Shown: one piece after another, positions 1 to 64,000 of the stretch | Position numbering within the stretch: the stretch's first letter is position 1 | Layout of the letters: each line of letters starts with the position of its first letter | DNA from: Bryobacterales bacterium | Lineage (GTDB): Bacteria; Acidobacteriota; Terriglobia; Bryobacterales; Bryobacteraceae | Reading direction: 5' to 3' | Assembly: GCA_026129915.1 (NCBI GenBank) | Contig: JAHCHD010000004.1 | Coordinates: 1-64,000, forward strand | DNA: 64,000 bases | Notes under the pieces: model-generated | The model's input: only the letters and a program-made list of their open reading frames with translations | The model's database searches: none | Told to the model about the DNA's origin: nothing | Position numbers and translations under genes: made by a program

Positions 1-2
1 AC

Positions 3-296
3 CGCAAGACTGCTGGTGTTTATGATGTGGCGGCTCCGGGGCCTAAGCGGCTTCATCCAGCCGGCCAGTGGAACCATCTGAAGCTAGTGGCCCGTGACGG
101 CGAGGTGGAGCATTGGCTGAACGGCGAAAAGGTGCTGACATTCCGCCTTGACTCTCAGCAGTTTCGCGACTGGGTGGAGGCCAGCAAGTACAAGGGGGAC
201 GCCCGGTACGGTGCCTCGCGCGCCGGCCACATTGTGCTTCAGGAGCACGGCAGCGGCGTGGCATTCCGCAACGTGAAAGTGCGCCGTCTCCGCTAG
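3..296 (+). CDS. DUF1080 (3-keto-disaccharide hydrolase-like) protein, C-terminal part
   Basis: Only the last 97 residues are in the window; the frame is open to the left edge, so the gene begins outside. The visible part has the end of a concanavalin/LamG-like jelly-roll typical of DUF1080 (3-keto-disaccharide hydrolase family): the pattern GQWNHLKLVARDG, then HWLNGEKVL, and a final GHIVLQEHGSGVAFRNVKVR strand that closes this fold. Family members are usually secreted and act on oligosaccharides. The next gene starts 23 bases downstream on the same strand, so the two may be co-transcribed. The family call is firm for so short a piece; the substrate is unknown. Confidence 0.75.
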   Translation, partial: RKTAGVYDVAAPGPKRLHPAGQWNHLKLVARDGEVEHWLNGEKVLTFRLDSQQFRDWVEASKYKGDARYGASRAGHIVLQEHGSGVAFRNVKVRRLR

Positions 297-319
297 CCGT
301 TGGAGCTTACAGGACCAAG

Positions 320-1456
320 ATGAACGCTCACCTAACCCGACGGAGCCTGCTTCGCCGCAGCGTGGGAGCACTGTTTGCGGGCGGCGCCGCCCTTACTGGT
401 TGCAGGAAGCAGGCCCTGCCGTTTCCGGGCTTTGCCCTGGTAGTGACGGCGGAGAGCAGTGCTGTATCGCTGGTAGATCTTGCGGCCTTCACACTGGCCG
501 GGAAGCTGGAGTTTCCTGACCCCGTCACGCAACTGCTCCATCACCCAGAAAGCGGGAACGTTTATGCGCTAAGCGCCGACGCTGGCCGGATCCATGAGTT
601 CCACTGGCCCACCCGGAAACTTGCGCGCTCCTTGAAGTTAGGGCGTGCCGTGCGGGAAATGATTCTGGACCCGAACCAGCCAGCACTATGGGTATCGCTG
701 GCAGATCCACCGTCGCTGGTCGCTGTTGCTCTCGATGGCTTCAACACCCGGATGCGGATCGAACTCCCCGCCTCGCCTTTCTCGTTCGATGCCAGCCCGT
801 ACAGGCCGCACATGGCCGCGTCACTGGAAGGTGGCGGCCTCGCCATCGTCGCCGATCTGGAAACTGGCAAGGTGGAGCGTGTGCGCCCAACGGAGAGCTT
901 CGGCCTGGTGCGCTTCCGCTCCGACGGCAGACAGGTGATCACGGCAAACCTTACCGACCGCAGTCTGAGCATCGTGCGGGCAGAGGATTGCGAGCCAGTG
1001 GTGGACTTGCCGGTTGCCATGGAAGCGCGCAATTTCTGCTTCAAGCCGGATGGGGGCCAGTTGTTTGTCACCGATGGGGAACGGGACGGTGTCACCATCG
1101 TCTACCCTTACTCCACCGAGGTCGACCGGGCTGTGCTGGCGGGGAAAAGCCCTGGGGCAATGTATGCCTGCACGGGCCTGCCATACCTGTTGGTGGCTAA
1201 CCGGCTGTCCTCCGATGTCACCATCCTGGACATGACCACTGGGCGCCTAGTGGCGATTGTACCGGTGGGTAATTTGCCGAACTTTGTTACGGTTACCCCG
1301 GATCAGCAATACGCACTGGCCCTCAATCAGGGTTCCGGCGACATGGCGGTGATTCGCCTGACCAACGTACGCAGCCGGCGTAACAAGACTGCACCTCTGT
1401 TTACCATGGTTGCCGTAGGAGATACGCCCCAAAGCATGATCGTGCTGCCGCAGTAG
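320..1456 (+). CDS. YncE/YVTN-type beta-propeller lipoprotein
   Basis: 378 residues. The N-terminus has a twin-arginine-like RRSLLRR stretch, a hydrophobic segment and a lipobox LTGC (Cys28), so an exported, lipid-anchored protein is likely. The rest is repeated blade-like units of about 40 residues (for example HPESGNVYALSADAG, FKPDGGQLFVTDG, VTPDQQYALALNQGSGD), the pattern of seven-bladed YVTN/lactonase-type propellers. No catalytic signature is visible, so a binding or scaffold role is as likely as lactonase activity. It follows the DUF1080 gene by 23 bases and is convergent with the oxidoreductase to its right, with a hairpin terminator between them. Confidence 0.75.
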   Translation: MNAHLTRRSLLRRSVGALFAGGAALTGCRKQALPFPGFALVVTAESSAVSLVDLAAFTLAGKLEFPDPVTQLLHHPESGNVYALSADAGRIHEFHWPTRKLARSLKLGRAVREMILDPNQPALWVSLADPPSLVAVALDGFNTRMRIELPASPFSFDASPYRPHMAASLEGGGLAIVADLETGKVERVRPTESFGLVRFRSDGRQVITANLTDRSLSIVRAEDCEPVVDLPVAMEARNFCFKPDGGQLFVTDGERDGVTIVYPYSTEVDRAVLAGKSPGAMYACTGLPYLLVANRLSSDVTILDMTTGRLVAIVPVGNLPNFVTVTPDQQYALALNQGSGDMAVIRLTNVRSRRNKTAPLFTMVAVGDTPQSMIVLPQ

Positions 1457-1480
1457 CCGCCCTCTCTTGCTAAACGAGAA

Positions 1481-1521
1481 ATGGGGGAAGGCAGCCGCCT
1501 GGCGCCCTCCCCCATCTTTTT
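1481..1521. terminator. Hairpin terminator between convergent genes
   Basis: Arms ATGGGGGA (1481-1488) and TCCCCCAT (1508-1515) pair exactly and are followed on the plus strand by CTTTTT. The hairpin lies between the stops of two converging genes, so it probably ends the propeller transcript and may act in both directions. Confidence 0.7.
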
Positions 1522-1540
1522 CCACTTGAGTGTGGGCCTA

Positions 1541-2767
1541 CTATGCCTTCACAGGTTTCATGCCCGCAGCATCCCAGCGCATGTAACGTCGCTGGCGGTA
1601 GCTCATGGTGCCCAATTCGCAGGCCACGACGGCGCGCAGACCAAGGTCAACATCGCAGTTCAGGGTTCCGCCTTGGCGGATTACACCCATCAGGTTACGG
1701 TGATGCAGCACCACATCTTCGCGGCCTTCCCGTTTGTACTGGATGGGCTTCATGGTTTTTTCCAGGTGCCTTTCGGGGAGGATTTCAAAGCCCTCATTGG
1801 TGAAGGTGAGGGTGGCTTTGGTGCCCCGAATCATATGGCGGATGGGTGCACCGTTGGCCATGGAAGACACCAGGCAGATTGTGGGACCACCTGGGTAGTC
1901 AAGCATGATGTTGAAGGTGTCGGGAATCTCGGCCTTACTTTCCTTGAAGTGAAACTTGCCGCCCACACCCACAGCATACTGCGGGAAGCCCAGGTTGAGT
2001 GCCTTAATCAACCGAGTGACGCGATGGACGAAGAGGTCACTGGCGATGCCACTGGAGTAGTCCCAGTAGCGACGCCAGCGGAAGAACCGGTCGGGATCCC
2101 AGGGGCGCTTGGGCGCGCTGCCCAGCCAGGTGGTCCAGTCGATATTCACGCCGGGCTTGGCATCGGCGTCAATGTCGTAGGCCCAGAAATCACCTTCCTC
2201 CGAATAGTTCCGCGAGTAGTCGATCTGGGCCATCACGATATCGCCCAGCGTGCCGTCTTCTACATACTTGTTGGCGGTGATGTACGACAGATCGGAGGTG
2301 CCCTGCACGCCAACCTGCAGCTTCACATCGCTCGACTTAAGCGCCGCAACCAGCCGCTTGCCCTCATCGCTGGTCTTGGTCATGGGCTTTTCCAGGTAAA
2401 TATGCTTCTTTGCCCGGATGGCGTCCATTGCCACGTTGAAGTGCTGGTGCTCTGGGGTGCCAATCAGCACATAGTCGACATTGGAATCACTCAGCAGATC
2501 CTGATGGCGCTGGTAGACCTTCGTGACGCCGGTGATGTCCTTGGCCTGATCGCGACGTTTGTCATACAAGTCGCACACGGCGGTGAACTCGAAATTATCC
2601 TGCTCGCGGACGCGCACCATGCTGCGCATGTGGCCCTGGGCCATCCCGCCGCAACCGATCACGCCCACCCGGATTCTGTCATTGGCCCCGATGACTGCGG
2701 CATAGCTGCGGGCGGTCCAGACGGTGCCGGCGGCAGCGGTAATAAAACCTCTTCGCGATACGCTCAT
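1541..2767 (-). CDS. Gfo/Idh/MocA family oxidoreductase, Tat-type signal
   Basis: 408 residues from the ATG at 2767; an upstream in-frame start at 2824 would add 19 residues before the signal peptide, so I prefer 2767, which gives MSVSRRGFITAAAGT, a twin-arginine leader. The Rossmann motif VGVIGCGGMAQGH binds NAD(P), and EKPMTKTSDEGK is the family's conserved EKP region. The C-terminal half is the usual alpha/beta dimerisation and substrate domain. Members oxidise or reduce sugars or cyclitols. Exported versions like this are common in planctomycetes and Acidobacteria. A second member sits at 8128-9321. Substrate unknown. Confidence 0.88.
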   Translation of the reverse strand: MSVSRRGFITAAAGTVWTARSYAAVIGANDRIRVGVIGCGGMAQGHMRSMVRVREQDNFEFTAVCDLYDKRRDQAKDITGVTKVYQRHQDLLSDSNVDYVLIGTPEHQHFNVAMDAIRAKKHIYLEKPMTKTSDEGKRLVAALKSSDVKLQVGVQGTSDLSYITANKYVEDGTLGDIVMAQIDYSRNYSEEGDFWAYDIDADAKPGVNIDWTTWLGSAPKRPWDPDRFFRWRRYWDYSSGIASDLFVHRVTRLIKALNLGFPQYAVGVGGKFHFKESKAEIPDTFNIMLDYPGGPTICLVSSMANGAPIRHMIRGTKATLTFTNEGFEILPERHLEKTMKPIQYKREGREDVVLHHRNLMGVIRQGGTLNCDVDLGLRAVVACELGTMSYRQRRYMRWDAAGMKPVKA

Positions 2768-2897
2768 ACTTTCATTGTAACGGCAGGAGGCGGGCATCTC
2801 CGTGAGCCACTCCGTTGGCTGCATGACCAGGTGCTACTGCGTGCGTATCCCGTTGCTTCGGGCTAGGATAGCGGGTAGTCTTCAGGAGGGCGAAAAC

Positions 2898-3581
2898 ATG
2901 GTTTCAAGACGAAAGTGGTTTTGCGGAGCGGTTGCTGGTTGGGCCGCCATTGCCAGCCTGAGGGCACAAGAGCCCGGCGCCCAGAACGCCAACCCCGCAC
3001 TGGTCCCCATTGAGGACCGGCCCGCTTTGCCGCGCGTGCTGCTGATCGGGGACTCCATTTCCATTGGTTACACGCTTACCGTTCGCGAATTGCAGAAGGA
3101 CGTGGCAAACGTCCACCGCATTCCCACCAATGGCGGACCCACGCCCAAGGGGATCGAGTCCATCGACTCATGGCTGGGCAAGGAACGGTGGGACGTTATC
3201 CATTTCAACTGGGGGCTACACGACCTGAAATACATGTTCGACGACCGTCCGCAGGTGGATATTGGCCAATACGAGCGCAACCTTTTCCGGCTGGTGGGGC
3301 GACTGAAGCAGACCGGGGCGGCGCTGATCTGGGCTACCACCACACCGGTACCAAGCGAGCGAGTGAGTCCTAAGCGCGTCCCAGGGGAGGTGGCTCGCTA
3401 CAACGATGCCGCCGCGCGCGTGATGACTCGCAACGGGGTGGCCGTCAACGACCTCTATCACTTTGCCATGCCCAAGCTAGGCGCTATCCAGCAAACGGAC
3501 AATGTACATTTCCACCCTGAGGGTTCGCGCCTGCTGGGTGAGCAAGTGGCTGCTGCCATCCGCAAGGCACTAGGGAAATAG
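2898..3581 (+). CDS. SGNH/GDSL-family hydrolase, exported
   Basis: 227 residues from the ATG at 2898, chosen because AGGAGG lies at 2884-2889; a longer frame from 2802 has no such site. A Tat-like or Sec signal (MVSRRKWFCGAVAGW) is followed by the four SGNH blocks: GDSIS (nucleophile Ser), a Gly-rich block near TNGGPTP, NWGLHD (Asn) and the C-terminal DNVHFHPEGS (Asp and His). The family cleaves esters, often acetyl groups on polysaccharides. The neighbourhood of glycan-related exported proteins fits carbohydrate deacetylation, but that is inference. Confidence 0.85.
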   Translation: MVSRRKWFCGAVAGWAAIASLRAQEPGAQNANPALVPIEDRPALPRVLLIGDSISIGYTLTVRELQKDVANVHRIPTNGGPTPKGIESIDSWLGKERWDVIHFNWGLHDLKYMFDDRPQVDIGQYERNLFRLVGRLKQTGAALIWATTTPVPSERVSPKRVPGEVARYNDAAARVMTRNGVAVNDLYHFAMPKLGAIQQTDNVHFHPEGSRLLGEQVAAAIRKALGK

Positions 3582-3647
3582 CTGCCATTGGGCCGCCCTG
3601 GCCGCCGTGTTTGCACTACAAGAGCATTGCCTGGAGAACATCGCCGG

Positions 3648-6386
3648 ATGCGGTGGCTTCCAGCCTCGCGGTATAAACATGGTGTGCGAATTCTCATCCT
3701 CTCTGCCCTTGCAGTTGCTTGCCTGCTCACTTCTCCCACGCTGGCCCAGCACTTTGCCACACCTGCTGGAGAACGGACGGCCGTCAAGCGACTAGGAGCG
3801 GAAAGCATCCTGCCGGGCGGTCGCATCATCACTCCGCTGGGCCGGCAATACTCCACGGGCGCCGGCCCATTTGGTATCGCGCTGAGCCCCAATGGACGCC
3901 GCGTGGCAACCGCCGACGGCGGCAAAGATCGCTACTCCATCACCGTTCTGAACCAGGCGGGCAGCACCATGCGCCGCGCCCGCTTCGAAGCGCCTCGCGA
4001 TCGAACGCCCGAGGGCGAAAAAAACGACTGGCGAAGCGTTTTCCTGGGAATCGCCTTTGACGGCAACAGCAGGCTTTATGTGTCGGAGGGAAACTCCGGA
4101 CGTGTGCGTCTGGTAAGCGCCCGCACTGGAGACAAGATCCGTGGCTACGACCTGAACCAGGGCGGTTTCCGGGATAGCTATTCGGCCGGCTTGGCCGTGG
4201 ATGCCAAGAGACGGCGCCTTTATGTGGTGGACCAGGCCAATTATCGGCTCGCTGTGTTTGATACCCGTAGCGGCAGGGTGCTGCAATCGGTCCCCGTGGG
4301 GCGGCTACCCTTGCAGGTAGCGCTTTCGCCAGACAAGCGCTTCGCCTATATCACCAACCAGGGAATGTTCCGATATAGCCCAGTTCCGGGCGCTGATCCG
4401 CGACGCGCCAAGGAAACGGGGCTACCTTTCCCCGCGTTCGGTTTCCCGTCAAAGGAGGCCGACGAGGGTGTTACTCGCCAGACCGAAGAAGGCGAGGTAC
4501 AGGTTCCCGGCCTGGGCGACCCCAACGTGCCGGAATCGAATTCCGTTACCGTCGTTGATCTCAGTAACGCCGCCGAGGCGCGTCCCACCCAGATGATCCG
4601 CACTGGCCTGCCTTTTGGAGGTAAGACGAAAGGCGGGAGCAGCCCGTCTGGCGTACTCGCCACGGAGCATTTCGTCTACGTCTCAAATGGACACAACGAC
4701 ACGATTACCGTCATTGACCGCAAGAGCAACGCCGTGACGGGTGAAATCGCGCTGCGCATCCCGGGCCTCGAAGGTCTTCGTGGCGTGATGCCAATCGGAA
4801 TGGCAATAGACCCGGCTACCGGTTTGCTCTACATTGCGGAGGCAGGCATCAATGCTGTGGCGGTGGTGGATGTTTCCTCAAGGGCCGTACTTGGGCATCT
4901 GCCTGTGGGCTGGTTTCCCACGTCGCTCGAAGTCCGTGACGGGGCGCTGTTCGTGGCCAACGCAAAAGGCCACGGCACAGGGCCAAATGCCACCCGTGAG
5001 GCTGCGCTGCCCCGCAGTTTTCAGGCGGACATGCGGCACGGAACGGTTTCTATCGTCCCACTTCCCAGCCGCGAATCCCTGGAAGCCCATACGCGGCAGG
5101 TGCTGGCCAACAATGGCTTTTTACCCCAGTCCGGCCAGCCAAGCGCCATTCCTGACGCGCTGAAGTACGTAGTAATGATCATCAAGGAGAACCGGACTTT
5201 TGACGAGGTTTTCGGGGATATTACCCAGGCGTCCAACGGTGCGGTGAACGGTGCTCCGGGCCTGGCCCGCTACGGTACTCTGGGCTACGCCGAACCAGAA
5301 CGCACGGGCCTGGTGACGCGGGGGGATGTGCGGGATGTCAACGTCACTCCCAACCACCATGCCCTAGCCACACGCTTCGCCTTCAGCGACAACTTTTATT
5401 GCGACTCGGAGGTAAGCGTAGACGGCCATCATTGGGCGGTGGGCAGCTACCCCAATGTGTTTACTGAGAGTACGATGATGGCTTCCTACGGCGGCCAGAA
5501 GGACTTCCGGATGCCCACAGACGCCCCAGGGCGTCTGATATACCCGCAAAGCAACTCCAGCTTGCACCCGGAGGAGCAACTGGAAGCGGGCGCGCTGTGG
5601 CACCACCTGGAAGAGCACGGCGTCCCGTTCCGCAATTTTGGGGAAGGCTTCGAACTGGCCGGCGTCGATGAAGGCGAAGGATTGAAGCCTACCGGCGCGC
5701 GGTTTGTCACCAACGTGCCCATGCCGGATCCGCTTTATCGCAATACGTCGCGCAACTACCCCGGCTACAACATGAACATTCCGGACCAGTTCCGGGCCAC
5801 GCAGTTTATCAACGAAATCGAGGAACTCTACCGCAAGCCCGGAAAGGAGCTTCCGCGGCTTATCTACATCCACTTACCGAACGACCACATGGACCGTCCG
5901 CGCCCCGAGGACGGCTACCCCTTTCGCGCTTCGTTTGTGGCGGACAACGACATCGCCTTGGGCCGCATCATCGAGTACCTCAGCCAATCCCCTTGGTGGA
6001 AGGAGATGGCTATCCTAATCACTGAGGATGATGCGCAGGGAGGAGTGGACCACGTGGATTCCCATCGCAGCATCATGCTGGTGGTGAGCCCCTTTGCCCG
6101 CAAGAACTATGTCTCGCGGCGCAATGTCAGCATGCCCGGCATGCTGAAGACCGCGCTGCGGATCCTGCAACTGCCGCCGCTGAACCTCTACGATGCCACC
6201 GCGCAGGATCTCGCCGATTGCTTTGCCGGCACACCCGATTTCACGCCGTTTCAGACTCTCTTGACCGACAAGCGCCTATTCGACCCGGCGCTGGCCAAGG
6301 AACCACGGGACCCCCGGCCTTCGCCGCCGATGGACGACCCCGGGCACCTCCGTGGCGACCATGAACGGCAGGCGCCGCGCCCCTGA
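3648..6386 (+). CDS. YVTN beta-propeller fused to phosphoesterase-family domain
   Basis: 912 residues from the ATG at 3648, with GGAGA about 12 bases upstream; a GTG at 3684 is an alternative. A signal peptide (ILSALAVACLLTSPTLAQ) leads into propeller repeats over about residues 40-490 (GPFGIALSPNGRRVA, GLAVDAKRRRLYVVDQ). The C-terminal part, from VVMIIKENRTFDEVFGD near residue 505, is the phosphoesterase family that includes acid phosphatases and phospholipase C; EDDAQGGVDHVDSHR near residue 800 holds the metal-binding Asp/His residues. It probably cleaves phosphomonoesters or diesters outside the cytoplasm. The fusion recurs in Acidobacteria; what the propeller does is not known. Confidence 0.85.
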   Translation: MRWLPASRYKHGVRILILSALAVACLLTSPTLAQHFATPAGERTAVKRLGAESILPGGRIITPLGRQYSTGAGPFGIALSPNGRRVATADGGKDRYSITVLNQAGSTMRRARFEAPRDRTPEGEKNDWRSVFLGIAFDGNSRLYVSEGNSGRVRLVSARTGDKIRGYDLNQGGFRDSYSAGLAVDAKRRRLYVVDQANYRLAVFDTRSGRVLQSVPVGRLPLQVALSPDKRFAYITNQGMFRYSPVPGADPRRAKETGLPFPAFGFPSKEADEGVTRQTEEGEVQVPGLGDPNVPESNSVTVVDLSNAAEARPTQMIRTGLPFGGKTKGGSSPSGVLATEHFVYVSNGHNDTITVIDRKSNAVTGEIALRIPGLEGLRGVMPIGMAIDPATGLLYIAEAGINAVAVVDVSSRAVLGHLPVGWFPTSLEVRDGALFVANAKGHGTGPNATREAALPRSFQADMRHGTVSIVPLPSRESLEAHTRQVLANNGFLPQSGQPSAIPDALKYVVMIIKENRTFDEVFGDITQASNGAVNGAPGLARYGTLGYAEPERTGLVTRGDVRDVNVTPNHHALATRFAFSDNFYCDSEVSVDGHHWAVGSYPNVFTESTMMASYGGQKDFRMPTDAPGRLIYPQSNSSLHPEEQLEAGALWHHLEEHGVPFRNFGEGFELAGVDEGEGLKPTGARFVTNVPMPDPLYRNTSRNYPGYNMNIPDQFRATQFINEIEELYRKPGKELPRLIYIHLPNDHMDRPRPEDGYPFRASFVADNDIALGRIIEYLSQSPWWKEMAILITEDDAQGGVDHVDSHRSIMLVVSPFARKNYVSRRNVSMPGMLKTALRILQLPPLNLYDATAQDLADCFAGTPDFTPFQTLLTDKRLFDPALAKEPRDPRPSPPMDDPGHLRGDHERQAPRP

Positions 6387-6518
6387 CAGCGAGGCCTTGA
6401 GAAGATTCTTCAACTTGCTGGGAAACCGCGCGGGTGAATTTTTTTTGCCGCACGGTAACGAAATCGCCGGATTTGCCGATGGATGTCACAGCGGGTCGTT
6501 TGCGTCCCCACGGGTCCC

Positions 6519-6983
6519 ATGGCTGTTCTGGAAACGAAATTATTCGGCTCGTTGGAATACCAGCCGGACCAATTGATCACCCTCGCCGCGCCCATGCCTG
6601 GATTGCCGGGAATCCGTAAGCTGTTGCCGGTTAGTCAGCGGGTGATAGCACCCTTCGTGTTCTTTCAGTCGCTGGAAGAACCGGCGGTGTGTCTGCTGGC
6701 TGCCCCGGCCAAAGTGGCGCAGGAGGGATTCCGCCTGGAACTCAATCCAGAGGATAAGGCGCTCCTGGGCCTGCCGGAACCGTCGCTGCCCGACGAGTCC
6801 AGCGAACTGGGCGTCTTCACCTTTGTTAGCGTGACGGACAGCGAGATGGCCACAGCGAATCTGCTGGCGCCACTCGTGATCCACCTGACCCGAAACCTAG
6901 CTGTCCAGGCAATCCAGCCTTTCGACGAATCCTTACTGCGTTTCCCCTTGGATATTGCGGTGGCAGAGGCCGAACCATGCTAA
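6519..6983 (+). CDS. fliW: Flagellar assembly factor FliW
   Basis: 154 residues from the ATG at 6519 (MAVLETKLFGSLEY); upstream in-frame codons to 6483 do not look like FliW. The FliW pattern is clear: an N-terminal strand pair, a GLPGIRKLLPV segment, LCLLAAP-like core strands and a C-terminal VIHLTRNLAVQAIQ block. FliW binds CsrA and blocks it allosterically, and in flagellated bacteria is itself titrated by flagellin. Its TAA stop overlaps the csrA start (ATGCTAA), so the two are translationally coupled. No flagellin or other flagellar gene is nearby. Confidence 0.9.
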   Translation: MAVLETKLFGSLEYQPDQLITLAAPMPGLPGIRKLLPVSQRVIAPFVFFQSLEEPAVCLLAAPAKVAQEGFRLELNPEDKALLGLPEPSLPDESSELGVFTFVSVTDSEMATANLLAPLVIHLTRNLAVQAIQPFDESLLRFPLDIAVAEAEPC

Positions 6984-7201
6984 TCACCCGCCGCCGCCAA
7001 GGAGAGGCCGTCGTCATCGACGGTCGCATTGAAGTAAGAGTCCTCGAGATCAGCAACGGACGCGCAAAGCTGGGCATCTCGGCGCCCAGTGACATCACCG
7101 TCGAACGCAAGGAACTGCGTCTCGTGTCCAGCGAAAACCAGGCCGCACTCGCCACCGCCCAGTCGTCCTTCGCCCGCCAACTGATTAAGGAGGCCCCATA
7201 G
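6977..7201 (+). CDS. csrA: Carbon storage regulator CsrA
   Basis: 74 residues. Starts MLITRRRQGEAVVIDGRIEVRVLEI and continues with LGISAPSDITVERKEL, the CsrA/RsmA signature. The protein is a homodimer that binds GGA motifs in mRNA leaders; the conserved Arg near residue 6 (here in TRRRQGE) and the VxRxEL segment (VERKEL here) form the RNA-binding face. The C-terminal tail of about 25 residues is longer than in E. coli CsrA, as is common where FliW is the antagonist. The gene overlaps fliW by 7 bases, so the regulator and its inhibitor are made together. Confidence 0.95.
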   Translation: MLITRRRQGEAVVIDGRIEVRVLEISNGRAKLGISAPSDITVERKELRLVSSENQAALATAQSSFARQLIKEAP

Positions 7202-7293
7202 CGTAGCCGAAATCTCTTTTCCCAACAAGCACATTATTCGCATTGACTTTCCACCAGCTTGCGCTTAGACTCCAGCTATCCTGGGGGCGATTT

Positions 7294-8088
7294 ATGGATG
7301 ATCTCGTGACGCTCAGCGTCCGCCACTTTGTCGACGCATGGCACTTGATGTGCGGGGGTGAGCCGCAATTCGCGCGGGAGAGCCAGCCGGGCCTGGAACT
7401 TGTCTTCAGTGGAGCACCCAGCCCGTTTCTCAATGTGGGGTTCACCACCGCCGGCATTGCATCTTCCAGCGATCTGGAGGCGCTTGCCGGCCAGGCAAAG
7501 TCCTTCGCCGCCGAACGGCCGGTGCCCTGGTTCTTCGCGGTGACAAACGATCTTGTTTCCAGCGATCTGGATGTGGACGCCGTGCTTGCTCAGGCCGAAT
7601 TGATCCCCGTGATGAAGCTCACCGGCATGATCGCGGACAGCGTTACCCCACCCACCGATGTCGCCGCGGGTCTGGAACTCAAACGGGCACAGGAAGACGC
7701 GCACTGCCACGCGATGATGCTTGTGAACGGCGCCGCATATGGCGTAGACCTGGCGTCCCTGGGTCTCGGCATGTCCCGAGGGGCGTTCTGGGAAAAGCAC
7801 TTCGCCGTACTTGGAACAGTAGCGGGCGCACCGGCATCCTGTTCCACCGTGCTCCTGGTGGATGGCCACCGCTATGTTGCCCTGGTTGCCACCCACCCGG
7901 ACTATCAGCGCAAAGGCTATGCAAGCCTGGCTATGCGCCAATCGCTGGCCCTCGCGGCAGAAACCCTTGGCCCCCTGCCGACCACCCTGCACGCCACAGA
8001 AGCCGGTCGCCCCGTCTACGAGCGCATGGGGTACCGCGCCATTTCCTCCCACTCCCTCTACCTGGAGACGAAGTTCGCCCACGAGTAG
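7294..8088 (+). CDS. GNAT-family N-acetyltransferase
   Basis: 264 residues from the ATG at 7294, which has GGGGG a few bases upstream; a frame from 7243 would add 17 residues without a ribosome site. The C-terminal half carries the acetyl-CoA binding motif A (VALVATHPDYQRKGYASLAMRQ), followed by HATEAGRPVYERMGYR, which matches the closing motif B of GNAT proteins. The N-terminal 120 residues resemble no specific subfamily that I can name and may be a degenerate second GNAT lobe. The acceptor is unknown. It is convergent with the oxidoreductase at 8128. Confidence 0.8.
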   Translation: MDDLVTLSVRHFVDAWHLMCGGEPQFARESQPGLELVFSGAPSPFLNVGFTTAGIASSSDLEALAGQAKSFAAERPVPWFFAVTNDLVSSDLDVDAVLAQAELIPVMKLTGMIADSVTPPTDVAAGLELKRAQEDAHCHAMMLVNGAAYGVDLASLGLGMSRGAFWEKHFAVLGTVAGAPASCSTVLLVDGHRYVALVATHPDYQRKGYASLAMRQSLALAAETLGPLPTTLHATEAGRPVYERMGYRAISSHSLYLETKFAHE

Positions 8089-8127
8089 AAGGTCCGCTGC
8101 ACCCGCGCGCGAATTCGCCCTTCTGGT

Positions 8128-9321
8128 TCAGGCCTCGGTGCTGCGTGTGGCCGGATTCCACCGGATCCGCCGCCCACCGCGCAGGCTTTCGAGCGACATC
8201 GTCAGTGCAATCGCCGTGTTCAGCCCCGCTTCCACCGGGGCGTTGGGCTCCTCGCGCGTGCGGCAGCAATCCAGGAAATTGCGGATGTGTGCACGCGTCG
8301 CTGGTTCGAATGAGCCCAGTTCCGTCTTCTCGCGGGAGGGGCGCTCCATCACCTGGCTGCTCTGCGGGTAGAGAGCATAACCCTCCCGCATCATGTCGAA
8401 GCGAGCTTTGTCGCCGTGGAACTGTTTGATCTGGTCTTGTGACCAGTGGTAGCGCATGGCTTTATAGCCGATGGTGAATGTGGCAAGGAAGTTCTCAGAG
8501 AACTCCAGGATCATGCTGGCCGTTTCCGGGATCTCCGCACCCTCAAGCTCCACTTGGCCGCCAGAGCAGGTTACCGCGGAAGGCGCGCCGGCGTTCAGGA
8601 ACCACTGGATGCAATCGACAATGTGCGCCGCCTGCCCGATCAGAAGGCCGCCGGAATAATCCCAGAAGTAATACCAGTTGAAGAAGCGGGTTGCGTCCGG
8701 TTCTCTTGCGGGTGCCGGACCAAGCCACTGCTTCCAGTCCAGGGCGCCGGCGAGCGGCCGGCTGCTGAGACTGGCCTGGTGGTTCATCCACTGAGAGGTG
8801 ACGAGGCGGACGTCCCCGAGGACCCCGGAATCGACGATCGACTTGCCTTCCTGGAAGAGCGGCGAACTCCTGCGCTGGGTGCCCACCTGCACGATGCGCC
8901 GGGTTTCCCGCGTGGCCGCCACCATCGCGAAGCCTTCGGGAATGGTGTGGCAAAGCGGCTTCTCGACGTAGACATCCTTGCCCGCGCGCACGGCGTCGAT
9001 CACCATTTGGGCGTGCCAGTGGTCGGGTGTGGAGACAATCACGGCGTCGATGCTGCGATCGTCGAGCAGGCGCCGATAGTCGCTGAATGCCTTAGCCCCC
9101 GTGGATGCGGCTGCGAGTCCACGCTGGAGGTTGGGCTCGTAGACGTCGCATACCGCGCTCATCTCCGCGCCCACTTCCTTGAACTGCGCGGTGAGGTAGG
9201 CGCCGCGCCCCCCGCTGCCGATCACACCCACGCGGACGCGGTCACTTGCCGGTTGGGCCTGCGCCGCTGCCGACGCAAACCCATGCATTCCCGCTATCTG
9301 AATCAATGTTCGCCTTTGCAT
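8128..9321 (-). CDS. Gfo/Idh/MocA family oxidoreductase
   Basis: 397 residues. The N-terminus MQRRTLIQIAGMHGFASAAAQAQ looks like a Tat-type leader with an Ala-rich cleavage region. Rossmann motif VGVIGSGGRGAYL, then STPDHWHAQMVIDAVRAGKDVYVEKP, the conserved segment with the catalytic-site Lys of this family. The C-terminal domain has the usual sheet with FFNWYYFWDYSGG. It shares architecture with 1541-2767, and both resemble exported acidobacterial/planctomycete dehydrogenases of sugars or inositols. The specific substrate cannot be read from sequence. Confidence 0.87.
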   Translation of the reverse strand: MQRRTLIQIAGMHGFASAAAQAQPASDRVRVGVIGSGGRGAYLTAQFKEVGAEMSAVCDVYEPNLQRGLAAASTGAKAFSDYRRLLDDRSIDAVIVSTPDHWHAQMVIDAVRAGKDVYVEKPLCHTIPEGFAMVAATRETRRIVQVGTQRRSSPLFQEGKSIVDSGVLGDVRLVTSQWMNHQASLSSRPLAGALDWKQWLGPAPAREPDATRFFNWYYFWDYSGGLLIGQAAHIVDCIQWFLNAGAPSAVTCSGGQVELEGAEIPETASMILEFSENFLATFTIGYKAMRYHWSQDQIKQFHGDKARFDMMREGYALYPQSSQVMERPSREKTELGSFEPATRAHIRNFLDCCRTREEPNAPVEAGLNTAIALTMSLESLRGGRRIRWNPATRSTEA

Positions 9322-9373
9322 GGCTGCATTCTACCGCCATGGCGGGCGTGGGTCTGGACTCGGCTAACCCGAA

Positions 9374-9949
9374 TTAAGGTGTTGCCGGAGCAGCCGGAAC
9401 ATCCACGGGTGCCGGAGCCGGCATCGTCTTCACCGCGTCCGTCATCTGGGCGAGGCCCTTTTCAAAGTCCTTGCCGATCATCGCGTCCATATCCATGAAC
9501 AGGCCGAACGCCTTCTCCATAAACCCCATTTCGCCTTTCATGGCCCAAGTGACTTCCGTGCCGCCAGCTGCGGGCTTGAAGCGGAAGTCGGTGTCGCTGA
9601 CAGAGGCGAAGGGTTCCAGGAACTCCAAATAGATGGAGATGTGCTCGTTAGGATGGCTCTCTTGGATGGTCATGCGACCCTTGCCCACATCTGAGTTCCC
9701 TTCCCAGTCATAGACGGCACCCTTGCCCGAATCTACACCGGAGTGGCTTTCTTTCATGTTGGGGTCAAGCTTCGCCCAGGGTGACCATTTCTCCCAGTGG
9801 CGGAAATCGTTCACTAAGGCAAACACCGTTTCCGGGGGTGCGGGTACGACCGCAGTTCGCTGTACCGCATACGAAGACGGACGCAACGAAACTACCACCA
9901 CAAACATGACCACAATGGCCAGGATTACAAGCAGGATCTTCTTTAGCAC
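9374..9949 (-). CDS. SRPBCC (START-like) family protein with N-terminal membrane anchor
   Basis: 191 residues from a GTG at 9949 with a strong GGAGGAGG just upstream. A single transmembrane segment (KKILLVILAIVVMFVVVVSL) is followed by a polyketide-cyclase/START-like fold: PPETVFALVNDFRHWEKWSPW near the start, IYLEFLEPFASVSDTDF strands, and a long C-terminal helix. A Pro/Ala-rich tail ends the protein. SRPBCC domains bind hydrophobic ligands. Function here is unknown; anchoring at the membrane suggests a lipid-related role (inference). Confidence 0.8.
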   Translation of the reverse strand: MLKKILLVILAIVVMFVVVVSLRPSSYAVQRTAVVPAPPETVFALVNDFRHWEKWSPWAKLDPNMKESHSGVDSGKGAVYDWEGNSDVGKGRMTIQESHPNEHISIYLEFLEPFASVSDTDFRFKPAAGGTEVTWAMKGEMGFMEKAFGLFMDMDAMIGKDFEKGLAQMTDAVKTMPAPAPVDVPAAPATP

Positions 9950-10063
9950 GGATACCTCCTCCGCGAAAAGATTACCATTTTGTACTCCATTTTGATCCCC
10001 AAAACTTCGCAGTAACCCTCGCTAGATTGCAAACCTTTCGCCATTCCCGCGTACCCTGGATGC

Positions 10064-10588
10064 ATGAGCACACCCGGCATTCCGCGCATCGTGCTGGCGG
10101 TGGGGTTGCCCGCGAGCGGCAAGTCCACCTGGTTCGCCCAGCTTAGGGTGCAACCGCTATCGTCCGACGCCATGCGCGCGATGCTCTTTGACAGCGAAGA
10201 AGATCAGACGAATCACCGCGTGGTGTTCGCCACGCTTCGCTGGATGCTGCGCAAGCGGTTGGAACTGCGGCGGCCTGCTACGTATCTGGACGCCACGCAC
10301 CTCACCCGTTGGGAGCGCAGCCCCTACCTTCATCTCGCGAACCTAGTGGAGTGTGAAGTGGAAGCGCTCTGGTTCGACGAACCCTTTGAGGTGTGTCTGC
10401 AGCGGAACGCGGCACGGGAAAGAGTGGTTCCAGAATCAGCCATGCGGCGAATGCGTGACCGCTTCGAGCCGCCCTTGTTGGCTGAAGGCTTTTCACGCAT
10501 CACGATCGTCCGCGATGGACGAGTCGTCCGTGTGGTACCAGAATCGCTGCACGCCCAGCCAGAGAGCCAGGGGCGCCAGCAGGCTTAG
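10064..10588 (+). CDS. P-loop kinase/ATPase (polynucleotide-kinase-like, AAA_33 type)
   Basis: 174 residues. Walker A is GLPASGKST at about residues 14-22. LSSDAMR follows, as in the kinase family that includes polynucleotide kinase and Zeta-like phosphotransferases, then a YLDATHLTRWERSP segment and an RNAARERVVPESAMRRMRDRFE lid with several Arg residues. These features suggest a small-molecule or nucleic-acid 5'-kinase; the acceptor is unknown. The last 96 bases run into the 3' end of the oppositely oriented MFS gene, encoding a tail after the conserved core. Confidence 0.75.
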   Translation: MSTPGIPRIVLAVGLPASGKSTWFAQLRVQPLSSDAMRAMLFDSEEDQTNHRVVFATLRWMLRKRLELRRPATYLDATHLTRWERSPYLHLANLVECEVEALWFDEPFEVCLQRNAARERVVPESAMRRMRDRFEPPLLAEGFSRITIVRDGRVVRVVPESLHAQPESQGRQQA

Positions 10589-11809
10589 GGCCATCGTGAG
10601 GGCTGCGCGTTGCGGTGACATGCCCAAATCAATAGCGGTGCTCGCCCCATAGCTGGCTGCGGAAACCATCACGAAGTGAACTGCGTATTCGGCAGCGAAC
10701 ACCCGACCGCGGAACCGGTTCTCTGTCAGCAGCATCAGCAGGGTGGTTGAGAATACCCAGATGATGGAGCCGCCAGCGTGAGCCAGCACGATGCACAATC
10801 CGGCTGCCGTCGCGTTTGGGGCCACAGAGAGCAGGGAGTAGCCAAGTACCGTCATGCCGAATCCGACGGATATGCCCCTGCGCATGCGGGAACGACGATC
10901 ACCCGCCCACGCGGCTCCAATGAGAGGACCCAGCAGGGCACCCACTCCGCGCCAAGCCATCAGGATGCTCATCCCCAGCATTCCCGCCCGGCTTGAGTCC
11001 TGTAGAATCTGGGACATTGGAAAGATGCGCTCGCCGAAGATCGGCAGCAACACGTTGTGCGCGCCCATCAAGCCAAGGCCCCCCTTCAGGCAAAGCACGG
11101 AGAGGCGCCGCGGGTCGCCTTTCACATACCGGATTCCATCCAAAGTGGGGGTGAAGTCCACGAGCTCGCGCACGCGGAAGCGTGGCGTGTTCTGGATGTG
11201 CTCCTCATGAAACTCCATCCGACTGATGAACCACGCCGAAAGCAGGAAGGTACCCGCATTGATCATAAACGCGGTGGGACGTCCGAACAGCACAGCCACG
11301 AGGCCGCCAAGCGTCGCACCGACCGCCAGATTGAAGCTCCAAGTGGCAGCCGATAGCGCATTCCCTGTGATCAAGTGTTTCCGCGAAAGAATCGTGGGTA
11401 CCACCGCAGAGCGTCCGGGTTCAAACAGGCCCCAGGCCATGGTTTCAAGCGGCAGCAAAATGTAGATGATCCAGACCATATCCGCTGAGCGGATCAGCAG
11501 CATTGCCAGCACGACAAACACACGGACGATGTCAGCGAAGATCATTAGCTTCTTGCGGCTCAGGCGGTCGTTCAGTGCGCCAGCAGCGGGCGCGATCAAC
11601 ACCTGGGGAAGCACCTGAAGTACGATGGCGATGCCGATAGACTTGGCGTTGCCGGTAAGGTCGAGCAGTAGGCTGTAGAGAGCGACTGCGTAGAACCAGT
11701 CCCCCAGCTCGCTAACAATCTGGGCAAGCCACAGCAAGCGGAAGTTGCGATTCTCGCGGAGGAGGGTGACGTACTGCGTAATCCGCGCGGATAGGGGGTT
11801 AGGATCCAT
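10493..11809 (-). CDS. MFS transporter
   Basis: 438 residues from the ATG at 11809 (MDPNPLSARITQ); a longer frame to 11860 lies wholly within trpS. About twelve hydrophobic segments are visible, with the MFS loop 2-3 motif DRLSRKK after helix 2 and a FEPGRSAVVPTIL stretch typical of the enterobactin-exporter-like/DHA3 branch. It likely exports a small molecule by proton antiport. The start overlaps the trpS stop by 11 bases on the same strand, so it may be translationally coupled to trpS. The 3' end overlaps the P-loop kinase gene by 96 bases. Confidence 0.87.
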   Translation of the reverse strand: MDPNPLSARITQYVTLLRENRNFRLLWLAQIVSELGDWFYAVALYSLLLDLTGNAKSIGIAIVLQVLPQVLIAPAAGALNDRLSRKKLMIFADIVRVFVVLAMLLIRSADMVWIIYILLPLETMAWGLFEPGRSAVVPTILSRKHLITGNALSAATWSFNLAVGATLGGLVAVLFGRPTAFMINAGTFLLSAWFISRMEFHEEHIQNTPRFRVRELVDFTPTLDGIRYVKGDPRRLSVLCLKGGLGLMGAHNVLLPIFGERIFPMSQILQDSSRAGMLGMSILMAWRGVGALLGPLIGAAWAGDRRSRMRRGISVGFGMTVLGYSLLSVAPNATAAGLCIVLAHAGGSIIWVFSTTLLMLLTENRFRGRVFAAEYAVHFVMVSAASYGASTAIDLGMSPQRAALTMALSLLAPLALWLGVQRFWYHTDDSSIADDRDA

Positions 11810-12791
11810 GCCGGTAGAGGCCCATACGCTCCTTGGCAAGCTGCACGGTTTGCTCGGCAATGGGTCTCACGCGATCTGCTCCTTCGTCCAGGAGCCGGTC
11901 CAGATAGGCCGGATCCGCCGTAATCTCCCGGTACCTGGCCTGGATCGGCTCCAGGCCGGCCACTACCGCTTCAGCCACGCGCTTCTTCAAATCACCGTAT
12001 CGCATTCCCTCAAACTCCGCGCGAACTGTCTCGGTTGTGCATTCGGTGAAGGCCTGGTAAACAGACAGCAAGTTGGCGACGCCATCACCGAGGTTGCTGA
12101 AGTCGACAGCAGGGTTGGAGTCAGTGGTGGCACGCATGATCTTCTTGTGGGCCGCCTTGAGGTCGTCGAGTAGCCACACGGCGTGTCCGGCGCCTTCCGC
12201 TGACTTCGACATCTTTTTCGTTGGGTCGTCGAGTCCCATGACGCGTGCGCCTACAGCTGGCAAGCTGGTGGCGGGCATTACAAAGGTTTCGCCATAGAGC
12301 GAATTGAAGCGCTGCACGAGGTCGCGAGTAAGCTCCAAATGCTGGCTCTGGTCCTCACCTACGGGCACAACAGCGGCTTGGTAAAGCAGGATGTCCGCGG
12401 CCATCAGCACCGGGTACTGCAGCAATCCGGACCCTATCGCCTCACGGTTCTCGGTCTTGGCCTTAAACTGGGTCATGCGCTGCAGCCAGCCTATCTGCGT
12501 TACGCAGGTGAGCATCCAACTGAGCTCGGCATGGCCGCTGACTGCGGACTGCACGAAAATTGCCGATTGTGCGGGGTCAATGCCAGCGGCTACGTACAGC
12601 GCGGCGACCTCCCGAATGCGGCGACGCAGTTCCGTGGGATCCTGGTATTCCGTGATCGCGTGCAGATCTACGATACAAAAGATGCTTTCGTAGTCGGCCT
12701 GAATGCGAACCCAGTTCCGCAGGGCGCCAAGGTAGTTGCCTATGTGCAGGTTGCCAGTGGGCTGCATCCCGGAGAAGACACGTGGTTTCAT
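11799..12791 (-). CDS. trpS: Tryptophanyl-tRNA synthetase
   Basis: 330 residues from the ATG at 12791 (MKPRVFSGMQPTGNLHIG), which matches the family start; a 10-residue longer form from 12821 is possible, and neither start has a clear Shine-Dalgarno. The class I signatures are the HIGH-like HIGN at residues 16-19 and KKMSKS before AEGAGHAVWLLDD. Length matches the bacterial TrpS family. The enzyme charges tRNA-Trp in the cytoplasm. It is divergent from the RNA methyltransferase at 12873, and the MFS gene overlaps its stop. Confidence 0.95.
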   Translation of the reverse strand: MKPRVFSGMQPTGNLHIGNYLGALRNWVRIQADYESIFCIVDLHAITEYQDPTELRRRIREVAALYVAAGIDPAQSAIFVQSAVSGHAELSWMLTCVTQIGWLQRMTQFKAKTENREAIGSGLLQYPVLMAADILLYQAAVVPVGEDQSQHLELTRDLVQRFNSLYGETFVMPATSLPAVGARVMGLDDPTKKMSKSAEGAGHAVWLLDDLKAAHKKIMRATTDSNPAVDFSNLGDGVANLLSVYQAFTECTTETVRAEFEGMRYGDLKKRVAEAVVAGLEPIQARYREITADPAYLDRLLDEGADRVRPIAEQTVQLAKERMGLYRHGS

Positions 12792-12872
12792 CGAAGTAAG
12801 AGAAGGAAGTGAACTTCCCATGTTAGGGGAAGCGCAGCGCTGAAACCAAGTGCGGCGGCAGATGGTAATGGC

Positions 12873-14120
12873 ATGAACGAAAACACACCGGCCCCGGAGG
12901 CCACGCCCGCGTCCAGCCTGGAGGGCCGCGTCGAGAAGTTAGTGTACGGCGGAAACGGGTTGATCCGTCACGAGGGCAAGACGGTGATGGTTTCGCTGGT
13001 TGCCCCTGGCGAGCGGGTGAGATTCCGTCTCGAGAAGGACCATACTCAATGGGCGGAGGGTGCTCTGCTGGCGGTGGAAGAGCCCTCTCCAGACCGGGTG
13101 GAGGCTCCTTGCCCTGTATTTTCCAAGTGTGGCGGTTGTCAGTATCAGCACTTGGCCTATGAGTTTCAACTGCAGCAGAAGCGGGAGATTCTCCTGGAGA
13201 CCCTCACGCGCGTAGGCAAACTGAGCGGGTTGCCAGAGGTGGATCTGTTGCACGGAGAACCATGGGCCTATCGCAACCGTGTGCAAGTACACCTGGACGG
13301 CACGCGGATCGGTTTCCGGCTTCAGGCTAGCCGCCGGCTTGTGCCGATTGAGGAATGTCCGATCGCCTCCCCCGCCCTGAATGCTGCTATCCGTGCCCTT
13401 CGGCATATGGCGCGCGAACCACGATTTCCACGCTTTGTGGAGAGTGTGGAGCTATTCACCAATGAACAAGAGACCCTGCTGAGTGTGCTGGCCACCAAAG
13501 GAGGGCAGCGCCACGTGGCTAAGTGGTTCATCGAATGGTGCGCCGAACGCATCCCTGGAGCCGGGCAGAGCACGCTGGTCTACCCTGCCGCCGGATGCCG
13601 CTTTCAAGTGGGCCATCGGAGTTTCTTCCAAACCAACCGCTTTCTGGTGGATGGGCTGGTGGAAAGGGTACTGCGATCCGCCACCGGTGATGCGGCGTTG
13701 GACCTCTACAGCGGCGTTGGACTGTTCGCGGTGCCGTTGGCGAAACGTGGTGTGCGAGTCGTTGCTGTAGAATCCTCGGCGAGTGCTGTGCGGGACTTGG
13801 AAGCCAATGCGGCCAATCATGGAGCACGCGTGGATGCTGTCCGGGCCAGCGTGGATAGCCACCTCGCAGCGGCAAAAGTCATTCCAGCGCATGTGGTGGC
13901 GGATCCACCCCGGGCCGGCCTCGGAAAATCTGTGGTCCGCGATCTGCTGAGGCTGCGTCCTCAGCGGCTTACGATTGTGAGTTGCGACCCAGCAACCCTC
14001 GCTCGCGACTTGAGCGCGCTAACAGCGGGGGGCTACCACGTAGCGGCCATGACACTGGTGGATCTTTTTCCCCAGACGGCACATATCGAGACGGTATGCG
14101 ATCTGGTTCTACACAAGTAG
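12873..14120 (+). CDS. TrmA/RumA-family 5-methyluridine RNA methyltransferase
   Basis: 415 residues. An N-terminal TRAM domain (EGRVEKLVYGGNGLIRHEGKT) is followed by a [4Fe-4S] motif, Cys80-x5-Cys86-x2-Cys89 (CPVFSKCGGC), with a further Cys in EECPIAS. The Rossmann methyltransferase domain has DLYSGVGLFAVPLA for SAM, ADPPRAGLG, and the catalytic Cys371 in VSCDPATLARDL; FPQTAHIETV closes it. These are the marks of RlmD/RlmC-type enzymes that methylate U1939 or U747 of 23S rRNA. Which uridine is modified cannot be decided from sequence alone. Confidence 0.9.
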   Translation: MNENTPAPEATPASSLEGRVEKLVYGGNGLIRHEGKTVMVSLVAPGERVRFRLEKDHTQWAEGALLAVEEPSPDRVEAPCPVFSKCGGCQYQHLAYEFQLQQKREILLETLTRVGKLSGLPEVDLLHGEPWAYRNRVQVHLDGTRIGFRLQASRRLVPIEECPIASPALNAAIRALRHMAREPRFPRFVESVELFTNEQETLLSVLATKGGQRHVAKWFIEWCAERIPGAGQSTLVYPAAGCRFQVGHRSFFQTNRFLVDGLVERVLRSATGDAALDLYSGVGLFAVPLAKRGVRVVAVESSASAVRDLEANAANHGARVDAVRASVDSHLAAAKVIPAHVVADPPRAGLGKSVVRDLLRLRPQRLTIVSCDPATLARDLSALTAGGYHVAAMTLVDLFPQTAHIETVCDLVLHK

Positions 14121-14138
14121 TTACACAGCGTGAATGAA

Positions 14139-14552
14139 CTAGTGTGCGTGACCGCCACCTGCAGGTTCAGTCGTCGGAACTTCACCCTGGCCAGTTACTT
14201 CTACTGCTTCTATCCACATCGTGTTGTTTTCCATCACCAGGGTAGCCTTGATCTTTGTACCGGGCTTGAGTTTTTCAAGGTCAGCAGCCGTTGGGATGGA
14301 AAAGCCCATGCGCATGGCGCCCATTAAGTCAGGGATTTCTTCATGGTCGATGATCGCCTCCTTGGCTTCCTCATTCGCGGAAACTACGATTCCCCGGATC
14401 TCGTGACGCGAGGAGCTGAGGCCGGATGGGGCTTCTGTGCTTTCGCTCGCCGTGGGTCCGCAGGCGGTAAGCCCAATCATCAAGCAAAGCAGAAGCGGCA
14501 TGAGGAGGCGCCGCCCATCTTGGGTGGAGGGGAAATAGGTGCTATTGTTCAT
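14139..14552 (-). CDS. CusF-like copper-binding lipoprotein
   Basis: 137 residues from the ATG at 14552; an upstream in-frame start at 14600 lies inside the cupin gene. A signal with lipobox LTAC is followed by a Ser-rich linker and a small beta-barrel similar to the CusF/YdeI copper-binding fold (RGIVVSANEEAKEAIIDHEEI, MGFSIP, LKPGTKIKATLV). MGAMRMGF supplies Met and IDHEEI a His in the places where CusF uses His and Met for Cu(I). The tail ends GGGHAH, adding two His. It probably binds copper in the periplasm. Its start overlaps the cupin stop by 11 bases, so the two form an operon. Confidence 0.75.
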   Translation of the reverse strand: MNNSTYFPSTQDGRRLLMPLLLCLMIGLTACGPTASESTEAPSGLSSSRHEIRGIVVSANEEAKEAIIDHEEIPDLMGAMRMGFSIPTAADLEKLKPGTKIKATLVMENNTMWIEAVEVTGQGEVPTTEPAGGGHAH

Positions 14553-14907
14553 CACGATGTACCGTTTCTGGAGCGAAGGCAGGTATGCAGATGGCGACAT
14601 ACTCGGCGCCGCCGGCGTCCGGTGTGCTGTAGCGGATCCACTCCCCTTTAGTAGTTACAACCGCCTGGCCAGCATGCACTTCCATCAGACCACCTAGATG
14701 CTCCACTCGAAGCGTGCCTTTCAAGACCACTGTGATTTCATCGAAATCCGGGCGCTGCCCTGGTTCTGTCCAGCCGCCGGGGCTCTGCATCCGTGCGACG
14801 CTGACGTCGGCATGGCCAGAGTTGACGCGGCCCACATATTCTTCAATGATCTTCGGTTTCGTTCCGACGGCTGGAACCACGGTGGGGGCTTCGATTTTGC
14901 GAGGCAC
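14542..14907 (-). CDS. Cupin-domain protein
   Basis: 121 residues. A single small beta-barrel: PGQRPDFDEITVVLKGTLRVE is cupin motif 1, although its usual His-x-His is reduced (PDFDE), and HAGQAVVTTKGEWIRYSTP corresponds to motif 2. Such reduced cupins occur among ethanolamine-utilisation EutQ-like and sensor cupins and may lack enzymatic activity. It lies directly upstream of, and overlaps, the CusF-like lipoprotein gene. A joint metal-related role is possible but unproven. Confidence 0.75.
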   Translation of the reverse strand: MPRKIEAPTVVPAVGTKPKIIEEYVGRVNSGHADVSVARMQSPGGWTEPGQRPDFDEITVVLKGTLRVEHLGGLMEVHAGQAVVTTKGEWIRYSTPDAGGAEYVAICIPAFAPETVHRDEQ

Positions 14908-14981
14908 GGGTTAGTCCTTCCAGTATCTGTCTAAGGGATGCCGCTGAATCCCTAAGGGTGGCGACGGATTCAAGTACAAGT

Positions 14982-15854
14982 ATGCACAATGTTCTGGTAC
15001 TCGGTTGTGGGTTTACTGGCGAACGAGTGGCCCGAAGACTGATCGCTTGCGGGATGAGGGTGACCGCAACGACCCGAGAGGTGACGAGACTAGGTGCGCT
15101 ACTGGCAGATGGCGCCACCGTAGTGGAGTTTGCCGTGAACCCGAGCGTCCCTGGGCAAATTCCAACTACTCTCGTAGATAAATGGGACGTGATCATCTAC
15201 TCAATCCCCACCCTGCGGACGGACGCTGGTATGGTGGAACCTGCTCCAGAACTCTTGAGGACGCTAGGTGCCACCTCCAAACGGTGTATTTATCTCTCGA
15301 CGACAGGCGTTTACGGGCGGCAAGAGGTAGTCGACGCGTCTACCGTGCCAAGTCCTGAAACGCCGCGAGAACGCCTGCGGATAGCGGCAGAAGCTGCTGT
15401 TATTGAGAACTTTGGCAATGCACTGGTCTTGCGCCCAGCCGCCATCTACGGCCCTGGACGCGGCGTACACGCATCCCTAAGAGCAGGACGCTATCGCTTG
15501 ACGGGGAATGGAACTAACTACATAAGTCGTATTCATGTAGATGATTTGGCAGCCCATGTGGTAGCTGCATGCCAGACCGAGCTGACTGGTGCTTGGCCGG
15601 TTGCGGATGAGCACCCTTGCACGCAGCGTGAAATGGCCGAGTACTGTGCGAAGCTGCTTGGACTACCCGTTCCGCCATCGATAGTGCCAGGAGAGACGTC
15701 CGAGACCCTTCGCGCAAATCGGCGAGTAGATGGAAGTGCGGTTCGCGAGGCGTTGGGGATTGCCCTTCAATACCCCAGCTACCGAGAAGGCGTTCCCGCG
15801 GCGATCACTGCGGAAACCCAAGCCAATGATCAGCAGAGAAAACTACGTTCGTAG
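14982..15854 (+). CDS. NAD(P)-binding SDR-family protein (YeeZ-like)
   Basis: 290 residues from the ATG at 14982 (MHNVLVLGCGFTGERVARRL); a start at 14958 would add 8 residues. The Rossmann motif is GCGFTGERVA. CIYLSTTGVYGRQ holds the Ser/Tyr region where extended SDRs have STxxVYG, and RPAAIYGPGRG is typical of YeeZ/atypical SDRs. The normal YxxxK motif is missing, so catalysis is uncertain. Its 3' end overlaps ispF on the other strand by 12 bases. Confidence 0.82.
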   Translation: MHNVLVLGCGFTGERVARRLIACGMRVTATTREVTRLGALLADGATVVEFAVNPSVPGQIPTTLVDKWDVIIYSIPTLRTDAGMVEPAPELLRTLGATSKRCIYLSTTGVYGRQEVVDASTVPSPETPRERLRIAAEAAVIENFGNALVLRPAAIYGPGRGVHASLRAGRYRLTGNGTNYISRIHVDDLAAHVVAACQTELTGAWPVADEHPCTQREMAEYCAKLLGLPVPPSIVPGETSETLRANRRVDGSAVREALGIALQYPSYREGVPAAITAETQANDQQRKLRS

Positions 15855-16331
15855 AAGAAGAACTACCGCCTGCGCTTCCGCGGAACGGCGCTCGCCCACG
15901 GGGCCCACTTGCTCGGCGGTCTTAAACTTCACGGACAAGAAATCGGCAGGAATTCCCAGGATCCCGGCTAAGTTAGCGCGGATCGCGGTGCGGAAGTCCT
16001 TCAGCCTGGGGCGTTGAAGAATTACGGTGGTATCGACGTTGGCAATCTGGTAGCCCTGCCCCTGAACGAGCGAGAGCGCATGGTGGAGAAAACGGTCGCT
16101 GGCAGCGCCCTTCCAGGCAGGGTCAGTATCCGGGAAATGCATCCCGATGTCCCCTAAGGCAAGCGCGCCAAGGAGCGCGTCGGTAATGGCGTGCAGAAGG
16201 ATATCCGCATCAGAATGGCCATCCAGCCCGAGGTCAGAGGGTACAGTCACCCCGCCAAGAATGAGGGGGCGGCCTTCCGCAAGGCGGTGAGTATCCCAGC
16301 CTTGGCCGATGCGAAGCGCAGGGCCACTCAA
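15843..16331 (-). CDS. ispF: 2-C-methyl-D-erythritol 2,4-cyclodiphosphate synthase IspF
   Basis: 162 residues if translation starts at the TTG at 16331, which shares bases with the ispD stop (TTGA). No ATG or GTG is better placed: the conserved GQGWDTHRL motif begins ten residues later, and the open frame upstream to 16427 lies inside ispD. The metal ligands Asp and His (DTH) and His in GHSDADILLHA are present, as are DIGMHFPDTDP and FKTAEQVGPVG. The enzyme makes the cyclic diphosphate of the non-mevalonate isoprenoid pathway. The length fits IspF. It is coupled to ispD. Confidence 0.92.
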   Translation of the reverse strand: MSGPALRIGQGWDTHRLAEGRPLILGGVTVPSDLGLDGHSDADILLHAITDALLGALALGDIGMHFPDTDPAWKGAASDRFLHHALSLVQGQGYQIANVDTTVILQRPRLKDFRTAIRANLAGILGIPADFLSVKFKTAEQVGPVGERRSAEAQAVVLLLRT

Positions 16332-17062
16332 GCGGAGAGCCCCTGTTGCGATGTGTCCCGTTCCTCCCGGGTGAGCAGGAACTCGGCCAATACCAGATCC
16401 GCACTCCGCGTAATCTTGATGTTCCATTCGCTACCCGCCACTACGCTAACGGGAGTAGTTTCCAAGCGTTCTACCAAACTGGCTTCATCGGTCCCGATAA
16501 ACCCATCAGCGATGGCACGCTCAAAGGCTTCACGCAGCAGCTCCACCCGGAATACCTGGGGGGTTTGTGCAAGGACGAGGCGCTCTCTGGGAATGGTAGT
16601 TCGCACTTCATGCAGATGCACCTGCTTGACGGTGTCAACGGGTACGATTCCGAGAATTGCGGCGCCGGTGGCGGCTGCCTTCTGGATGACTTGATCGATC
16701 TGGTCCACAGACACCAGCGGCCGCACCGCATCGTGAACGGCTACCAGATCAACATCTTCGCCTAGGGAACGCAACGCATTGAACACGCTCTCCTGCCGGG
16801 ACTCGCCCCCTGCCACCGCGCGGACCGGCTTGGCAAAGTCCTCGTCGCGGAGCATTTGCTCAAAGCCCGGAATGTCCTCCGGCCGCAGAGCAACAACAAT
16901 TTCAGTTACAGAGGGGCAGGCATTAAACCGGCGCAACGTGTGTACGAGCACTGGCGATCCGCGCAACAGCAAAAACTGCTTGCGTTCCGTAGGAATTGCC
17001 CCGGGCGCGACGGCCATGCGTGTGCCAAGGCCGGCGGCAGGCAGAATAACAGAAACTTTCAT
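16328..17062 (-). CDS. ispD: 2-C-methyl-D-erythritol 4-phosphate cytidylyltransferase IspD
   Basis: 244 residues. The nucleotide-binding loop ILPAAGLGTRMA and a KQF segment at the start bind CTP, VAVHDAVRPLVS is the conserved metal-site motif, and TQTPQVFR (here AQTPQVFR) is the IspD signature, followed by GTDEASLVE. The enzyme couples methylerythritol phosphate to CTP in the isoprenoid pathway. The next gene, ispF, overlaps its stop codon, so the two steps are co-expressed. Confidence 0.95.
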   Translation of the reverse strand: MKVSVILPAAGLGTRMAVAPGAIPTERKQFLLLRGSPVLVHTLRRFNACPSVTEIVVALRPEDIPGFEQMLRDEDFAKPVRAVAGGESRQESVFNALRSLGEDVDLVAVHDAVRPLVSVDQIDQVIQKAAATGAAILGIVPVDTVKQVHLHEVRTTIPRERLVLAQTPQVFRVELLREAFERAIADGFIGTDEASLVERLETTPVSVVAGSEWNIKITRSADLVLAEFLLTREERDTSQQGLSA

Positions 17063-17225
17063 GGTTCACTCAATTGCGGCTAAGGCAGCTCGAAGGGCAG
17101 CCTCCGCGTAATCACTATCTCAATGATCCAGTTTGCCTCATTATGCAGGATTATCAGGTGGCACGTGCAACAAAACGCGGAAGGGTTATCGCCAAAATCA
17201 TTTCAGCGCCGCGAGCGACCACGAC

Positions 17226-18281
17226 TCAGGCGGACTCGCGCCCGGCGCGCTCACGGCTAGACTCACGATCGTGAATCGAGTGGACTCGGTCGTCATAGCG
17301 GCCAAAGATCATCTTGCCCGCCGTTGTCTGCAAGACGCTGGTAACACTGATGTCAATCGTCTTTGAGATCAGGCGACGCGCATTGTCCACCACCACCATG
17401 GTGCCGTCATCCAAGTATGCAACACCCTGGTTCGCTTCCTTCCCCTCCTTGAGGATAAACACCCGCATGATCTCCCCTGGCAATACGACGGGTTTCAGCG
17501 CGTTCGCCAGTTCGTTGATGTTCAACACTGTGGCACCACGTAACTGGGCTACTTTGTTCAGATTGAAGTCGTTGGTAACGATGGCGCAATCGTATTTCTT
17601 GGCCAGCTCAATCAGCTTCAGGTCCACCTCAGGCACATTGGGGAAATCGTCTTCCAGCAATTGCACATTCAGGTGAGCCATGTTCTGGATTCGCTGCAGA
17701 ATATCAAGTCCTCGACGCCCTCGATTCCGTTTCAGCGGGTCTGCGGAATCCGCCACCATCTGCAACTCCCGGAGCACGAATTGGGGAACTACGAGCGTCC
17801 CACCCAGGAAACCCGTTTCAGCGATATCCGCGATGCGCCCATCAATGACGACGCTGGTGTCGAGCACTTTGAACGACTGGCGGGAATTCTTCTCACCGCC
17901 GAAGAGGCCGCCCAGGGCTGCCAGATTGAGCAGGTCACCCTTAGTAGCTCCCACCAGCAGTCCAACATAAGCCATCCAAAGCAGGACGAGTATCTGCAGG
18001 AAGGCCACCGTGGAGGCGTTTCCCTGAAGAGCGCGCTCCAAAACCAGGGAGATAAGAAATGCTCCAATGATACCCAGCACCGAGCCGATTGCCGCGCCGA
18101 TTAGCCGTTTCAAGCTTACTTGCTTCAGGCGGATCTCAAACAAGACAATGAGGATGCCAGCGACTGCACCAACACCCGCGGAAAGTTCAGGAGATAGTTG
18201 AAAGGGCTGCAGGAAGTAGCCACAGAACGTGACTACTAACACAAAAACAGCTCTTATGATGGCAAGGCTAAGAGCGTCCAA
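17226..18281 (-). CDS. YacL-like membrane PIN-TRAM protein
   Basis: 351 residues from a TTG at 18281; GAGG sits 7 bases before it, which supports this start. Four hydrophobic segments fill residues 1-125. A PIN nuclease domain follows: LDTSVVIDGRIADI carries the first Asp, ELQMVADSADPLKRNRGRRGLDIL the middle acidic cluster, and CAIVTNDFNLNKVA the last. A TRAM domain (GVAYLDDGTMVVVDNA) comes next and the tail is basic. This is the architecture of Bacillus YacL, thought to be a membrane-bound RNase; the cellular target is unknown. It lies 163 bases upstream of ispD. Confidence 0.87.
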   Translation of the reverse strand: MDALSLAIIRAVFVLVVTFCGYFLQPFQLSPELSAGVGAVAGILIVLFEIRLKQVSLKRLIGAAIGSVLGIIGAFLISLVLERALQGNASTVAFLQILVLLWMAYVGLLVGATKGDLLNLAALGGLFGGEKNSRQSFKVLDTSVVIDGRIADIAETGFLGGTLVVPQFVLRELQMVADSADPLKRNRGRRGLDILQRIQNMAHLNVQLLEDDFPNVPEVDLKLIELAKKYDCAIVTNDFNLNKVAQLRGATVLNINELANALKPVVLPGEIMRVFILKEGKEANQGVAYLDDGTMVVVDNARRLISKTIDISVTSVLQTTAGKMIFGRYDDRVHSIHDRESSRERAGRESA

Positions 18282-18446
18282 GTATGAACCTCAATAAAGC
18301 GCACCGCTGGCCGGATGGCCTCGGGGACGTGCCGCAAGTATACCACCAACCAATCACGGGGAACAGGGGAGGAAGGGCCTGTATGCAGCCGCCGCTTATG
18401 CATTAGATTACGCAGTCTGTGGTCCGGTCGCCCTGCATGCAGTAAC

Positions 18447-18478
18447 CAAAAGAGGGCTGCCCGTGCTGAGCAGCCCTC
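18447..18478 (-). terminator. Rho-independent terminator of the first Oar-like receptor gene
   Basis: Arms GAGGGCTGC (18452-18460) and GCAGCCCTC (18470-18478) are perfect complements. Read on the minus strand, the hairpin is followed by TTTTGG, directly after the receptor stop at 18504. Confidence 0.8.
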
Positions 18479-18503
18479 CAGGTTGTTTGAGTTTGCGGGA
18501 AGC

Positions 18504-21500
18504 CTAGAAGTACAGCTTCAGCGCGAACTGAATCTGACGGGCGGGGAACGCGGCCGTGACGCGTCCGAATGCCGTCGAACTCACGTTGCTGTTGGGCGCG
18601 GCGAAGTTGGTTTGGTTGAACAAATTGAAGAACTCGCTGCGGAACTCAACGCGCGAGCCTTCACGCGGCAGTAGGAACTGCTTGTAAAGGCCAAAATCAC
18701 TCTGATAGAACGGCTCCATTCGGCCGATGTTCCGTCCGGCATTGCCAAACGGGCGGGTGACATCTGTAGGTTCTGAGATGTTCCCACGCAGGAACCACTC
18801 GAACGGATCGTAGCTGTTGTCCTGCACGGGACCCGTTACGTTTGGGCGGTGGGTGCAGCTTGAACACACCTGGAAAGCCGCGGTTGGGCTGTAGGTGAGG
18901 TTGATGGGGAAACCACTACGCACCGTGCTGATAAGCGTGGTGCGCCACCCGCCGAGGAAGGCGTTTACCACCGGATTCCAATCCGCGCCCCATTTGCGGC
19001 TGCGGCCGAATGGCATCTCATAGATCAGCGAGGTGACGTTGTTGTGCGGAATGTCGTAGCTTGAGAGTCCACGCTCACTACGCAGATCGTAGAAATTCAC
19101 CCGGGAGTTGTCGCCGTTGTAGGTCTCCAGGTGGCCCGCCGCGTTGTCGATTGCCTTTGACCATGTGTAGGAGTTCAGGAGGTACAACCCATTGCTATAG
19201 CGCTTCTCAATCTTCATTTGCAGGCCGTGGTAGAAGGTATTCCCGCCGGCAAACGCGGACTGAATGAACGAGAAATCTTGGTAAGGCCTCCGCGAATCAA
19301 GAGGGATGTTTTGGCCTGTCTGGTTGGGCTGCGCCTGGTTGAAGTCGCCCAAGACAAGCTGGTTCACTCCTCGGTTGCCCACGTAGCCCACGTCGAACAG
19401 GAAGTTGTTGCCAAGATCGCGCTGAATGGTGAGGTGCCAGTTTTGCACGTACGGAGACGGAGTGTCCACCGGGATGTAGTTCACGCGCGTGGTGCGTGTG
19501 TTATAGAGCGAAGGATCCGTGAGCCCAGAGGGGAAGCCATCTTCCGTGCGCTGGAAGCAGGTGAGAAATGGCTGGCCACTGGCACAGACGGGCTGTTGCG
19601 CCGAGGCGGAGGCCGCCGCCGGCGCTACCTGATTGCGCGTCACCGCAAACACAAACGGCCCCGTGAAGCCCAGAATGTTCTCACCGCCCATGCGGTTGAA
19701 GTGAACATAGCTGATGCCATAGGCGCTGCGGATGACCGTTTTCGAATTCAGGGTGTAGGCAAGGCCAATTCTCGGACCCCAATTGTTGCGATCCGGCTTG
19801 ATGGTTGAACGGTCTTGGACGCTACCATCTTGAGCAAAGAACAGGCTGCCGTCCACCGGATTGAAGTTGCCCAGCCGGTTGTTTGCTTCCCACTGCGGAG
19901 TAGCATACTCATACCGCAGACCCAGGTTCAGGGTGAGATTCCTGCTCACTTTCCAGTCGTCCTGGACATAGAAGAAATTCATCCGTTGGCGATAATCAAG
20001 AATGGCAAAGTTGCTTTTCCCGTAGGCGCTCTGGGCGCCTACGAAGAAGTCGGCGAGATTGGCGACTGGGTTGAAGGCGGTCGCCAAGCCGGCCTGGGCA
20101 CTAAAGCGTCCATTGTACGAGGACTGGCCGTAGACAGGCGCGAGGTCGTTAATCTCGGTATTGATCGCCTGGTACTCCCAACCAGCCTTGATGGTATGTG
20201 CGCCAGCCATCTTGGAGTAGTTCACGCGCGGGTTCCAAACCTTGGGCCACTGGAACTGCGGATTGGAACTCTGGCGCCCGAACTGGGTAAAGCCCGTCAC
20301 GCCCTGGCTGTTCAGACCACCACCGATGCGGTCGTCTTTCTCAATACCGCGGATGCCGTAGGTATCTTCGATGTGCGGCTCGGAGAAGTTCACAGGCACC
20401 TTTCCCGCTTCGGTGATGGTGTGCCCAAAACGGACCTCCAGCAGCGAGGTGGGGGTAAGGGTGAACGTACCGCCGGCAGCGAAGGCATAGTTGCGCACGT
20501 AGGTGAAGCCGTTGGAGTTGCCACCAGACGAACCTGGAACGTTGGCGGGGTCGAACTGGTCAAGCTCCCGCCAGCTATAGCGGAAGAACGAGGTGAACTT
20601 CTCGTTCCAGAATTGATCCAGTTTGAAGTTCCACTTGTTATCGGGAACCTCAAAGGCTCCCAGAGTTTCATAGTTGGTGCCTACGCCGAGCACGCCAACC
20701 CCAGCGCGGTTCGGCAACGGCAAGTCTGACAGTACGCGCCGTGCAAAGGGTGTCTGGAGGCCAACAGGCACCTGACCATTCACATAGGGGGTACCGTCGT
20801 AAGGGTTACGCAGGTTCACACCAGCGAAGTTGCCTTCCCGCATCTGCGCAGTGGGCAAATCGGCAAAGAAGAGGTTCGCCTGCGTTTGCCGCAAGCCTTC
20901 GTAGTCTGCGAAGAAGAAGAGGCGGTTCTTCACAATCGGGCCGCCACCGGACAAACCAAACTGGTTCTGCTTAAGGTCTGGTTTCTCTCCAGTCTGCGGC
21001 TTGAAGAAACCAGTGGCGTTCAGGGCCTTATTGCGCAGGAAGTGCCATAGGGTGAAGTGGAAGTCGTTGGTGCCGCTACGGTAGGCAGCGTTGATCACGG
21101 CGCCGCCAGCACGGCCGTATTCCGCCGAGAAGTTGTTGGTGATCACACGGAACTCGCCCACGGCATCTGGCGAAAGCTGTACCACCTGGTTGGAGAAGCC
21201 CTGGTTTGACGTCCCATACGCATTGTTCTCCACGCCATCCAGCGCGAAGTTGTTGTAGGAGCTGCGCAGGCCGTTTACATGGTAGCTGGCGTCGCGGGCG
21301 CCTCCCAGCGTCGTTCCGCGTAGGGCGCGAACGGTGCCGGGCGTCAGCAACGTGAGGTCAGCGTAGGCACGTCCGTTTAGCGGCAGGTCCTGCGCCTGCT
21401 GGCTGCCGATGACCGTGCCGCGCGAGGAAGTATCCATTTCCACCAGAGCGGCGGCCTCACTTACGGTGACCACTTCACTCACTTCGCCAATCTGCAACTG

Positions 21501-21818
21501 CAACGCAACGCGCTGGCGCGAGCCGACGGTGACCTGAAAAGGACTGGAGACGGCTCTCTTGAAACCGGCGACCTCGGCGGAGACGACGTAAGTACCCTGG
21601 CGCACGTTTAGGAACTCGTAGGCGCCGTTATTGTTTGTCATTGTTGTAACCACCACGCCAGTGCGTTCGGCAGTGAGCGTGACGTTAGCCGATGAAACCA
21701 CCGCGCCCGAGGCGTCAGTGATGGTTCCCAAAACCGCCGCCGTCTCAAATTGCGCAAGCACTGCGCATGGCAGCAGTAAAGAGATAGTGGCAATCCAAGC
21801 CAAAAGACTATTTCGCAT
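18504..21818 (-). CDS. Oar-like TonB-dependent receptor with carboxypeptidase-regulatory N-domain
   Basis: 1104 residues from the ATG at 21818, which has GGGGGAAC upstream; a longer frame to 21878 lacks a signal peptide at its start. The signal peptide (LLAWIATISLLLPCAVLAQ) precedes a carboxypeptidase-regulatory-like domain (GTITDASGAVVSSANVTLT), a plug domain (DLPLNGRAYADLTLLTPG, NFALDGVENNAYG) and a long outer-membrane barrel ending in Phe (ALKLYF). These Oar-like proteins are hugely amplified in Acidobacteria and probably import glycans or peptides. No TonB box is recognisable. A terminator follows. A second member is at 44782-48039. Confidence 0.88.
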   Translation of the reverse strand: MRNSLLAWIATISLLLPCAVLAQFETAAVLGTITDASGAVVSSANVTLTAERTGVVVTTMTNNNGAYEFLNVRQGTYVVSAEVAGFKRAVSSPFQVTVGSRQRVALQLQIGEVSEVVTVSEAAALVEMDTSSRGTVIGSQQAQDLPLNGRAYADLTLLTPGTVRALRGTTLGGARDASYHVNGLRSSYNNFALDGVENNAYGTSNQGFSNQVVQLSPDAVGEFRVITNNFSAEYGRAGGAVINAAYRSGTNDFHFTLWHFLRNKALNATGFFKPQTGEKPDLKQNQFGLSGGGPIVKNRLFFFADYEGLRQTQANLFFADLPTAQMREGNFAGVNLRNPYDGTPYVNGQVPVGLQTPFARRVLSDLPLPNRAGVGVLGVGTNYETLGAFEVPDNKWNFKLDQFWNEKFTSFFRYSWRELDQFDPANVPGSSGGNSNGFTYVRNYAFAAGGTFTLTPTSLLEVRFGHTITEAGKVPVNFSEPHIEDTYGIRGIEKDDRIGGGLNSQGVTGFTQFGRQSSNPQFQWPKVWNPRVNYSKMAGAHTIKAGWEYQAINTEINDLAPVYGQSSYNGRFSAQAGLATAFNPVANLADFFVGAQSAYGKSNFAILDYRQRMNFFYVQDDWKVSRNLTLNLGLRYEYATPQWEANNRLGNFNPVDGSLFFAQDGSVQDRSTIKPDRNNWGPRIGLAYTLNSKTVIRSAYGISYVHFNRMGGENILGFTGPFVFAVTRNQVAPAAASASAQQPVCASGQPFLTCFQRTEDGFPSGLTDPSLYNTRTTRVNYIPVDTPSPYVQNWHLTIQRDLGNNFLFDVGYVGNRGVNQLVLGDFNQAQPNQTGQNIPLDSRRPYQDFSFIQSAFAGGNTFYHGLQMKIEKRYSNGLYLLNSYTWSKAIDNAAGHLETYNGDNSRVNFYDLRSERGLSSYDIPHNNVTSLIYEMPFGRSRKWGADWNPVVNAFLGGWRTTLISTVRSGFPINLTYSPTAAFQVCSSCTHRPNVTGPVQDNSYDPFEWFLRGNISEPTDVTRPFGNAGRNIGRMEPFYQSDFGLYKQFLLPREGSRVEFRSEFFNLFNQTNFAAPNSNVSSTAFGRVTAAFPARQIQFALKLYF

Positions 21819-21924
21819 CTGGTTCCCCCGAAAAGGTTTAGAGACTATACAAGACCGTCCACTACGGTGACAGCACAATGTTACACCAAGATGCGCAACG
21901 GATTAAGATTCAATGAAATCTTTC

Positions 21925-21940
21925 TTTAGGTTACCCTAAA
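21925..21940. promoter_or_regulatory. 16-bp palindrome upstream of the first Oar-like receptor
   Basis: TTTAGG and CCTAAA flank TTAC, giving an inverted repeat with 6-bp exact arms. It lies about 107 bases upstream of the receptor start in a 267-base gap that otherwise shows nothing I can name. It may be a dimeric repressor or activator site; no cognate regulator is adjacent. Confidence 0.35.
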
Positions 21941-22085
21941 TGCAAGATTCTAAGGAAGATATAGCTACGGTGGCGAGTGGGTACAGGCTTAGTGAAAAGC
22001 CTGGGGTAGCGGCTTGCGGCGCGGAATTCAACGATTCTACCGCCGGTGGGGGGCGCAGACTGTGCGCCGGGTGCGCTTCGACGCG

Positions 22086-22304
22086 TTACGGCAAGGGCCG
22101 GACAGGGATTCCCGCCTTGGCGAACTCATGCTCTACCTCATGAACAGTTAAGCGGGAGGCATCGAAGTCGACGATCAAATCATTCGACCTTGGTGCTACC
22201 TGCACCCGCGTCAGTCCGTAAACGGACCCGGCACGCGAGATCCAGGCCATCATCCGTTTATCGAGTGGCGCCAGCAGTTCAAAACGCAACGTAATCTTGG
22301 TCAT
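22086..22304 (-). CDS. Small conserved-looking protein of unknown function
   Basis: 72 residues. The predicted pattern beta-alpha-beta-beta-alpha-beta (ITLRFELLAP, KRMMAWISRAGSV, LTRVQVAPRSNDLIVDFD, VHEVEHEFAKAGIPV) resembles a ferredoxin-like heavy-metal-associated domain, but there is no CxxC, so metal binding is doubtful. It starts 18 bases after the stop of the TrmJ-like gene on the same strand and is probably its operon partner. I do not recognise the family. Confidence 0.6.
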   Translation of the reverse strand: MTKITLRFELLAPLDKRMMAWISRAGSVYGLTRVQVAPRSNDLIVDFDASRLTVHEVEHEFAKAGIPVRPLP

Positions 22305-22322
22305 TTCCAGTACTCAGCTTAC

Positions 22323-23099
22323 TCAATCCGCACCCGGAACACTCCACTCCATGGCGGACTTGGCGCGGATTCGCTCGTCACTCATGGCGAGTTCCACTTG
22401 TCGCACCATGCCCAACACAAGGGTGGCATCCCGGGTGCTAAGGTTCATCCGGCGCAGCAACTGCCGCAGCTTCAACTCCGTTGAGTCAGCAACCTTTCGC
22501 TTGGCGTAGCCGCTTCGCTTCAGGAGAGAGAACCACCGCGAGTGCAGGAGGTCGATAGTGGCCGCGGGAGCACCCCGTTGCACGCGTTTTCCGGGTGTTG
22601 GCGCGTGATCCGGTTCCCGGATGAGTTCGTAGAGGCATACCGCCACCGCCTGGCCCAAATTCATGGAGTCGTGGCCCACTCGTGTTGGAATATGCACCAG
22701 CTGGTGGCAGTGACTGATATCGTCCCGCGAGAGGCCATGTTTCTCCGAGCCGAAAACAAGCGCGACCCGGCCCCCCTTGGAGGCGGAGAGCAGATCGATC
22801 GCGCCACGTTCCAATCGCTGCACGGGAGTGGTGACGTCACGCGCTTCCAAACCTGAAGCGCCGGAAATCCACGAACAGTCATGTACCGCTTCCGGCAGGC
22901 TGGCGAAGCAATTCGCTTGTTGGAGAACAGCAGAGGCATTGACTGCAGACTTTGCCTCCCGAAACGCAAGATCGTAGGCGTTCACCAGGCGGAGGTCGCA
23001 AAACCCGAAGTTGCTCATGGCTCGCGCTGCCGCACCGATATTCAGTGGGTTTCGCGGGGAAACCAGCACTACCGAGAGCGGAATGGGTTGCTGGTCCAA
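22323..23099 (-). CDS. TrmJ-like SPOUT RNA 2'-O-methyltransferase
   Basis: 258 residues; the only well-placed start is a TTG at 23099 and the ribosome site is weak, so the start is uncertain. The SPOUT motifs are clear: motif 1 SPRNPLNIGAAARAM with the catalytic-site Asn/Arg, motif 2 ALVFGSEKHGLS, and motif 3 SMNLGQAVAVCLYE that forms the knot and holds SAM. A C-terminal helical extension of about 90 residues is longer than in minimal TrmH proteins and resembles TrmJ. The likely product is 2'-O-methylation at position 32 of tRNA; rRNA is possible. Confidence 0.87.
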   Translation of the reverse strand: MDQQPIPLSVVLVSPRNPLNIGAAARAMSNFGFCDLRLVNAYDLAFREAKSAVNASAVLQQANCFASLPEAVHDCSWISGASGLEARDVTTPVQRLERGAIDLLSASKGGRVALVFGSEKHGLSRDDISHCHQLVHIPTRVGHDSMNLGQAVAVCLYELIREPDHAPTPGKRVQRGAPAATIDLLHSRWFSLLKRSGYAKRKVADSTELKLRQLLRRMNLSTRDATLVLGMVRQVELAMSDERIRAKSAMEWSVPGAD

Positions 23100-23181
23100 T
23101 GGGTACTTTGGGGCTGCGGCAATGCCCTACCGCCGGTCGTTGGGACAATGAAGGCTTCGGCTCTAGCCAAATCCGGTCGCG

Positions 23182-23442
23182 CTATCGATTGAAGTAGTCA
23201 GCGTTCTCTTTGGCGAAGCTATCCCACTGGGTTGGCAGATCGTCCAGTGCGAAGATGGCGGAGACCGGACAAACCGGAACGCACGCGCCACAATCGATGC
23301 ACTCAACCGGGTCGATATAGAGCATTTTTTCTTCTTCAAACGTCGCCTCATCCTTGCGCGGATGGATGCAATCGACGGGACATGCGTCCACACATGCCGT
23401 ATCCTTCGTGCCAATGCACGGTTCAGCAATCACATAAGCCAT
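23182..23442 (-). CDS. 7Fe-type ferredoxin
   Basis: 86 residues from the ATG at 23442, 8 bases after GGGGAG; an ATG at 23451 would be only 3 bases away. Cys9, Cys17, Cys21 and Cys25 lie in CIGTKDTACVDACPVDC, where Thr replaces a possible extra Cys; Cys48, Cys51, Cys54 and Cys58 lie in CIDCGACVPVC. This spacing matches the Bacillus/Thermus-type ferredoxins with one [3Fe-4S] and one [4Fe-4S] cluster. It carries electrons in the cytoplasm; its partner is not in the window. Confidence 0.93.
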   Translation of the reverse strand: MAYVIAEPCIGTKDTACVDACPVDCIHPRKDEATFEEEKMLYIDPVECIDCGACVPVCPVSAIFALDDLPTQWDSFAKENADYFNR

Positions 23443-23635
23443 AACATTCACTCCCCAATGAAGACCTGGTTCAGGCCCAATAACGGCCCTTTCCCCTTCT
23501 CACAAGTACAAAAACCGCCAAAATTCGGGCCAGTGCGAGTGGCGCGCGGGTATTGACTAGCTGCCGGCGCCGCTCAGACGGATGCGCTATGCACACTGCC
23601 CTTCGGACCAACCCGGAAAACACACCCAGAACCTA

Positions 23636-24160
23636 TCATCGTACTCTATTCGCGGGTTCGTCCCGAAGCAGGGCTTGAACCTGATCTACCGCGTCGCGCG
23701 CGGGCTGGTAGCCGGGTTCAATCTCGTTGGCCTTCTGGAAGCAACAGCAGGCCTCCTGCCAGCGCCGTTGTGCGGCATACGCACGGCCCAGATTGAACCA
23801 GGGATAGTGGTAGCTCGTGTAGCGCCTGCTCGCGGTTGCTTTCTCAAGCCACGGAATCGCTTCTTCAAACCTTTCCAATTCAATTAGATAAGCACCGATA
23901 TCGTTGTAGGGGTTTCCGAGGGTTGGATCAATGAGGATGGCATTTCGGCACTCCTGAATTGCCTCCTCCAGTTTGCCCTGGAAGCGATACACCCAGCCCA
24001 AGAATGTACACGCTTCTGCTGTGGGCAAGGCTTCAATGGACTGTCGGTAGAGAATCACCGCATCGTCCAGACGCCCGCTCATGTGGCAGGCATAGGCCTT
24101 GTAGAACAACTCCCGCGCCGTCAAAGTACGGCAGTCGGTTTCTCCTTCAGGCCACATCAT
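23636..24160 (-). CDS. TPR-repeat protein
   Basis: 174 residues from the ATG at 24160; a GTG at 24226 would add 22 residues. At least four tetratricopeptide repeats are visible: ELFYKAYACHMSGRLDDAVILYRQSI, the one starting ACTFLGWVYRFQGKLEEAI, NDIGAYLIELERFEEAIPWLEKA and WFNLGRAYAAQRRWQEACCCF. No signal peptide or enzymatic domain is seen. TPR proteins act as binding scaffolds; the partner is unknown. The sulfatase terminator lies just upstream. Confidence 0.8.
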   Translation of the reverse strand: MMWPEGETDCRTLTARELFYKAYACHMSGRLDDAVILYRQSIEALPTAEACTFLGWVYRFQGKLEEAIQECRNAILIDPTLGNPYNDIGAYLIELERFEEAIPWLEKATASRRYTSYHYPWFNLGRAYAAQRRWQEACCCFQKANEIEPGYQPARDAVDQVQALLRDEPANRVR

Positions 24161-24244
24161 GAGAGCTTGGATGTCATCCGGCCTCTTGTGGTCGCAAGGA
24201 CGTTCTAATTCAGAACGTTTCCGCACACAATCACACCGACCCTA

Positions 24245-24280
24245 CCGAAGGAGTCCGCCGCCGAGGGCGGACTCCTTCGG
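24245..24280 (-). terminator. Strong hairpin at the end of the sulfatase transcript
   Basis: A perfect 15-bp stem, 24245-24259 paired with 24266-24280, closes a 6-base loop. It lies 19 bases past the sulfatase stop. No T-run follows on the minus strand, so it could be an mRNA-stabilising 3' hairpin or a terminator without a U-tract. Confidence 0.55.
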
Positions 24281-24299
24281 CATTCCGGGTCCGCCGTAC

Positions 24300-25793
24300 T
24301 TAGGGCTTTCCAATGAGTTCCGGCGGGTACGGCGCTGAGTCACCACGATTGGGATGCCGCTTGTTTCCCTGTCCGCCGCCATCGCGCTGAATGGGAATGT
24401 TCATGCCATCTGTTTCTTCAAGGATGTCGAAGAGCTTCGCGCGCATCCGAGTGATGGTGTCCTGGTGCTGGGCGCTGAAGATGAGGTTCTTGCCCTCAAG
24501 AGGATCCTCCCGCAGGTCGTACAACTCTTCGATATCCCAGATTCCCTGCGTACGGATGAACTTATAGCGATCCTCGCGCAGCGCATGGACCGTCGGCGTC
24601 TGCGGATAGTTCCGCTCCCAATAGTATTCGTACAGCAGTTCTTTACGCCAGTTCGCGGGGCGGTTGCCCTGAAGCAGAGGCAGCATACTCGCGCCGTTCA
24701 GGCCCTGGGGTGAGGGAACGCCCGCCACTTCAAGCACGGTGGGCATGATGTCGATGTTGGCAACCATTTCCTGCACCGTGCGGCCACCCGAAAACAGCTC
24801 AGGGCAACGTGCGAGCATCGGCACGCGCATTGACTCTTCGTAGGCGGTGCGTTTGTCAATCAGACCGTGTTCGCCGAACGCAAAGCCGTTATCGCCCATA
24901 TAGATCACGAGAGTAGAATCGAGCTCTCCCCGCTGCTTTAGCGCATCGAGCACGCGTCCAATGCTCTCGTCGACAGCCAGCAAGGCTTCCGCGTAGCGTT
25001 TGAAGTACTCCTCGATATCCAGCGACGTGTGGTAGGGGTAGTCCACGCCATGCCACGAGTTCCTCTGGTTCTGCACCCACATGGGCCGACCCTGGGCCAG
25101 CTCGCCTTCCTTCTCCATGGTTGGCGGGAAGACGAATTTCTCGTTCTTGTAGCGGCCCTTATGTCGCTCGGCCGGCACGAAGTCCGCGTGCACCGCTTTG
25201 TGTGACAAATAAAGGAAATAGGGCTGATCCTTTGGCTGGGCGTTGAGCCAATCCAGCCCGTAGTCTGTAATCTCGTCGGTGATATATCCCTTCTGCGGCA
25301 CCTTCTTGCCGTTGACGTTGAGGCCGTTCGGACTGGGAAGATAGGTACCCTGGCCAATGAAACTCACCCATTCGTCGAAACCAGGCTGCGGGTCGTCGCC
25401 CCCGTGGCCCATGTGCCACTTTCCAAAGAACCCGGTCTTATACCCCGCCTTCTGCAGGTAGGTAGGAAAGAATTGTAGTCTTGCTGGATCTCGGTTGTCG
25501 ATGCGATGTTTGTGGGCGTAGTAGCCGGTGAGAATCGAAGCTCTACTCGGGCTGCACAGCGACGTGGTGACGAACGCGTTCTGGAGATAGGCCCCCTCGC
25601 GGGCCAGCCTGTCCATCTGTGGGGTTTCCAGCCACGGCTGCGCCTTCAGGAAGCCCATAGCGTCATAGCGATGGTCGTCGGTGAGGATGAAGATCACGTT
25701 GCGCGGCTTAGTTGCACGGGCGGTCTGCGCGCCAAGTGCACCGGCTGTCGCAACTCCAAGCAGGGAAGAAGTCAGAAACTGTCTGCGATTCAT
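24300..25793 (-). CDS. Sulfatase, Tat-type signal
   Basis: 497 residues. The N-terminus MNRRQFLTSSLLGVATAGALGA is a twin-arginine-like leader. The formylglycine site is Cys80 in CSPSR, followed by ASILTGYY. Asp39 and Asp40 in ILTDDHRYDA and the later Asp/Asn/His of YMGDNGFAFGEHGL complete the metal site. It belongs to the type I sulfatases that cut sulfate esters from glycans. Activity needs conversion of Cys80 by a formylglycine-generating enzyme, which is not in the window. It is downstream of purN but separated by a gap of about 160 bases. Confidence 0.9.
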   Translation of the reverse strand: MNRRQFLTSSLLGVATAGALGAQTARATKPRNVIFILTDDHRYDAMGFLKAQPWLETPQMDRLAREGAYLQNAFVTTSLCSPSRASILTGYYAHKHRIDNRDPARLQFFPTYLQKAGYKTGFFGKWHMGHGGDDPQPGFDEWVSFIGQGTYLPSPNGLNVNGKKVPQKGYITDEITDYGLDWLNAQPKDQPYFLYLSHKAVHADFVPAERHKGRYKNEKFVFPPTMEKEGELAQGRPMWVQNQRNSWHGVDYPYHTSLDIEEYFKRYAEALLAVDESIGRVLDALKQRGELDSTLVIYMGDNGFAFGEHGLIDKRTAYEESMRVPMLARCPELFSGGRTVQEMVANIDIMPTVLEVAGVPSPQGLNGASMLPLLQGNRPANWRKELLYEYYWERNYPQTPTVHALREDRYKFIRTQGIWDIEELYDLREDPLEGKNLIFSAQHQDTITRMRAKLFDILEETDGMNIPIQRDGGGQGNKRHPNRGDSAPYPPELIGKP

Positions 25794-25951
25794 CGTGGGT
25801 CCTTAGCGCGGAAGGCTGTTCCGCGTGCGAGAGGGGGGAGTAGCGGTTCACCAGTCCCCGGTATGGGGAATCTGTCGCATCTACCGCCCATCTCTAGTTA
25901 TCACAACCGATGCTGCCATGGCGAACCGCGGGCGCGGGGAACACTGTAACG

Positions 25952-26554
25952 CTACTCTCCGAAGAGTACCCTGCGGCCTTCAATGCGCCAGCCACCGGCC
26001 AGCACCTTGGCAATGGTTTCACTGTAGATCTGGTGCTCTTGCGCCAGAATCCGTTCAGCCAAAACGGCAGCCGTGTCGCTCTCCATGACGGGCACCACTG
26101 CCTGGGCCAGTATGGGGCCGGAATCCATCTTCTCGTCCACAAAATGCACCGTGCAACCAGCAACGCGCACGCCGTATTCCCAAGCCTGATGCTGCGCGTC
26201 CAGGCCAGGGAACGCTGGCAGCAGTGCAGGGTGAATATTCAGAATCCGGTTGGGAAAATGCTGAATGAACGATGCGCTCAGAATACGCATGTAGCCGGCG
26301 AGAATCACGAGATCGACTTGGGCTCTGTCTAGTTCCGCGGCCACCAGTGCGTCATGTTGCTGTCGCTCAACACCCCGCGCGGGAATGCACACAGCGGGAA
26401 TTCCCATGCGGTGAGCCGTTTCAAGACCCACTGCGTCCTCACGGTTGGAAATCACCACGCCGATCTCGGCCTGCAGCGTACCCGAAGCACAATTGCGGGC
26501 GATGGCTTCAAAATTGGACCCGCGCCCAGACAGAAGCACCCCTAAGCGCTTCAT
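25952..26554 (-). CDS. purN: Phosphoribosylglycinamide formyltransferase PurN
   Basis: 200 residues. LGVLLSGRGSNFEAI is the substrate phosphate loop, LAGYMRILS and NIHPALLPAFPG are the conserved catalytic region with Asn and His, and HFVDEKMDSGPILAQ carries the catalytic Asp. The usual HPSLLP and GLDAxxQA segments appear as HPALLP and GLDAQHQA. The enzyme transfers a formyl group from 10-formyl-THF to GAR in purine synthesis. Its ATG overlaps the purM stop (ATGA), so translation is coupled. Confidence 0.95.
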   Translation of the reverse strand: MKRLGVLLSGRGSNFEAIARNCASGTLQAEIGVVISNREDAVGLETAHRMGIPAVCIPARGVERQQHDALVAAELDRAQVDLVILAGYMRILSASFIQHFPNRILNIHPALLPAFPGLDAQHQAWEYGVRVAGCTVHFVDEKMDSGPILAQAVVPVMESDTAAVLAERILAQEHQIYSETIAKVLAGGWRIEGRRVLFGE

Positions 26555-27594
26555 CGGTAGATCACCGTCTTTGGCGCCGTTCCGCTTGCTTCCACCACTT
26601 CGCCAATCAGGATCGCCTTCTGTTTCTCTTCCTTAAGCAGCGCCATTGCCATGGATTCGTGTCTCCGGGCGATTGCGAGAATCATACCGATGCCAAGGTT
26701 GAAGGTGCGGCGATAATCCGCCTCCGGAATGTTCCCCAGCCGTTGCAGCAAGGGGAAGATCGCGGGCTGCTTCCAACTGGAGACCCTGATCTCCGCGGCG
26801 CAATTCTTCGGAAGGATGCGAGGGAGATTCTCAGTGATGCCGCCTCCGGTGATGTGAGCGGCTCCCTTCAAATAACGTTTCCGATGCAGCGTGCGCAGAG
26901 CGTTCAAGTAGCTGCGATGCACCTTCAGCAGTTCCTCACCCACAGTGCAGCCAAGTTCGTCCACGTGGCTGTCGACTTTCAGTTTGGCCACCTCAAACAG
27001 AATGTGGCGCGCCAGTGAGTAGCCGTTGGTATGCAAACCGGTGGAGGGCAATCCCAGCAGCAAATCGCCCGGCTGAATGCTGGCGCCAGTCACCAACCGT
27101 GGCTCTTCCACCACCCCGGTGATAAAGCCTGCGATGTCATACTCGCCATCCTGGTACATCCCGGGCATTTCCGCGGTTTCGCCGCCAATCAAGGCGCACC
27201 CGTTGCGCTTGCAGCCGCGTGCCAGGCCGCGAACCACGTCAACGGTCACCCCGGCATCCAGTTTGCCGGTGGCGAAGTAATCCAGGAAGTACAGCGGAAT
27301 CGCGCCTTGCACTGCTATATCGTTCACGCAGTGATTTACGAGATCCTCGCCAATGGTGTCGTGCCTATTGGCCATGGCCGCCACCTTCAGCTTGGTGCCT
27401 ACGCCGTCAGCAGAGGTAATCAGCACCGGCTTCTTCATGCCAGCCAAGCGATAACCCGCGCCGAAGCTGCCGATCTCCGTCCTCACCGCCGCGCTGAAAG
27501 TGGCCTGTGCCAGCTTCTTGATGCGGCGTACCGCGCGATTGGCCTCGTCGATATTTACTCCAGCGTCTTGGTACCGGATTTCAGGATTCTTCAT
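26551..27594 (-). CDS. purM: Phosphoribosylformylglycinamidine cyclo-ligase PurM
   Basis: 347 residues. YQDAGVNIDEANRAVRRI is the family start, ITSADGVGTKLKVA the ATP-binding segment with Asp and Lys, and GGETAEMPGMY and HITGGGITENLPR the further AIR-synthetase blocks. It closes the imidazole ring to AIR, using ATP. It sits between tadA and purN in a single minus-strand purine group that begins with purH. Confidence 0.96.
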   Translation of the reverse strand: MKNPEIRYQDAGVNIDEANRAVRRIKKLAQATFSAAVRTEIGSFGAGYRLAGMKKPVLITSADGVGTKLKVAAMANRHDTIGEDLVNHCVNDIAVQGAIPLYFLDYFATGKLDAGVTVDVVRGLARGCKRNGCALIGGETAEMPGMYQDGEYDIAGFITGVVEEPRLVTGASIQPGDLLLGLPSTGLHTNGYSLARHILFEVAKLKVDSHVDELGCTVGEELLKVHRSYLNALRTLHRKRYLKGAAHITGGGITENLPRILPKNCAAEIRVSSWKQPAIFPLLQRLGNIPEADYRRTFNLGIGMILAIARRHESMAMALLKEEKQKAILIGEVVEASGTAPKTVIYR

Positions 27595-27639
27595 GCGTCT
27601 ACGCTTTCCTCATGCCAGCCCAATGCAGCAGGCCTCTAC

Positions 27640-28104
27640 TTATCCATCGCGGCGAACTGCGAAGAAGGCGCGCAGCAATCGCGTGCATTCTTCGCCCAGC
27701 ACCCCCTCCACCACTTCCACACGGTGGTTCAGCAGAGAGGAGTCCGCCAGTTGAAACTTACTTCGAACGCCACCAAAGCGCAAATCCCGCGCGCCGAACA
27801 CCAGGCGCCGGATGCGCGCATTCACCAGCAGCCCTGCGCACATCACGCAAGGCTCTAGCGTCACGTAGAGAGCGCATCCCCCCAGCCGATAGTTACCGAT
27901 GTGGGTTGCGGCCTCGCGAATCGCCACCATTTCCGCATGGGCGCTTGGGTCCAGGGTGCTGATGGTCTGGTTCCGCCCACGGCCAACAATCTTTCCGTCC
28001 AACACCACCACCGCGCCGACGGGCACTTCGTCGGCACCAGACGCTAGCTCCGCCAGGCGAAGCGCTTCACGCATCCAGAACTCGTCGCTGGGGCGGATAT
28101 CCAT
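27640..28104 (-). CDS. tadA: tRNA-specific adenosine deaminase TadA
   Basis: 154 residues. The zinc deaminase motifs are HAEMVAIREA (His ligand and catalytic Glu) and PCVMCAG (two Cys ligands). FGARDLRFGGVRS and LNHRVEVVEGVLGEEC are typical of TadA, which turns A34 of tRNA-Arg into inosine. It lies between purH and purM, 45 bases before purM and 51 bases after purH, so it is probably transcribed with the purine genes. A related guanine deaminase is less likely given the length and motifs. Confidence 0.92.
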   Translation of the reverse strand: MDIRPSDEFWMREALRLAELASGADEVPVGAVVVLDGKIVGRGRNQTISTLDPSAHAEMVAIREAATHIGNYRLGGCALYVTLEPCVMCAGLLVNARIRRLVFGARDLRFGGVRSKFQLADSSLLNHRVEVVEGVLGEECTRLLRAFFAVRRDG

Positions 28105-28155
28105 CAGTTGTGCAGTGCGAACGCATACCCGGGTAGCACCCTTGAGTGCCGGTGG

Positions 28156-29718
28156 CTAATGACGGAAATGCCGAATGCCGGTGAACACCATGGCCATCCC
28201 CAGGCGGTTCGCAGCGGCGATCACTTCTTCATCCTTGACGGAACCACCGGGCTGGATGGCCGCCGTTGCCCCGTGCCTGGCTGCTTCTTCCAGTCCATCG
28301 GGGAAGGGAAAGAATGCATCGGAGGCCACAATGGCACCTTCAAGCGGTAGCACCGCCTTCATCGCGGCGATCTTCACGGAATCCACCCGGCTCATCTGTC
28401 CCGCACCTACACTGAGGCCCTGGGAATCGCTGGCAAAAACGATCGCGTTCGACTTCACGTGCTTCACCAGCTTCCAGCCAAATTCGATTGCCAGCCATTC
28501 AGCTTCGGTGGGGGCGCGTTCTGTCACCACCCGGGCAGTCTCTCGCCGGAAGGTCTCCGCGTCGCTCGTCTGCACAAGGAAGCCTCCGCTAATCGACTTC
28601 GCGGTGAAAGGGTCATTTTGCGCCGCAACCACCAACAGGCGGAGGTTCTTCTTAGCGGAGAGCGCTGCTACTGCCGTCTCGGTGTAGCCCGGGGCGGCGA
28701 TCGCTTCCACAAAGGTCTTGCTGATCTCAAGCGCGGTTTCCTCGTCCACTTCACGATTGAAAGCGAGCACGCCCCCGAACGCCGACACTGGGTCGCAGGC
28801 AAAGGCAAGCTGGTAGCTTTCAGCCAGCGTTTTCGCCTGCGCAGAGCCGCAAGGGTTGGTGTGCTTGATGATGACGCTTGTGGGCCGATCCTTAAACTCG
28901 CTCACCAACTGCCAGGCGGCGTCCAAATCCACCAGGTTGTTGTAGGAAAGCTCCTTGCCGTGCAACTGTCGCGCTCCGGCGATGCCTTCGCTGCTCGGTG
29001 GCGCATAGAGAGCGGCCGTCTGATGAGGGTTCTCTCCGTAGCGCAACGACTGCTTCATAGGCAGAACGAGGTTGTACATGGCTGGCAGCGGACCCGGCTC
29101 GTCGCGTAGCTCGCCTTCACCAGCGGCATGGATGGCCGCCAGCCGGGCGCTGATGGCGGCATCATACGCCGCAGTCCGTGCGAAGGCCTTCTTGGCGAGT
29201 TCCCAGTGGGTGGCATAGGCAAGCACGCCATCGTTCGTTCGCAGTTCCTCAGCTAGGGTGGAATAGTCGTCCGCTGCGGTAACTACGGCGACGTCCTGAA
29301 AGTTCTTGGCGGCTGCGCGAATCATGGTGGGCCCACCGATATCGATATTCTCGATGAGTTCGTGGGTGGGAATGCCGGGGCGGGCTGCCACCTCTTCGAA
29401 GGCATAGAGGTTCACCACCACCATATCGATCAGCGGAATCTGGTGTTCCGCTGTGGCGCGCACATGGTCAGGATTCCCGCGCAAGGCCAGAATTCCGCCA
29501 GCCACTTTAGGGTGCAGCGTTTTTACCCTGCCGTCCAGCATCTCCGGGAAGCCTGTGAGCTCAGCAACTTCAATCACGGCCAGCCCGCTATCCTGCAGAA
29601 GCTTGGCCGTGCCGCCCGTGGACACCAACTCAATTCCCAACTCCGCGAGCACGCGCGCGAAGTCCACGATGCCCTGCTTGTTGGTGACGCTCAGCAAGGC
29701 TCTCCGGATTTTGGCCAT
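28156..29718 (-). CDS. purH: Bifunctional AICAR transformylase/IMP cyclohydrolase PurH
   Basis: 520 residues. The N-terminal MGS-like IMP cyclohydrolase domain (RRALLSVTNKQGIVDFAR, STGGTAKLL, GRVKTLHPKVAGGIL) spans about 1-195. The transformylase domain follows, with RYGENPHQTAALY, IKHTNPCGSA (Lys-His catalytic pair), SNAIVFASD and AGQMSRVDS. It performs the last two steps of IMP synthesis. It is first in the minus-strand group purH-tadA-purM-purN and is divergent from the isocitrate dehydrogenase gene across about 60 bases. Confidence 0.97.
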   Translation of the reverse strand: MAKIRRALLSVTNKQGIVDFARVLAELGIELVSTGGTAKLLQDSGLAVIEVAELTGFPEMLDGRVKTLHPKVAGGILALRGNPDHVRATAEHQIPLIDMVVVNLYAFEEVAARPGIPTHELIENIDIGGPTMIRAAAKNFQDVAVVTAADDYSTLAEELRTNDGVLAYATHWELAKKAFARTAAYDAAISARLAAIHAAGEGELRDEPGPLPAMYNLVLPMKQSLRYGENPHQTAALYAPPSSEGIAGARQLHGKELSYNNLVDLDAAWQLVSEFKDRPTSVIIKHTNPCGSAQAKTLAESYQLAFACDPVSAFGGVLAFNREVDEETALEISKTFVEAIAAPGYTETAVAALSAKKNLRLLVVAAQNDPFTAKSISGGFLVQTSDAETFRRETARVVTERAPTEAEWLAIEFGWKLVKHVKSNAIVFASDSQGLSVGAGQMSRVDSVKIAAMKAVLPLEGAIVASDAFFPFPDGLEEAARHGATAAIQPGGSVKDEEVIAAANRLGMAMVFTGIRHFRH

Positions 29719-29777
29719 AAGTCATTATTTTTGCACAGCCAAATCAGTTGCACAGGCGATCCGGATACAATGAGAGC

Positions 29778-30785
29778 GTGCGCTATCCAGTTACTCTCAT
29801 CGCGGGCGATGGCATTGGCCCGGAAGTCACCGCCGCCGCCGTAAAGGTAATGGCCGCTACGGGCGTTCCCATTGAGTGGGATCCCGTCGAGTTAAATGCT
29901 CGCGTCATCCAGGCGCAAGGCAAGACGCTTCCTGACCACGTGGTGGATTCCCTGCTACGCACCCGCCTTGGGTTGAAGGGCCCTGTTGCAACCCCTGTGG
30001 CCGGTGGTTTCCAGAGTGTGAACGTGGCACTGCGCAAACGCTTTGATTTGTTCGCCAATTTTCGCCCGGTCGTACAGATCCCCGGGATTCCATCGCGTTT
30101 CCAGAGTGACCCGATCAACATCGTGATCTTCCGCGAAAACACGGAAGACCTGTATTCCGGCCTGGAACAAGAAATTGTGCCGGGGGTGGTTACCGGGCTG
30201 AAGGTCATCACCCGGACTGCTTCCACGCGCATTGCGCGCAAGGCCTTTGAGTACGCCCTCTTGCATGGACGGAAGAAACTCACAGCGATTCACAAGGCCA
30301 ACATCATGAAGCAGGCCGACGGCCTGTTTCTAGCCTGCTGCCGCGAGGTGGCCGCGGAGTACCCTGGCCTCGAGTATCAGGAAATGATCGTCGACAACGC
30401 CAGCATGCAGATGGTGATGCGGCCTGCCCAGTTCGATGTGCTGATTCTTCCCAATCTGTATGGCGATATTGTGTCTGACCTTTGCGCCGGTCTTGTTGGC
30501 GGGCTAGGCATTGTGCCGGGTGCGAATCTGGGCGAGAGCTTCGCAATCTTTGAATCTGTACATGGATCAGCGCCGGATATCGCAGGCAAGGGCATTGCGA
30601 ACCCCACGGCAATTTTCCAATGCTGCGTGCTTTTGCTCGATCACATTGGCGAACGAGAAGCCGCAAGACGGCTGCATGGAGCGATTGTGAAGACCTACGC
30701 TGAGGGTAAGCACCTGACAGGTGACATTGGTGGCACCGCTGGCACAGCGGAGTTTACCGACGCTGTCGTGGCCGCAATGCGTTAG
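29778..30785 (+). CDS. NAD-type isocitrate/isopropylmalate dehydrogenase family enzyme
   Basis: 335 residues from a GTG at 29778 (reading VRYPVTLIAGDGIGPE). An in-frame TTG at 29748 would add ten unconserved residues. REN(T)EDLYSGLE near residue 120 is the substrate-site pattern of NAD-isocitrate dehydrogenases rather than isopropylmalate dehydrogenases. KLTAIHKANIMKQADGLF supplies the catalytic Lys, MIVDNASMQM the metal Asp, and ESVHGSAPDIAGKGIANP the coenzyme loop. It likely makes 2-oxoglutarate in the TCA cycle. It is divergent from purH. Confidence 0.88.
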   Translation: MRYPVTLIAGDGIGPEVTAAAVKVMAATGVPIEWDPVELNARVIQAQGKTLPDHVVDSLLRTRLGLKGPVATPVAGGFQSVNVALRKRFDLFANFRPVVQIPGIPSRFQSDPINIVIFRENTEDLYSGLEQEIVPGVVTGLKVITRTASTRIARKAFEYALLHGRKKLTAIHKANIMKQADGLFLACCREVAAEYPGLEYQEMIVDNASMQMVMRPAQFDVLILPNLYGDIVSDLCAGLVGGLGIVPGANLGESFAIFESVHGSAPDIAGKGIANPTAIFQCCVLLLDHIGEREAARRLHGAIVKTYAEGKHLTGDIGGTAGTAEFTDAVVAAMR

Positions 30786-30847
30786 ATTCACTCAGCAGAT
30801 TCACCAGCCCCTTTGATAAGCTGGCCCTTCAGAGGAAGGCGGATCTT

Positions 30848-32605
30848 ATGCGGGCATTTGTCGTTTGCGCGGTTACAATTCTTGGGGCAATCCTAGTCTC
30901 CTGTTCCTCACAGCCGCCAGCGGACCGCGTATTCTTCAACGGCAAAGTAGTTACAGTGGACGGGCAGTTCGGAATCGCCCAGGCAGTGGCTACCCGAGGA
31001 GACCGTATCGTCGCGGTGGGTACCAACGACGAGGTGCTTGCCACGGCCGGAGACTCCACGGAACGCATCGATCTGCAGGGGCGCATGCTGCTACCCGGCC
31101 TTATCGATTCTCACGTGCACGCCCTCGGAAGCGCCATGTATGAGTTCGACCACGAGGTGCCGGAGATGGGCACCATCGCCGACGTCCTGGCCTATGTGAA
31201 GCGCCGTGCCGAGCAACTTGGTCCCGACAAATGGGTTTACGTTTCGCAGGTGTTCATCACCCGCCTCAAGGACCAACGCTACCCCACCAGAGCAGAGCTG
31301 GACGCTGCCGCGCCGCGCAACCCCGTGGTTTTCCGCACTGGCCCCGATGCGTCGCTGAGCACGCTTGCCCTGAAGTTGAGTGGCGTCGACCGGAACTTCC
31401 AGGCGCCTGCCGGCGAGCCTTGCCGCGTGGAGAAGGATCCACAAGGGAACCCCACTGGCATCCTGCGCCAGTGTGCGCGCTTCATCCGCATGGTGTCGAG
31501 CGAGCGCGAAGCCACCGATGCTGACCGGATCGAGCGCCTGAAGCTGCTGTTCGCTGACTACAACTCAGTGGGCATTACGGGTGTGGGTGAGGGCAACACA
31601 GACCGCCTGCAGCTCGACCTGCTTAAGCGCATGAAGGAAGCAGGCGATCTTCAAGTGCGGGTCTTCAGCTACCTGGCCGTAAGTGGACTTGACCCCATTG
31701 AGGACATCGAAGCCACGTTTCGCGCCGCGGCAATCGACCCCCTCCACGAAAAGGACTCGATGCTCTGGCTTCGGGGCATCAAGGTGTTTCTGGATGGAGG
31801 AATGCTAACCGGCAGCGCCTATATGCGCGCACCTTGGGGAGTGAGTCCGATTTATTCCATCACTGACCCCGCCTACAAAGGCATGCGCTACATCGAACCC
31901 GAAAAACTGGAGCGCATCATGCGCGCGGCCGCAGAAAACGAGCTGCAACTCACCGCCCACGCCGTAGGGGACGGCGCCGTGGAGACATTCGTGAATGCAG
32001 CAGTTTCACTGGCCAAGCAGGGTGTCGATATCCGGGCCGCGCGCCCCTCGCTGAGCCATGCGAATTTCATGGGCGACGACATCATCCAGAATATGGCCGA
32101 ATACGGCGTGGTAGCCAACATGCAGCCCAACTGGCTCCAGCTGGATGGTGCCACGCTGATGAAGCACTTTGGCCAGGAACGCACCGCTTGGTTCCAACCC
32201 TTCCGGGTCCTCTTTGACCGCAAGGTGATGGTGGGCGGCGGCAGCGACCACATGCAGCGGATTGGCAGCTTCCGCTCAGTGAACCAGTACAATCCCTTCC
32301 TGGGAATGTGGACGGCCATCGCCCGTACCCCCCGCTGGATGGATACACCCTTCCATCCGGAACAGGCCATCACGCGTGAGGAAGCTATCCGGCTCTACAC
32401 CATCAATAATGCGTATCTTACGTTTTCCGAGGACGAGCGTGGCAGCATTGAGCCAGGGAAACTGGCTGATCTCATCGTCGTCGACCGTGACCTTCTGGAG
32501 TGCCCCATTGATGACCTGCCACAGACGCAGGTCCTCGAGACCTACCTGGGAGGCGCTCGCGTTTACCGGCGCGACAAGCCCTTGGCAGCCAGCCGCGTGC
32601 AATAG
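30848..32605 (+). CDS. YtcJ-like amidohydrolase, lipoprotein
   Basis: 585 residues. Signal with lipobox LVSC, so probably membrane-anchored outside the cytoplasm. An amidohydrolase fold follows: DLQGRMLLPGLIDSHVHALG holds the first metal-binding His pair, LWLRGIKVFLDGG carries the Lys strand, TAHAVGDGA and SLSHANFM further His, and VMVGGGSDHMQ the catalytic Asp. The end (FSEDERGSIEPGKLADLIVVD) is the classic small beta-sandwich closure. Similar to YtcJ and NfdA; the substrate is unknown. GAGGAAGG lies before the ATG. Confidence 0.87.
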   Translation: MRAFVVCAVTILGAILVSCSSQPPADRVFFNGKVVTVDGQFGIAQAVATRGDRIVAVGTNDEVLATAGDSTERIDLQGRMLLPGLIDSHVHALGSAMYEFDHEVPEMGTIADVLAYVKRRAEQLGPDKWVYVSQVFITRLKDQRYPTRAELDAAAPRNPVVFRTGPDASLSTLALKLSGVDRNFQAPAGEPCRVEKDPQGNPTGILRQCARFIRMVSSEREATDADRIERLKLLFADYNSVGITGVGEGNTDRLQLDLLKRMKEAGDLQVRVFSYLAVSGLDPIEDIEATFRAAAIDPLHEKDSMLWLRGIKVFLDGGMLTGSAYMRAPWGVSPIYSITDPAYKGMRYIEPEKLERIMRAAAENELQLTAHAVGDGAVETFVNAAVSLAKQGVDIRAARPSLSHANFMGDDIIQNMAEYGVVANMQPNWLQLDGATLMKHFGQERTAWFQPFRVLFDRKVMVGGGSDHMQRIGSFRSVNQYNPFLGMWTAIARTPRWMDTPFHPEQAITREEAIRLYTINNAYLTFSEDERGSIEPGKLADLIVVDRDLLECPIDDLPQTQVLETYLGGARVYRRDKPLAASRVQ

Positions 32606-32625
32606 CTCGGGAATCCTCGTTTCTG

Positions 32626-33762
32626 CTAAAACGCGCTGGCGATCCACTTGGGAAACACGCTGATGGCGTAGCTGAAGTCATCGCGCTTCCATTGCGAGAT
32701 CTCGTACATCGCATCCCCGAGATCCTCGCCCATTTCGGCAAATACCTTCGTGGGCCCCTGCTTCATTCGGCTTACCAGTCGCTCCAGGCGAGGCATCATG
32801 GCATCCACGTCCATCTTGCCCTTCACCACAATGTCGATGGCGCCCAGAGCGAGCGTTGTGACCGCATCGACAGCCGTGGCGCCCAAGCCGATGGGGTCAC
32901 AGGCCCGCATCACCTTGAATACCCCCTTGGCTTTCCAGGAATCCGGCGCGATGCCCTCCAACAAGCTCTGCAGACCCTCGATCATGGCGGCCCAAGGCAC
33001 TGCTTTGCCCATGACGATCTTGTACGCTTCGGTGGCTCCGTAAAGATAGTCCCCATCGGCCATTTTGTCGGCGATCTCAATCATCGCAACCAGCAGGCCG
33101 GCGCGACCGGCAACCTTGCCCGTGAAGCCCAGGAACCTGGTGAACTTACCGGTGGGTTTGGCCAGGTCGTCGAAAAGTTCGATGGCGGCCTTGGCCTTGC
33201 GCATTCCGGTAACCGCGCGCATCACCTCGCGGCATTCCTCAAAGGTAAGCCCAAAGCGGCGCAGCGCCAGAAATGCGGAAGCGAGCTTTGTGGCATCCTC
33301 CGCCCGGCCAATCGCTCCAAGGAAGTTTTTCATCGCCGGGATAGAGCCATCCACAAATGCGCGACGGAACAAGTCGAACTCCGGCTCGCGCCCAGCTTCC
33401 CGGAACTTGGCCCGCATTACTTCTTCGTGCGGAATACTGCCAGCCGGCCCGCTGGGCCCAGCGGGAGCGCCAATACTCATCTTGGCCCACTTGGATGCCG
33501 AGTCTGGATCATTCAAGGCAGCGATCGTGCCCTTGGCCGGATCAACGCGGCCATCGGGACTCGGAGTCTTGCGGACTTCCTTCTGAAACTCTCGGATACA
33601 ACTGACAGTGAGCGGCCCGCACTTGCCATCAACGGTCAGCTTCTTCCGAGTGGCAGGCATCAGGTCGTTTAGCCGCTGCTGGATATTCTTGACATCCTGA
33701 GGCTGGTTCTTTCCCAGATGGCCTACCGATTGGGTGATTGAAATGGATTGATTGATGGGCAT
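32626..33762 (-). CDS. Peptidoglycan-binding-domain protein with long helical region; candidate effector or substrate
   Basis: 378 residues from the ATG at 33762, preceded by GAGGAG; the longer frame to 33795 has no better site. Residues 10-85 resemble a PG_binding_1 domain (DVKNIQQRLNDLM, LTVDGKCGPLTVSCIREFQ, DGRVDPAKGTIAAL). The rest is alpha-helical and partly hydrophobic (AGRAGLLVAMIEIADKM, IGLGATAVDAVTTLALGAIDIVV) and matches nothing I know. There is no signal peptide. It is the last minus-strand gene after the E2-like gene, 134 bases downstream, so it may be part of the ubiquitin-like operon or separate. Confidence 0.7.
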   Translation of the reverse strand: MPINQSISITQSVGHLGKNQPQDVKNIQQRLNDLMPATRKKLTVDGKCGPLTVSCIREFQKEVRKTPSPDGRVDPAKGTIAALNDPDSASKWAKMSIGAPAGPSGPAGSIPHEEVMRAKFREAGREPEFDLFRRAFVDGSIPAMKNFLGAIGRAEDATKLASAFLALRRFGLTFEECREVMRAVTGMRKAKAAIELFDDLAKPTGKFTRFLGFTGKVAGRAGLLVAMIEIADKMADGDYLYGATEAYKIVMGKAVPWAAMIEGLQSLLEGIAPDSWKAKGVFKVMRACDPIGLGATAVDAVTTLALGAIDIVVKGKMDVDAMMPRLERLVSRMKQGPTKVFAEMGEDLGDAMYEISQWKRDDFSYAISVFPKWIASAF

Positions 33763-33896
33763 GTGTACTCCTCGTCGCAAATAATGCCGGAACAATGGTT
33801 AGCGAGAAGGAGATTTGTTAGGGCTTAAGGTGAGCAAGAATCTTTTGGCAAACCGAGGCAGGGTGCGTGCCTCATCCAAGCCACCTTGCGGACGGA

Positions 33897-34364
33897 TCAG
33901 GATCGAGGGGCAATCTCCCGGCCATCCACTGGCAGCAGGTGCGGGTTATCCGCAGCCCAACGAGCAGCCAATCCATTGAGCGGACTCTTAACGTTGTATT
34001 CCTGGTACGCAATCATCCGCCCGATACGGATTACCAGGTCATCAAGGCCTTCCGAAGCCGCCCAAAAGTCGCCGATGCACACAGTGCTTTGATCGAAGTT
34101 GGGGTGAAAAATGGGTGTGAGAATCTTGCACTGCGGGGCGCGCCGCGGATAGCCCAGCGAAAGGTTGATGTCCACGATGTGCTCACTTCGCTCAAGGATG
34201 TCTCCGCCTGGCGCCACATGCAGGCCCTTCACGGTGTACGTGAGCCGGTAGTGCTCCGGTGGTTGCATGCCATTCGTTGCGATCTGGATGAGGGGCCAGC
34301 CGGCAAAGCGCCGGTTAAGGATTTCGTAATCCAGAGTAAGGCGACGAATGCGAGGAGAACTCAT
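33897..34364 (-). CDS. E2-like (UBC-fold) conjugating enzyme
   Basis: 155 residues from the ATG at 34364 (MSSPRIRRLTLDYEIL). The UBC fold is easy to follow: N-terminal helix with RRLTLDYEILNRRF, then meander strands ending GYPRRAPQCKILTPIF, the HPN triad at 87-89 (HPNF), the probable catalytic Cys96 in STVCIGDFW, and SPLN at 127-130 before AARWAADN. HPN, the active Cys and SPLN together are hallmarks of eukaryotic E2 enzymes, so this is likely active in carrying the ubiquitin-like protein as a thioester. It starts 19 bases after the DUF2752 gene in the same operon. No membrane segment. Confidence 0.87.
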   Translation of the reverse strand: MSSPRIRRLTLDYEILNRRFAGWPLIQIATNGMQPPEHYRLTYTVKGLHVAPGGDILERSEHIVDINLSLGYPRRAPQCKILTPIFHPNFDQSTVCIGDFWAASEGLDDLVIRIGRMIAYQEYNVKSPLNGLAARWAADNPHLLPVDGREIAPRS

Positions 34365-34383
34365 AACAGTTGACCGTCGAAAC

Positions 34384-34848
34384 TTAGGGAGCCAGCACCC
34401 GCGCCCAATCGAAGGGAAGGTTCCGCACAAAGGCAAACACCAACATCACGACGAGCAACAGCGCCGGCAAGAACCCTGGGATACGAACATTCTTCCACCG
34501 ACCCTCGCGCGCCAGCGACACAGCTTGTACGAGTACGAATGTCGTTAGCGCAGGCAAGAGCGCGATCAGTAGCAAGTTATGCTGCGCCGCCAGTTGCAGG
34601 TCGCCATGAAGCAGGGAGTGCAAGGCACGGGTGGCGCCACATCCTGGGCAGTAGAGGCCGCTAGCTGCACGAATCATACACGGGGGATAGAACCAGGACG
34701 TCGCGGGCGGAAACCAGTAAAGCAGGCCCAGCGCGCCGGAGATCCCAGCGATCATGACTGCGAGGCGACGGTAACCCCCGGTGAGCGAACTCGCGCTGCG
34801 TGCCGGTGTCCCCGCGAGCGCGTTGCTCCGAATTGGCAGTCCCGCCAT
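34384..34848 (-). CDS. DUF2752 membrane protein
   Basis: 154 residues from the ATG at 34848; an ATG at 34887 would add 13 residues. Three hydrophobic segments are visible. The DUF2752 signature is YCPGCGATRALHSLLHGDLQLAAQHN, with a CxxC pair that could bind metal or form a disulfide at the membrane. Function of the family is unknown. It lies between the second GYF protein and the E2-like gene, with small gaps on both sides, so it belongs to the same transcription unit. Confidence 0.85.
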   Translation of the reverse strand: MAGLPIRSNALAGTPARSASSLTGGYRRLAVMIAGISGALGLLYWFPPATSWFYPPCMIRAASGLYCPGCGATRALHSLLHGDLQLAAQHNLLLIALLPALTTFVLVQAVSLAREGRWKNVRIPGFLPALLLVVMLVFAFVRNLPFDWARVLAP

Positions 34849-34921
34849 AGTTTCAGAGTACTTGTGCCAGGGGAAGCCTGCCAACATCGCTGAATCACCG
34901 CAGTCCGTCGCCGTTGCCGTG

Positions 34922-35638
34922 CTAAAGCAGGACGCCCGTCCTCTTCCACCGGGCGATGCGGCTCATGTGGTACTGAAAATAGTAAACAGCGAAGAAGAAA
35001 GTCATGATCGGCCCAAGATGCAGCCCGATATTCTCAACACGCTGAAAGTACTCATTCATCGACCTGCGCATGGAGAACACGCCCACCAGGTAGAGCACCA
35101 AAGAGCCCAGGCTCATCACCATCACAAGAGCGAACAGCGCAATGGTAAAGGCATCCGCGGAATCGCCGGTGGTGAAAGACATCGCAAAGTTAGGAATAAT
35201 CGCCGCATAACCGATTGCGACATAAGCGACCAACACCCAGATGGCGTTGCTGCGAGGATCCAACTTGCGCACCCACCAAGCCTGCACTAACAGCCACACA
35301 TACCCCGCCATTCCGCAGGTTAGGAGAGTAAGCACCAACAGCAGTGCCCAGTGGAAATCGATCGGAAGCGGAGCGCCATTTGCCATCACGGGAACCTGGT
35401 ATGCAGGCAAATACGCACCCTGTGGCAGAGCTTGCGGGACTGCCGGCGCAGGGGCTGGTAATGTGGCGGCAGGCCACGCATCACTTCCCAGCACCAGACG
35501 GGCAGGTTGCCACACGGTGTCCGTTTCCGGCCTCACCTCGTCGCTGGGCGCAGCGTTGCCGGTAAACGCGAAGCGCCGCAGGTCAGCAAGAGTATAGGGG
35601 CCATACTCTTCGTTCCCGCGGCGCAGAAAGTAATTCAT
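34922..35638 (-). CDS. GYF_2 (DUF4339) domain membrane protein, second copy
   Basis: 238 residues from the ATG at 35638 (MNYFLRRGNEEYGPYT); the open frame continues to 35677 but the domain begins here. An N-terminal GYF_2 domain (EEYGPYTLADLRRFAFTGN, VRPETDTVWQPA) is followed by a Pro/Ala linker and about four transmembrane helices. The tail FFFAVYYFQYHMSRIARWKRTGVLL matches the end of the preceding gene product, so the two are paralogs from a tandem duplication. GYF domains usually bind Pro-rich peptides. Part of the ubiquitin-like operon. Confidence 0.82.
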   Translation of the reverse strand: MNYFLRRGNEEYGPYTLADLRRFAFTGNAAPSDEVRPETDTVWQPARLVLGSDAWPAATLPAPAPAVPQALPQGAYLPAYQVPVMANGAPLPIDFHWALLLVLTLLTCGMAGYVWLLVQAWWVRKLDPRSNAIWVLVAYVAIGYAAIIPNFAMSFTTGDSADAFTIALFALVMVMSLGSLVLYLVGVFSMRRSMNEYFQRVENIGLHLGPIMTFFFAVYYFQYHMSRIARWKRTGVLL

Positions 35639-35677
35639 ATTGAGAGGGATGGTCGCTAGAGGCCGTCCACACTCCAA

Positions 35678-36565
35678 CTATTGGGGCAGAGTACCCGTTG
35701 TCTTCCACGTCGTGATGCGGTTGAAATGGTACTGCATATAGAAAATCGCGAAGAAGATCATCAGAATCGGATTGAGTTTCAGATTGATGGGCTCCACCGC
35801 GTTGAAGTAACCTTCCAGCGATTTCTTGAGATCGAGAATCCCCGTGATGAAGAAGAACAAATATCCTCCAAATCCGGCCAGAGAAATCAATCCGGAAAGC
35901 ATCGCTCCAATCGCGGAGTCGCTGAGGAGAATCGCCAGAGGAATTGAGATCACGTAGCTCGCAATCAGGATCCCAAAGCCGGTGAGGATTTTTGGCAGGG
36001 TCCTGTTCTGTGGATCCAGCTTCTTCACCCACAAGATTTGCATGATGAACCAAACCAGGCCAAAAATTCCGCACACCATGCTGATCACAAGCACCACCAC
36101 CCAGTTCATGCCCGGTGGCAGCGGCGCGCCGTTCTTCATCGCACCCGCGGGGGCACTGGATGCACCGGCGTTTCCGGCAACTGCACCAAAGCCACCTCCC
36201 ATGGCAGCCATGCCAGCATCTGGCGCGGCGCCATAGCTGGGGGCGGGGGCTCCCCAGGCTGGTTCGGGAGATCCATAGTCGGGGGCCTGCTGCGGCATCG
36301 GTGCTGGATCAAAGAAAGGATCCGCCATCGGCTGGGGTGTCGGAGCGGGGCTATAGCTCGGCTGCGGGGCGGGAGTGGGCGCCGCCGGGCCGCCCGCAGC
36401 TTGCCCCTTCTTGGACAAGATATCCTTTACGGTAAGCCAGCGATCGCTGCCCTCCGCCCTCACCATGTCCGATTCCACGATATTGCCGGACGTCAAGTAC
36501 TGCTGAATGTCGTTCCCGGAATAGGGTCCGAACTCCTGGTCGCCCCGCTTGATCATGTACATCAT
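35678..36565 (-). CDS. GYF_2 (DUF4339) domain membrane protein, first copy
   Basis: 295 residues. The N-terminal GYF_2 domain (YMIKRGDQEFGPYSGNDI, VRAEGSDRWLTVKDIL) precedes a long Pro/Ala/Gly-rich linker over about 55-145, then about four transmembrane helices, ending FYMQYHFNRITTWKTTG. The Pro-rich linker could itself be a ligand for a GYF domain, either its own or its paralog's, giving self-assembly at the membrane (inference). It lies 52 bases after the RING/TM2 gene, with GGGGGA before the start, and 39 bases before its paralog. Confidence 0.82.
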   Translation of the reverse strand: MMYMIKRGDQEFGPYSGNDIQQYLTSGNIVESDMVRAEGSDRWLTVKDILSKKGQAAGGPAAPTPAPQPSYSPAPTPQPMADPFFDPAPMPQQAPDYGSPEPAWGAPAPSYGAAPDAGMAAMGGGFGAVAGNAGASSAPAGAMKNGAPLPPGMNWVVVLVISMVCGIFGLVWFIMQILWVKKLDPQNRTLPKILTGFGILIASYVISIPLAILLSDSAIGAMLSGLISLAGFGGYLFFFITGILDLKKSLEGYFNAVEPINLKLNPILMIFFAIFYMQYHFNRITTWKTTGTLPQ

Positions 36566-36617
36566 TGCCGCTGTTCCCCCTTACCTTATTGAGAGCCGTC
36601 TGTCTCCTGTGTCGGCG

Positions 36618-37226
36618 CTATCCCATCGGGAAGCCATCTCCGTCGTAGTCCACGGTTGCCGCTTCCACCAGCGCCCAGATCCACACAACCGGGGCAAGTA
36701 CGAAACAGCTCAGCAGACTCATACAGAGTTGAATAATACCAGCACTCGTTCGATTTGCATATAGGTTGTGGGCGCCAACGAACCCACAACACACCGCCAG
36801 CCAAACATAGCTCTTCCTGTCCAGGGCGGGCTGTGGCTGCAACTCTGGATGCGTAAAGTGAACCGAGGCGGGATCAATAACCAGGGGCGCAAAAGTACTA
36901 ATTGGCAGCGGGACACCGCTCCCCGGAGCTGGGGGAGGCGGCGGTACACCCGTCGTATCCGAATCCGTGAGACCACTGCCCTGCTGCCATCCTGGCGCTG
37001 GATGCTGAGTGACTGGCGTAGCGGATGGCCCGAATCGCAGGTCATCGGCACTCACCTGTACCATTGCCTCTTCTACCGGCGCCGCGTCGCAGCCAAAAAC
37101 GGTGCAGCCACCGTTCTCTTCCCAACAATCGCGATGGTGGGGGGTCGCGCAGACCGGGCAGACTGTTACTTGCTCGTGCGTCTCATCGATGGGTGCACGG
37201 CAATAGGGGCATACCGGGAGGCTCAT
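36618..37226 (-). CDS. RING-finger/TM2 membrane protein, candidate E3-like factor
   Basis: 202 residues from the ATG at 37226. The N-terminus has a binuclear treble-clef: Cys6-x2-Cys9, Cys23-x2-Cys26, His30-His31, Cys34 (HHRDCW), then Cys41 and Cys46 (GGCTVFGC). This matches prokaryotic RING-type fingers reported next to E1/E2 genes. A Pro-rich linker follows (PPPPPAPGSG), then a C-terminal TM2 domain (YVWLAVCCGFVGAHNLYANR and YDGDGFP) with two membrane helices. It could act as an E3 that presents the loaded E2 to membrane substrates; activity is unproven. The start overlaps the FHA gene stop by 4 bases (ATGA). Confidence 0.83.
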   Translation of the reverse strand: MSLPVCPYCRAPIDETHEQVTVCPVCATPHHRDCWEENGGCTVFGCDAAPVEEAMVQVSADDLRFGPSATPVTQHPAPGWQQGSGLTDSDTTGVPPPPPAPGSGVPLPISTFAPLVIDPASVHFTHPELQPQPALDRKSYVWLAVCCGFVGAHNLYANRTSAGIIQLCMSLLSCFVLAPVVWIWALVEAATVDYDGDGFPMG

Positions 37227-38305
37227 CGCGGATGGCGTTCCTGGTAAAGAAACGTGTAGCGGCCAATTTGCAGCTGGTCGCGATGTCGCAACAATCGCGG
37301 TCGCGTGGGGCTTGTGCCCATGTACACTGGCCCGCGTGGGATAAGCCACAGCCCAGGCCCGCGCCGCTCAAGCGAGGCATGCACGTCCTGGATGGAAGGA
37401 TCCTTAAAGAGATATATATCGCAAACCTGGCTGCGCCCAATGGTGGAAACCGGTTTGTAGAGAATGAATTGCTTGCCTGCAAGAGGCCCGGAGGACACAT
37501 ATAGCCAGCGTTCCTTCAAGGCGCTTTCCACCAGGCCCATGGCCATGCCTGTGCACAGGCCGAACACCGCGAAGCCCACAGCGCGACTCAGGTCGCCACT
37601 GTCGAGCTGGTTGGCGATTGGGTCAAACAGTATTCCCCCGATTCCCGCGCCCAGCATACCGCCCAGCACGCCATACAGAAGCTTGCGCGCGCTCAGCCCG
37701 GCGACACCGTAAACCAGGCCCGCACTCACCCCAAACAGTGCCCAGGCAAGTGACCGGCTGGCCCACCAGGACGGCATCTCCGGGCTGATCTCCCCGCCCA
37801 TTGAGGCAATCCCAAGTAGCAAGTTATACAGGATGGAGGCCACAAAGCTGAACACGAAGCCGAGAGGAATTCCCAACGCAAAGGCCAGGCTCCCGCGGAT
37901 GAGAGCCCTGCGCCACGATCGCTCCACGACGCTTTCGGCGATCGCGCAGCCCAAACAACAAAACGCCACCACCGAAGGAATCATCAACGAGCCCAGCCAT
38001 CCCCAGGAACCTTTTTCCGGGCCGTCCACATACACCGGCTCAATCAACGCCCAGCCAACCAGCGCACCCACGAAGCCTGCAAGCCCCAGGTAGAACCAGC
38101 TCTTCAGCAGGATGCTGCCACGTGGAATAGGTCCCGCTTGCTCTGGTACAGCCGCATCGCGAATGTTTCCATAGCGCTTCCCGGAACCTTCGGCACCAGC
38201 CCGGTCAGCGGGTTGCTCCACGGCATTCCGGGTATCGTTGGCCGCTTCCTCCAAACGCGCCAAGTCAGCGTTCGTAATCCGTAATGGCTCCGGCTGCTCA
38301 CTCAT
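37223..38305 (-). CDS. Multi-pass membrane protein with C-terminal FHA domain
   Basis: 360 residues from the ATG at 38305, with GAAGGTGG upstream. About 65 polar residues are followed by six or so hydrophobic segments between 70 and 260, and then a forkhead-associated domain near 275-355: VSTIGRSQVCDIYLFKDPSIQDVHASL has the GR, S and H positions that bind phosphothreonine. FHA domains read Thr phosphorylation, so this may link the pathway to a Ser/Thr kinase, but no kinase gene is in the window. The gene overlaps the JAMM gene at its start and the RING gene at its end. Confidence 0.85.
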   Translation of the reverse strand: MSEQPEPLRITNADLARLEEAANDTRNAVEQPADRAGAEGSGKRYGNIRDAAVPEQAGPIPRGSILLKSWFYLGLAGFVGALVGWALIEPVYVDGPEKGSWGWLGSLMIPSVVAFCCLGCAIAESVVERSWRRALIRGSLAFALGIPLGFVFSFVASILYNLLLGIASMGGEISPEMPSWWASRSLAWALFGVSAGLVYGVAGLSARKLLYGVLGGMLGAGIGGILFDPIANQLDSGDLSRAVGFAVFGLCTGMAMGLVESALKERWLYVSSGPLAGKQFILYKPVSTIGRSQVCDIYLFKDPSIQDVHASLERRGPGLWLIPRGPVYMGTSPTRPRLLRHRDQLQIGRYTFLYQERHPR

Positions 38306-39233
38306 GGCCACCTTCTCTCTGGGAGCCCTCTGCCGTAGCTTCCTTCTGAGCCGCGGCGCCTCCAGTCTCCGCGCCCGATTGCAGCCCGCGCTCGCGCATT
38401 TCCCGCTGCAGTTGCAGCGCCCGTTCTACAGCCACGCGCGTCTCCGCCTCGCTCAGCAGCCGTCCGTCGGGAAATGAGTACATCACCAAGGTCCGTGGTA
38501 GCAGCATCAGTCCGGCGGCTACACCCGCTACGAATACGAGGGCCATACTGAACAACAACACCAGCCTTTTCCTCAGGCGAGAACGGTTTGACCGGTGAGC
38601 AGTTACCTCCGGTTTATCCTCCTGGCCCGCGTCCTCGGGGGCAACCGTATGCTCAGGCTCATCCTGCAATAGGGCCTCCGTCGCGTGCTTGGTATCAATC
38701 ACGCGTATGGCGCTAAGCCGGCGCAATTCACCGTCCACCCAACCGAAACAGCCCTCTTCCTCCGAATGGGGGTCAAAGACCCAAGCAACCTGGAAGGCCG
38801 CCGAGAAGAAGTTCTCGTGGATGAAGGCGTCATGCCGCGAAAGAAATATTCCAAAGCCAGGGTGGGAGTGATACCAACCCACGATCCGTTTGTCGGGGTA
38901 CTCGCGGTCTTTCACTGAATAAATGTGCTCCCAGGTATCCTGAGTGAATGTAACGTGGGCTCCTCCCTGCGCTGCGTTCTCCCCCGCGATCGCAGCCTCA
39001 ACCAGAGTACCCTCCGGTCGCTCTTCCCCAATCAGAACTCCGCACACCTCGGCGTCCATGCTCGCCCTGGCGTGGCGGTGGATCGCCTGCACCACCGATG
39101 CCGACACCGTCACCTGGCAACTTGCCTGCATCGCCTCCGGGGGCAGGGCGTCAAAGCGCTCCGGATCCGGTAGCTGGGGTGGCGGTGTTTCATGGATCTG
39201 CCTCTTTGGGGACGATTCCGTCTTCCTCTTCAC
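38298..39233 (-). CDS. JAMM/JAB metalloprotease with C-terminal membrane helix, deubiquitinase-like
   Basis: 311 residues from a GTG at 39233, with AAGGAGG upstream. The JAMM zinc site is complete: Glu62 (DAEVCGVLIG), then His122, His124, Ser132 and Asp135 in HSHPGFGIFLSRHD, spaced exactly as HxH-x7-S-x2-D. This predicts an active isopeptidase that could process or remove the ubiquitin-like protein. A transmembrane helix at about 223-246 (LVLLFSMALVFVAGVAAGLML) follows and a charged, helical tail ends it. GTGA couples its start to the E1 C-terminal frame; the FHA gene overlaps its stop. Confidence 0.9.
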   Translation of the reverse strand: MKRKTESSPKRQIHETPPPQLPDPERFDALPPEAMQASCQVTVSASVVQAIHRHARASMDAEVCGVLIGEERPEGTLVEAAIAGENAAQGGAHVTFTQDTWEHIYSVKDREYPDKRIVGWYHSHPGFGIFLSRHDAFIHENFFSAAFQVAWVFDPHSEEEGCFGWVDGELRRLSAIRVIDTKHATEALLQDEPEHTVAPEDAGQEDKPEVTAHRSNRSRLRKRLVLLFSMALVFVAGVAAGLMLLPRTLVMYSFPDGRLLSEAETRVAVERALQLQREMRERGLQSGAETGGAAAQKEATAEGSQREGGHE

Positions 39234-39769
39234 AGGGCCTCCTTCGACAGATCTCCCAGCACCGTGCCCGCATCGCCCGCCATCAGGTAAGCGATCTCCC
39301 GTTCACCTGCCCGCGCGACGACCACATCGAACAATGGAAGGCCCAATTCATCCAGGCGCCGGCCGCCCAACTCGGCATCCCCATGGTAGCCATGGCACAG
39401 CACTACCTCTCGCATCGTCCCATCGGCGGGGTCCTTGCCGTCTTCCATGGACAGTCGTCCAAGAGGGAGGAAGCATTCCTGCGCTACACCGGTTGCCGGG
39501 TTCACCAGCTTCCAAACCACGTCGCGGCTAAACTCCAGCACCGCATGATCCGCATGCAGATCAGCGCATGCTCTGGCCCGCAATTCCTCCAGGGTTATCT
39601 CGCTGGAGCGCTCCGCCAGGCGTACAACCTGGCCGAACGTGTAGTGGCTCAGACAATCCGGGTCCGGCGTGTATTCGGTCACGTAGCTGCTGTGGTGCAG
39701 TCCTTCAAACACAAATCCCTTGCTGCTCAGGCTCGGCAGGCCGTGCAGCAACTTCAGCGCTTCCTGCAC
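39230..39769 (-). CDS. C-terminal half of the E1-like enzyme (separate frame)
   Basis: 179 codons from a GTG at 39769; the frame is open upstream to a TGA near 39786. QEALKLLHG is the helix that in E1 enzymes follows the TTPTTSSxIAG block, and FVFEG with PDCLSHYTF continues that domain. The last 100 residues (ITLEELRARACADL, LDELGLPLFDVVVARAGEREIAYLMAG) have the shape of the ubiquitin-fold domain that binds E2. This is therefore the second half of the gene at 39754-40434, in another frame. Its end contains the ribosome site for the JAMM gene, so this reading frame is probably translated. Confidence 0.75.
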   Translation of the reverse strand: MQEALKLLHGLPSLSSKGFVFEGLHHSSYVTEYTPDPDCLSHYTFGQVVRLAERSSEITLEELRARACADLHADHAVLEFSRDVVWKLVNPATGVAQECFLPLGRLSMEDGKDPADGTMREVVLCHGYHGDAELGGRRLDELGLPLFDVVVARAGEREIAYLMAGDAGTVLGDLSKEAL

Positions 39770-40434
39770 CTGCGCAGCAAGCGATCACCGCGGAACTGGT
39801 GGGGGGTGGTGGCCACCTTGCCTGCTTCCTCGTCGGCGGAGGTCAGCAGGTTGCACGACATCCGTCGGTTCAAAATCGCCCAATCCACCTCGCCCAGCGT
39901 GCATTCATAGCAAGCCGGCTTGCCAGCTTCAAACACTCTGGCCACGCCGTTGAGGCCCTCGATGGCGCCATCGATCCACGGCTTGCCCAGCTTCCAGGCA
40001 GCGCGGTTCAGGAAGAGTCGAGCCTCGCGATTGTCGAGCCCTCCTATAATCACATCCGCCCAATCAAACACTCCCAAGCCAATATCCTGCAGCACATTGG
40101 CATGCATCCCCTGAATGCGGCAATTCGGGTAGAGGGCACGCACGGCACGCGCGGCCACGTTCGCTTTGGCCTGGCCTACATCCTCCTGCCGGAATAGTAC
40201 CCCTCGGCTGAGGTTCGAGGCCTCGATGCAATCGAGGTCCACCACCAGAACGTCGCGAAAGCCCAGCAGGGCGAGGTTCTTGAGAATCTCGTTGCCCAAG
40301 GCGCCCGCGCCTACTACAAGCACGCGTGCCGCCTCAATCACGTCTTGCCGCCACCACGGCAACAAGCGCAGGCGGCTGAAGCGATCGTCCTGAAGCTCCG
40401 CCGTATCCACTCGCACTGTTGGCTGTGCGCTCAT
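39754..40434 (-). CDS. E1-like (UBA3/ThiF family) activating enzyme, N-terminal part; reading frame broken
   Basis: 226 codons in this frame. VLVVGAGALGNEIL (residues 39-52) is the ATP-binding loop; DLDCIEASNLSR gives the Asp and Arg that hold ATP; DNREARLFLN is also conserved. CYEC (175-178) looks like the first half of the zinc site and Cys194 in RRMSC sits where UBA3 has its catalytic Cys. The enzyme should adenylate the C-terminal Gly of the neighbouring ubiquitin-like protein and pass it to Cys. After Pro211 the frame diverges from the family: expected residues continue in the other two frames and resume in the ORF at 39230-39769. AGAGGAG precedes the ATG. Confidence 0.85.
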   Translation of the reverse strand: MSAQPTVRVDTAELQDDRFSRLRLLPWWRQDVIEAARVLVVGAGALGNEILKNLALLGFRDVLVVDLDCIEASNLSRGVLFRQEDVGQAKANVAARAVRALYPNCRIQGMHANVLQDIGLGVFDWADVIIGGLDNREARLFLNRAAWKLGKPWIDGAIEGLNGVARVFEAGKPACYECTLGEVDWAILNRRMSCNLLTSADEEAGKVATTPHQFRGDRLLRRCRKR

Positions 40435-40454
40435 GTCCCGGGAACCGGTCTCCT

Positions 40455-40724
40455 CTATCCCGCCGTGATCTCCGGCTGCATCCGCAGGATGTCGCCTTCG
40501 TTCACCCCAGCCTCGGCCAGCGTTTGGGTGTCGAGCAACTGGCGGCCCGTGTTCTTGTGATGGAACTTGTAGCTGAGTGGCGCACCGTCGGGTCCGCTGC
40601 GCGGCAATTGCAGTTTCTCAATCAGCACGGCGATGATTTTGCCGGCCGGGGCATCGTCCGGCAACTCCACCGGCACTCTCTTGTTCTCTGTGGAGTCGAA
40701 GACAGTAACGTTAATGGCGGGCAT
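40455..40724 (-). CDS. YukD/EsaB-type ubiquitin-like protein
   Basis: 89 residues with a beta-grasp pattern: INVTVFDSTENKRVPVELP (two strands), APAGKIIAVLIEKLQL (helix), SYKFHHKNTGRQLLDTQTL and GVNEGDILRMQPE (later strands). The C-terminus is TAG, a single terminal Gly without the double Gly of ubiquitin and without a tail to remove. YukD-like proteins occur in type VII secretion loci and in bacterial E1/E2 operons. Its place between the protease and the E1 gene, 14 and 20 bases away, suggests it is the modifier of this pathway. AGAGGACG precedes the ATG. Confidence 0.82.
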   Translation of the reverse strand: MPAINVTVFDSTENKRVPVELPDDAPAGKIIAVLIEKLQLPRSGPDGAPLSYKFHHKNTGRQLLDTQTLAEAGVNEGDILRMQPEITAG

Positions 40725-40738
40725 GAGTCGTCCTCTGG

Positions 40739-41875
40739 CTAGCGAAGGTCAGCATTCGCGGGCGTTGGCCCATCCATGGCGTGTGGCGCTGAATGCTGCA
40801 CGAGGTTATTGTCCCAGAAGCGCTCGAGTATTCTTTCTCCATCGCCCTGAAAGTTCCAACCGCTCCGGTTGAGCAGCGCATCCGCGCGGACAGCGAAGTT
40901 CAGATTCTCGGCATTCGGGTTGAAGCGCCGGTCCACCTTGAAGCTCACCACCGCCAGCAGACGGCCAAGCTCGTCGTATACCGGTCCGCCACTGTTTCCC
41001 GGGCTCACCGGCGCAGAAATCTGCAGTAGATTCTGCTCGTGGGTGCGCATCACGATGCCAGTGGAGAGCGAAAAGAACAGCCGCTGCGGGTGCCCTATCA
41101 CAAACACGTTCTGGCCCGTCTCAGAGTGAGCGAAATCAGCGACAGGCTGGCGGAATGTAGGGCCTTCACCGGCACGAGGCGTCCACACGATTGCCAGGTC
41201 GAGTTCCTGATGGCGGGCAATCACCTCTCCGCGGCTGCTGCCACCGTCTTTGCGGAAGAGGAGCACCGAATCTGCCGCGCGCCGCGGCATTAGCAGGCTT
41301 TCGGCATCCACCACGTGCCGGTTGGTAGCAATCAGGAATCCGTCGCGGTCTGCGGCCAGCAACACGCCCGCACCCACGGCACCGGACTCCTCATAGGTCT
41401 TCGGGGGACGCTGGCTGGCAAATTCGGGGCTGATCACAAACACCAAGCCCTCAGTCTCCCTGGCAAGGCGCGACGCGCTTAGCACGCTTGAAGCCGGCAG
41501 CAGAGGGTAGCCGCCCCGGTATTCCATTACAGGCATGGGCGGGGCTTGCCACGTGGGCCGGGGCCCGACAAAATATGCCATGCTAAACAATAGTGTCGTC
41601 AGCAGACCGCTAGCTATCAGTAGAGAATTCGTCCAATGCGCCCACGCAAGTTGGACTCGTGGCAGCTTCGACCGCACCACAATCCGAGCAGCCACTGCCA
41701 CCAGACAGAGCAGGGGAAGCGCCAAGACCAAGGGAACGGTTGCAAGGCGAACCGCGATTGGAATTACCGGTGGTCTGCGTTGGCTTGGAGACGCAAGCGC
41801 ACTACTCTGCGTCTCACTGCCTGCAGGCAGTTCGGCGTCCTGAAGGTCAGCAGCGGTTACCGAAATTTTGTCCAT
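40739..41875 (-). CDS. Membrane-anchored trypsin/HtrA-like serine protease
   Basis: 378 residues. A Ser/Gln-rich N-terminus (about 40) is followed by two transmembrane helices (42-65 and 82-103), placing the protease domain on one side of the membrane. The chymotrypsin-type triad is His187 (TNRHVVD), Asp226 (ELDLAIV) and Ser295 (SPGNSGGPV). No PDZ domain is present. It is the first gene of the operon; the gap upstream is the divergent promoter region shared with the SDR gene at 42103. It may cleave conjugated proteins or mature a component, but that is inference. Confidence 0.85.
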   Translation of the reverse strand: MDKISVTAADLQDAELPAGSETQSSALASPSQRRPPVIPIAVRLATVPLVLALPLLCLVAVAARIVVRSKLPRVQLAWAHWTNSLLIASGLLTTLLFSMAYFVGPRPTWQAPPMPVMEYRGGYPLLPASSVLSASRLARETEGLVFVISPEFASQRPPKTYEESGAVGAGVLLAADRDGFLIATNRHVVDAESLLMPRRAADSVLLFRKDGGSSRGEVIARHQELDLAIVWTPRAGEGPTFRQPVADFAHSETGQNVFVIGHPQRLFFSLSTGIVMRTHEQNLLQISAPVSPGNSGGPVYDELGRLLAVVSFKVDRRFNPNAENLNFAVRADALLNRSGWNFQGDGERILERFWDNNLVQHSAPHAMDGPTPANADLR

Positions 41876-42102
41876 GGGTGAACCCGCGCAGGCAACAACA
41901 TTCAGTGTAGAGGAATCGTACCCGTAGTATCAGTGGCGAAAGGGTTGCACTCGAAGGAAATGATAAATCGGCAGCATACCGCAGGTGGCACGCTGGGCAG
42001 GACAGTTGGTATCCACCACAGGCCAATCTCGCCTGAATGCGACTCTGCCGGAACTTCGCTCTCGAACGCAGTTTCTCCGCGGAAAGCTGGGGGAAACCCA
42101 CG

Positions 42103-43227
42103 ATGATGCAGCGCCCATTCCCAGCTACTGCGCCACGGGGGTTGGCAAGCCTTCGCCCAGGCGCTCTGTTGATGACGGGGGCCACAGGGCTGGTGGGCGG
42201 CGGACTTATCCCGCTCCTGCGCGCAGGCAATCCTGAGCGCGACCTTGTTCTGCTGGTGCGCCGTCCCTCTGCGTTTCATTTCCCTGGGTGCATCGTCTTG
42301 GAAGCCGATGTCACCAAGCCAGGCCTGGGGCTTGGTCAGGCGGAGCTTAGCATCCTCTCCAGGCAGGTCACCCAGGTTATTCACTCCGCGGCGGACATCC
42401 GCTTTCGCATCAGCCTCGAAGAATCCCGCGCTACGAACGTGGAGGGCACCCGGCGAATGCTGGAATTTGCCGGGTTGTGTCACCGCCTGGAGCGCTTTCT
42501 GCACGTCAGCACCATCTACGTTGCTGGAAAGCGTACTGGATTGGTAGCGGAAGGGCCATCGTGCTCCATCGCCGGCTTTGTGAATACTTACCAGCAGACG
42601 AAGTTTGAGGCGGAACAACTGGTGCTGGCCTCAATGGCACGGATGCCAGTGGCGATTGCTCGGCTTAGTTCCATCATTGGCGATTCCCGGCATGGTTCCG
42701 TTCACCAGTTCAACTATTTCCACCAGTCCATTAAGGCCATCCCGTGGAATCCCCTGCCCGCCATTCCCGCGGACCCCGAGGCCCGCATCGATCTGGTGTC
42801 GTCGGACTGGACCATCGCCGCGCTGCATCTGCTCTTCGACGAGTGTTTTGCTCCAGGGAGAGTCTTCCAGTTGTGCGCTGGACCCGAGCGCTCCTGGACG
42901 GTTGGCGAGTTGCTGAGCCGCACCTACGACGTCTTTGAGCGTCATCACGTGCACTTACGATTGCGGCGACGTCCGCGTATGGTGCCCTACTCTGAGTTCG
43001 AGAGAGTCGTGGACAAGCTAAGCCACCGCCTGCCTGCCAGTTTCAATGACTGGCTGGGGGCGCTGCTCACCTTTCTGCCGCACCTATCCCTGCAACAACA
43101 GTTCGATAACGCAGACACGGAACGATTACTTGCCGGGCGAGTGCCGTTCCCAAGCTTGGAGTCCTATTTTCAGCAAATCGTGGAATACTGCGTCGCCACC
43201 AATTGGGGACGGGCCGCCGCCGACTAA
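42103..43227 (+). CDS. Extended SDR, thioester/fatty-acyl-reductase-like
   Basis: 374 residues from the ATG at 42103 (GGGGG upstream); an open frame from 42037 has no site. The Rossmann loop is LMTGATGLVGGGLIPLL, then HSAADIRF, HVSTIYVAGKRTG, and YQQTKFEAEQLV with the catalytic Tyr and Lys (YxxxK). SHRLPASFNDWLGALL belongs to the C-terminal substrate domain. The pattern matches the NAD_binding_4 group that reduces acyl thioesters. It is divergent from the ubiquitin-like operon, with 227 bases between them, and shows no sign of belonging to that pathway. Confidence 0.8.
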   Translation: MMQRPFPATAPRGLASLRPGALLMTGATGLVGGGLIPLLRAGNPERDLVLLVRRPSAFHFPGCIVLEADVTKPGLGLGQAELSILSRQVTQVIHSAADIRFRISLEESRATNVEGTRRMLEFAGLCHRLERFLHVSTIYVAGKRTGLVAEGPSCSIAGFVNTYQQTKFEAEQLVLASMARMPVAIARLSSIIGDSRHGSVHQFNYFHQSIKAIPWNPLPAIPADPEARIDLVSSDWTIAALHLLFDECFAPGRVFQLCAGPERSWTVGELLSRTYDVFERHHVHLRLRRRPRMVPYSEFERVVDKLSHRLPASFNDWLGALLTFLPHLSLQQQFDNADTERLLAGRVPFPSLESYFQQIVEYCVATNWGRAAAD

Positions 43228-43253
43228 CAGGGCTTCCCATCGCAAGGGCGCGA

Positions 43254-44636
43254 TCAGCGCGCTGTCGTTGGCACCGTACTTCGTTCAGCGGCGTAAGAAA
43301 TGTGAGTGCGGTGAATGCGGTGGGCCACCACTTCTGACACCCGCCACGTGGTTCCCGTCTGCTCCGTGCGTAGCATCACTTCAAATCCAGCCACCTCTTT
43401 GAGGTCTGTGACTCCCAGTGCCGCGGCCAGCGTATGCGCTGAGCCGGGTGCAAGCACAAATTCGCCAGCCGCCTCGGTATCGGGCTGGCTGATCCCTCCT
43501 ACCAGCATCACTCTTCCGGTGCGTGAGAGGTTATCTGGTGCGGCTACAAGGGCGTAAGAGCGGCCAGAGTTCTGCTCATCCTCATCTTCGATGGGTGGAT
43601 ACCATTGCCACTCGCCCTCGCGCGGCGCAACATTTAGCCACCGGTTGGGTGCGCCTTCCTTCAACTTGCGAAACTGAAAGTTCAGGCTTGCCTCAAAGAT
43701 CGTTACCCATGGGTTGGCATTCACTGACCCAAGAAACACATAGTTGCCATTCCGAAGGTCCCGCGCCTGCAAGTCGCGGCTCTGCCGAAAGCTCATGCGC
43801 TGCGCGTGCAATGGATACTCGCGGGCCGCTCGCAGAGTAAGGGAAGCGTCGCCGATGTTCAGCAGTTCGCGCGAGACTATGGTTTCCCAATGTTGCAGGT
43901 CGCGTCGTGCCAGCGGGTGGTCCAACGCGAATGCCCTCCGGGAGCGGTAGTCATCAAAGGCAACAGTTTCGCCGGTGAAGCTATTCATCAGGTTCACGAC
44001 GGAATCGGAAGGAACAAAAAACACCGAGCCCTGGGTATCGTCCAGAAATTGCTCAAGAATGGTGTGCTGGGGTTCGGCCGCTGACGCGATCACAATTGCA
44101 TCCGGTGCTGGTTTCTGCCCCTGCCACCAGCTTCCCAGGAAGAACGCCCCCACAATCATCGCGAACGTACCGTAGCGCAAAGCAGCGGTCCTGAGAGGCT
44201 GCCACGTCTCCCAGCGGGTGGGCGCGGGCACTGCAGGTGGCGGAGCAACCGAGGTCGCCGCAAGGGATTCCTTGGGACCACTTACTACCGCCGCGTCCGG
44301 GCCGCGGAGGTGAAAATGAAGCCGATAGTCGCCCTTCGGCACCTGCAGCTCCCAAGACTCGTTCGCCCCCTCAGCCGCATAGTACTCCGCCAGTCGCTGG
44401 CGTAGTTGCCGCATGGAGGCGCGGACGATGCTATCCATCGACGGGTCAAAGTCCGCACCACGTTCAAACAACTCCGAACCGATCCGGGCCTCATGAATGG
44501 CGTCGCCGCGGCCGGCAAAATGATGGTCGGCGAGATACTCCAGCAGTTGCCTGGAACGGGCTGATTTGTGAAACCACTCGCTACCCAGGATGCGGGCGAG
44601 CAAAGCACGATGCTCAGTGCTAACTCGTTCATTCAT
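43254..44636 (-). CDS. ToxR-like membrane-anchored winged-helix regulator
   Basis: 460 residues. Residues 1-110 are a winged-helix DNA-binding region common in Acidobacteria: SRQLLEYLADHHFAGRG, ARIGSELFERGADFDPSMDS, VRASMRQLRQRLAEYY and LQVPKGDYRLHF. A Pro-rich linker leads to one transmembrane helix at 154-171. The remaining 285 residues would face the periplasm and lack a recognisable sensor family. The gene is divergent from the Oar-like receptor at 44782; three direct repeats lie between them, so it is likely the receptor's regulator and may regulate itself. Confidence 0.8.
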   Translation of the reverse strand: MNERVSTEHRALLARILGSEWFHKSARSRQLLEYLADHHFAGRGDAIHEARIGSELFERGADFDPSMDSIVRASMRQLRQRLAEYYAAEGANESWELQVPKGDYRLHFHLRGPDAAVVSGPKESLAATSVAPPPAVPAPTRWETWQPLRTAALRYGTFAMIVGAFFLGSWWQGQKPAPDAIVIASAAEPQHTILEQFLDDTQGSVFFVPSDSVVNLMNSFTGETVAFDDYRSRRAFALDHPLARRDLQHWETIVSRELLNIGDASLTLRAAREYPLHAQRMSFRQSRDLQARDLRNGNYVFLGSVNANPWVTIFEASLNFQFRKLKEGAPNRWLNVAPREGEWQWYPPIEDEDEQNSGRSYALVAAPDNLSRTGRVMLVGGISQPDTEAAGEFVLAPGSAHTLAAALGVTDLKEVAGFEVMLRTEQTGTTWRVSEVVAHRIHRTHISYAAERSTVPTTAR

Positions 44637-44674
44637 AAAGTGCCTTAAATCCCTCTTTCACCCAGGCCCCGCCG

Positions 44675-44702
44675 TTTCACAGAACTTTCACGGGGAATTC
44701 AC
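44675..44702. promoter_or_regulatory. Three 11-bp-phased direct repeats, candidate operator
   Basis: TTTCAC at 44675 and 44686 and ATTCAC at 44697 are spaced by exactly one helical turn, with AAC following in the first and third repeat. A further TTTCAC lies at 44656. PhoB-type winged-helix proteins bind 11-bp-phased direct repeats. The site lies between the winged-helix regulator and the receptor gene, about 80-107 bases before the receptor ATG, and fits activation or autoregulation. Confidence 0.5.
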
Positions 44703-44781
44703 TGAACTTATGGTCCTTTTGTATGTCATTCGTGGAGTAGTTGCAACCCCTTTTTGATTCAGGGGTCTTTGGAGGTTTCCT

Positions 44782-47700
44782 ATGTCCGGTCGTTTAGGGC
44801 ACTGGCTTCTGTCCGTTTTGTGCCTTATTATCTTTGCCACGCTCGGTCAGGCACAGACGGCTACTGTCACAGGCCGCATCACTGATTCCACGGGCGCTGT
44901 CGTGCCCGGAACGCAAATCACAGTCACCAATGTGGCTACCGCGGCTGCGCGAGTGGTCAACGCAAACGAGATTGGCTACTACACGGTGCCGCTGTTGTCG
45001 CCTGGCGAGTATCGCATCACGGTGGAGCAACCAGGGTTCCGCCCGGTCAACCGAACCGGCATCATTCTAAACGTGGACCAGCGCGCCACCATCGACTTTG
45101 CACTGGAACTCGGTTCCGTCTCCGAGCAGATTGAGGTGAGTGCCGACGCGCTCCAACTCAACACCGTGGAGGCGAGCCAAGGCCAGGTAATTGAGAACCG
45201 GCGCATTGTCGACATGCCCCTCAATGGGCGCGACTACAACCAGTTGGCGCTGCTTTCTGCTGGGACGGTCCAACCGCTTCCAGATGCACGCTATGCGGGA
45301 TTTAGCTCCGGCGGCATGCGCGTCACACAGAACAATTTCATGCTCGACGGCGTCGACAATAACGCCGTTGAGTTGGCCGGTGCCCAGCGCCAGTCCGAGA
45401 TGGTGAAGCCATCCGTTGACGCCGTCCAGGAGTTCAAGGTCCAAACCAACTCCTATTCCGCCGAATTCGGACGCGCCATGGGCAGCGTAGTGAATGTCAC
45501 CACGAAGTCCGGCACCAACGATCTGCACGGCACCGCATTTCACTTTCTGCGCAACGAAAAGCTGGATGCCAAGAACTACTTCGACCCGGTGGATCGCCCC
45601 CGTCCTCCGTTCAAACGTAATCAGTTTGGCTTCTCGATTGGCGGGCCCGCTTTCGTGCCGAAGATCTTCGATGGCCGGAACAAGGTGTTCTGGTTCGGCA
45701 ACTACGAAGGAACCCGCGTTCGCGAGAGCAATACCGCCAACAACACGATCCCCACGCTGCGCATGCGCCAGGGCGACTTCGGAGATCTGCTCGAACAGCG
45801 CAGCCGAACCATCATCGATCCCGCAAACCGTCAGCCCTTTGCCAACAACCTAATTCCGCAGTCCCGCTTTGACCCGGTCGCAAGCCGTTTGATGGGTCTC
45901 TATCCGACACCCCAATCAACATCCGTCGCCGCGAACTTTGTCTACAATGCTCCCCGCCCCCAGGACGTGGAACTCTTTGGTTTCCGGTTTGACGTCAATC
46001 TCGGTTCAAAGGACAACATCAGCTATCGCTACAGCCAACAGGACCTGCTGAATCCGGCTGCACTCCTGTTGCCGCCACCGGCCTTCACGCCCAATAACGA
46101 CTTCAACACCCAGGGCAAGATCACAAGCGCAACGTGGAACCACATTTTTTCGCCCACAGTCCTGATGTCGCTACGGGGCGCTTGGAACTTCGGACTGTTC
46201 AAGCGCGACAATCCAGCACAGGCTGGCCGCGACTTCCTGAACCTCACCTACGGCATTCCGGGAGGAAACCCAAATATCCCCGGCGGCATGTCAGCCATGA
46301 ACATAACGGGTTACACCAGCCTCGGCCTGGGCGCCAACAATCCGGTGGATCGCGACTCCCAGAACCGGCAACTTGTGGGTGATCTGACATGGATTAAGGG
46401 ACAGCACACCATAAAGATGGGCGCCAACCTGATGCGCATGCAGAACAACATCTACAACATCCGCGGCGAGATCGGAAACTACGGGTTTAACGGACAGTTC
46501 ACCAACGACGGAGCTGCGGATTTCCTGCTTGGAACCGCCAACAACTACAGCTGGAGTTCCGTCATTCAGGTCGACCTGCGCGCCTGGAACACGGCAGCCT
46601 TCATCCAGGACGACTGGAAGGTATCACCAAACCTCACTGTGAACCTGGGGATGCGCTACGAGCTCACCACTCCCTTCATCGACAAACGCGACCGGATGGG
46701 TATCCTCGATAACTGGACGGATCCGGCAAACCCCCGCCTGATCTACGCCGGCTCAGAGGGAAGCGATACCTACAACCGGGCAATGATCGCCATTGACCGC
46801 AACAACTTCATGCCTCGTGTGGGCTTCGCATACAAGCTAGGCCAGAAAACGGTGTTGCGGTCAGGCTATGGCGTCTTCTTCATGCTCTTCGAGCCACTTG
46901 GAGACAGCGAATTCCTCTTGGGAAATCCTCCGAATGCATTCGCCGTGAATCTGGCATCCAGTGCCACGGTTCCGGCGGTGCTCCTCAAGGATGGGCCTCC
47001 GGAAGGCGCCCTCAACATCCAGCGGGCGACGGGACTCACCTTCGTGTCCTACGAGCGACGGCCGAACCAGAGCTATTCACAGCAATGGAACTTTAACATC
47101 CAACAGGAGTTGGCACGCGACTGGCTGTTTGAGATCGGCTACTCGGGGACGAAGGGTACCCATCTCGTGAATCGGTACGATGACAACTTCTCCCCACCGG
47201 GTCCGGGCAACATCAACGCAAAGCGGCCGTTGAACCGGATGGAGATTCCTGGGACCGGCGTGGTGACTTCCCCGTTGGCAGGCATCTACGGATACCACCA
47301 CAACGGCAATTCCATCTATCACGGGATGATAACGAAGCTCGAAAAGCGCTTTTCCCAGGGTTTCACCCTGCTCACTTCGTATTCGTTCTCCAAGACCATC
47401 GGCGATACATGTGCTGGTGCGGCGCAAGGGAACACCACAGGATGCGGCCATCAGGACCTGCGTAACCTGCGCGCCGAGCGCGCGCTCGACAACCAGGATG
47501 TTCCGCACCGTCTGGTGGTAAGCGGCTTGTATGAGCTTCCGTTTGGCCGAGGCCGGCGGGTAGGGGCATCCATGCCCGGCGTTGTGGATGCGGTTCTTGG
47601 AGGCTGGGCGGTGGGTAGCATTGTGACTGCGGCAAGCGGGCGCCCCTACAATGCCACTACACAGGGCAATCCGGCCAATACGGGCAGCTTGGCTGTCGTC

Positions 47701-48039
47701 AACCGGCCGAACATTTCGGGAAACCCCTATGGGGGGACTCGTACGGTGCAGCGCGACTTCGATATTGGCATGTTCACACCGAATGCCGCCAACACCCTCG
47801 GTACGGCGGGAAGGAACATCCTGCGGCAGCGGGACCAGTTTGGCTGGGATTTCTCCGCACTGAAGGATTTCCGCATTGTGGAGGACCTAACCTTGCAGTT
47901 CCGCTTCGAAGCCTTCCAGGTCACCAACACCCCGCGCTTTGGCCAGGCTGGAGCGGTAGTGGGTACAAACACGTTTGGTCAGATCACAGGAGCGGCCACC
48001 CCGCGCAACCTGCAGTTTGGACTTAAGCTAATTTGGTAG
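44782..48039 (+). CDS. Oar-like TonB-dependent receptor with carboxypeptidase-regulatory N-domain
   Basis: 1085 residues; TGGAGG precedes the ATG. The signal peptide is LLSVLCLIIFATLGQAQ. The carboxypeptidase-regulatory domain (GRITDSTGAVVPGTQITVT) spans about 25-110, the plug shows DMPLNGRDYNQLALLSAGTV and NNFMLDGVDNNAVEL, and the barrel ends NLQFGLKLIW with a terminal aromatic residue. The protein should sit in the outer membrane and import a ligand with help from TonB. Controlled probably by the divergent winged-helix regulator. A sulfatase gene follows after 121 bases, so the imported ligand may be a sulfated glycan (inference). Confidence 0.88.
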   Translation: MSGRLGHWLLSVLCLIIFATLGQAQTATVTGRITDSTGAVVPGTQITVTNVATAAARVVNANEIGYYTVPLLSPGEYRITVEQPGFRPVNRTGIILNVDQRATIDFALELGSVSEQIEVSADALQLNTVEASQGQVIENRRIVDMPLNGRDYNQLALLSAGTVQPLPDARYAGFSSGGMRVTQNNFMLDGVDNNAVELAGAQRQSEMVKPSVDAVQEFKVQTNSYSAEFGRAMGSVVNVTTKSGTNDLHGTAFHFLRNEKLDAKNYFDPVDRPRPPFKRNQFGFSIGGPAFVPKIFDGRNKVFWFGNYEGTRVRESNTANNTIPTLRMRQGDFGDLLEQRSRTIIDPANRQPFANNLIPQSRFDPVASRLMGLYPTPQSTSVAANFVYNAPRPQDVELFGFRFDVNLGSKDNISYRYSQQDLLNPAALLLPPPAFTPNNDFNTQGKITSATWNHIFSPTVLMSLRGAWNFGLFKRDNPAQAGRDFLNLTYGIPGGNPNIPGGMSAMNITGYTSLGLGANNPVDRDSQNRQLVGDLTWIKGQHTIKMGANLMRMQNNIYNIRGEIGNYGFNGQFTNDGAADFLLGTANNYSWSSVIQVDLRAWNTAAFIQDDWKVSPNLTVNLGMRYELTTPFIDKRDRMGILDNWTDPANPRLIYAGSEGSDTYNRAMIAIDRNNFMPRVGFAYKLGQKTVLRSGYGVFFMLFEPLGDSEFLLGNPPNAFAVNLASSATVPAVLLKDGPPEGALNIQRATGLTFVSYERRPNQSYSQQWNFNIQQELARDWLFEIGYSGTKGTHLVNRYDDNFSPPGPGNINAKRPLNRMEIPGTGVVTSPLAGIYGYHHNGNSIYHGMITKLEKRFSQGFTLLTSYSFSKTIGDTCAGAAQGNTTGCGHQDLRNLRAERALDNQDVPHRLVVSGLYELPFGRGRRVGASMPGVVDAVLGGWAVGSIVTAASGRPYNATTQGNPANTGSLAVVNRPNISGNPYGGTRTVQRDFDIGMFTPNAANTLGTAGRNILRQRDQFGWDFSALKDFRIVEDLTLQFRFEAFQVTNTPRFGQAGAVVGTNTFGQITGAATPRNLQFGLKLIW

Positions 48040-48049
48040 CTTCTCCATT

Positions 48050-48079
48050 GGGGCCGGTTCCGTATCCGGCACCGGCCCC
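48050..48079 (+). terminator. Hairpin after the second Oar-like receptor gene
   Basis: GGGGCCGGT (48050-48058) pairs with ACCGGCCCC (48071-48079). It lies 10 bases past the stop. It lacks a T-run, so termination is likely but not certain; the sulfatase downstream may still be partly co-transcribed. Confidence 0.5.
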
Positions 48080-48160
48080 ACTAAAACCAAAGCGGACGGT
48101 CTCGCTACAGTAAAGCATCACTCGCGCCCGCGCACAACAAACCCCTGGATGGAGTAAACG

Positions 48161-49684
48161 ATGAATCGCAGGACTTTTCTTGGTGGCCTCTCCGCCGCCG
48201 CCCTTACCGCGCAGTTTGGACGCGCAGCCAACGGCAAACCCTGGAACATCCTGATGATGTTCTCCGACGACCACGCCTGGCAGGCCGTAAGTGCCTACGG
48301 AGGCAAGCTGAACAAAACCCCTCACATCGACCGCATCGCCCATGAAGGCATGCGTTTTGATCAGTGCCTGGTAACCAACTCAATCTGCGCCCCGAGCCGC
48401 GCGGTGGTGCTCACGGGCAAGCACAGCCATCTGAACGGGGTCATCGACAATGCCGTTACCTTTGATGGCAACCAGCAGACTTTTCCCAAGCTCGTGCAGA
48501 AAGCCGGCTACCAGACTGCCATGATCGGCAAGTGGCACTTGAAAAGTGACCCCACGGGTTTCGACCATTGGGAGGTGCTTCCCGGCCAGGGCAGCTACTA
48601 CAACCCCGATTTTCTGTTCAAGGGCGGACGCCACCGCCGCGAAGGCTACGTCACCGACATTATCGGCGACCTAACCCTGGACTGGCTGAAGAATGGCCGT
48701 GATCCGAACAAACCATTCCTGCTGTTTAGTCAGCAAAAGGCACCGCACCGGAACTGGATGCCCGCACCCGAAAAGATGTGGATGTACGAAGGTGAGGACC
48801 TGCCAGAACCAGAAACGCTCTTTGACAACTACGAGGGCCGCGCGACGCCGGCACGTCTTCAGGAAATGGAAATCGATCGCCACATGCGCTGGAACCACGA
48901 TATGAAAGTTCCAGAGTGGTCCGACCGCAGCTTTGGCGGCAACGACGGCAACGCCGAGTGGGCACGCATGACCCCGGAACAGAAGCGCCAGTGGGATGCC
49001 GCGTACGGTCCTCGCAATGCCGAGTTGTTCAAGAAGAATCCGCAGGGCCGCGATCTCGTTCGCTGGAAGTATCAGCGTTACATTAAGGACTATCTGCGCT
49101 GCATTTCGTCTGTCGATGACAATGTAGGCAAGGTCTTGAGCTATCTGGATGCCGCCGGCCTCGCCGAAAATACCCTGGTGGTTTACAGTTCTGACCAAGG
49201 CTTTTATCTTGGCGAGCACGGATGGTTTGACAAGCGCTGGATCTACGAAGAGAGCTTGCGTACGCCCCTCGTGATGCGCATGCCCGGCGTAATCGAGCGA
49301 GGCAGCGTGAATCGAAACTTGGTATCGAACCTTGATCTTGCCCAGACCTTCCTGGACGTGGCGGGACAGCCCCAGCCGAGCGACATGCAGGGAGCCAGCA
49401 TGTTGCCCCTGTTACGCGGCGAGCAGCCAGCCGATTGGCGCAAGAGCTTCTACTTCCAGTACTTCGAGAAGGGAGTCCACAACGTCGCGCCACACGATGG
49501 CGTCCGCACCGACAGGTACACGCTGGCGCATTTCCATGAGACCGAGGAGTGGGAGCTGTACGACCTCACCCGAGACCCCCAACAGATGCGCAGCGTTTAT
49601 GGGGACGATGCCTACCAGAATGTGGTGAAGGAACTAAAGGCAGAGCTCACCAGGCTGCGGAAACACTACAAGGTGGACGCCTGA
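48161..49684 (+). CDS. Sulfatase, Tat-type signal
   Basis: 507 residues. The leader [22 protein letters not shown] has a twin arginine. The formylglycine site is Cys76 in CAPSR, and Asp36-Asp37 (MMFSDDHAW) with [17 protein letters not shown] supply the metal ligands. Length and motifs match arylsulfatase/heparan-like bacterial enzymes of the type common in polysaccharide utilisation. It differs clearly from the sulfatase at 24300 (CSPSR). A hairpin terminator follows its stop. Confidence 0.9.
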
Positions 49685-49691
49685 CAGGCCG

Positions 49692-49730
49692 GGATAGCGG
49701 AGGCCTTCCCGGTCTCCGCTATCCTTAATT
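49692..49730 (+). terminator. Hairpin terminator after the sulfatase gene
   Basis: GGATAGCGGAG (49692-49702) and CTCCGCTATCC (49714-49724) form an 11-bp perfect stem followed by TTAATT. It lies between the sulfatase stop and the next ATG at 49733. Confidence 0.7.
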
Positions 49731-49732
49731 GA

Positions 49733-50896
49733 ATGCATTCGGTTACGGTAAGCTACCGCGCCGCGCGTCGGCTGGAGCGCGGCCATCCGTGGGTCTTTCG
49801 GTCCGACCTTGAAAAGGTTCCCGAACTGGCGCCCGGTTCCGACGTCCGCGTGTTGCAGCCATCCGGAAAGTTGCTGGGAGTAGCCCACTACAGTACGCAA
49901 TCCCAGATCGCTCTGCGCCTGCTCGACAGGCACGACCGGACCATTGACGCCGCCTTTTTTCGGGAGCGCATCCAGGCTGCCATCGCTTTCCGCCAGCGCG
50001 TCGTGTGTGACAGCAATGGTTACCGCCTGGTCTACGGCGAGGCCGATTTCCTTCCCGGTTTGGTGGTGGATTACTACTCTGGCTGCCTCGCCATCCAGAC
50101 TCTCAACCAAGGCATGGCCCTACTGCAGCCCGTGATCGTCGACGTGCTTCAGGAGCTGATCCAGCCCCAGGCTATCGTCGAAAAGAACCAGGCCCACGTT
50201 CGCACGCTGGAGGGTCTCGAATTACGAAACGGACTCCTCCGCGGGACGCTACCCCAAGACCTCAGCATCACCCTCAATGGGTTGCGCTTTTCCATCGACC
50301 TGCTGGGCGGCCAGAAAACAGGGTTCTTCCTGGACCAGCGTGAGAATTATGCCGCTGTTCGGCGCTATGCCCGCGGGCGTGCCCTGGATTGCTTCACCTG
50401 CGCCGGCGGTTTCGCGCTCCACCTTGCGGGCGTATGCGATCACGTCGAGGGCGTGGATTCCTCCGCCAGCGCGGTGGCCTTGGCCAACCGCAATGCCATC
50501 GACAATGGGATTGGAAACGCGGATTTTCGCGAGGCCGACGTGTTTCAGCTCCTGGCGGGCTATCAGTCCGCGAGGCGTTCTTACCAGACGATTGTGCTGG
50601 ACCCGCCCGCCTTCACGAAGAGTCGTGCCAAGCGGGACGAAGCAGCCCGCGGCTATAAGGAAATCAACCTGCGCGCCCTTCGCCTGCTGGAGCCTGGAGG
50701 GACGCTGGTCTCGTGCTCCTGTTCCCATCACGTCTCCGCAGAAGCGTTGTTGGAGATCATCCACGACGCCGCCAGCGAGTGCGGACGCCCCTTGCGCCTG
50801 CTCGAAGCGCGCACTCAAGCAGCCTGCCATCCGGTGCTTGTGGGTGTTCCTGAAACTCAGTATTTGAAGTGTTTCGCAGTGGAAGTAGCACGGTGA
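49733..50896 (+). CDS. RlmI-like class I SAM methyltransferase (23S rRNA m5C1962 type)
   Basis: 387 residues. An N-terminal PUA domain (about 1-75) contains RGHPWVFRSDL. A linker domain and the Rossmann methyltransferase follow: GQKTGFFLDQRENY is the family signature, LDCFTCAGGFALHLAG the SAM loop, LDPPAFTKSR and RGYKEINLRALRLL the motif region, and SCSCSHHVS contains the catalytic Cys. This fits RlmI, which methylates C1962 of 23S rRNA. The start ATG is 8 bases after the hairpin terminator of the previous gene, so it must have its own promoter or read-through transcription. Confidence 0.87.
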   Translation: MHSVTVSYRAARRLERGHPWVFRSDLEKVPELAPGSDVRVLQPSGKLLGVAHYSTQSQIALRLLDRHDRTIDAAFFRERIQAAIAFRQRVVCDSNGYRLVYGEADFLPGLVVDYYSGCLAIQTLNQGMALLQPVIVDVLQELIQPQAIVEKNQAHVRTLEGLELRNGLLRGTLPQDLSITLNGLRFSIDLLGGQKTGFFLDQRENYAAVRRYARGRALDCFTCAGGFALHLAGVCDHVEGVDSSASAVALANRNAIDNGIGNADFREADVFQLLAGYQSARRSYQTIVLDPPAFTKSRAKRDEAARGYKEINLRALRLLEPGGTLVSCSCSHHVSAEALLEIIHDAASECGRPLRLLEARTQAACHPVLVGVPETQYLKCFAVEVAR

Positions 50897-51055
50897 CTGC
50901 CTGTTTGAGCTTTGTTCTGCCATGTCTTCATCGCGCATGAGCGCCGCCATCACGCGTTTCAACAGATTTCTCAGAAACTCGATATCCTCTTTTTGTTCAA
51001 CTGGATGGCGAGAGCCGTCACCGCTCAATGGAACGTGCGCCCGCACGATTTTCAC
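50897..51055 (-). other. Possible small gene or gene remnant, unconfirmed
   Basis: On the minus strand a GTG at 51055 has GGGAGG five bases upstream (51061-51066), an excellent ribosome site. The first 53 codons read like a helical, charged peptide (for example EDIEFLRNLLKRVMAAL). The frame then continues without stop antisense through much of the RlmI gene, which no real gene of this size would do. It could be the 5' remnant of a lost gene. The rest of the gap to 51133 shows nothing else. Confidence 0.2.
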
Positions 51056-51133
51056 TGCCACCTCCCTATGATGTTTTTGTCGCCCCCCGTCCATGTGGCA
51101 CTGGGGTGACAAACCCAAATTGGAAGGTTCTGC

Positions 51134-53398
51134 ATGACAACGGATTGGATGGAAATCGAGTTCCTTGCGAATAGACCGAATGGCGTCGCCAGGGTTCTAT
51201 GCAGACGCGGATTGCCTCTGGCTGAGCATACCCATGGCAGCGGGCAGGTTATCCCAGATCTACTCTGCGGGATACCTCTTCTTCTGGATGTGCGGTTGCA
51301 GGCGGCGCCGGAGTCCCCGTACTTGCTCTGGGCCTGCTGGTCAAGCCCGGATATGATCCTCCAGCCCGGCTTTGTCCCGTTGAACGAGTGGCGGATGTCC
51401 CTGTCGCCGCGTCGCCGCACCCTGCCGGTGCTGATGCTGGCCCGCGCACAGGGACGCTACGACTTGCCGCCCGTGTGGGATCCAGAGTTCGCTGCATTGC
51501 TGGATGAACGCAATCCAACCGGCACGATGGACGGGCGTTTACTGCTGCTCGCATGTCCGGATGGCCCACCGTCGTGGTGCCCAGCGGAGGAACTCGCGCG
51601 AGCGCTCTCGTTGTACGTGGCATCCCTCTCGCCAGGCGTGAAACAGCCACTTCCGGCGGGCTGCTTTCTGGTGCGCAGCGGATACGGCGCGTTGTCACTC
51701 GAGACCGTTCCCCAGGTCCGCGTCTTCGCGGCCCAGGTCTTCGCGAAGACAACTGGAATTCCCCGTACTCTGTCTCGCAAACCATTCCCGCTCCCGCCAG
51801 GTTTGGCCCTCGAATGCCAGTTGCGGGGCAATCTATTGTGGGGCGCGTGGCGCGGCGATGCCCCTCATCACTCTGACCTGACTTGCTTCGTCAGCACTAC
51901 GAGCCGTGCAGACAGGGCAACGTCTCTAAGGTTCCGCGTCAACTGCTCCATGTCCGCCTCTCACCAGAACGCTTTCACCGACGCATTGCTTACCACCGCG
52001 ATCCTGGAGCGTCGGGCTCGGGTATCTCCCACGGCGGGCGAAGCCAGCGAAGCATCCAAAGCGCTGATTACTTTGATCACCCGCAGACTGCTACAGTCCG
52101 TCGAGACCGACGGCCGCTTGGCGAGAGTCATTAAGACGCCTTACTTTGTTGTACGTCAGGAGGCCCGCTCTGCAACGTTGTCGATACACGAAGCTGCCGT
52201 TCTCCCGCAACCCTGGGAACTCCCCGACGGCGGTCAAGGTCCCTCTGAACCTGCTGATCAGCGGCAACAGACTGACGACTTCGTTTCGTTGTTCAGGCTG
52301 CTTTCGCAAGACCGCGACCTCCAAGTTCTGCTGCCCGACAACCCCTGGTTGGCCCGCAATCCGCATGCTCGCGGCGGCAGGAAAGCTGTCAGAAGGGCGG
52401 GAGGGAATGCGCCACCCGATTCCGATGCCGCTCGCAGCTTGCGGCGTGGTGCAATGGCGGCTGACCTTTGCACGATATTGTCTCGAATCCGATCTGTCAC
52501 CAGAGAAGAGCCAACGGAGGACTTGTCTCCCCTTACGGTGAGTCTGCAATGGACACGACCCCGTCCATTGCTGATGGCACTTCTTCCGGAAGTCCTGGAG
52601 TTGACGAAGTCAGCCTGCCGTTCGCTCTCTCACTTGACTGAGGCATTGGATTCAGCGGATTGCGTCCAATGCGACTTGACGGCGGAACTGCACGGGGAAG
52701 CATTTGCGGGCTGGATACGGCCGGGGTCTTCCGTGGCCAGCCGGGAAACCGGAGTTCGTTCCGTAGCACTGGCAGTACAATCCACCCTACGATCTCTGTT
52801 GGCAATCAGCGTCTGCACCACACTGGACGCCGGTGCGGACTCGGTGTGGACCCGTGCGCTCCTGGTGCACCGCTACGCCCGTGCGCTTCCTCTCTCCGAC
52901 AAATCCGCCTGCGTAGAGGATCCCCGTTCAGATTCCGTAGTAGTAAGAACGGCGCATAGCGCGCTGCCTGCCATCCAGAAGGCCGCGAAGCTTTGGCAAC
53001 AATTGCTTCGCCGCGCAGGCATGGCGGGCACTAGTCAAACCGCGGCAAACGTCGCCCAATACCTGGTAGCCAAGACCATAGCCAACCCCTTCCAGTTGCG
53101 CAAGATACTCCTGGAAGAGCAGGAGATGTGCGAACGCGTCGTCCACTTCTTTGACTCTCTGCAGGTCAATCACCCATATCGCGGCAAACCGGGAAAGGCG
53201 TCTCCTCAGGACCAACGCACCGCCAGTTTGCTGCTGCGCGCCGCCAAGCGGATTTACCCCGGTGGAGCCGCGAGAGAACTGGTTCCGCTATTGCTCTTGG
53301 CGGCTGCTGGCGCCATCGCTGGGAAGAGGGGCGTGCCGAGTTTGAACTACCGGCTGGAACTGCGTGCCGCCTCGATGGGCAGCACCAACGCAGCGTAG
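51134..53398 (+). CDS. Large protein of unknown function
   Basis: 754 residues; GGAAGG precedes the ATG. I cannot assign a family. The N-terminal third is rich in beta-like segments and Leu/Arg/Pro (PLPAGCFLVRSGYGALSLET). The middle has a polar, Arg-rich stretch (NPHARGGRKAVRRAGG). The C-terminal third is helical (ELTKSACRSLSHLTEALDSA, QAQ-like and FQLRKILLEEQEMCERVVHF), ending in an Ala/Leu hydrophobic segment. No signal peptide, Walker motif, nuclease or protease motif is seen. The 3' end overlaps the glycerate kinase gene by 52 bases. Reading-frame quality and the ribosome site support it as real. Confidence 0.6.
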   Translation: MTTDWMEIEFLANRPNGVARVLCRRGLPLAEHTHGSGQVIPDLLCGIPLLLDVRLQAAPESPYLLWACWSSPDMILQPGFVPLNEWRMSLSPRRRTLPVLMLARAQGRYDLPPVWDPEFAALLDERNPTGTMDGRLLLLACPDGPPSWCPAEELARALSLYVASLSPGVKQPLPAGCFLVRSGYGALSLETVPQVRVFAAQVFAKTTGIPRTLSRKPFPLPPGLALECQLRGNLLWGAWRGDAPHHSDLTCFVSTTSRADRATSLRFRVNCSMSASHQNAFTDALLTTAILERRARVSPTAGEASEASKALITLITRRLLQSVETDGRLARVIKTPYFVVRQEARSATLSIHEAAVLPQPWELPDGGQGPSEPADQRQQTDDFVSLFRLLSQDRDLQVLLPDNPWLARNPHARGGRKAVRRAGGNAPPDSDAARSLRRGAMAADLCTILSRIRSVTREEPTEDLSPLTVSLQWTRPRPLLMALLPEVLELTKSACRSLSHLTEALDSADCVQCDLTAELHGEAFAGWIRPGSSVASRETGVRSVALAVQSTLRSLLAISVCTTLDAGADSVWTRALLVHRYARALPLSDKSACVEDPRSDSVVVRTAHSALPAIQKAAKLWQQLLRRAGMAGTSQTAANVAQYLVAKTIANPFQLRKILLEEQEMCERVVHFFDSLQVNHPYRGKPGKASPQDQRTASLLLRAAKRIYPGGAARELVPLLLLAAAGAIAGKRGVPSLNYRLELRAASMGSTNAA

Positions 53399-54729
53399 AG
53401 GTCCATGACATTGGTGCCCGTGGGCCCGGTCATCACCGCTTCGCGAGTTGCCTGGAAAAGGGGATAAGAGTTATACTCAGCCAGCGCATCCGCTACGCTG
53501 AAGCCCAGCTGGGCAGCTCTGGAGACTGTCCCGCCATCCGTTACCGCGCCGGCAGCATCCGTTGGCCCGTCCGTGCCATCCGTTCCCGCCGAAAGAACCG
53601 TGATGCCTTTGGTGCCTTCCAGCGCCATCGCCGCCGCCAGGGCGAACTCCTGGTTGCGCCCACCTTTGCCTCTTCCGCGCAAGGTCACCACCGTTTCGCC
53701 TCCTGCCAGCAGACATAGAGGTGTTTTGGCCGGGCGTCCAGTCGACTGTGCTTCAAGTGCAATCGAGGCTAACATCCGTGCCTGCTCCCGCGCTTCGCCA
53801 TCCAGCCGCGTAGTAAGCACCATCGGTCGGTAGCCGAGTTCTCGGGCTTGTGTGGCCGCTGCCTCAATGGCTTGCGCGTTACTGCCCACCACAACATTGC
53901 GTATCCGCCGGAAGAGCGCATCGCCCGGCTTTGGAGTTTCCGGCAAGTCCCCGGCGACGCCTCGTTCCAGCCGCTTCCGCACGGTAGACGGCACGCGGCC
54001 GGTAATGCCATACCGCTCCAGCACCGCTAATGCGTCGCCAAACGTGGAAACATCAGGTGCGCATGGGCCAGACCCAATCACGTCCAGGTCGTCGCCAATC
54101 ACGTCGCTCAGCAGCAACGCCCATACTCGCGCGGGCTCCGCGCGTCGTGCCAGTTGTCCCCCCTTCAGGGCCGAAAGATGCTTACGAACCGCGTTCATCT
54201 CGTGGATGCTTGCCCCGGAGGCAAGCAACAACTGCGTACACTTCTGCTTGTCGGCCAGGCTGATGCCCTCCGCGGGGCTCACCATCAGAGCGCTCGCCCC
54301 CCCGGAAACCAGCGCCAGCACAAGATCGCCCTCCGAGGCCTGGTCCGCCACCGCTGCCACCGCCGCTGCCCCAGTTACCCCTGCTTCATCCGGAACGGGA
54401 TGTCCGGCTTCATATAACCGGATGCGCTTCAGCGGGGCGCCGTGCCCATGCTTCACCACTACCGCGCCGCCCGCTACCCTCCGGCCCAAAAGGCGTTCGA
54501 TTCCCTGTGCCATCTGCGCGGACGCCTTGCCCGCGCCCACCACCCAAACACGGCCCACCTCGTCTAGGTCGAGCTTGCTTCCCGAAAGCGTGAGGAACTC
54601 ACGTCCCTTTCGGGTATCATCCAGGCGCAGATGACGAGCGACGGCCTCCTTTGGCGAGGCCGAGAGGACAGCCGCCCGAAAGATCTTGCGCGCGTCTCGC
54701 GCCATCGACGCTGGGTTCATTCGCGGCAT
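53347..54729 (-). CDS. Glycerate 2-kinase (GckA/TtuD, MOFRL family)
   Basis: 460 residues. VWVVGAGKASAQMAQGIE starts the first domain. LVSGGASALM is the Gly-rich ATP/substrate loop and LLSDVIGDDLDVIGSGPC the central signature. The MOFRL domain appears as LLAGGETVVTLRGRGKGGRNQEFALA, and SAGTDGTDGPTDAAGA is the catalytic-site motif. It phosphorylates D-glycerate to 2-phosphoglycerate, feeding glycolysis. It starts 4 bases after the shikimate kinase gene, so they may share a transcript. Start may instead be the ATG at 54720. Confidence 0.9.
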   Translation of the reverse strand: MPRMNPASMARDARKIFRAAVLSASPKEAVARHLRLDDTRKGREFLTLSGSKLDLDEVGRVWVVGAGKASAQMAQGIERLLGRRVAGGAVVVKHGHGAPLKRIRLYEAGHPVPDEAGVTGAAAVAAVADQASEGDLVLALVSGGASALMVSPAEGISLADKQKCTQLLLASGASIHEMNAVRKHLSALKGGQLARRAEPARVWALLLSDVIGDDLDVIGSGPCAPDVSTFGDALAVLERYGITGRVPSTVRKRLERGVAGDLPETPKPGDALFRRIRNVVVGSNAQAIEAAATQARELGYRPMVLTTRLDGEAREQARMLASIALEAQSTGRPAKTPLCLLAGGETVVTLRGRGKGGRNQEFALAAAMALEGTKGITVLSAGTDGTDGPTDAAGAVTDGGTVSRAAQLGFSVADALAEYNSYPLFQATREAVMTGPTGTNVMDLYAALVLPIEAARSSSR

Positions 54730-54733
54730 TTCA

Positions 54734-55261
54734 CTAGAACACTCCCAAACGCAGGATGGCTTCCATCACGTCCTCTTCGCTGCACTTGGTACTGTCAACG
54801 ATGTACTCTGCCTGCAGATACAGCGGTCGCCGTTCCTCGTATAGCTGCTGAAAGCGCGCTGGGTCTTTGGCAAGTGGCCGGTGCGCGAACTGTGCCACGC
54901 GAGACGCAAGTGTCTCGAAGTCGCAATCCAGAAACACCGTCACTCCATTGTTTCTCAGCCGCTCAAGGCACGCGGGATTCATACACGCGCCGCCCCCCAG
55001 CGCCAGCACCATGGCATGGCCCGCCTGCACCGAATGCACCCGGCGATCTAGCGCCTCGCGCTCCATCCGGCGGAATTCCGGCTCTCCCTCATCACTGAAG
55101 ATCTCAGCGATCGTCTTGCCGGCGCGCTCTTCGATATCGTCGTCCAAATCGTAGAAGTCCCAGCCCAGCCGGTCCGCCAGCTTCCGTCCAATTGTGCTCT
55201 TGCCAGAGCCCATGAAGCCAAGAAGATAGACCCCGGGAGTACGCACCAGTTTCAGAATCAT
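54734..55261 (-). CDS. aroK: Shikimate kinase
   Basis: 175 residues. Walker A is GFMGSGKSTIGRKLA. The shikimate-binding segment DFYDLDDDIEERAGKTIAEIF and the EPEFRRMEREAL helix follow, then ALGGGACM, which is the conserved GGG loop, and RPLAKDP with ERRPLY as the lid that carries the Arg for ATP. The enzyme makes shikimate 3-phosphate in aromatic amino acid synthesis. No other aro gene is in the window. It is directly upstream of the glycerate kinase gene. Confidence 0.93.
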   Translation of the reverse strand: MILKLVRTPGVYLLGFMGSGKSTIGRKLADRLGWDFYDLDDDIEERAGKTIAEIFSDEGEPEFRRMEREALDRRVHSVQAGHAMVLALGGGACMNPACLERLRNNGVTVFLDCDFETLASRVAQFAHRPLAKDPARFQQLYEERRPLYLQAEYIVDSTKCSEEDVMEAILRLGVF

Positions 55262-55368
55262 CGCGAAAACTCCTTGCCGTCGGCTGCGCCGGGCGGCAAC
55301 TTCCCCACGTTCAACTGTATGCCAGAGTCCCCCGCGGGTGCAGCCCTGCCTGTAGGAAACACCAGTCG

Positions 55369-56166
55369 CTACGCGCTTCCGTTAATCTTCGCCAGCCGCC
55401 GTTCCACCACCCCTGGAAGCAGGCGCGATGCCACCACCAGTGCCCAGTTTGAAGCAGGGGTCACCACGGTTCGCTTGTTTCCCCGAATCCCGCGGATGAT
55501 CGCTCGCGCGCAGGCTTCGGGCGTAATCGCAAATCGATCCTTCGAGCGCGCAAGCGGTGTCGGCGGTGCACCAGAAAGAGCATTCGCCTGAAACTCCGTC
55601 TTCACGTAACCAGGGCAAACCGCCAAAGTGCGAATCCCTCGTCCCAAGTATTCCATCCGCAATCCCTCCGTCCAGGAGCAAAGCGCGTACTTCGACGCGG
55701 AGTACATCGTGAACCAGGGCAAGGTCACCTTTCCAGCGATCGACGACACATTCACTACCATTCCCAGTTCCCGGGCGCCAGGCAATTGCGGTTGCTCCAG
55801 CATGTGTGGCACAGCCAGACGCGCGAGTTCGAGCGGCACAAAAAAGTTCAACTCCCACAGCGCCCGGATCTCTTCGCTATCAGCCTCAATGGAGCTGCGA
55901 TAGTGCCCCACTCCTGCGTTGTTCACCAGCAGATCGAGCCGCCCGAAGCGCTCAAGCGTTGCCCGCATTAGATGGGCGCGAAAGGCCGCGTCCAGCAGAT
56001 CGCCCGCCACCACCAGGTCCGCCTGATCGGCGTCCGCGCGCAGCGCTTCTTCGTTCCGGGCACACAGCACAAGCAGGCACCCGGCCTCGCGCAACTGGCG
56101 CGCCAGCGCCGCCCCGATGCCTCTGGATGCACCGGTCACCAGCGCCACACGATTCTGCAACTCCAT
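55369..56166 (-). CDS. Short-chain dehydrogenase/reductase
   Basis: 265 residues from the ATG at 56166, with GGGAGG eight bases upstream; a TTG at 56175 would add 3 residues. Classical SDR: GASRGIGAALA binds NADP, NNAGVG is the stabilising motif, and the catalytic set is Ser in NVSSIAG with Tyr and Lys in YSASKYAL. The C-terminal VCPGYVKTEF is conserved. The substrate is unknown. Confidence 0.88.
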   Translation of the reverse strand: MELQNRVALVTGASRGIGAALARQLREAGCLLVLCARNEEALRADADQADLVVAGDLLDAAFRAHLMRATLERFGRLDLLVNNAGVGHYRSSIEADSEEIRALWELNFFVPLELARLAVPHMLEQPQLPGARELGMVVNVSSIAGKVTLPWFTMYSASKYALCSWTEGLRMEYLGRGIRTLAVCPGYVKTEFQANALSGAPPTPLARSKDRFAITPEACARAIIRGIRGNKRTVVTPASNWALVVASRLLPGVVERRLAKINGSA

Positions 56167-56232
56167 GGCCAACACCTCCCGGCGTCAGTGCGAAAACCCG
56201 GCCCGCCCGACACTTCATTCAATAATAGAGTT

Positions 56233-56880
56233 ATGCCGGTGGATCTGCTCCCGCTCTTCCCCTTAAATGCCGTTGCGCTTCCAGGCGCGGCCTTGCCGTT
56301 GCATATCTTCGAGGATCGCTACAAAGAGATGATCGGCATTGCCATTCAGCAGCAGACCGAGTTTGGAATCGTGCTCTCCCACGAACAGGGCATAGCCAAC
56401 ATCGGCTGCTCGGTTCTAGTAGAGACCGTAATGCAACGGCATGACGACGGGCGCATGGATATTCTTTGCAGAGGTAGCCGCCGGTTTGAGATCGTCCAGT
56501 TGAACGAGGAGAAGGATTACCTCCGGGCCACCGTGCAGTTTTTTGATGATGACGAGTCCGACGGCGGCAAACGAGCCACAGACGAGTTGCGCGCCGCAAC
56601 GATGGACGCTTGGCGCTTCCTCGCGGAACGTGTGGCGGAAGGCCCCATCCCAGACCTGGATGCGGACGACCCGCGGATCAGCTTTGAACTGGGCCAAACG
56701 GTGGGCGACGTCAATCTGCGACAGGTGTTGCTGCAGATGCGCTCGGAGGCCGAACGCTTGCAACACCTGCTCACCTATTTTCGTACTTTCGAGACCCGGC
56801 AGGCCCGTATTGCCGAAGCGCGGCGACTAGCGCCAACCAACGGGCACGCCAAGTCATCGATCGCCCAGGAGGAGCAGTAG
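56233..56880 (+). CDS. Lon N-terminal (LON substrate-binding) domain protein
   Basis: 215 residues from the ATG at 56233 (MPVDLLPLFPLNAVALPG); the longer frame to 55972 is antisense to the SDR. The Lon N-domain pattern is clear: PLFPLNAVALPGAALPLHIFEDRYKEM, FGIVLS and a helical C-terminal half (RQVLLQMRSEAERLQHLL). It lacks the AAA and protease domains of Lon. Stand-alone LON domain proteins are common; the role is unknown and may be in protein quality control. It is followed by the HAD gene, 39 bases away. Confidence 0.88.
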   Translation: MPVDLLPLFPLNAVALPGAALPLHIFEDRYKEMIGIAIQQQTEFGIVLSHEQGIANIGCSVLVETVMQRHDDGRMDILCRGSRRFEIVQLNEEKDYLRATVQFFDDDESDGGKRATDELRAATMDAWRFLAERVAEGPIPDLDADDPRISFELGQTVGDVNLRQVLLQMRSEAERLQHLLTYFRTFETRQARIAEARRLAPTNGHAKSSIAQEEQ

Positions 56881-56919
56881 CACGGCTCTGGAGTTCCAAG
56901 CTGCTGCCTGACAACGCCA

Positions 56920-57612
56920 ATGAAAAACGGGTATCGCCACCTCATCATCGACGCAGACGACACGTTGTGGGAGAACAACGTCTATTTCGAGCGCGCCTTC
57001 CAGCAGTTTGCCGCTTTACTCAACCACAGCGCCTTGAGCAACCGGGAAGTGCGCCGGCATCTCGATGACATTGAGCACGTAAACCGCGTCCGTCACGGTT
57101 ATGGTGCGCGTCAATTCGGACGCAACATGCAGGAGTGCTTCCAGCAACTTTGCGAACGCCCTTGCACGGAAGTGGACCTTGAAGCCGTGATGGATATCGC
57201 TCTCGACATCATGGCCCAGCCACTAGTGCTGATTGACGGCGTGCAACAGACGCTGGCCTACCTGCAGCCGCGCTATCACCTTACCTTGTTTACGAAAGGC
57301 GATCCCTTCGAGCAGCACAACAAGGTGCGCGTCTCCGGCCTTGCCGATTTCTTTGAAGAGGTGGTGGTAGTGAAGGAGAAGAACGAGGCGACCTATCACG
57401 GCCTCCTGGAACGGAGAGGCGCACGCGGAGACGAATCCTGGATGGTGGGCAATTCGCCAAAGTCTGATATCAACCCTTCACTGGCCATTGGGATGAATGC
57501 TGCCTACATTCCGCACCCGCGCAACTGGCATCTGGAAGAGGAGCCGCTGATTCCCGGCAAGGGTAAACTTCTCGAACTCGGCAGCTTTACGGAGTTACGC
57601 AAACACTTCTAG
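56920..57612 (+). CDS. HAD-superfamily hydrolase
   Basis: 230 residues. The HAD motif I is DADDTLW with the nucleophile Asp and second Asp; motif II is the Thr in TLFTKGD; motif III is the Lys in VVVKEKNEATY; and motif IV is the Asp in GNSPKSDINPS. A helical cap domain (residues 18-90) lies between motif I and II. It likely dephosphorylates a small phosphorylated metabolite; the substrate cannot be told. It is followed by a PHP phosphatase gene 21 bases on, so the two may be in one transcript. Confidence 0.85.
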   Translation: MKNGYRHLIIDADDTLWENNVYFERAFQQFAALLNHSALSNREVRRHLDDIEHVNRVRHGYGARQFGRNMQECFQQLCERPCTEVDLEAVMDIALDIMAQPLVLIDGVQQTLAYLQPRYHLTLFTKGDPFEQHNKVRVSGLADFFEEVVVVKEKNEATYHGLLERRGARGDESWMVGNSPKSDINPSLAIGMNAAYIPHPRNWHLEEEPLIPGKGKLLELGSFTELRKHF

Positions 57613-57633
57613 GGACCCAGGCGTCACGTAGCA

Positions 57634-58518
57634 ATGATTGATCTCCACACCCACACCACGGCATCCGACGGCACCAGCCATCCCGAGGAACTCGTAGCCC
57701 AGGCTGCGCGGGCCGGGCTGGAACTGCTTGCGGTGACAGATCACGACACCTTCGCGGGGGTGGAGGCTGCCCTTGACGCGGCGCGTGACTCGGGTCTCCG
57801 GCTGATTGCCGGGGTGGAGATCAGCACGAGCCTCGATGCCAGCGCACGCCATCTGTTTGAGGCTAGCCCGCGCGATATCCACCTGTTGGCTTACTTTCCC
57901 AACGGTGAGTTGACCCAGGAGTTCAAGGCATGGCTTCGCTCGATGGAAGAGTCGCGGTGGCGGCGCAATCGTGAGTTGCTGGGCCGCCTTGTCGAAGAAG
58001 GCATCACAGTGGAGGAAGAGGAGCTTCGCGCGCGCGGGGGCAGCATCGCCGGTCGGGTACACCTGGCCCAGATCCTGCTGAAGCGCCGTCACGTGCAATC
58101 GCTCGACGAAGCATTCCGTCGCTATCTGGGGGAGCAAGGCGCAAGCTACGTGCCGCGCCGCTCACCACCCATCAGCGAGGCAATCTTCCGCATCCGGCAG
58201 GCGGGCGGGTTGTCCAGCCTGGCGCACCCGATCCGCTTTTGGGGCGAATCCTGGCCTTGTGCCGAGAGGCTGTGTGCGTGGCTGGCAGCAGCCGGACTAG
58301 ACGCGCTGGAAGTTTGGCACTCTGAACAGACCGCCCCCTATAGCGCCATTCTGCGCGAACTAGCCCGTAAGCACCATTTCCGCGTGACCGGCGGAAGCGA
58401 TTTCCACGGTGGCAACAAGCCCGGGATTGCACTCGGAACCGGCTACGGGAATGGAGCCCTCGTGCCGATGGATGAGATTAGGGCCTCATGGGAGGGATCC
58501 CCGCTTCCTCTGGTTTAG
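57634..58518 (+). CDS. PHP-domain phosphoesterase (YciV/TrpH, 3',5'-nucleoside bisphosphate phosphatase-like)
   Basis: 294 residues. The PHP metal ligands are visible: DLHTHTTASDGT (two His and Asp), VTDHDT (Asp, His), GVEIST (Glu), LSSLAHPIR (His) and VTGGSDFHGG (Asp, His). The insertion at about 75-150 is the usual cap. Members such as RNase AM remove 5' nucleotides or hydrolyse 3',5'-bisphosphates. The start ATG follows the HAD stop by 21 bases. Confidence 0.88.
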   Translation: MIDLHTHTTASDGTSHPEELVAQAARAGLELLAVTDHDTFAGVEAALDAARDSGLRLIAGVEISTSLDASARHLFEASPRDIHLLAYFPNGELTQEFKAWLRSMEESRWRRNRELLGRLVEEGITVEEEELRARGGSIAGRVHLAQILLKRRHVQSLDEAFRRYLGEQGASYVPRRSPPISEAIFRIRQAGGLSSLAHPIRFWGESWPCAERLCAWLAAAGLDALEVWHSEQTAPYSAILRELARKHHFRVTGGSDFHGGNKPGIALGTGYGNGALVPMDEIRASWEGSPLPLV

Positions 58519-58568
58519 TCCGTTTTGCTCTCGGTGGTAGGGCTCCGCGGATGGGAAGATAGATTCAG

Positions 58569-60707
58569 ATGGGCCGCATCCGCATCCTTTCCGACGACAT
58601 CGCAAACAAGATCGCTGCTGGGGAAGTAGTAGAGCGGCCGGCATCGGTTGCCAAGGAACTGCTCGAAAATTCCCTGGATGCCGGCGCCACCGAAGTGCGT
58701 GTGGAGGCTGAGTACGGGGGCGCGCGGCTGCTGAAGGTCACCGACAATGGTCACGGCATGGGACGCGACGACGCCATGCTGGCCTTCGAGCGGCATGCCA
58801 CCTCCAAGCTGCGTGAAGCAGACGACCTCGGCGCGATTGCCACGCTCGGTTTTCGCGGCGAGGCCCTGCCCTCCATTGCCGCCGTCTCACGACTGACGCT
58901 GGTGACGCGTGAGGCCACCCGCGATACAGGCACCCACGTTGAGATTCACGGCGGCCGTCTGACATGCTGCGACGACATTGCGGCGCCCGTGGGTACCGCC
59001 ATCACTGTGGCGGACCTGTTCTACAACATGCCCGCCCGCAAGAAATTCCTGCGCAGCGAGCAGACCGAAATCGCTCACATCGGGGCGCTGCTCACCCATT
59101 ACTCGTTGGCGCACCCCGCCAAGAGCTTCGAGTTGCGCCATGCCGGCCGGGTGCTGCTGGATGTCAGCCCCGTGGTCACCCTGCACGAGCGTCTCTATCA
59201 GGTGTTCGGCGGGCAGACCCTCGACGACCTCGTGGACTTAGGTGAACACGGACGGGAACTACTGGTGACACCCCCCGCTCCCCCGCCCTGGAGGCGGACC
59301 GAGGAGCTCCCGCAGCCGGTGCTGAAACGGTTCCGGCTTCGGGGTTTTGTCTCCGCGCCTCACGTGCAGAAGCCCAATCGCAACGCGATCTACCTGTTTG
59401 TGAACGGGCGGCTCATCCGGGATAAGCTGGTGCTGCACGCGCTGTCGAAAGCCTACTACAACCTCATCCCTGGGGATACCTTCCCGTTTGCCGCCATCTT
59501 TCTGGAATGCGATGCCGACGAGGTGGACGTGAACGTGCACCCCGCCAAAACCGAAGTCCGCTTCCACCATCGAACCTTCGTCCACGATTTTGTGGAGGAC
59601 GTTATCCGTGAGCGGTTGATGGCGCTGCGTCCTGCTGCACCCGCTCCGTCGCCCGAGGTGATGGGCGCAGCCGCTCCGGTGACCACCGACGAACCGGGAG
59701 TCGCGGATTCCCCTGCCCATCGCGAGGCCGCACGCCTTGCTGCTGAGGCGCAGGCAGCCACGCAGTTGCCTTACTCTGAGTACAGCCAGCGCGACCTCAA
59801 CGCTCTTTACGCATCGCCTATTGACCTGCTGCCAGAAGCGAGATCAGAACCGCGGGCCTTTCCACCCGCCCCAGTTTTCGGTAGCAACCCTGGGTTTGGT
59901 GGTATTGGTGCGCTTGCTGACCGTGGGAGCTTCGCACCCGTTCAGCCCTTTTCTCTGCGCCAGCCACTAGGGCCACCGGCCCGGCTCCCATTTCCCGGAT
60001 CCCTGCCTCCTGATGAAACCACGCCCCGGACTGACTTCGACGCCGCGCCATTGCCCGGCGAAGAAAGCGCCCAGGCCCGCGAGGCCTATGCCCACCTGCG
60101 CAGCGAGGAGATTCCGAATCTGCAGGCTCTGCGCCACTTGCGGCCGGTAGGCCAATGGAAGAATAGCTTCATCATCGCTGTGGGCGAGGACGGCGTCTGG
60201 CTAATCGACCAGCACATCGCCCACGAGCGAATCCTCTTCGAAAAGGTCCTGGAGGGCTTTGCACGCGGCCAGTTGGCAAGCCAGCGGCTTCTGCTCCCGA
60301 TGGTGATTGAGGTGAGTGCTTCTGCCCAGTTGGATTACGCCGCCATTGAGGCCGAGTTGCGCGCCATCGGCTTTGAGACTGAGCCTTTTGGGGTACGCAC
60401 CATCGCGGTGAAGGCGGCTCCGGCGGATCTTCCCCAAGGGGAAATCGAGAGCATGATTCGCGAGATACTGGAGAACCGCGAAGCCGATTGGCGCAGCCGG
60501 TCGCCCGAAGATCTGCGCCGGGAAATTGCGGCTAGCGTGGCATGCAAGGCCGCCATCAAGGTAAACATGCCCCTGGACCAAACTAAGATGGAGTGGCTGC
60601 TGCGCACCCTGGCGGAAACCCGCTATCCCATGACTTGCCCGCATGGCAGGCCCATCGCACTCCGCTACGGCGCCAATCAGATTCTGAAGGCCTTCCAGCG
60701 AATCTAG
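58569..60707 (+). CDS. mutL: DNA mismatch repair protein MutL
   Basis: 712 residues. The GHKL ATPase domain has LLENSLDAGATEVRVEAEYGG, DNGHGM, KLREADDLGAIATLGFRGEAL and the conserved YNMPARKKFL. The C-terminal part carries the endonuclease region: DQHIAHERILFE starts at Asp547 and matches DQHA-x2-E-x4-E except for Ile in place of Ala. SVACKAAIK and CPHGRPIAL supply further metal-site residues, which indicates a nicking MutL as expected where MutH is absent. The Pro/Ala-rich linker spans about 350-515. The gene lies after two phosphatase genes on the same strand. Confidence 0.95.
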   Translation: MGRIRILSDDIANKIAAGEVVERPASVAKELLENSLDAGATEVRVEAEYGGARLLKVTDNGHGMGRDDAMLAFERHATSKLREADDLGAIATLGFRGEALPSIAAVSRLTLVTREATRDTGTHVEIHGGRLTCCDDIAAPVGTAITVADLFYNMPARKKFLRSEQTEIAHIGALLTHYSLAHPAKSFELRHAGRVLLDVSPVVTLHERLYQVFGGQTLDDLVDLGEHGRELLVTPPAPPPWRRTEELPQPVLKRFRLRGFVSAPHVQKPNRNAIYLFVNGRLIRDKLVLHALSKAYYNLIPGDTFPFAAIFLECDADEVDVNVHPAKTEVRFHHRTFVHDFVEDVIRERLMALRPAAPAPSPEVMGAAAPVTTDEPGVADSPAHREAARLAAEAQAATQLPYSEYSQRDLNALYASPIDLLPEARSEPRAFPPAPVFGSNPGFGGIGALADRGSFAPVQPFSLRQPLGPPARLPFPGSLPPDETTPRTDFDAAPLPGEESAQAREAYAHLRSEEIPNLQALRHLRPVGQWKNSFIIAVGEDGVWLIDQHIAHERILFEKVLEGFARGQLASQRLLLPMVIEVSASAQLDYAAIEAELRAIGFETEPFGVRTIAVKAAPADLPQGEIESMIREILENREADWRSRSPEDLRREIAASVACKAAIKVNMPLDQTKMEWLLRTLAETRYPMTCPHGRPIALRYGANQILKAFQRI

Positions 60708-60743
60708 GCGTCCAGCGAACTGCAGAATGCGCCGTGCGGATTT

Positions 60744-61142
60744 CTAAGCCGCCTTTGGCGCGGCGGGGCGGTACCATTTGCGAATCACCCAGACCGTGGC
60801 GAGGAACCCGAGCAATAGCAGCAGCAGCGGAACCACGTTCATCACCCACCACTGGGCGCCCTCGGGTTCCACCAGAATGCGCGCGCCGAACTTTGACTTG
60901 AAATGGTCAATGATCTCCCGTTCATTGCGCCCTTCCAGCACCATTTGGGAAATCTGCTGCTTCATCTCAAGAGCCTGCGGGGAAAGGTGCCCGTACAATT
61001 GTTCGCCATAGCAGCAGGGCGACATGAACTGGTGCTCCAGCCTGGCTACCTGCGCCTGTTGGGTGGTGTTAAGTTCCTGGCCAGGCAGCAAGAGCGCGCC
61101 CAGCAGGAGGAGCATCAGCAAAATGGCGGGAATTCGGAGCAT
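60744..61142 (-). CDS. CcmH-like cytochrome c biogenesis protein lacking CxxC
   Basis: 132 residues from the ATG at 61142 with GGGAAGG upstream; a frame to 61229 would add 29 residues. A signal segment (LLMLLLLGALLLPG) precedes a CcmH-type helical bundle: QISQMVLEGRNEREIIDHFKSKFG is the family core, followed by a C-terminal transmembrane helix (VVPLLLLLLGFLATVWVIRK). In the place where CcmH has LRCxxC, this protein has SPCCYGEQ with adjacent Cys43-Cys44 and no CxxC. If it acts in reducing apocytochrome c, it must do so with another thiol arrangement; it may have lost that role. Confidence 0.78.
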   Translation of the reverse strand: MLRIPAILLMLLLLGALLLPGQELNTTQQAQVARLEHQFMSPCCYGEQLYGHLSPQALEMKQQISQMVLEGRNEREIIDHFKSKFGARILVEPEGAQWWVMNVVPLLLLLLGFLATVWVIRKWYRPAAPKAA

Positions 61143-61273
61143 GGCAACCTTCCCTTTAGTGTAACGATTGGCGCGTCTCCGGAGTTGCCCTTGATTCCAC
61201 GGCGCTACAGCATGCGCCAGTTTCAGCAACCCTCGCGGCAGTGATACACTCTTCCATTCACCCCCAAACTACC

Positions 61274-62437
61274 ATGCGAACTTTGTACACTTTCGCCCTC
61301 ATTCTCTGTCTGGCTTTGCCGATGGCGAGCGCCACACGGAATCCGAAGTTGCCTCCACCCGACCCCGAAAACTCGAAACCGAACCCGCCCAAGGTGATCC
61401 CGCGCCCTGCGGGAGCTTCGTTCAAGGTGCCGCCTGGGTTTCAGGTAGAGGAATTCGCCAGTGGTTTCAAGAAGCCTCGGTTCTTGCTGGAACTGCCCGG
61501 CGGAAAGGTGCTGGTAACGGATGCGGTGCCGGATGGCGCAGTCTATGTGATTGAAAACGGAAAGCCTGGGAAAGCACTACTGAGCGGGCTGGAACGGCCT
61601 TTCGGTATGGCTCTGTGGGGTGGCTACCTTTATGTAGGCGAACCGCAAAGCATCAAACGCTACAAGCTAGACGTGAATACCCTGGAAATCGGGGCCGGGG
61701 AGGAAGTGGTTGCGCTGAAGGGCTACACAGCCGGCCATTGGACGCGCTCGATCACGTTCGACAAGAACGGAACCATGTACGTGGGTGTGGGCTCCGGCAG
61801 CAATGTAAGCGCGGGTGATCCGCCAGACCGTGCGGTGGTGCTAGCGGCAAACCCAGACGGAACCAACCGCCGCATTGTGGCTGGGGGAATCCGCAATCCA
61901 GTGAGCATTCGCGTACATCCGGCAAGCGGCAAACTCTGGGCAAGTGTCCAGGAACGCGATGGCCTGGGGGACGACCTTGTGCCGGACTTCCTCACGGAAG
62001 TGAAGCAAGGCGCCTTCTACGGCTGGCCCTGGGCCTACATCGGCCCCAACGAGGAACCTCGCCGCAAGGGTGAGAACCCGGCGCTCGTGAAGAAGACCAT
62101 CGTGCCCGACGTGCTGCTGCCCTCACACGTGGCGGTGATGGACTTTGTGTTCTACACCGGCAGCCAGTTCCCGGCAAAATACAACAACGGAGCCTTCATG
62201 GCCTACCGCGGTTCATCGAACCGCGCCAAGCGAGTTGGCTATTCCATTGACTTCGTCCCGTTTAAGGGCGGCAAGCCATCGGGCCAGCCGGAAGCTTTCC
62301 TGGGTGGCTTCATGCTTGGAGAAGACAAGCCCGAGGTTTGGGGTCGTCCGGTGGGTCTGCTACAAATGTCCGACGGCAGCCTGCTGATGAGCGAAGATGG
62401 CAACCACACCATCTATCGCATCACCTATTCGCGCTAA
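61274..62437 (+). CDS. Sorbosone-dehydrogenase-like (PQQ sugar dehydrogenase family) propeller protein
   Basis: 387 residues from the ATG at 61274; an ATT frame to 61241 is not supported. A signal peptide (TFALILCLALPMASA) and a Pro-rich spacer precede a six-bladed propeller: FASGFKKPRFLLELPGGKVLVTD, GIRNPVSIRVHPASGKLW, and GAFYGWPWAYIGPNEE with LLMSEDGNHTIYRI at the end. The glucose/sorbosone dehydrogenase family oxidises aldoses with PQQ outside the cytoplasm. No cytochrome domain is attached. PQQ synthesis genes are not in the window. Confidence 0.83.
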   Translation: MRTLYTFALILCLALPMASATRNPKLPPPDPENSKPNPPKVIPRPAGASFKVPPGFQVEEFASGFKKPRFLLELPGGKVLVTDAVPDGAVYVIENGKPGKALLSGLERPFGMALWGGYLYVGEPQSIKRYKLDVNTLEIGAGEEVVALKGYTAGHWTRSITFDKNGTMYVGVGSGSNVSAGDPPDRAVVLAANPDGTNRRIVAGGIRNPVSIRVHPASGKLWASVQERDGLGDDLVPDFLTEVKQGAFYGWPWAYIGPNEEPRRKGENPALVKKTIVPDVLLPSHVAVMDFVFYTGSQFPAKYNNGAFMAYRGSSNRAKRVGYSIDFVPFKGGKPSGQPEAFLGGFMLGEDKPEVWGRPVGLLQMSDGSLLMSEDGNHTIYRITYSR

Positions 62438-62575
62438 CAGCCTCTCGTGGGTTCCGCCGCTCGCGCTCACCTTGCCGGTGGGTGCGGGCGGTTCCGCATT
62501 TCTGGATGCGCTATACTTCGTACTTTCCCCGTTCGCCCTGGCCCGCCCTGTCCGCCCAGGAGCCCTGTCACTCAG

Positions 62576-64000
62576 GTGATTGCCTTGCTCCGATACCGCT
62601 TCGTTCAATTTCTCGCACTCACGATTTGCCTTGCCTCATCACCGTTGCAGGCGGCGCAGGCAGCCCCCAAAGGCACACCTTCCAAGGGTACAGAAATCCT
62701 GTGGGATCGCTTCGGCGTACCGCACGTGTACGCAAAGAACACAGAGGATTTGTTCTACGGTTTTGGCTGGGCACAGGCGCATAGCCATGGCAACCTGTTA
62801 CTGCGGCTCTATGGAGAGTCCCGGGCGCGCGGCGCGGAGTACTTTGGCCCAGAAGCGCTGGCGCTCGACCGCTGGCTGGCCGTGAACGAGGCCCCAGCCA
62901 CCGCCCTCCGCTGGTACAACCGCCAGACGCCTGCCTTTCGCCGCTATCTCGACGCCTTTGCGAAGGGCATCAACGACTATGCCGCCAAGCACCCGGAGTT
63001 GCTGTCGGCGGACGTGAAGCAGGTACTGCCCGTGAGCGGCCTTGACCCCCTCCAGCATGCGCTTCGCCTGTTCCAGTACAGCTACGTGAGCTCCGCCGCA
63101 CGCGTCACCACCGCAGTGCGCGCGGCACCCTCGCGCACGGAAGATGGGGGCAGCAACGCGTGGGCACTGGCTCCCGCTCGCACCGCCAACGGCAACGCCA
63201 TGCTGCTGGGAAACCCTCACCTGCCCTGGAGCGGCTGGTACACCTACTACGAAGCCAACCTGCAGGCGCCCGGCGTAAACCTCTATGGCGCCACGCAGGT
63301 GGGGCTGCCGGTGCTGCGTTTTGTCTTCAGCGACTATCTGGGCTTCAACCAGACCGTGAACAGCATTGATGGCATGGATCTCTACGCGCTTACGGTGAAG
63401 GATGGCAAGTACCTTTTTGACGGCGAGTGGAAAGCGTTTGATACTGCCGGGCATACGCTCAAGATCCGCGACACCGATGGCTCGCTACGTACGGAAACGG
63501 TGGATATTCGCAAGAGCGTTCACGGGCCCGTGGTTCACAATGGCGAAGGCAAGACACTGGCTATGCGCGTGGCGGGGCTGGACCGCCCATTCGCGCTGGA
63601 ACAGTACTGGCAAATGCAAACCGCCAGAAGCTTTCGGGAATACGAGACGGCCTTGCGCCGACTGCAGGTGCCCACGTTCAACATCGTGTACGCTGACCGC
63701 GACGGCAACATCCACTACCTGTTCAATGGCCTGCTTCCCAAACGGAAGTCAGGCGACCTTCGCACCTGGGCCGGTGTGCTGCCGGGTGACACGTCCAGCA
63801 CGCTCTGGACGGATTACCACGATTTCGATGAACTGCCTCAGGTCTTCAATCCGCCAAGCGGCTATGTGCAGAACACCAACGACCCTCCATGGAACGCGGC
63901 TTGGCCGGATAGTCTTGATCCAGACAAGTATCCGTCCTATACCGCTCCCCGCAATGCCAGCTTTCGCGCCCATCGCTCGCTGCGCATTCTGGGCGAAATG
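62576..64000 (+). CDS. Penicillin acylase family protein, N-terminal part (runs off the right edge)
   Basis: 475 codons with no stop before the end of the window. I place the start at the GTG at 62576, followed by a signal peptide (FVQFLALTICLASSPLQA); a TTG at 62585 is possible. The alpha-chain begins ILWDRFGVPHVYAKNTEDLFYGFGWAQAH. The Ntn-hydrolase nucleophile is Ser in GGSNAWAL, after which the protein is cut to give the beta-chain; NPHLPWSGWYTYYEANL follows. The family cleaves amides such as acyl-homoserine lactones or penicillin side chains, in the periplasm. The true substrate is unknown. Confidence 0.85.
   Translation, partial: MIALLRYRFVQFLALTICLASSPLQAAQAAPKGTPSKGTEILWDRFGVPHVYAKNTEDLFYGFGWAQAHSHGNLLLRLYGESRARGAEYFGPEALALDRWLAVNEAPATALRWYNRQTPAFRRYLDAFAKGINDYAAKHPELLSADVKQVLPVSGLDPLQHALRLFQYSYVSSAARVTTAVRAAPSRTEDGGSNAWALAPARTANGNAMLLGNPHLPWSGWYTYYEANLQAPGVNLYGATQVGLPVLRFVFSDYLGFNQTVNSIDGMDLYALTVKDGKYLFDGEWKAFDTAGHTLKIRDTDGSLRTETVDIRKSVHGPVVHNGEGKTLAMRVAGLDRPFALEQYWQMQTARSFREYETALRRLQVPTFNIVYADRDGNIHYLFNGLLPKRKSGDLRTWAGVLPGDTSSTLWTDYHDFDELPQVFNPPSGYVQNTNDPPWNAAWPDSLDPDKYPSYTAPRNASFRAHRSLRILGEM

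Follow-up and report, generated by a model that had tools for sequence, protein, structure and literature searches.

A two-zinc finger joined to a membrane-anchoring TM2 domain is encoded in a conserved bacterial operon for a ubiquitin-like (Ubl) modifier pathway, and its presence in genomes is linked to that of the pathway's E2. The protein, P0001, is encoded in the window, the whole stretch of 64,000 nucleotides from a Bryobacterales bacterium that was analyzed. We propose that it is a RING-like (C4HC3 treble clef) E3, or an E3-like adaptor, of a membrane-based Ubl pathway, a reading to which we assign a probability of roughly 0.6.

The finger-TM2 protein and its operon

The gene is on the minus strand, with its ATG at 37226 and its stop at 36618, in an operon whose order on that strand is HtrA-like protease, YukD-like Ubl, E1, JAB, FHA, RING-TM2, two GYF_2 proteins, DUF2752, and E2. 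The features are as follows:

40739..41875, minus: first operon gene, HtrA/DegS-like trypsin-fold protease, membrane-anchored (NCBIfam DegP/HtrA/DegS matches below curated cut-offs; two predicted TM helices)
40455..40724, minus: YukD-like ubiquitin-like modifier, 89 aa, ending LRMQPEITAG-stop (PF08817, E 2e-14)
39754..40434, minus: N-terminal part of the E1-like ThiF enzyme, bearing the ATP site and, in RRMSC, the candidate catalytic Cys (PF00899, E 3e-45; alignment)
39230..39769, minus: C-terminal part of the E1, in a different frame from the N-terminal part in this assembly (two single-base insertions versus sister locus L010)
38298..39233, minus: JAB/JAMM peptidase whose C-terminal TM helix spans residues 224-242 (PF01398, E 2e-13; YHSHPGFGIFLSRHD motif)
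37223..38311, minus: multi-TM protein with a C-terminal FHA domain (PF00498, E 1e-6; TM prediction)
36618..37226, minus: RING-TM2 protein P0001, whole gene, 202 aa (ORF; Prok-RING_1 and TM2 over Pfam cut-offs)
37089..37211, minus: binuclear C4HC3 zinc finger of P0001, residues 6-46 (sequence, alignments, fold model pLDDT 95.7)
36820..37076, minus: Pro-rich, low-confidence linker of P0001, about residues 51-136 (pLDDT, dN/dS)
36660..36808, minus: TM2 domain of P0001, the membrane anchor, about residues 140-189 (PF05154 over cut-off; fold-model helices)
35678..36565, minus: GYF_2-domain membrane protein (a) (PF14237, E 1.8e-8)
34922..35677, minus: GYF_2-domain membrane protein (b) (PF14237, E 4.5e-7)
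34384..34887, minus: DUF2752 membrane protein (PF10825, E 1.9e-16)
33897..34364, minus: E2-like conjugating enzyme with HPN motif and catalytic Cys, HPNFDQSTVCIGDFW (PF00179 over cut-off)

Overlaps of 4 bases join E1 to JAB and FHA to RING-TM2, and the Ubl, E1, and E2 are the only operon proteins without predicted TM helices. The same gene order is found in five related genomes as far as their contigs extend, with the number of GYF_2 genes differing, and the first-gene position of the HtrA/DegS-like protease is conserved. The gene directly downstream of the E2 (32626-33795, minus) encodes a protein with an N-terminal repeat that, by eye, resembles a peptidoglycan-binding repeat.

From Acidobacteriota to Bacillota, the Ubl tail LRLQPEITAG hardly varies; the glycine is the C-terminus in about half of the loci, and in the others it is followed by a tail of variable sequence, as expected if the peptidase trims the Ubl. 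In three Ruminococcaceae MAGs (L081:6595-7851, L082:6352-7890, and L088:5359-6633) the Ubl frame does not stop at ITAG but extends into a long protein that includes a hydrophobic segment, an arrangement that resembles a ubiquitin-precursor fusion and that the JAB peptidase could cut. The JAB retains its HxHP...D motif, and in the E1 alignment the nucleotide motif is kept, as is one invariant Cys within RRMSC, the segment in which UBA4-like E1s carry their catalytic Cys. HPN and Cys are retained in the E2 of the loci displayed, and the E2 profile matches eukaryotic E2s, with a best E value of 4e-8.

An earlier, sequence-only reading had described P0001 as a complete eight-ligand RING fused to TM2. 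Both domains exceed their Pfam cut-offs, Prok-RING_1 (PF14446) with E 3.9e-10 and 40 bits against 29.1, and TM2 (PF05154) with E 1.3e-6 and 28.9 bits against 27.9. All eight ligands are present, spaced C6-x2-C9-x13-C23-x2-C26-x4-H31-x2-C34-x6-C41-x4-C46, and each is kept in 57 or 58 of 58 homologues. The fifth had been given as H30/H31; it is H31, invariant across the 58, and residue 30 varies, being mostly H, Y, or F, with Y or F in many planctomycete relatives. A search for the strict ligand pattern returned 92 ORFs from 1.77 million residues, and since all 92 were positive with a RING profile, the pattern is not a chance occurrence. Comparison of the finger in the window with that of L010 gave a pN of 0.14 and a pS of 0.82, which indicates purifying selection.

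The full-length AlphaFold model has pLDDT values of about 82-94 in the finger blocks and about 91-97 in TM2. The linker block lies at about 52-64 (residues 51-130), reaching up to 89 in residues 131-140, and its dN/dS exceeds that of the TM2 part. TM2 is helical in the model, and one of its two helices passes a simple hydropathy threshold. A model of the finger alone, built from the 58-sequence alignment as protein without zinc, gave a pLDDT of 95.7 and a pTM of 0.77; it consists of a hairpin (residues 20-22 and 29-31) and a helix (32-38), which bears out the two-zinc treble clef read from the ligands.

Structure and profile searches place the finger among the two-zinc treble clefs of the RING/PHD group without separating RING from PHD. 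In a Foldseek search against the PDB with the finger, PHD fingers predominated, and the RING-H2 domains of Pirh2 and EL5 were within the top 50; none of these matches had E below 0.1. The best solved match of the finger profile was the RING-H2 E3 EL5 (E 1.3e-5), followed by PHD fingers and more RINGs, RNF4, Pirh2, and Arkadia among them. The fusion thus stands as two Pfam domains with a membrane anchor, but the finger is not a canonical RING: it is C4HC3 with a last pair C-x4-C, where canonical RINGs are C3HC4 or C3H2C3 with C-x2-C, and it has the C-x2-C-x4-H-x2-C spacing of C4HC3 PHD fingers. The PHD Trp two residues ahead of ligand 7 is replaced by G39 in P0001, and Pfam gave no PHD match to P0001 up to an E value of 1; on these two grounds, identity as a PHD finger was rejected.

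Conservation, anchoring, and linkage to the E2

An E2 alignment was scanned against one genome per species for 84,980 species. The scan gave 319 relatives, and the 80 highest-ranking were retained as loci. Using profiles grown from the window proteins, we detected the finger in 63 of the 66 loci (among these best 80 of 319) that had at least 2.5 kb upstream of the E2, always on the E2 strand and in several phyla; the contig end cuts most of the finger-less loci. In one locus (L057), nearly 10 kb upstream of the E2 relative is without recognizable E1, Ubl, JAB, or finger.

The link holds at the level of whole genomes. Among 244 Planctomycetota genomes, 16 had both finger and E2, 3 the finger only, 6 the E2 only, and 219 neither (P = 1.5e-17, or 1.3e-15 without the two seed genomes); the corresponding counts were 4, 1, 10, and 281 for 296 Acidobacteriota (P = 1.6e-5) and 5, 1, 1, and 53 for 60 near relatives (P = 6e-6), although these P values overstate the certainty because genomes were treated as independent and related species are not. 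In both mismatched near-relative genomes the operon reaches the contig end. No E2 of any kind was present in 3 of the 19 finger-bearing Planctomycetota genomes, and the finger is therefore able to act without an E2. The finger-only Acidobacteriota genome (G111, with Prok-RING_1 over the cut-off and no E2) proved to be a false match to a pair of zinc ribbons.

The TM2 fusion, which the sequence-only reading had singled out, is not what distinguishes this finger, which across phyla is also found joined to other membrane anchors. Fusion to TM2 was found in Acidobacteriota, one Verrucomicrobiota locus, and one Sumerlaeota locus; other partners are GYF-type membrane regions, FHA-profile regions, trypsin-like domains with TM helices, and other TM segments. 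Most operon fingers carry predicted TM helices, and because the anchors differ among loci, membrane anchoring is the common theme, with TM2 as one version of it.

Several loci have variant arrangements. Four from Planctomycetota (L060, L083, L085, and L094) have two or three tandem RING-like proteins ahead of the E2, one of which is fused to a trypsin-like protease domain (confirmed by Pfam in L083). Loci L015 (G044) and L130 (G262) combine a tandem double YukD Ubl, E2, JAB, and FHA with a finger placed C-terminally on a longer protein; in L015 the finger-bearing protein is vWA-like, the JAB domain occurs twice, and ligands 1 and 2 of the finger are not clearly present.

In a few genomes the finger is present in many copies. 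Matches at E ≤ 1e-4 numbered at least 90, 94, and 69 in the Planctomycetota genomes G392, G411, and G427 (loci L237-L239, L208-L236, and L245-L264, respectively), counts that may be low as 150 of 174-233 first-look candidates were scored, and 18 in the Acidobacteriota genome G085 (L131-L139 and L156-L161). In all four they are spread over many contigs, and the full ligand pattern was present in 47 of 49 sampled fingers, weaker G411 matches included. All four encode exactly one E2 each, which clusters with Ubl and JAB (and with E1 in the planctomycetes); no finger was found in this E2 cluster in any of the four. The Ubl tail in the multicopy genomes is TSTFVAG followed by a short extension, and E2 loop 7 reads WSPA in the three planctomycetes, as in eukaryotes, and WAPS in G085. 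Finger fusions in G085 include ankyrin repeats, a DCC1-like domain, a GntR-type domain, TPR-like repeats, and a CreD-like membrane protein.

The simplest reading is that the multicopy fingers are a set of E3-like proteins using one common E2. Taken further, some bacteria might run a eukaryote-style ligase network in which dozens of interchangeable RING-like E3s, carrying various target-binding or membrane domains, share a single Ubl and a single E2, and RING-TM2 in the window would be a single-copy, operon-bound form of this arrangement; we hold this extension tentatively, at somewhat less than even odds. The one-E2, many-finger genomes are a more surprising lead than the window protein, and if confirmed they would represent bacterial E3 diversification that can be tested in a prokaryote.

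Proposed role and alternatives

In the pathway as we envisage it, JAB would remove the tail from those YukD-like Ubls that have one, leaving the ITAG glycine at the C-terminus; the ThiF-type E1 would then activate the Ubl, and the E2 would receive it on its cysteine. Anchored through TM2 in the inner membrane, the finger would bind the charged E2 (E2~Ubl) and steer transfer of the Ubl to targets at or near the membrane, presumably by stimulating it, and JAB would reverse the conjugation. The FHA, GYF_2, DUF2752, and HtrA-like proteins may be membrane partners in sensing, target choice, or clean-up.

The most informative reference for such a role is srfp, the archaeal RING E3 for which I30, W58, R69, and E2 loops 4 and 7 have been tested; mutating W58 and R69 impaired the protein (PMC5654768). 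With equivalences assigned by ligand position, Y8 of P0001, between ligands 1 and 2, matches srfp I30 and occupies the position of the usual hydrophobic E2 contact, which is Y, I, F, or V in 54 of 57 sequences. The Trp four residues past ligand 6 (srfp W58) is absent from P0001, which has N38 there; W35 lies one residue past ligand 6, three positions from the W58 site. Likewise, the linchpin Arg/Lys past the last ligand (srfp R69) is D47 in P0001, and the relatives are mixed at this position. In the window E2, loop 4 reads YPRRAP, and loop 7 reads WAAS in place of the eukaryotic WSPA; loop 7 of the operon E2s is mostly without Pro, and WAPS occurs in three operon E2 matches, two of which are the same locus. 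A charged contact between the E2 loop-4 Arg and finger Glu37 was considered and discarded, as the acidic residue persists where E2 loop 4 has Ser. No natural RING-E2 fusion ORF was found among the loci.

It is mainly because of these interface residues, with Y8 alone kept and WAAS in the E2, that we do not call E3 activity established. The sequence-only proposal of a bacterial E3 candidate keeps its very strong genetic link to Ubl, E1, E2, and JAB and its membrane anchor, and is weakened by a Trp and an Arg out of their usual places and an E2 without the SPA loop. The same residues give some weight to a scaffold, in which a PHD-like module would hold E2, E1, or Ubl at the membrane while the E2 transfers alone or with another partner. 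That reading would also account for the PHD-type C4HC3 spacing, the predominance of PHD fingers among structural neighbors, the operon E2 loop 7 mostly without Pro, and the numerous membrane partners in the operon. We nevertheless regard it as unlikely: P0001 has neither a Pfam PHD match nor the Trp two residues before ligand 7, and large, scattered expansions alongside one E2 suit interchangeable E3s better than a single scaffold. A RING E3 is thus likelier than a passive scaffold, if not proven.

The sequence-only reading also placed the gene in an operon with E1 and E2. Both are there, but two single-base insertions that L010 does not have, one of them within a run of six C and the other a few tens of bases away, interrupt the E1 gene, so that it is not intact as sequenced in this assembly. 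The E1 may then be a fresh pseudogene and the pathway dead in this strain, leaving the RING with no charged E2, a state that would be compatible with the other explanations. We consider this quite unlikely. Both E1 halves are under purifying selection (dN/dS of 0.065 and 0.18), as is every other gene tested, and the E1 is intact, as a single ORF, in the six relatives that were read; the assembly is fragmented and 85% complete, and such errors occur in assemblies of this kind. The split could be an assembly error or a very recent break.

A generic structural zinc finger, a copy of the widely reused Prok-RING_1 whose place in the operon has nothing to do with conjugation or that is itself a Ubl target, would fit the genomes that have the finger without any E2 and its fusion in expanded genomes to unrelated domains (ankyrin, TPR, GntR, and DCC1-like), but is very improbable given the conserved operon position across phyla and the Planctomycetota co-occurrence (P = 1.5e-17).

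The RING-like E3 or adaptor therefore remains our preferred reading. The origin of ubiquitin ligases is an open question, and P0001 is a ligase candidate that is tied to an E2 across several phyla and lacks residues important in known RING E3s; for that reason, it offers a test of what E3 catalysis really requires.

Comparison with known systems

Burroughs, Iyer, and Aravind reportedly predicted prokaryotic RING E3s in 2011, together with E1, E2, JAB, and YukD-like Ubls. P0001 resembles those proteins in belonging to the Prok-RING_1 family by Pfam score and in its neighborhood of Ubl, E1, E2, and JAB; systems of this type were thus already predicted, and the window locus is a further member. 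No description of one-E2, many-finger genomes was found in the literature searched, which excluded the 2011 paper; the arrangement is otherwise familiar from eukaryotes. Eukaryotic MARCH (RING-CH) E3s also have an N-terminal C4HC3 finger followed by two TM helices, with a ligand spacing that differs from that of the window finger, and no MARCH protein was among the solved-structure matches listed for the finger profile.

Like the anti-phage conjugation operons BilABCD and Bub, the window operon groups the genes for a bacterial Ubl, E1, E2, and JAB. BilABCD is described as four genes with a two-domain Ubl, and no RING is listed for it (PMC11354881). The E2 and Ubl models of PADLOC 2.0.0, whose coverage of Bub is uncertain, gave no match, with similarity limited to E1 and, weakly, JAB. 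For want of an E2 or Ubl model match, assignment to Bil/Bub or another defense system was rejected; we found no sign of a defense setting for the operon and no plasmid copy of P0001.

The closest biochemical precedent is the Ub-E1-E2-srfp(RING)-Rpn11 system of Caldiarchaeum subterraneum, for which E3 activity was shown (PMC5654768). Like it, the window operon is prokaryotic and encodes a modifier, an E1, an E2, a JAB-type peptidase, and a RING. Whereas srfp is a canonical RING-H2 with I30, W58, and R69, the window finger has an equivalent of I30 only (Y8), is of C4HC3 type, and is anchored in the membrane.

Follow-up and report, generated by a model that had tools for sequence, protein, structure and literature searches.

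An 11-bp-phased repeat array between the gene of a predicted membrane-bound winged-helix regulator and an Oar-type receptor gene in a Bryobacterales bacterium

Known systems and the divergent locus

In Bacteroidota, ECF sigma/anti-sigma or hybrid two-component systems adjoin SusC. Acidobacteriota genomes encode dozens of Oar-type receptors whose substrates and control are uncharacterised, and for which operator geometry offers a computable handle. The closest described regulators carry winged-helix DNA-binding domains and fall into two groups. OmpR/PhoB-family proteins occupy direct repeats as tandem dimers, and PhoP of Mycobacterium tuberculosis needs 7-bp motifs separated by exactly 4 bp, binding three- and four-unit sites better than two-unit sites (PMC4832192). 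ToxR and CadC join an N-terminal OmpR-type winged helix-turn-helix (wHTH) to a single membrane helix and a C-terminal outer sensor domain; CadC sites are arranged head-to-head, while ToxR sites read TNAAA-N5-TNAAA, with a 10-bp period in the tox-box (PMC5430869, PMC8517210).

The locus described here lies in a 64,000-nucleotide stretch of a Bryobacterales genome (the window, meaning the whole stretch analysed). A regulator gene and a receptor gene diverge from a gap of 145 bp, in which no Rfam family was recognized:

43254..44636, minus strand: membrane-bound one-component regulator, 460 aa (AlphaFold2 model; Trans_reg_C in homologues)
43299..44069, minus strand: outer domain of the regulator, residues 190-445
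44782..48039, plus strand: Oar-type outer-membrane receptor (CarboxypepD_reg + OMP_b-brl_4, by Pfam), the presumed target
48161..49684, plus strand: sulfatase, 3' of the receptor (Pfam PF00884/PF16347)

The receptor matches PF25183 (OMP_b-brl_4) at 5e-234 and PF13620 (CarboxypepD_reg) at 3.7e-19. The sulfatase gene probably belongs to the same operon, and a sulfatase 89% identical to that of the window also neighbours the receptor in a second genome, G185. This linkage suggests that the receptor takes up sulfated or other polysaccharide-derived substrates. The locus resembles regulator-linked SusC/Oar-type loci in that a dedicated membrane sensor is encoded next to degradative enzymes and a receptor of the outer membrane, but departs from the SusC loci in having a one-component wHTH regulator, with a predicted 11-bp tandem operator.

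Elsewhere in the window (35678-40434, minus strand) there is a cluster encoding ThiF/E1-like, JAB (deubiquitinase-like), FHA, prokaryotic RING-finger + TM2 and GYF_2 proteins, which resembles a bacterial system for ubiquitin-like conjugation. A 179-aa protein encoded between its E1-like and JAB genes (39230-39769) has no Pfam match.

Predicted architecture of the regulator

The full-length regulator was modelled with AlphaFold2 at a pLDDT of 87 (71 homologues). The model has a wHTH at about residues 3-110 and, separate from it, an outer domain at about 190-445, with the membrane helix (146-173) between the two, and its predicted topology places the wHTH inside and the outer domain outside the membrane. 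This is consistent with the first-pass annotation of the sequence, which had proposed one membrane helix at 154-171 followed by a large external domain.

The wHTH assignment comes from predicted structure and from homologues. Pfam, including Trans_reg_C (PF00486), gave no match in the window regulator, NCBIfam gave none above its cut-off, and no solved structure was clearly related to the protein by sequence. Trans_reg_C, the OmpR/PhoB effector domain, was matched in 25 of 71 full-length homologues and in 37 of 96 homologue N-domains (best 3.9e-7). Modelled alone, the N-domain reached a pLDDT of 86, and its top structural matches were PrrA (Z 7.3), SaeR (7.0), PhoB (6.5 and 6.4, the latter for PhoB on pho-box DNA) and AdeR (6.2), in alignments of 84-89 residues at an rmsd of 3.3-4.1. 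The six best matches are all OmpR/PhoB-type, at Z values (6-7) that are modest. VIA-align re-ranks Foldseek candidates only, the Foldseek E-values for these candidates were poor, and Foldseek by itself returned no significant match for either the full-length or the N-domain model. The fold matches and the Pfam hits in homologues support the winged-helix N-domain that had been read from the sequence, and predict an OmpR/PhoB-type winged helix with a recognition helix and a C-terminal wing hairpin.

Like the OmpR/PhoB response regulators, this protein is predicted to have the wHTH fold; unlike them, it is too divergent in sequence for Pfam Trans_reg_C, and its wHTH stands at the N-terminus, followed in the same chain by a membrane helix and the outer domain. 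Neither Pfam nor the model revealed a receiver domain, and the protein begins directly with the wHTH, so that it lacks the N-terminal receiver of a two-component response regulator. The predicted order, from an OmpR-type wHTH at the N-terminus through a single membrane helix to an outer domain, is that of ToxR and CadC. The earlier label 'ToxR-like' therefore holds for architecture, as predicted by the model, and not as a statement of descent. The outer domain was most similar to the C-terminal domain of the cellulose-synthase subunit BcsB, at Z 9.3, and showed a weaker likeness to the N-terminal domains of GH67, GH115 and GH84 enzymes, including alpha-glucuronidases (Z 6.7-8.4). These likenesses, weak overall at Z about 7-9, give a hint that the outer domain may be a carbohydrate sensor.

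The repeat array, its conservation and its likely role

The first-pass annotation had pointed to three hexamers with an 11-bp period between the two genes, and these were found exactly where it had placed them, on the plus strand and with a period of exactly 11 bp:

44656..44661, plus strand: fourth TTTCAC, 19 bp upstream of unit 1, out of phase and not conserved
44675..44680, plus strand: repeat unit 1, TTTCAC (5 of 6 columns invariant in three orthologues)
44686..44691, plus strand: repeat unit 2, TTTCAC (6 of 6 columns invariant in three orthologues)
44697..44702, plus strand: repeat unit 3, ATTCAC (5 of 6 columns invariant), overlapping the putative -35
44698-44703, plus strand: putative -35, TTCACT, overlapping unit 3
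44722..44727, plus strand: putative -10, TATGTC, 18 nt downstream of TTCACT, conserved in three orthologues

The fourth hexamer is probably incidental. For 6-mers in three copies at lag 11, the highest score in the 145-bp gap is 17/18, a value reached by dinucleotide-preserving shuffles of the same gap with P=0.002 at lag 11 and P=0.0175 at any lag of 7-30. With up to one mismatch the triple occurs once in the 64-kb window, and the exact triple occurs at a single place in the whole 5.28-Mb genome. Taken alone, then, the triple in the window is only suggestive.

The observation becomes firm because the array is conserved in orthologues. Promoter-intact orthologues were found in two genomes, G002 (regulator 55% and receptor 85% identical) and G185 (52% and 79%), and both promoters retain the three units in phase. 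The first-pass reading had depended on the repeats being kept in orthologous divergent promoters, as they are in these two. Across the three orthologues, the motif has 16 invariant columns out of 18 and the rest of the gap 47 out of 117 (Fisher P 1e-4); the repeat block ranks, within one base, as the most conserved 28 bp between the two genes. It might be argued that what is conserved is the receptor core promoter only and that the two upstream repeats arose by coincidence, as unit 3 does resemble a -35 element and the shuffle P over all lags is 0.0175. However, units 1 and 2 are conserved equally to unit 3, and lag 11 is enriched family-wide even with the window locus excluded (see below); with the repeats conserved, coincidence is highly improbable.

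Conservation also reaches the candidate promoter. The putative -35 is TTCACT in two of the orthologues and TTGACT in G185, where the putative -10 is TATGAC rather than TATGTC. Both elements are off consensus, and no strict sigma-70 promoter was recognized in the gap. If the assignment is correct, unit 3 lies over the receptor -35, as the last unit does in PhoB/PhoP sites. This overlapping position is where PhoB-type activators contact RNA polymerase, and activation is thus the most likely outcome. The same overlap is compatible with the linked regulator acting as a repressor, whose occupancy of the -35 would block RNA polymerase until ligand is sensed. We regard repression as unlikely, given that PhoB-type activators use this very position and that poor promoter hexamers suit an activator-dependent promoter.

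Which protein binds the repeats can be approached from their distribution. Among receptors of 55-85% identity, the phased repeats track the divergent regulator. In five receptor relatives with 62-67% identity and no divergent regulator found (L260, L261, L263, L264 and L265), the triple was absent in all five, and the position weight matrix (PWM) score was 0.4 or lower against null values of 0.5 (95%) and 4.4 (99%). In contrast, a locus that does have a regulator (L262; receptor 63%, regulator 31%) carries GAATCACAGTC-CTACCACAGCG-AATTCACCTTT and scores 6.1, and G135 (receptor 55%) has a degenerate in-phase version, as judged by eye. The PWM was derived from the orthologues, whose own high scores are therefore by construction; sequence conservation here concerns three orthologues, and the contrast of presence and absence a handful of loci. 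Since regulator-keeping relatives keep the repeats, the regulator very likely docks there.

A different protein is conceivable. The array has the 7 + 4 geometry of the M. tuberculosis PhoP site, it shares direct repeats of 11-bp period with the PhoB pho box and with M. tuberculosis and Streptomyces PhoP sites, and its TTCAC resembles the Streptomyces PhoP unit, GTTCACC-N4-GTTCACC (cited in PMC4832192). The repeats could thus be a Pho box, read by a PhoB/PhoP-type response regulator of a true two-component system, which would place the operon in a phosphate or other global regulon. A Pho box should go with PhoB, PhoU and Pst in the genomes that carry it; PstS (TIGR00975), however, had no match in six genomes of the group. 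PhoU was not found in G001 (99% complete), G002 or G185 (97%), of which G002 and G185 retain the repeats. A PhoU match in G000 is on a foreign-looking contig, and the repeats, as described above, go together with the linked regulator, the receptor relatives in which none was found having no triple upstream. On these grounds we consider a Pho box improbable; a response regulator outside the Pho system is conceivable.

That contig (G000:C91, locus L227) is short and carries PhoU with an apparent PhoB-like gene, while close relatives of the genome are without PhoU/PstS; it is possibly foreign sequence from assembly contamination.

We therefore favour, as likely though short of certain, a reading in which the divergent membrane-anchored regulator uses the three repeats as its tandem operator, bound head-to-tail, with unit 3 over the receptor -35 and activating. 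By dimerising or oligomerising in the inner membrane, the regulator would bring two or three of its N-terminal winged-helix domains, of the OmpR/PhoB type, onto consecutive 11-bp units, lined up head-to-tail along the same face of the DNA. The 7 + 4 geometry of the array fits the binding of direct repeats by OmpR/PhoB-family proteins as tandem dimers, with the spacing that M. tuberculosis PhoP requires (PMC4832192). The unit nearest the receptor, unit 3, would overlap the -35 element, a signal sensed by the outer domain would lead to activation of the receptor-sulfatase operon, and the regulator gene would probably be autoregulated from the same repeats. Binding, activation, oligomerisation, ligand sensing and autoregulation are all steps that we infer. 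Against this reading, the proposed head-to-tail, 11-bp arrangement is unlike the CadC and ToxR sites.

Further candidate sites and 11-bp spacing across the family

The first-pass annotation had also suggested that recurrence of the repeat at other receptor loci would define a regulon. Genome-wide, neither the triple nor the pair was in excess over a reversed control. No second copy of the triple stood above control in the pattern search, places with three mismatches being no commoner than in the reversed sequence, and TTTCAC-N5-TTTCAC with up to one mismatch gave 14 matches in the genome and 14 in the control. Twelve of the 14 lie outside the window locus, mostly within genes, with three between predicted genes. 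One of these three, L186 (G000:C278:21203), is 5' of an unlinked Oar-type receptor and has an exact TTTCACAGTGAATTCAC; another, L178 (G000:C19:1043), is 5' of a sulfatase gene followed by a receptor at C19:2537; the third is at C2:19300. The sites at L186 and L178 are suggestive, and we treat them as candidate additional targets of the regulator. No phased motif was seen upstream of homologues of either candidate target, these homologues being distant (40-60% identity), and the motif is absent from most other receptor promoters examined in G000 and G185. The two genomes counted have 55 and 64 Oar-type receptor matches, and two or three further candidate sites among about 55 receptor genes do not support a wide receptor regulon. 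What stood of the earlier suggestion is recurrence at one receptor and one sulfatase-receptor operon; most of the receptor promoters examined lack the repeat.

An apparent enrichment of the 17-mer TTTCACNGNGAATTCAC in 237 family genomes, relative to the reversed control, was rejected because most of the 30 loci inspected lie inside genes, as expected from codon bias. Two intergenic TTTCACNGNGAATTCAC loci (L210, L212) lie exactly between a regulator-receptor pair.

Spacing, as opposed to sequence, recurs more broadly. We took the best direct repeat at each lag of 6-30, whatever its motif, and scored it against shuffles preserving base composition only. Lag 11 was the only one to stand out: there, the 108 regions upstream of regulator homologues gave Z 0.89±0.12, compared with -0.08±0.09 for 133 further intergenic regions taken at these loci. 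With the window's cluster removed, 102 de-replicated promoters gave Z 0.64±0.12 at lag 11 (control intergenic regions -0.09), while the other lags in this set had a mean of 0.08 (SD 0.14) and a maximum of 0.42, at lag 10; about 9-17 of the 102 were individually significant (<0.05) at lag 11. The lag-11 excess across the family is thus real on average and modest in size, and the 11-bp period that had been put forward as a binding-site geometry does recur in promoters of the regulator family.

The words that are repeated appear to differ between regulator clades. TTCAC occurs at 5.6 per kb beside close regulator homologues, 2.2 beside distant ones and 2.4 in controls, while GTTAAC occurs at 0.4, 1.0 and 0.2 per kb, respectively; GAATTC is also enriched beside close homologues. 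Predicted recognition-helix positions 76/77 shift between clades (R/Q versus G,S/R). Promoters at L049, L051, L108, L111, L018 and L091 have 11-bp repeats of their own (CATAACCGTGA, AACCGGTT, CTGTGAATTCC): the direct repeats are of the CATAACCGTGA type in L049 and L051 and are CTGTGAATTCC in L091, and L108 and L111 carry AACCGGT repeats. In one set, 38 of 53 close regulator homologues have a divergent receptor beside them.

These patterns lead us to propose, tentatively and with slightly less than even confidence, that membrane-bound one-component regulators have expanded in the Bryobacteraceae-type lineage of Acidobacteriota, each of them beside its own receptor and with its own 11-bp tandem word, in which word and recognition helix co-evolve, as a counterpart of the Bacteroidota regulator-SusC pairs. 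Direct-repeat operators of OmpR/PhoB-type proteins and the ToxR-type architecture are already known; the two combined in an acidobacterial family linked to receptors, where 11-bp words differ by clade, appear undescribed, and a literature search, which most subscription papers lay outside, found no published description of the regulator family. For each regulator-receptor pair the operator would be predictable and usable for finding unlinked targets, so that the array offers an entry point for decoding such sensor-receptor pairs, a large family that has gone unstudied.

Two regulator-homologue promoters, L166 and L175, have palindromes (TTCACTAGTGAA and GTGAATTCAC), in which the same half-site is inverted about 24 bp apart.
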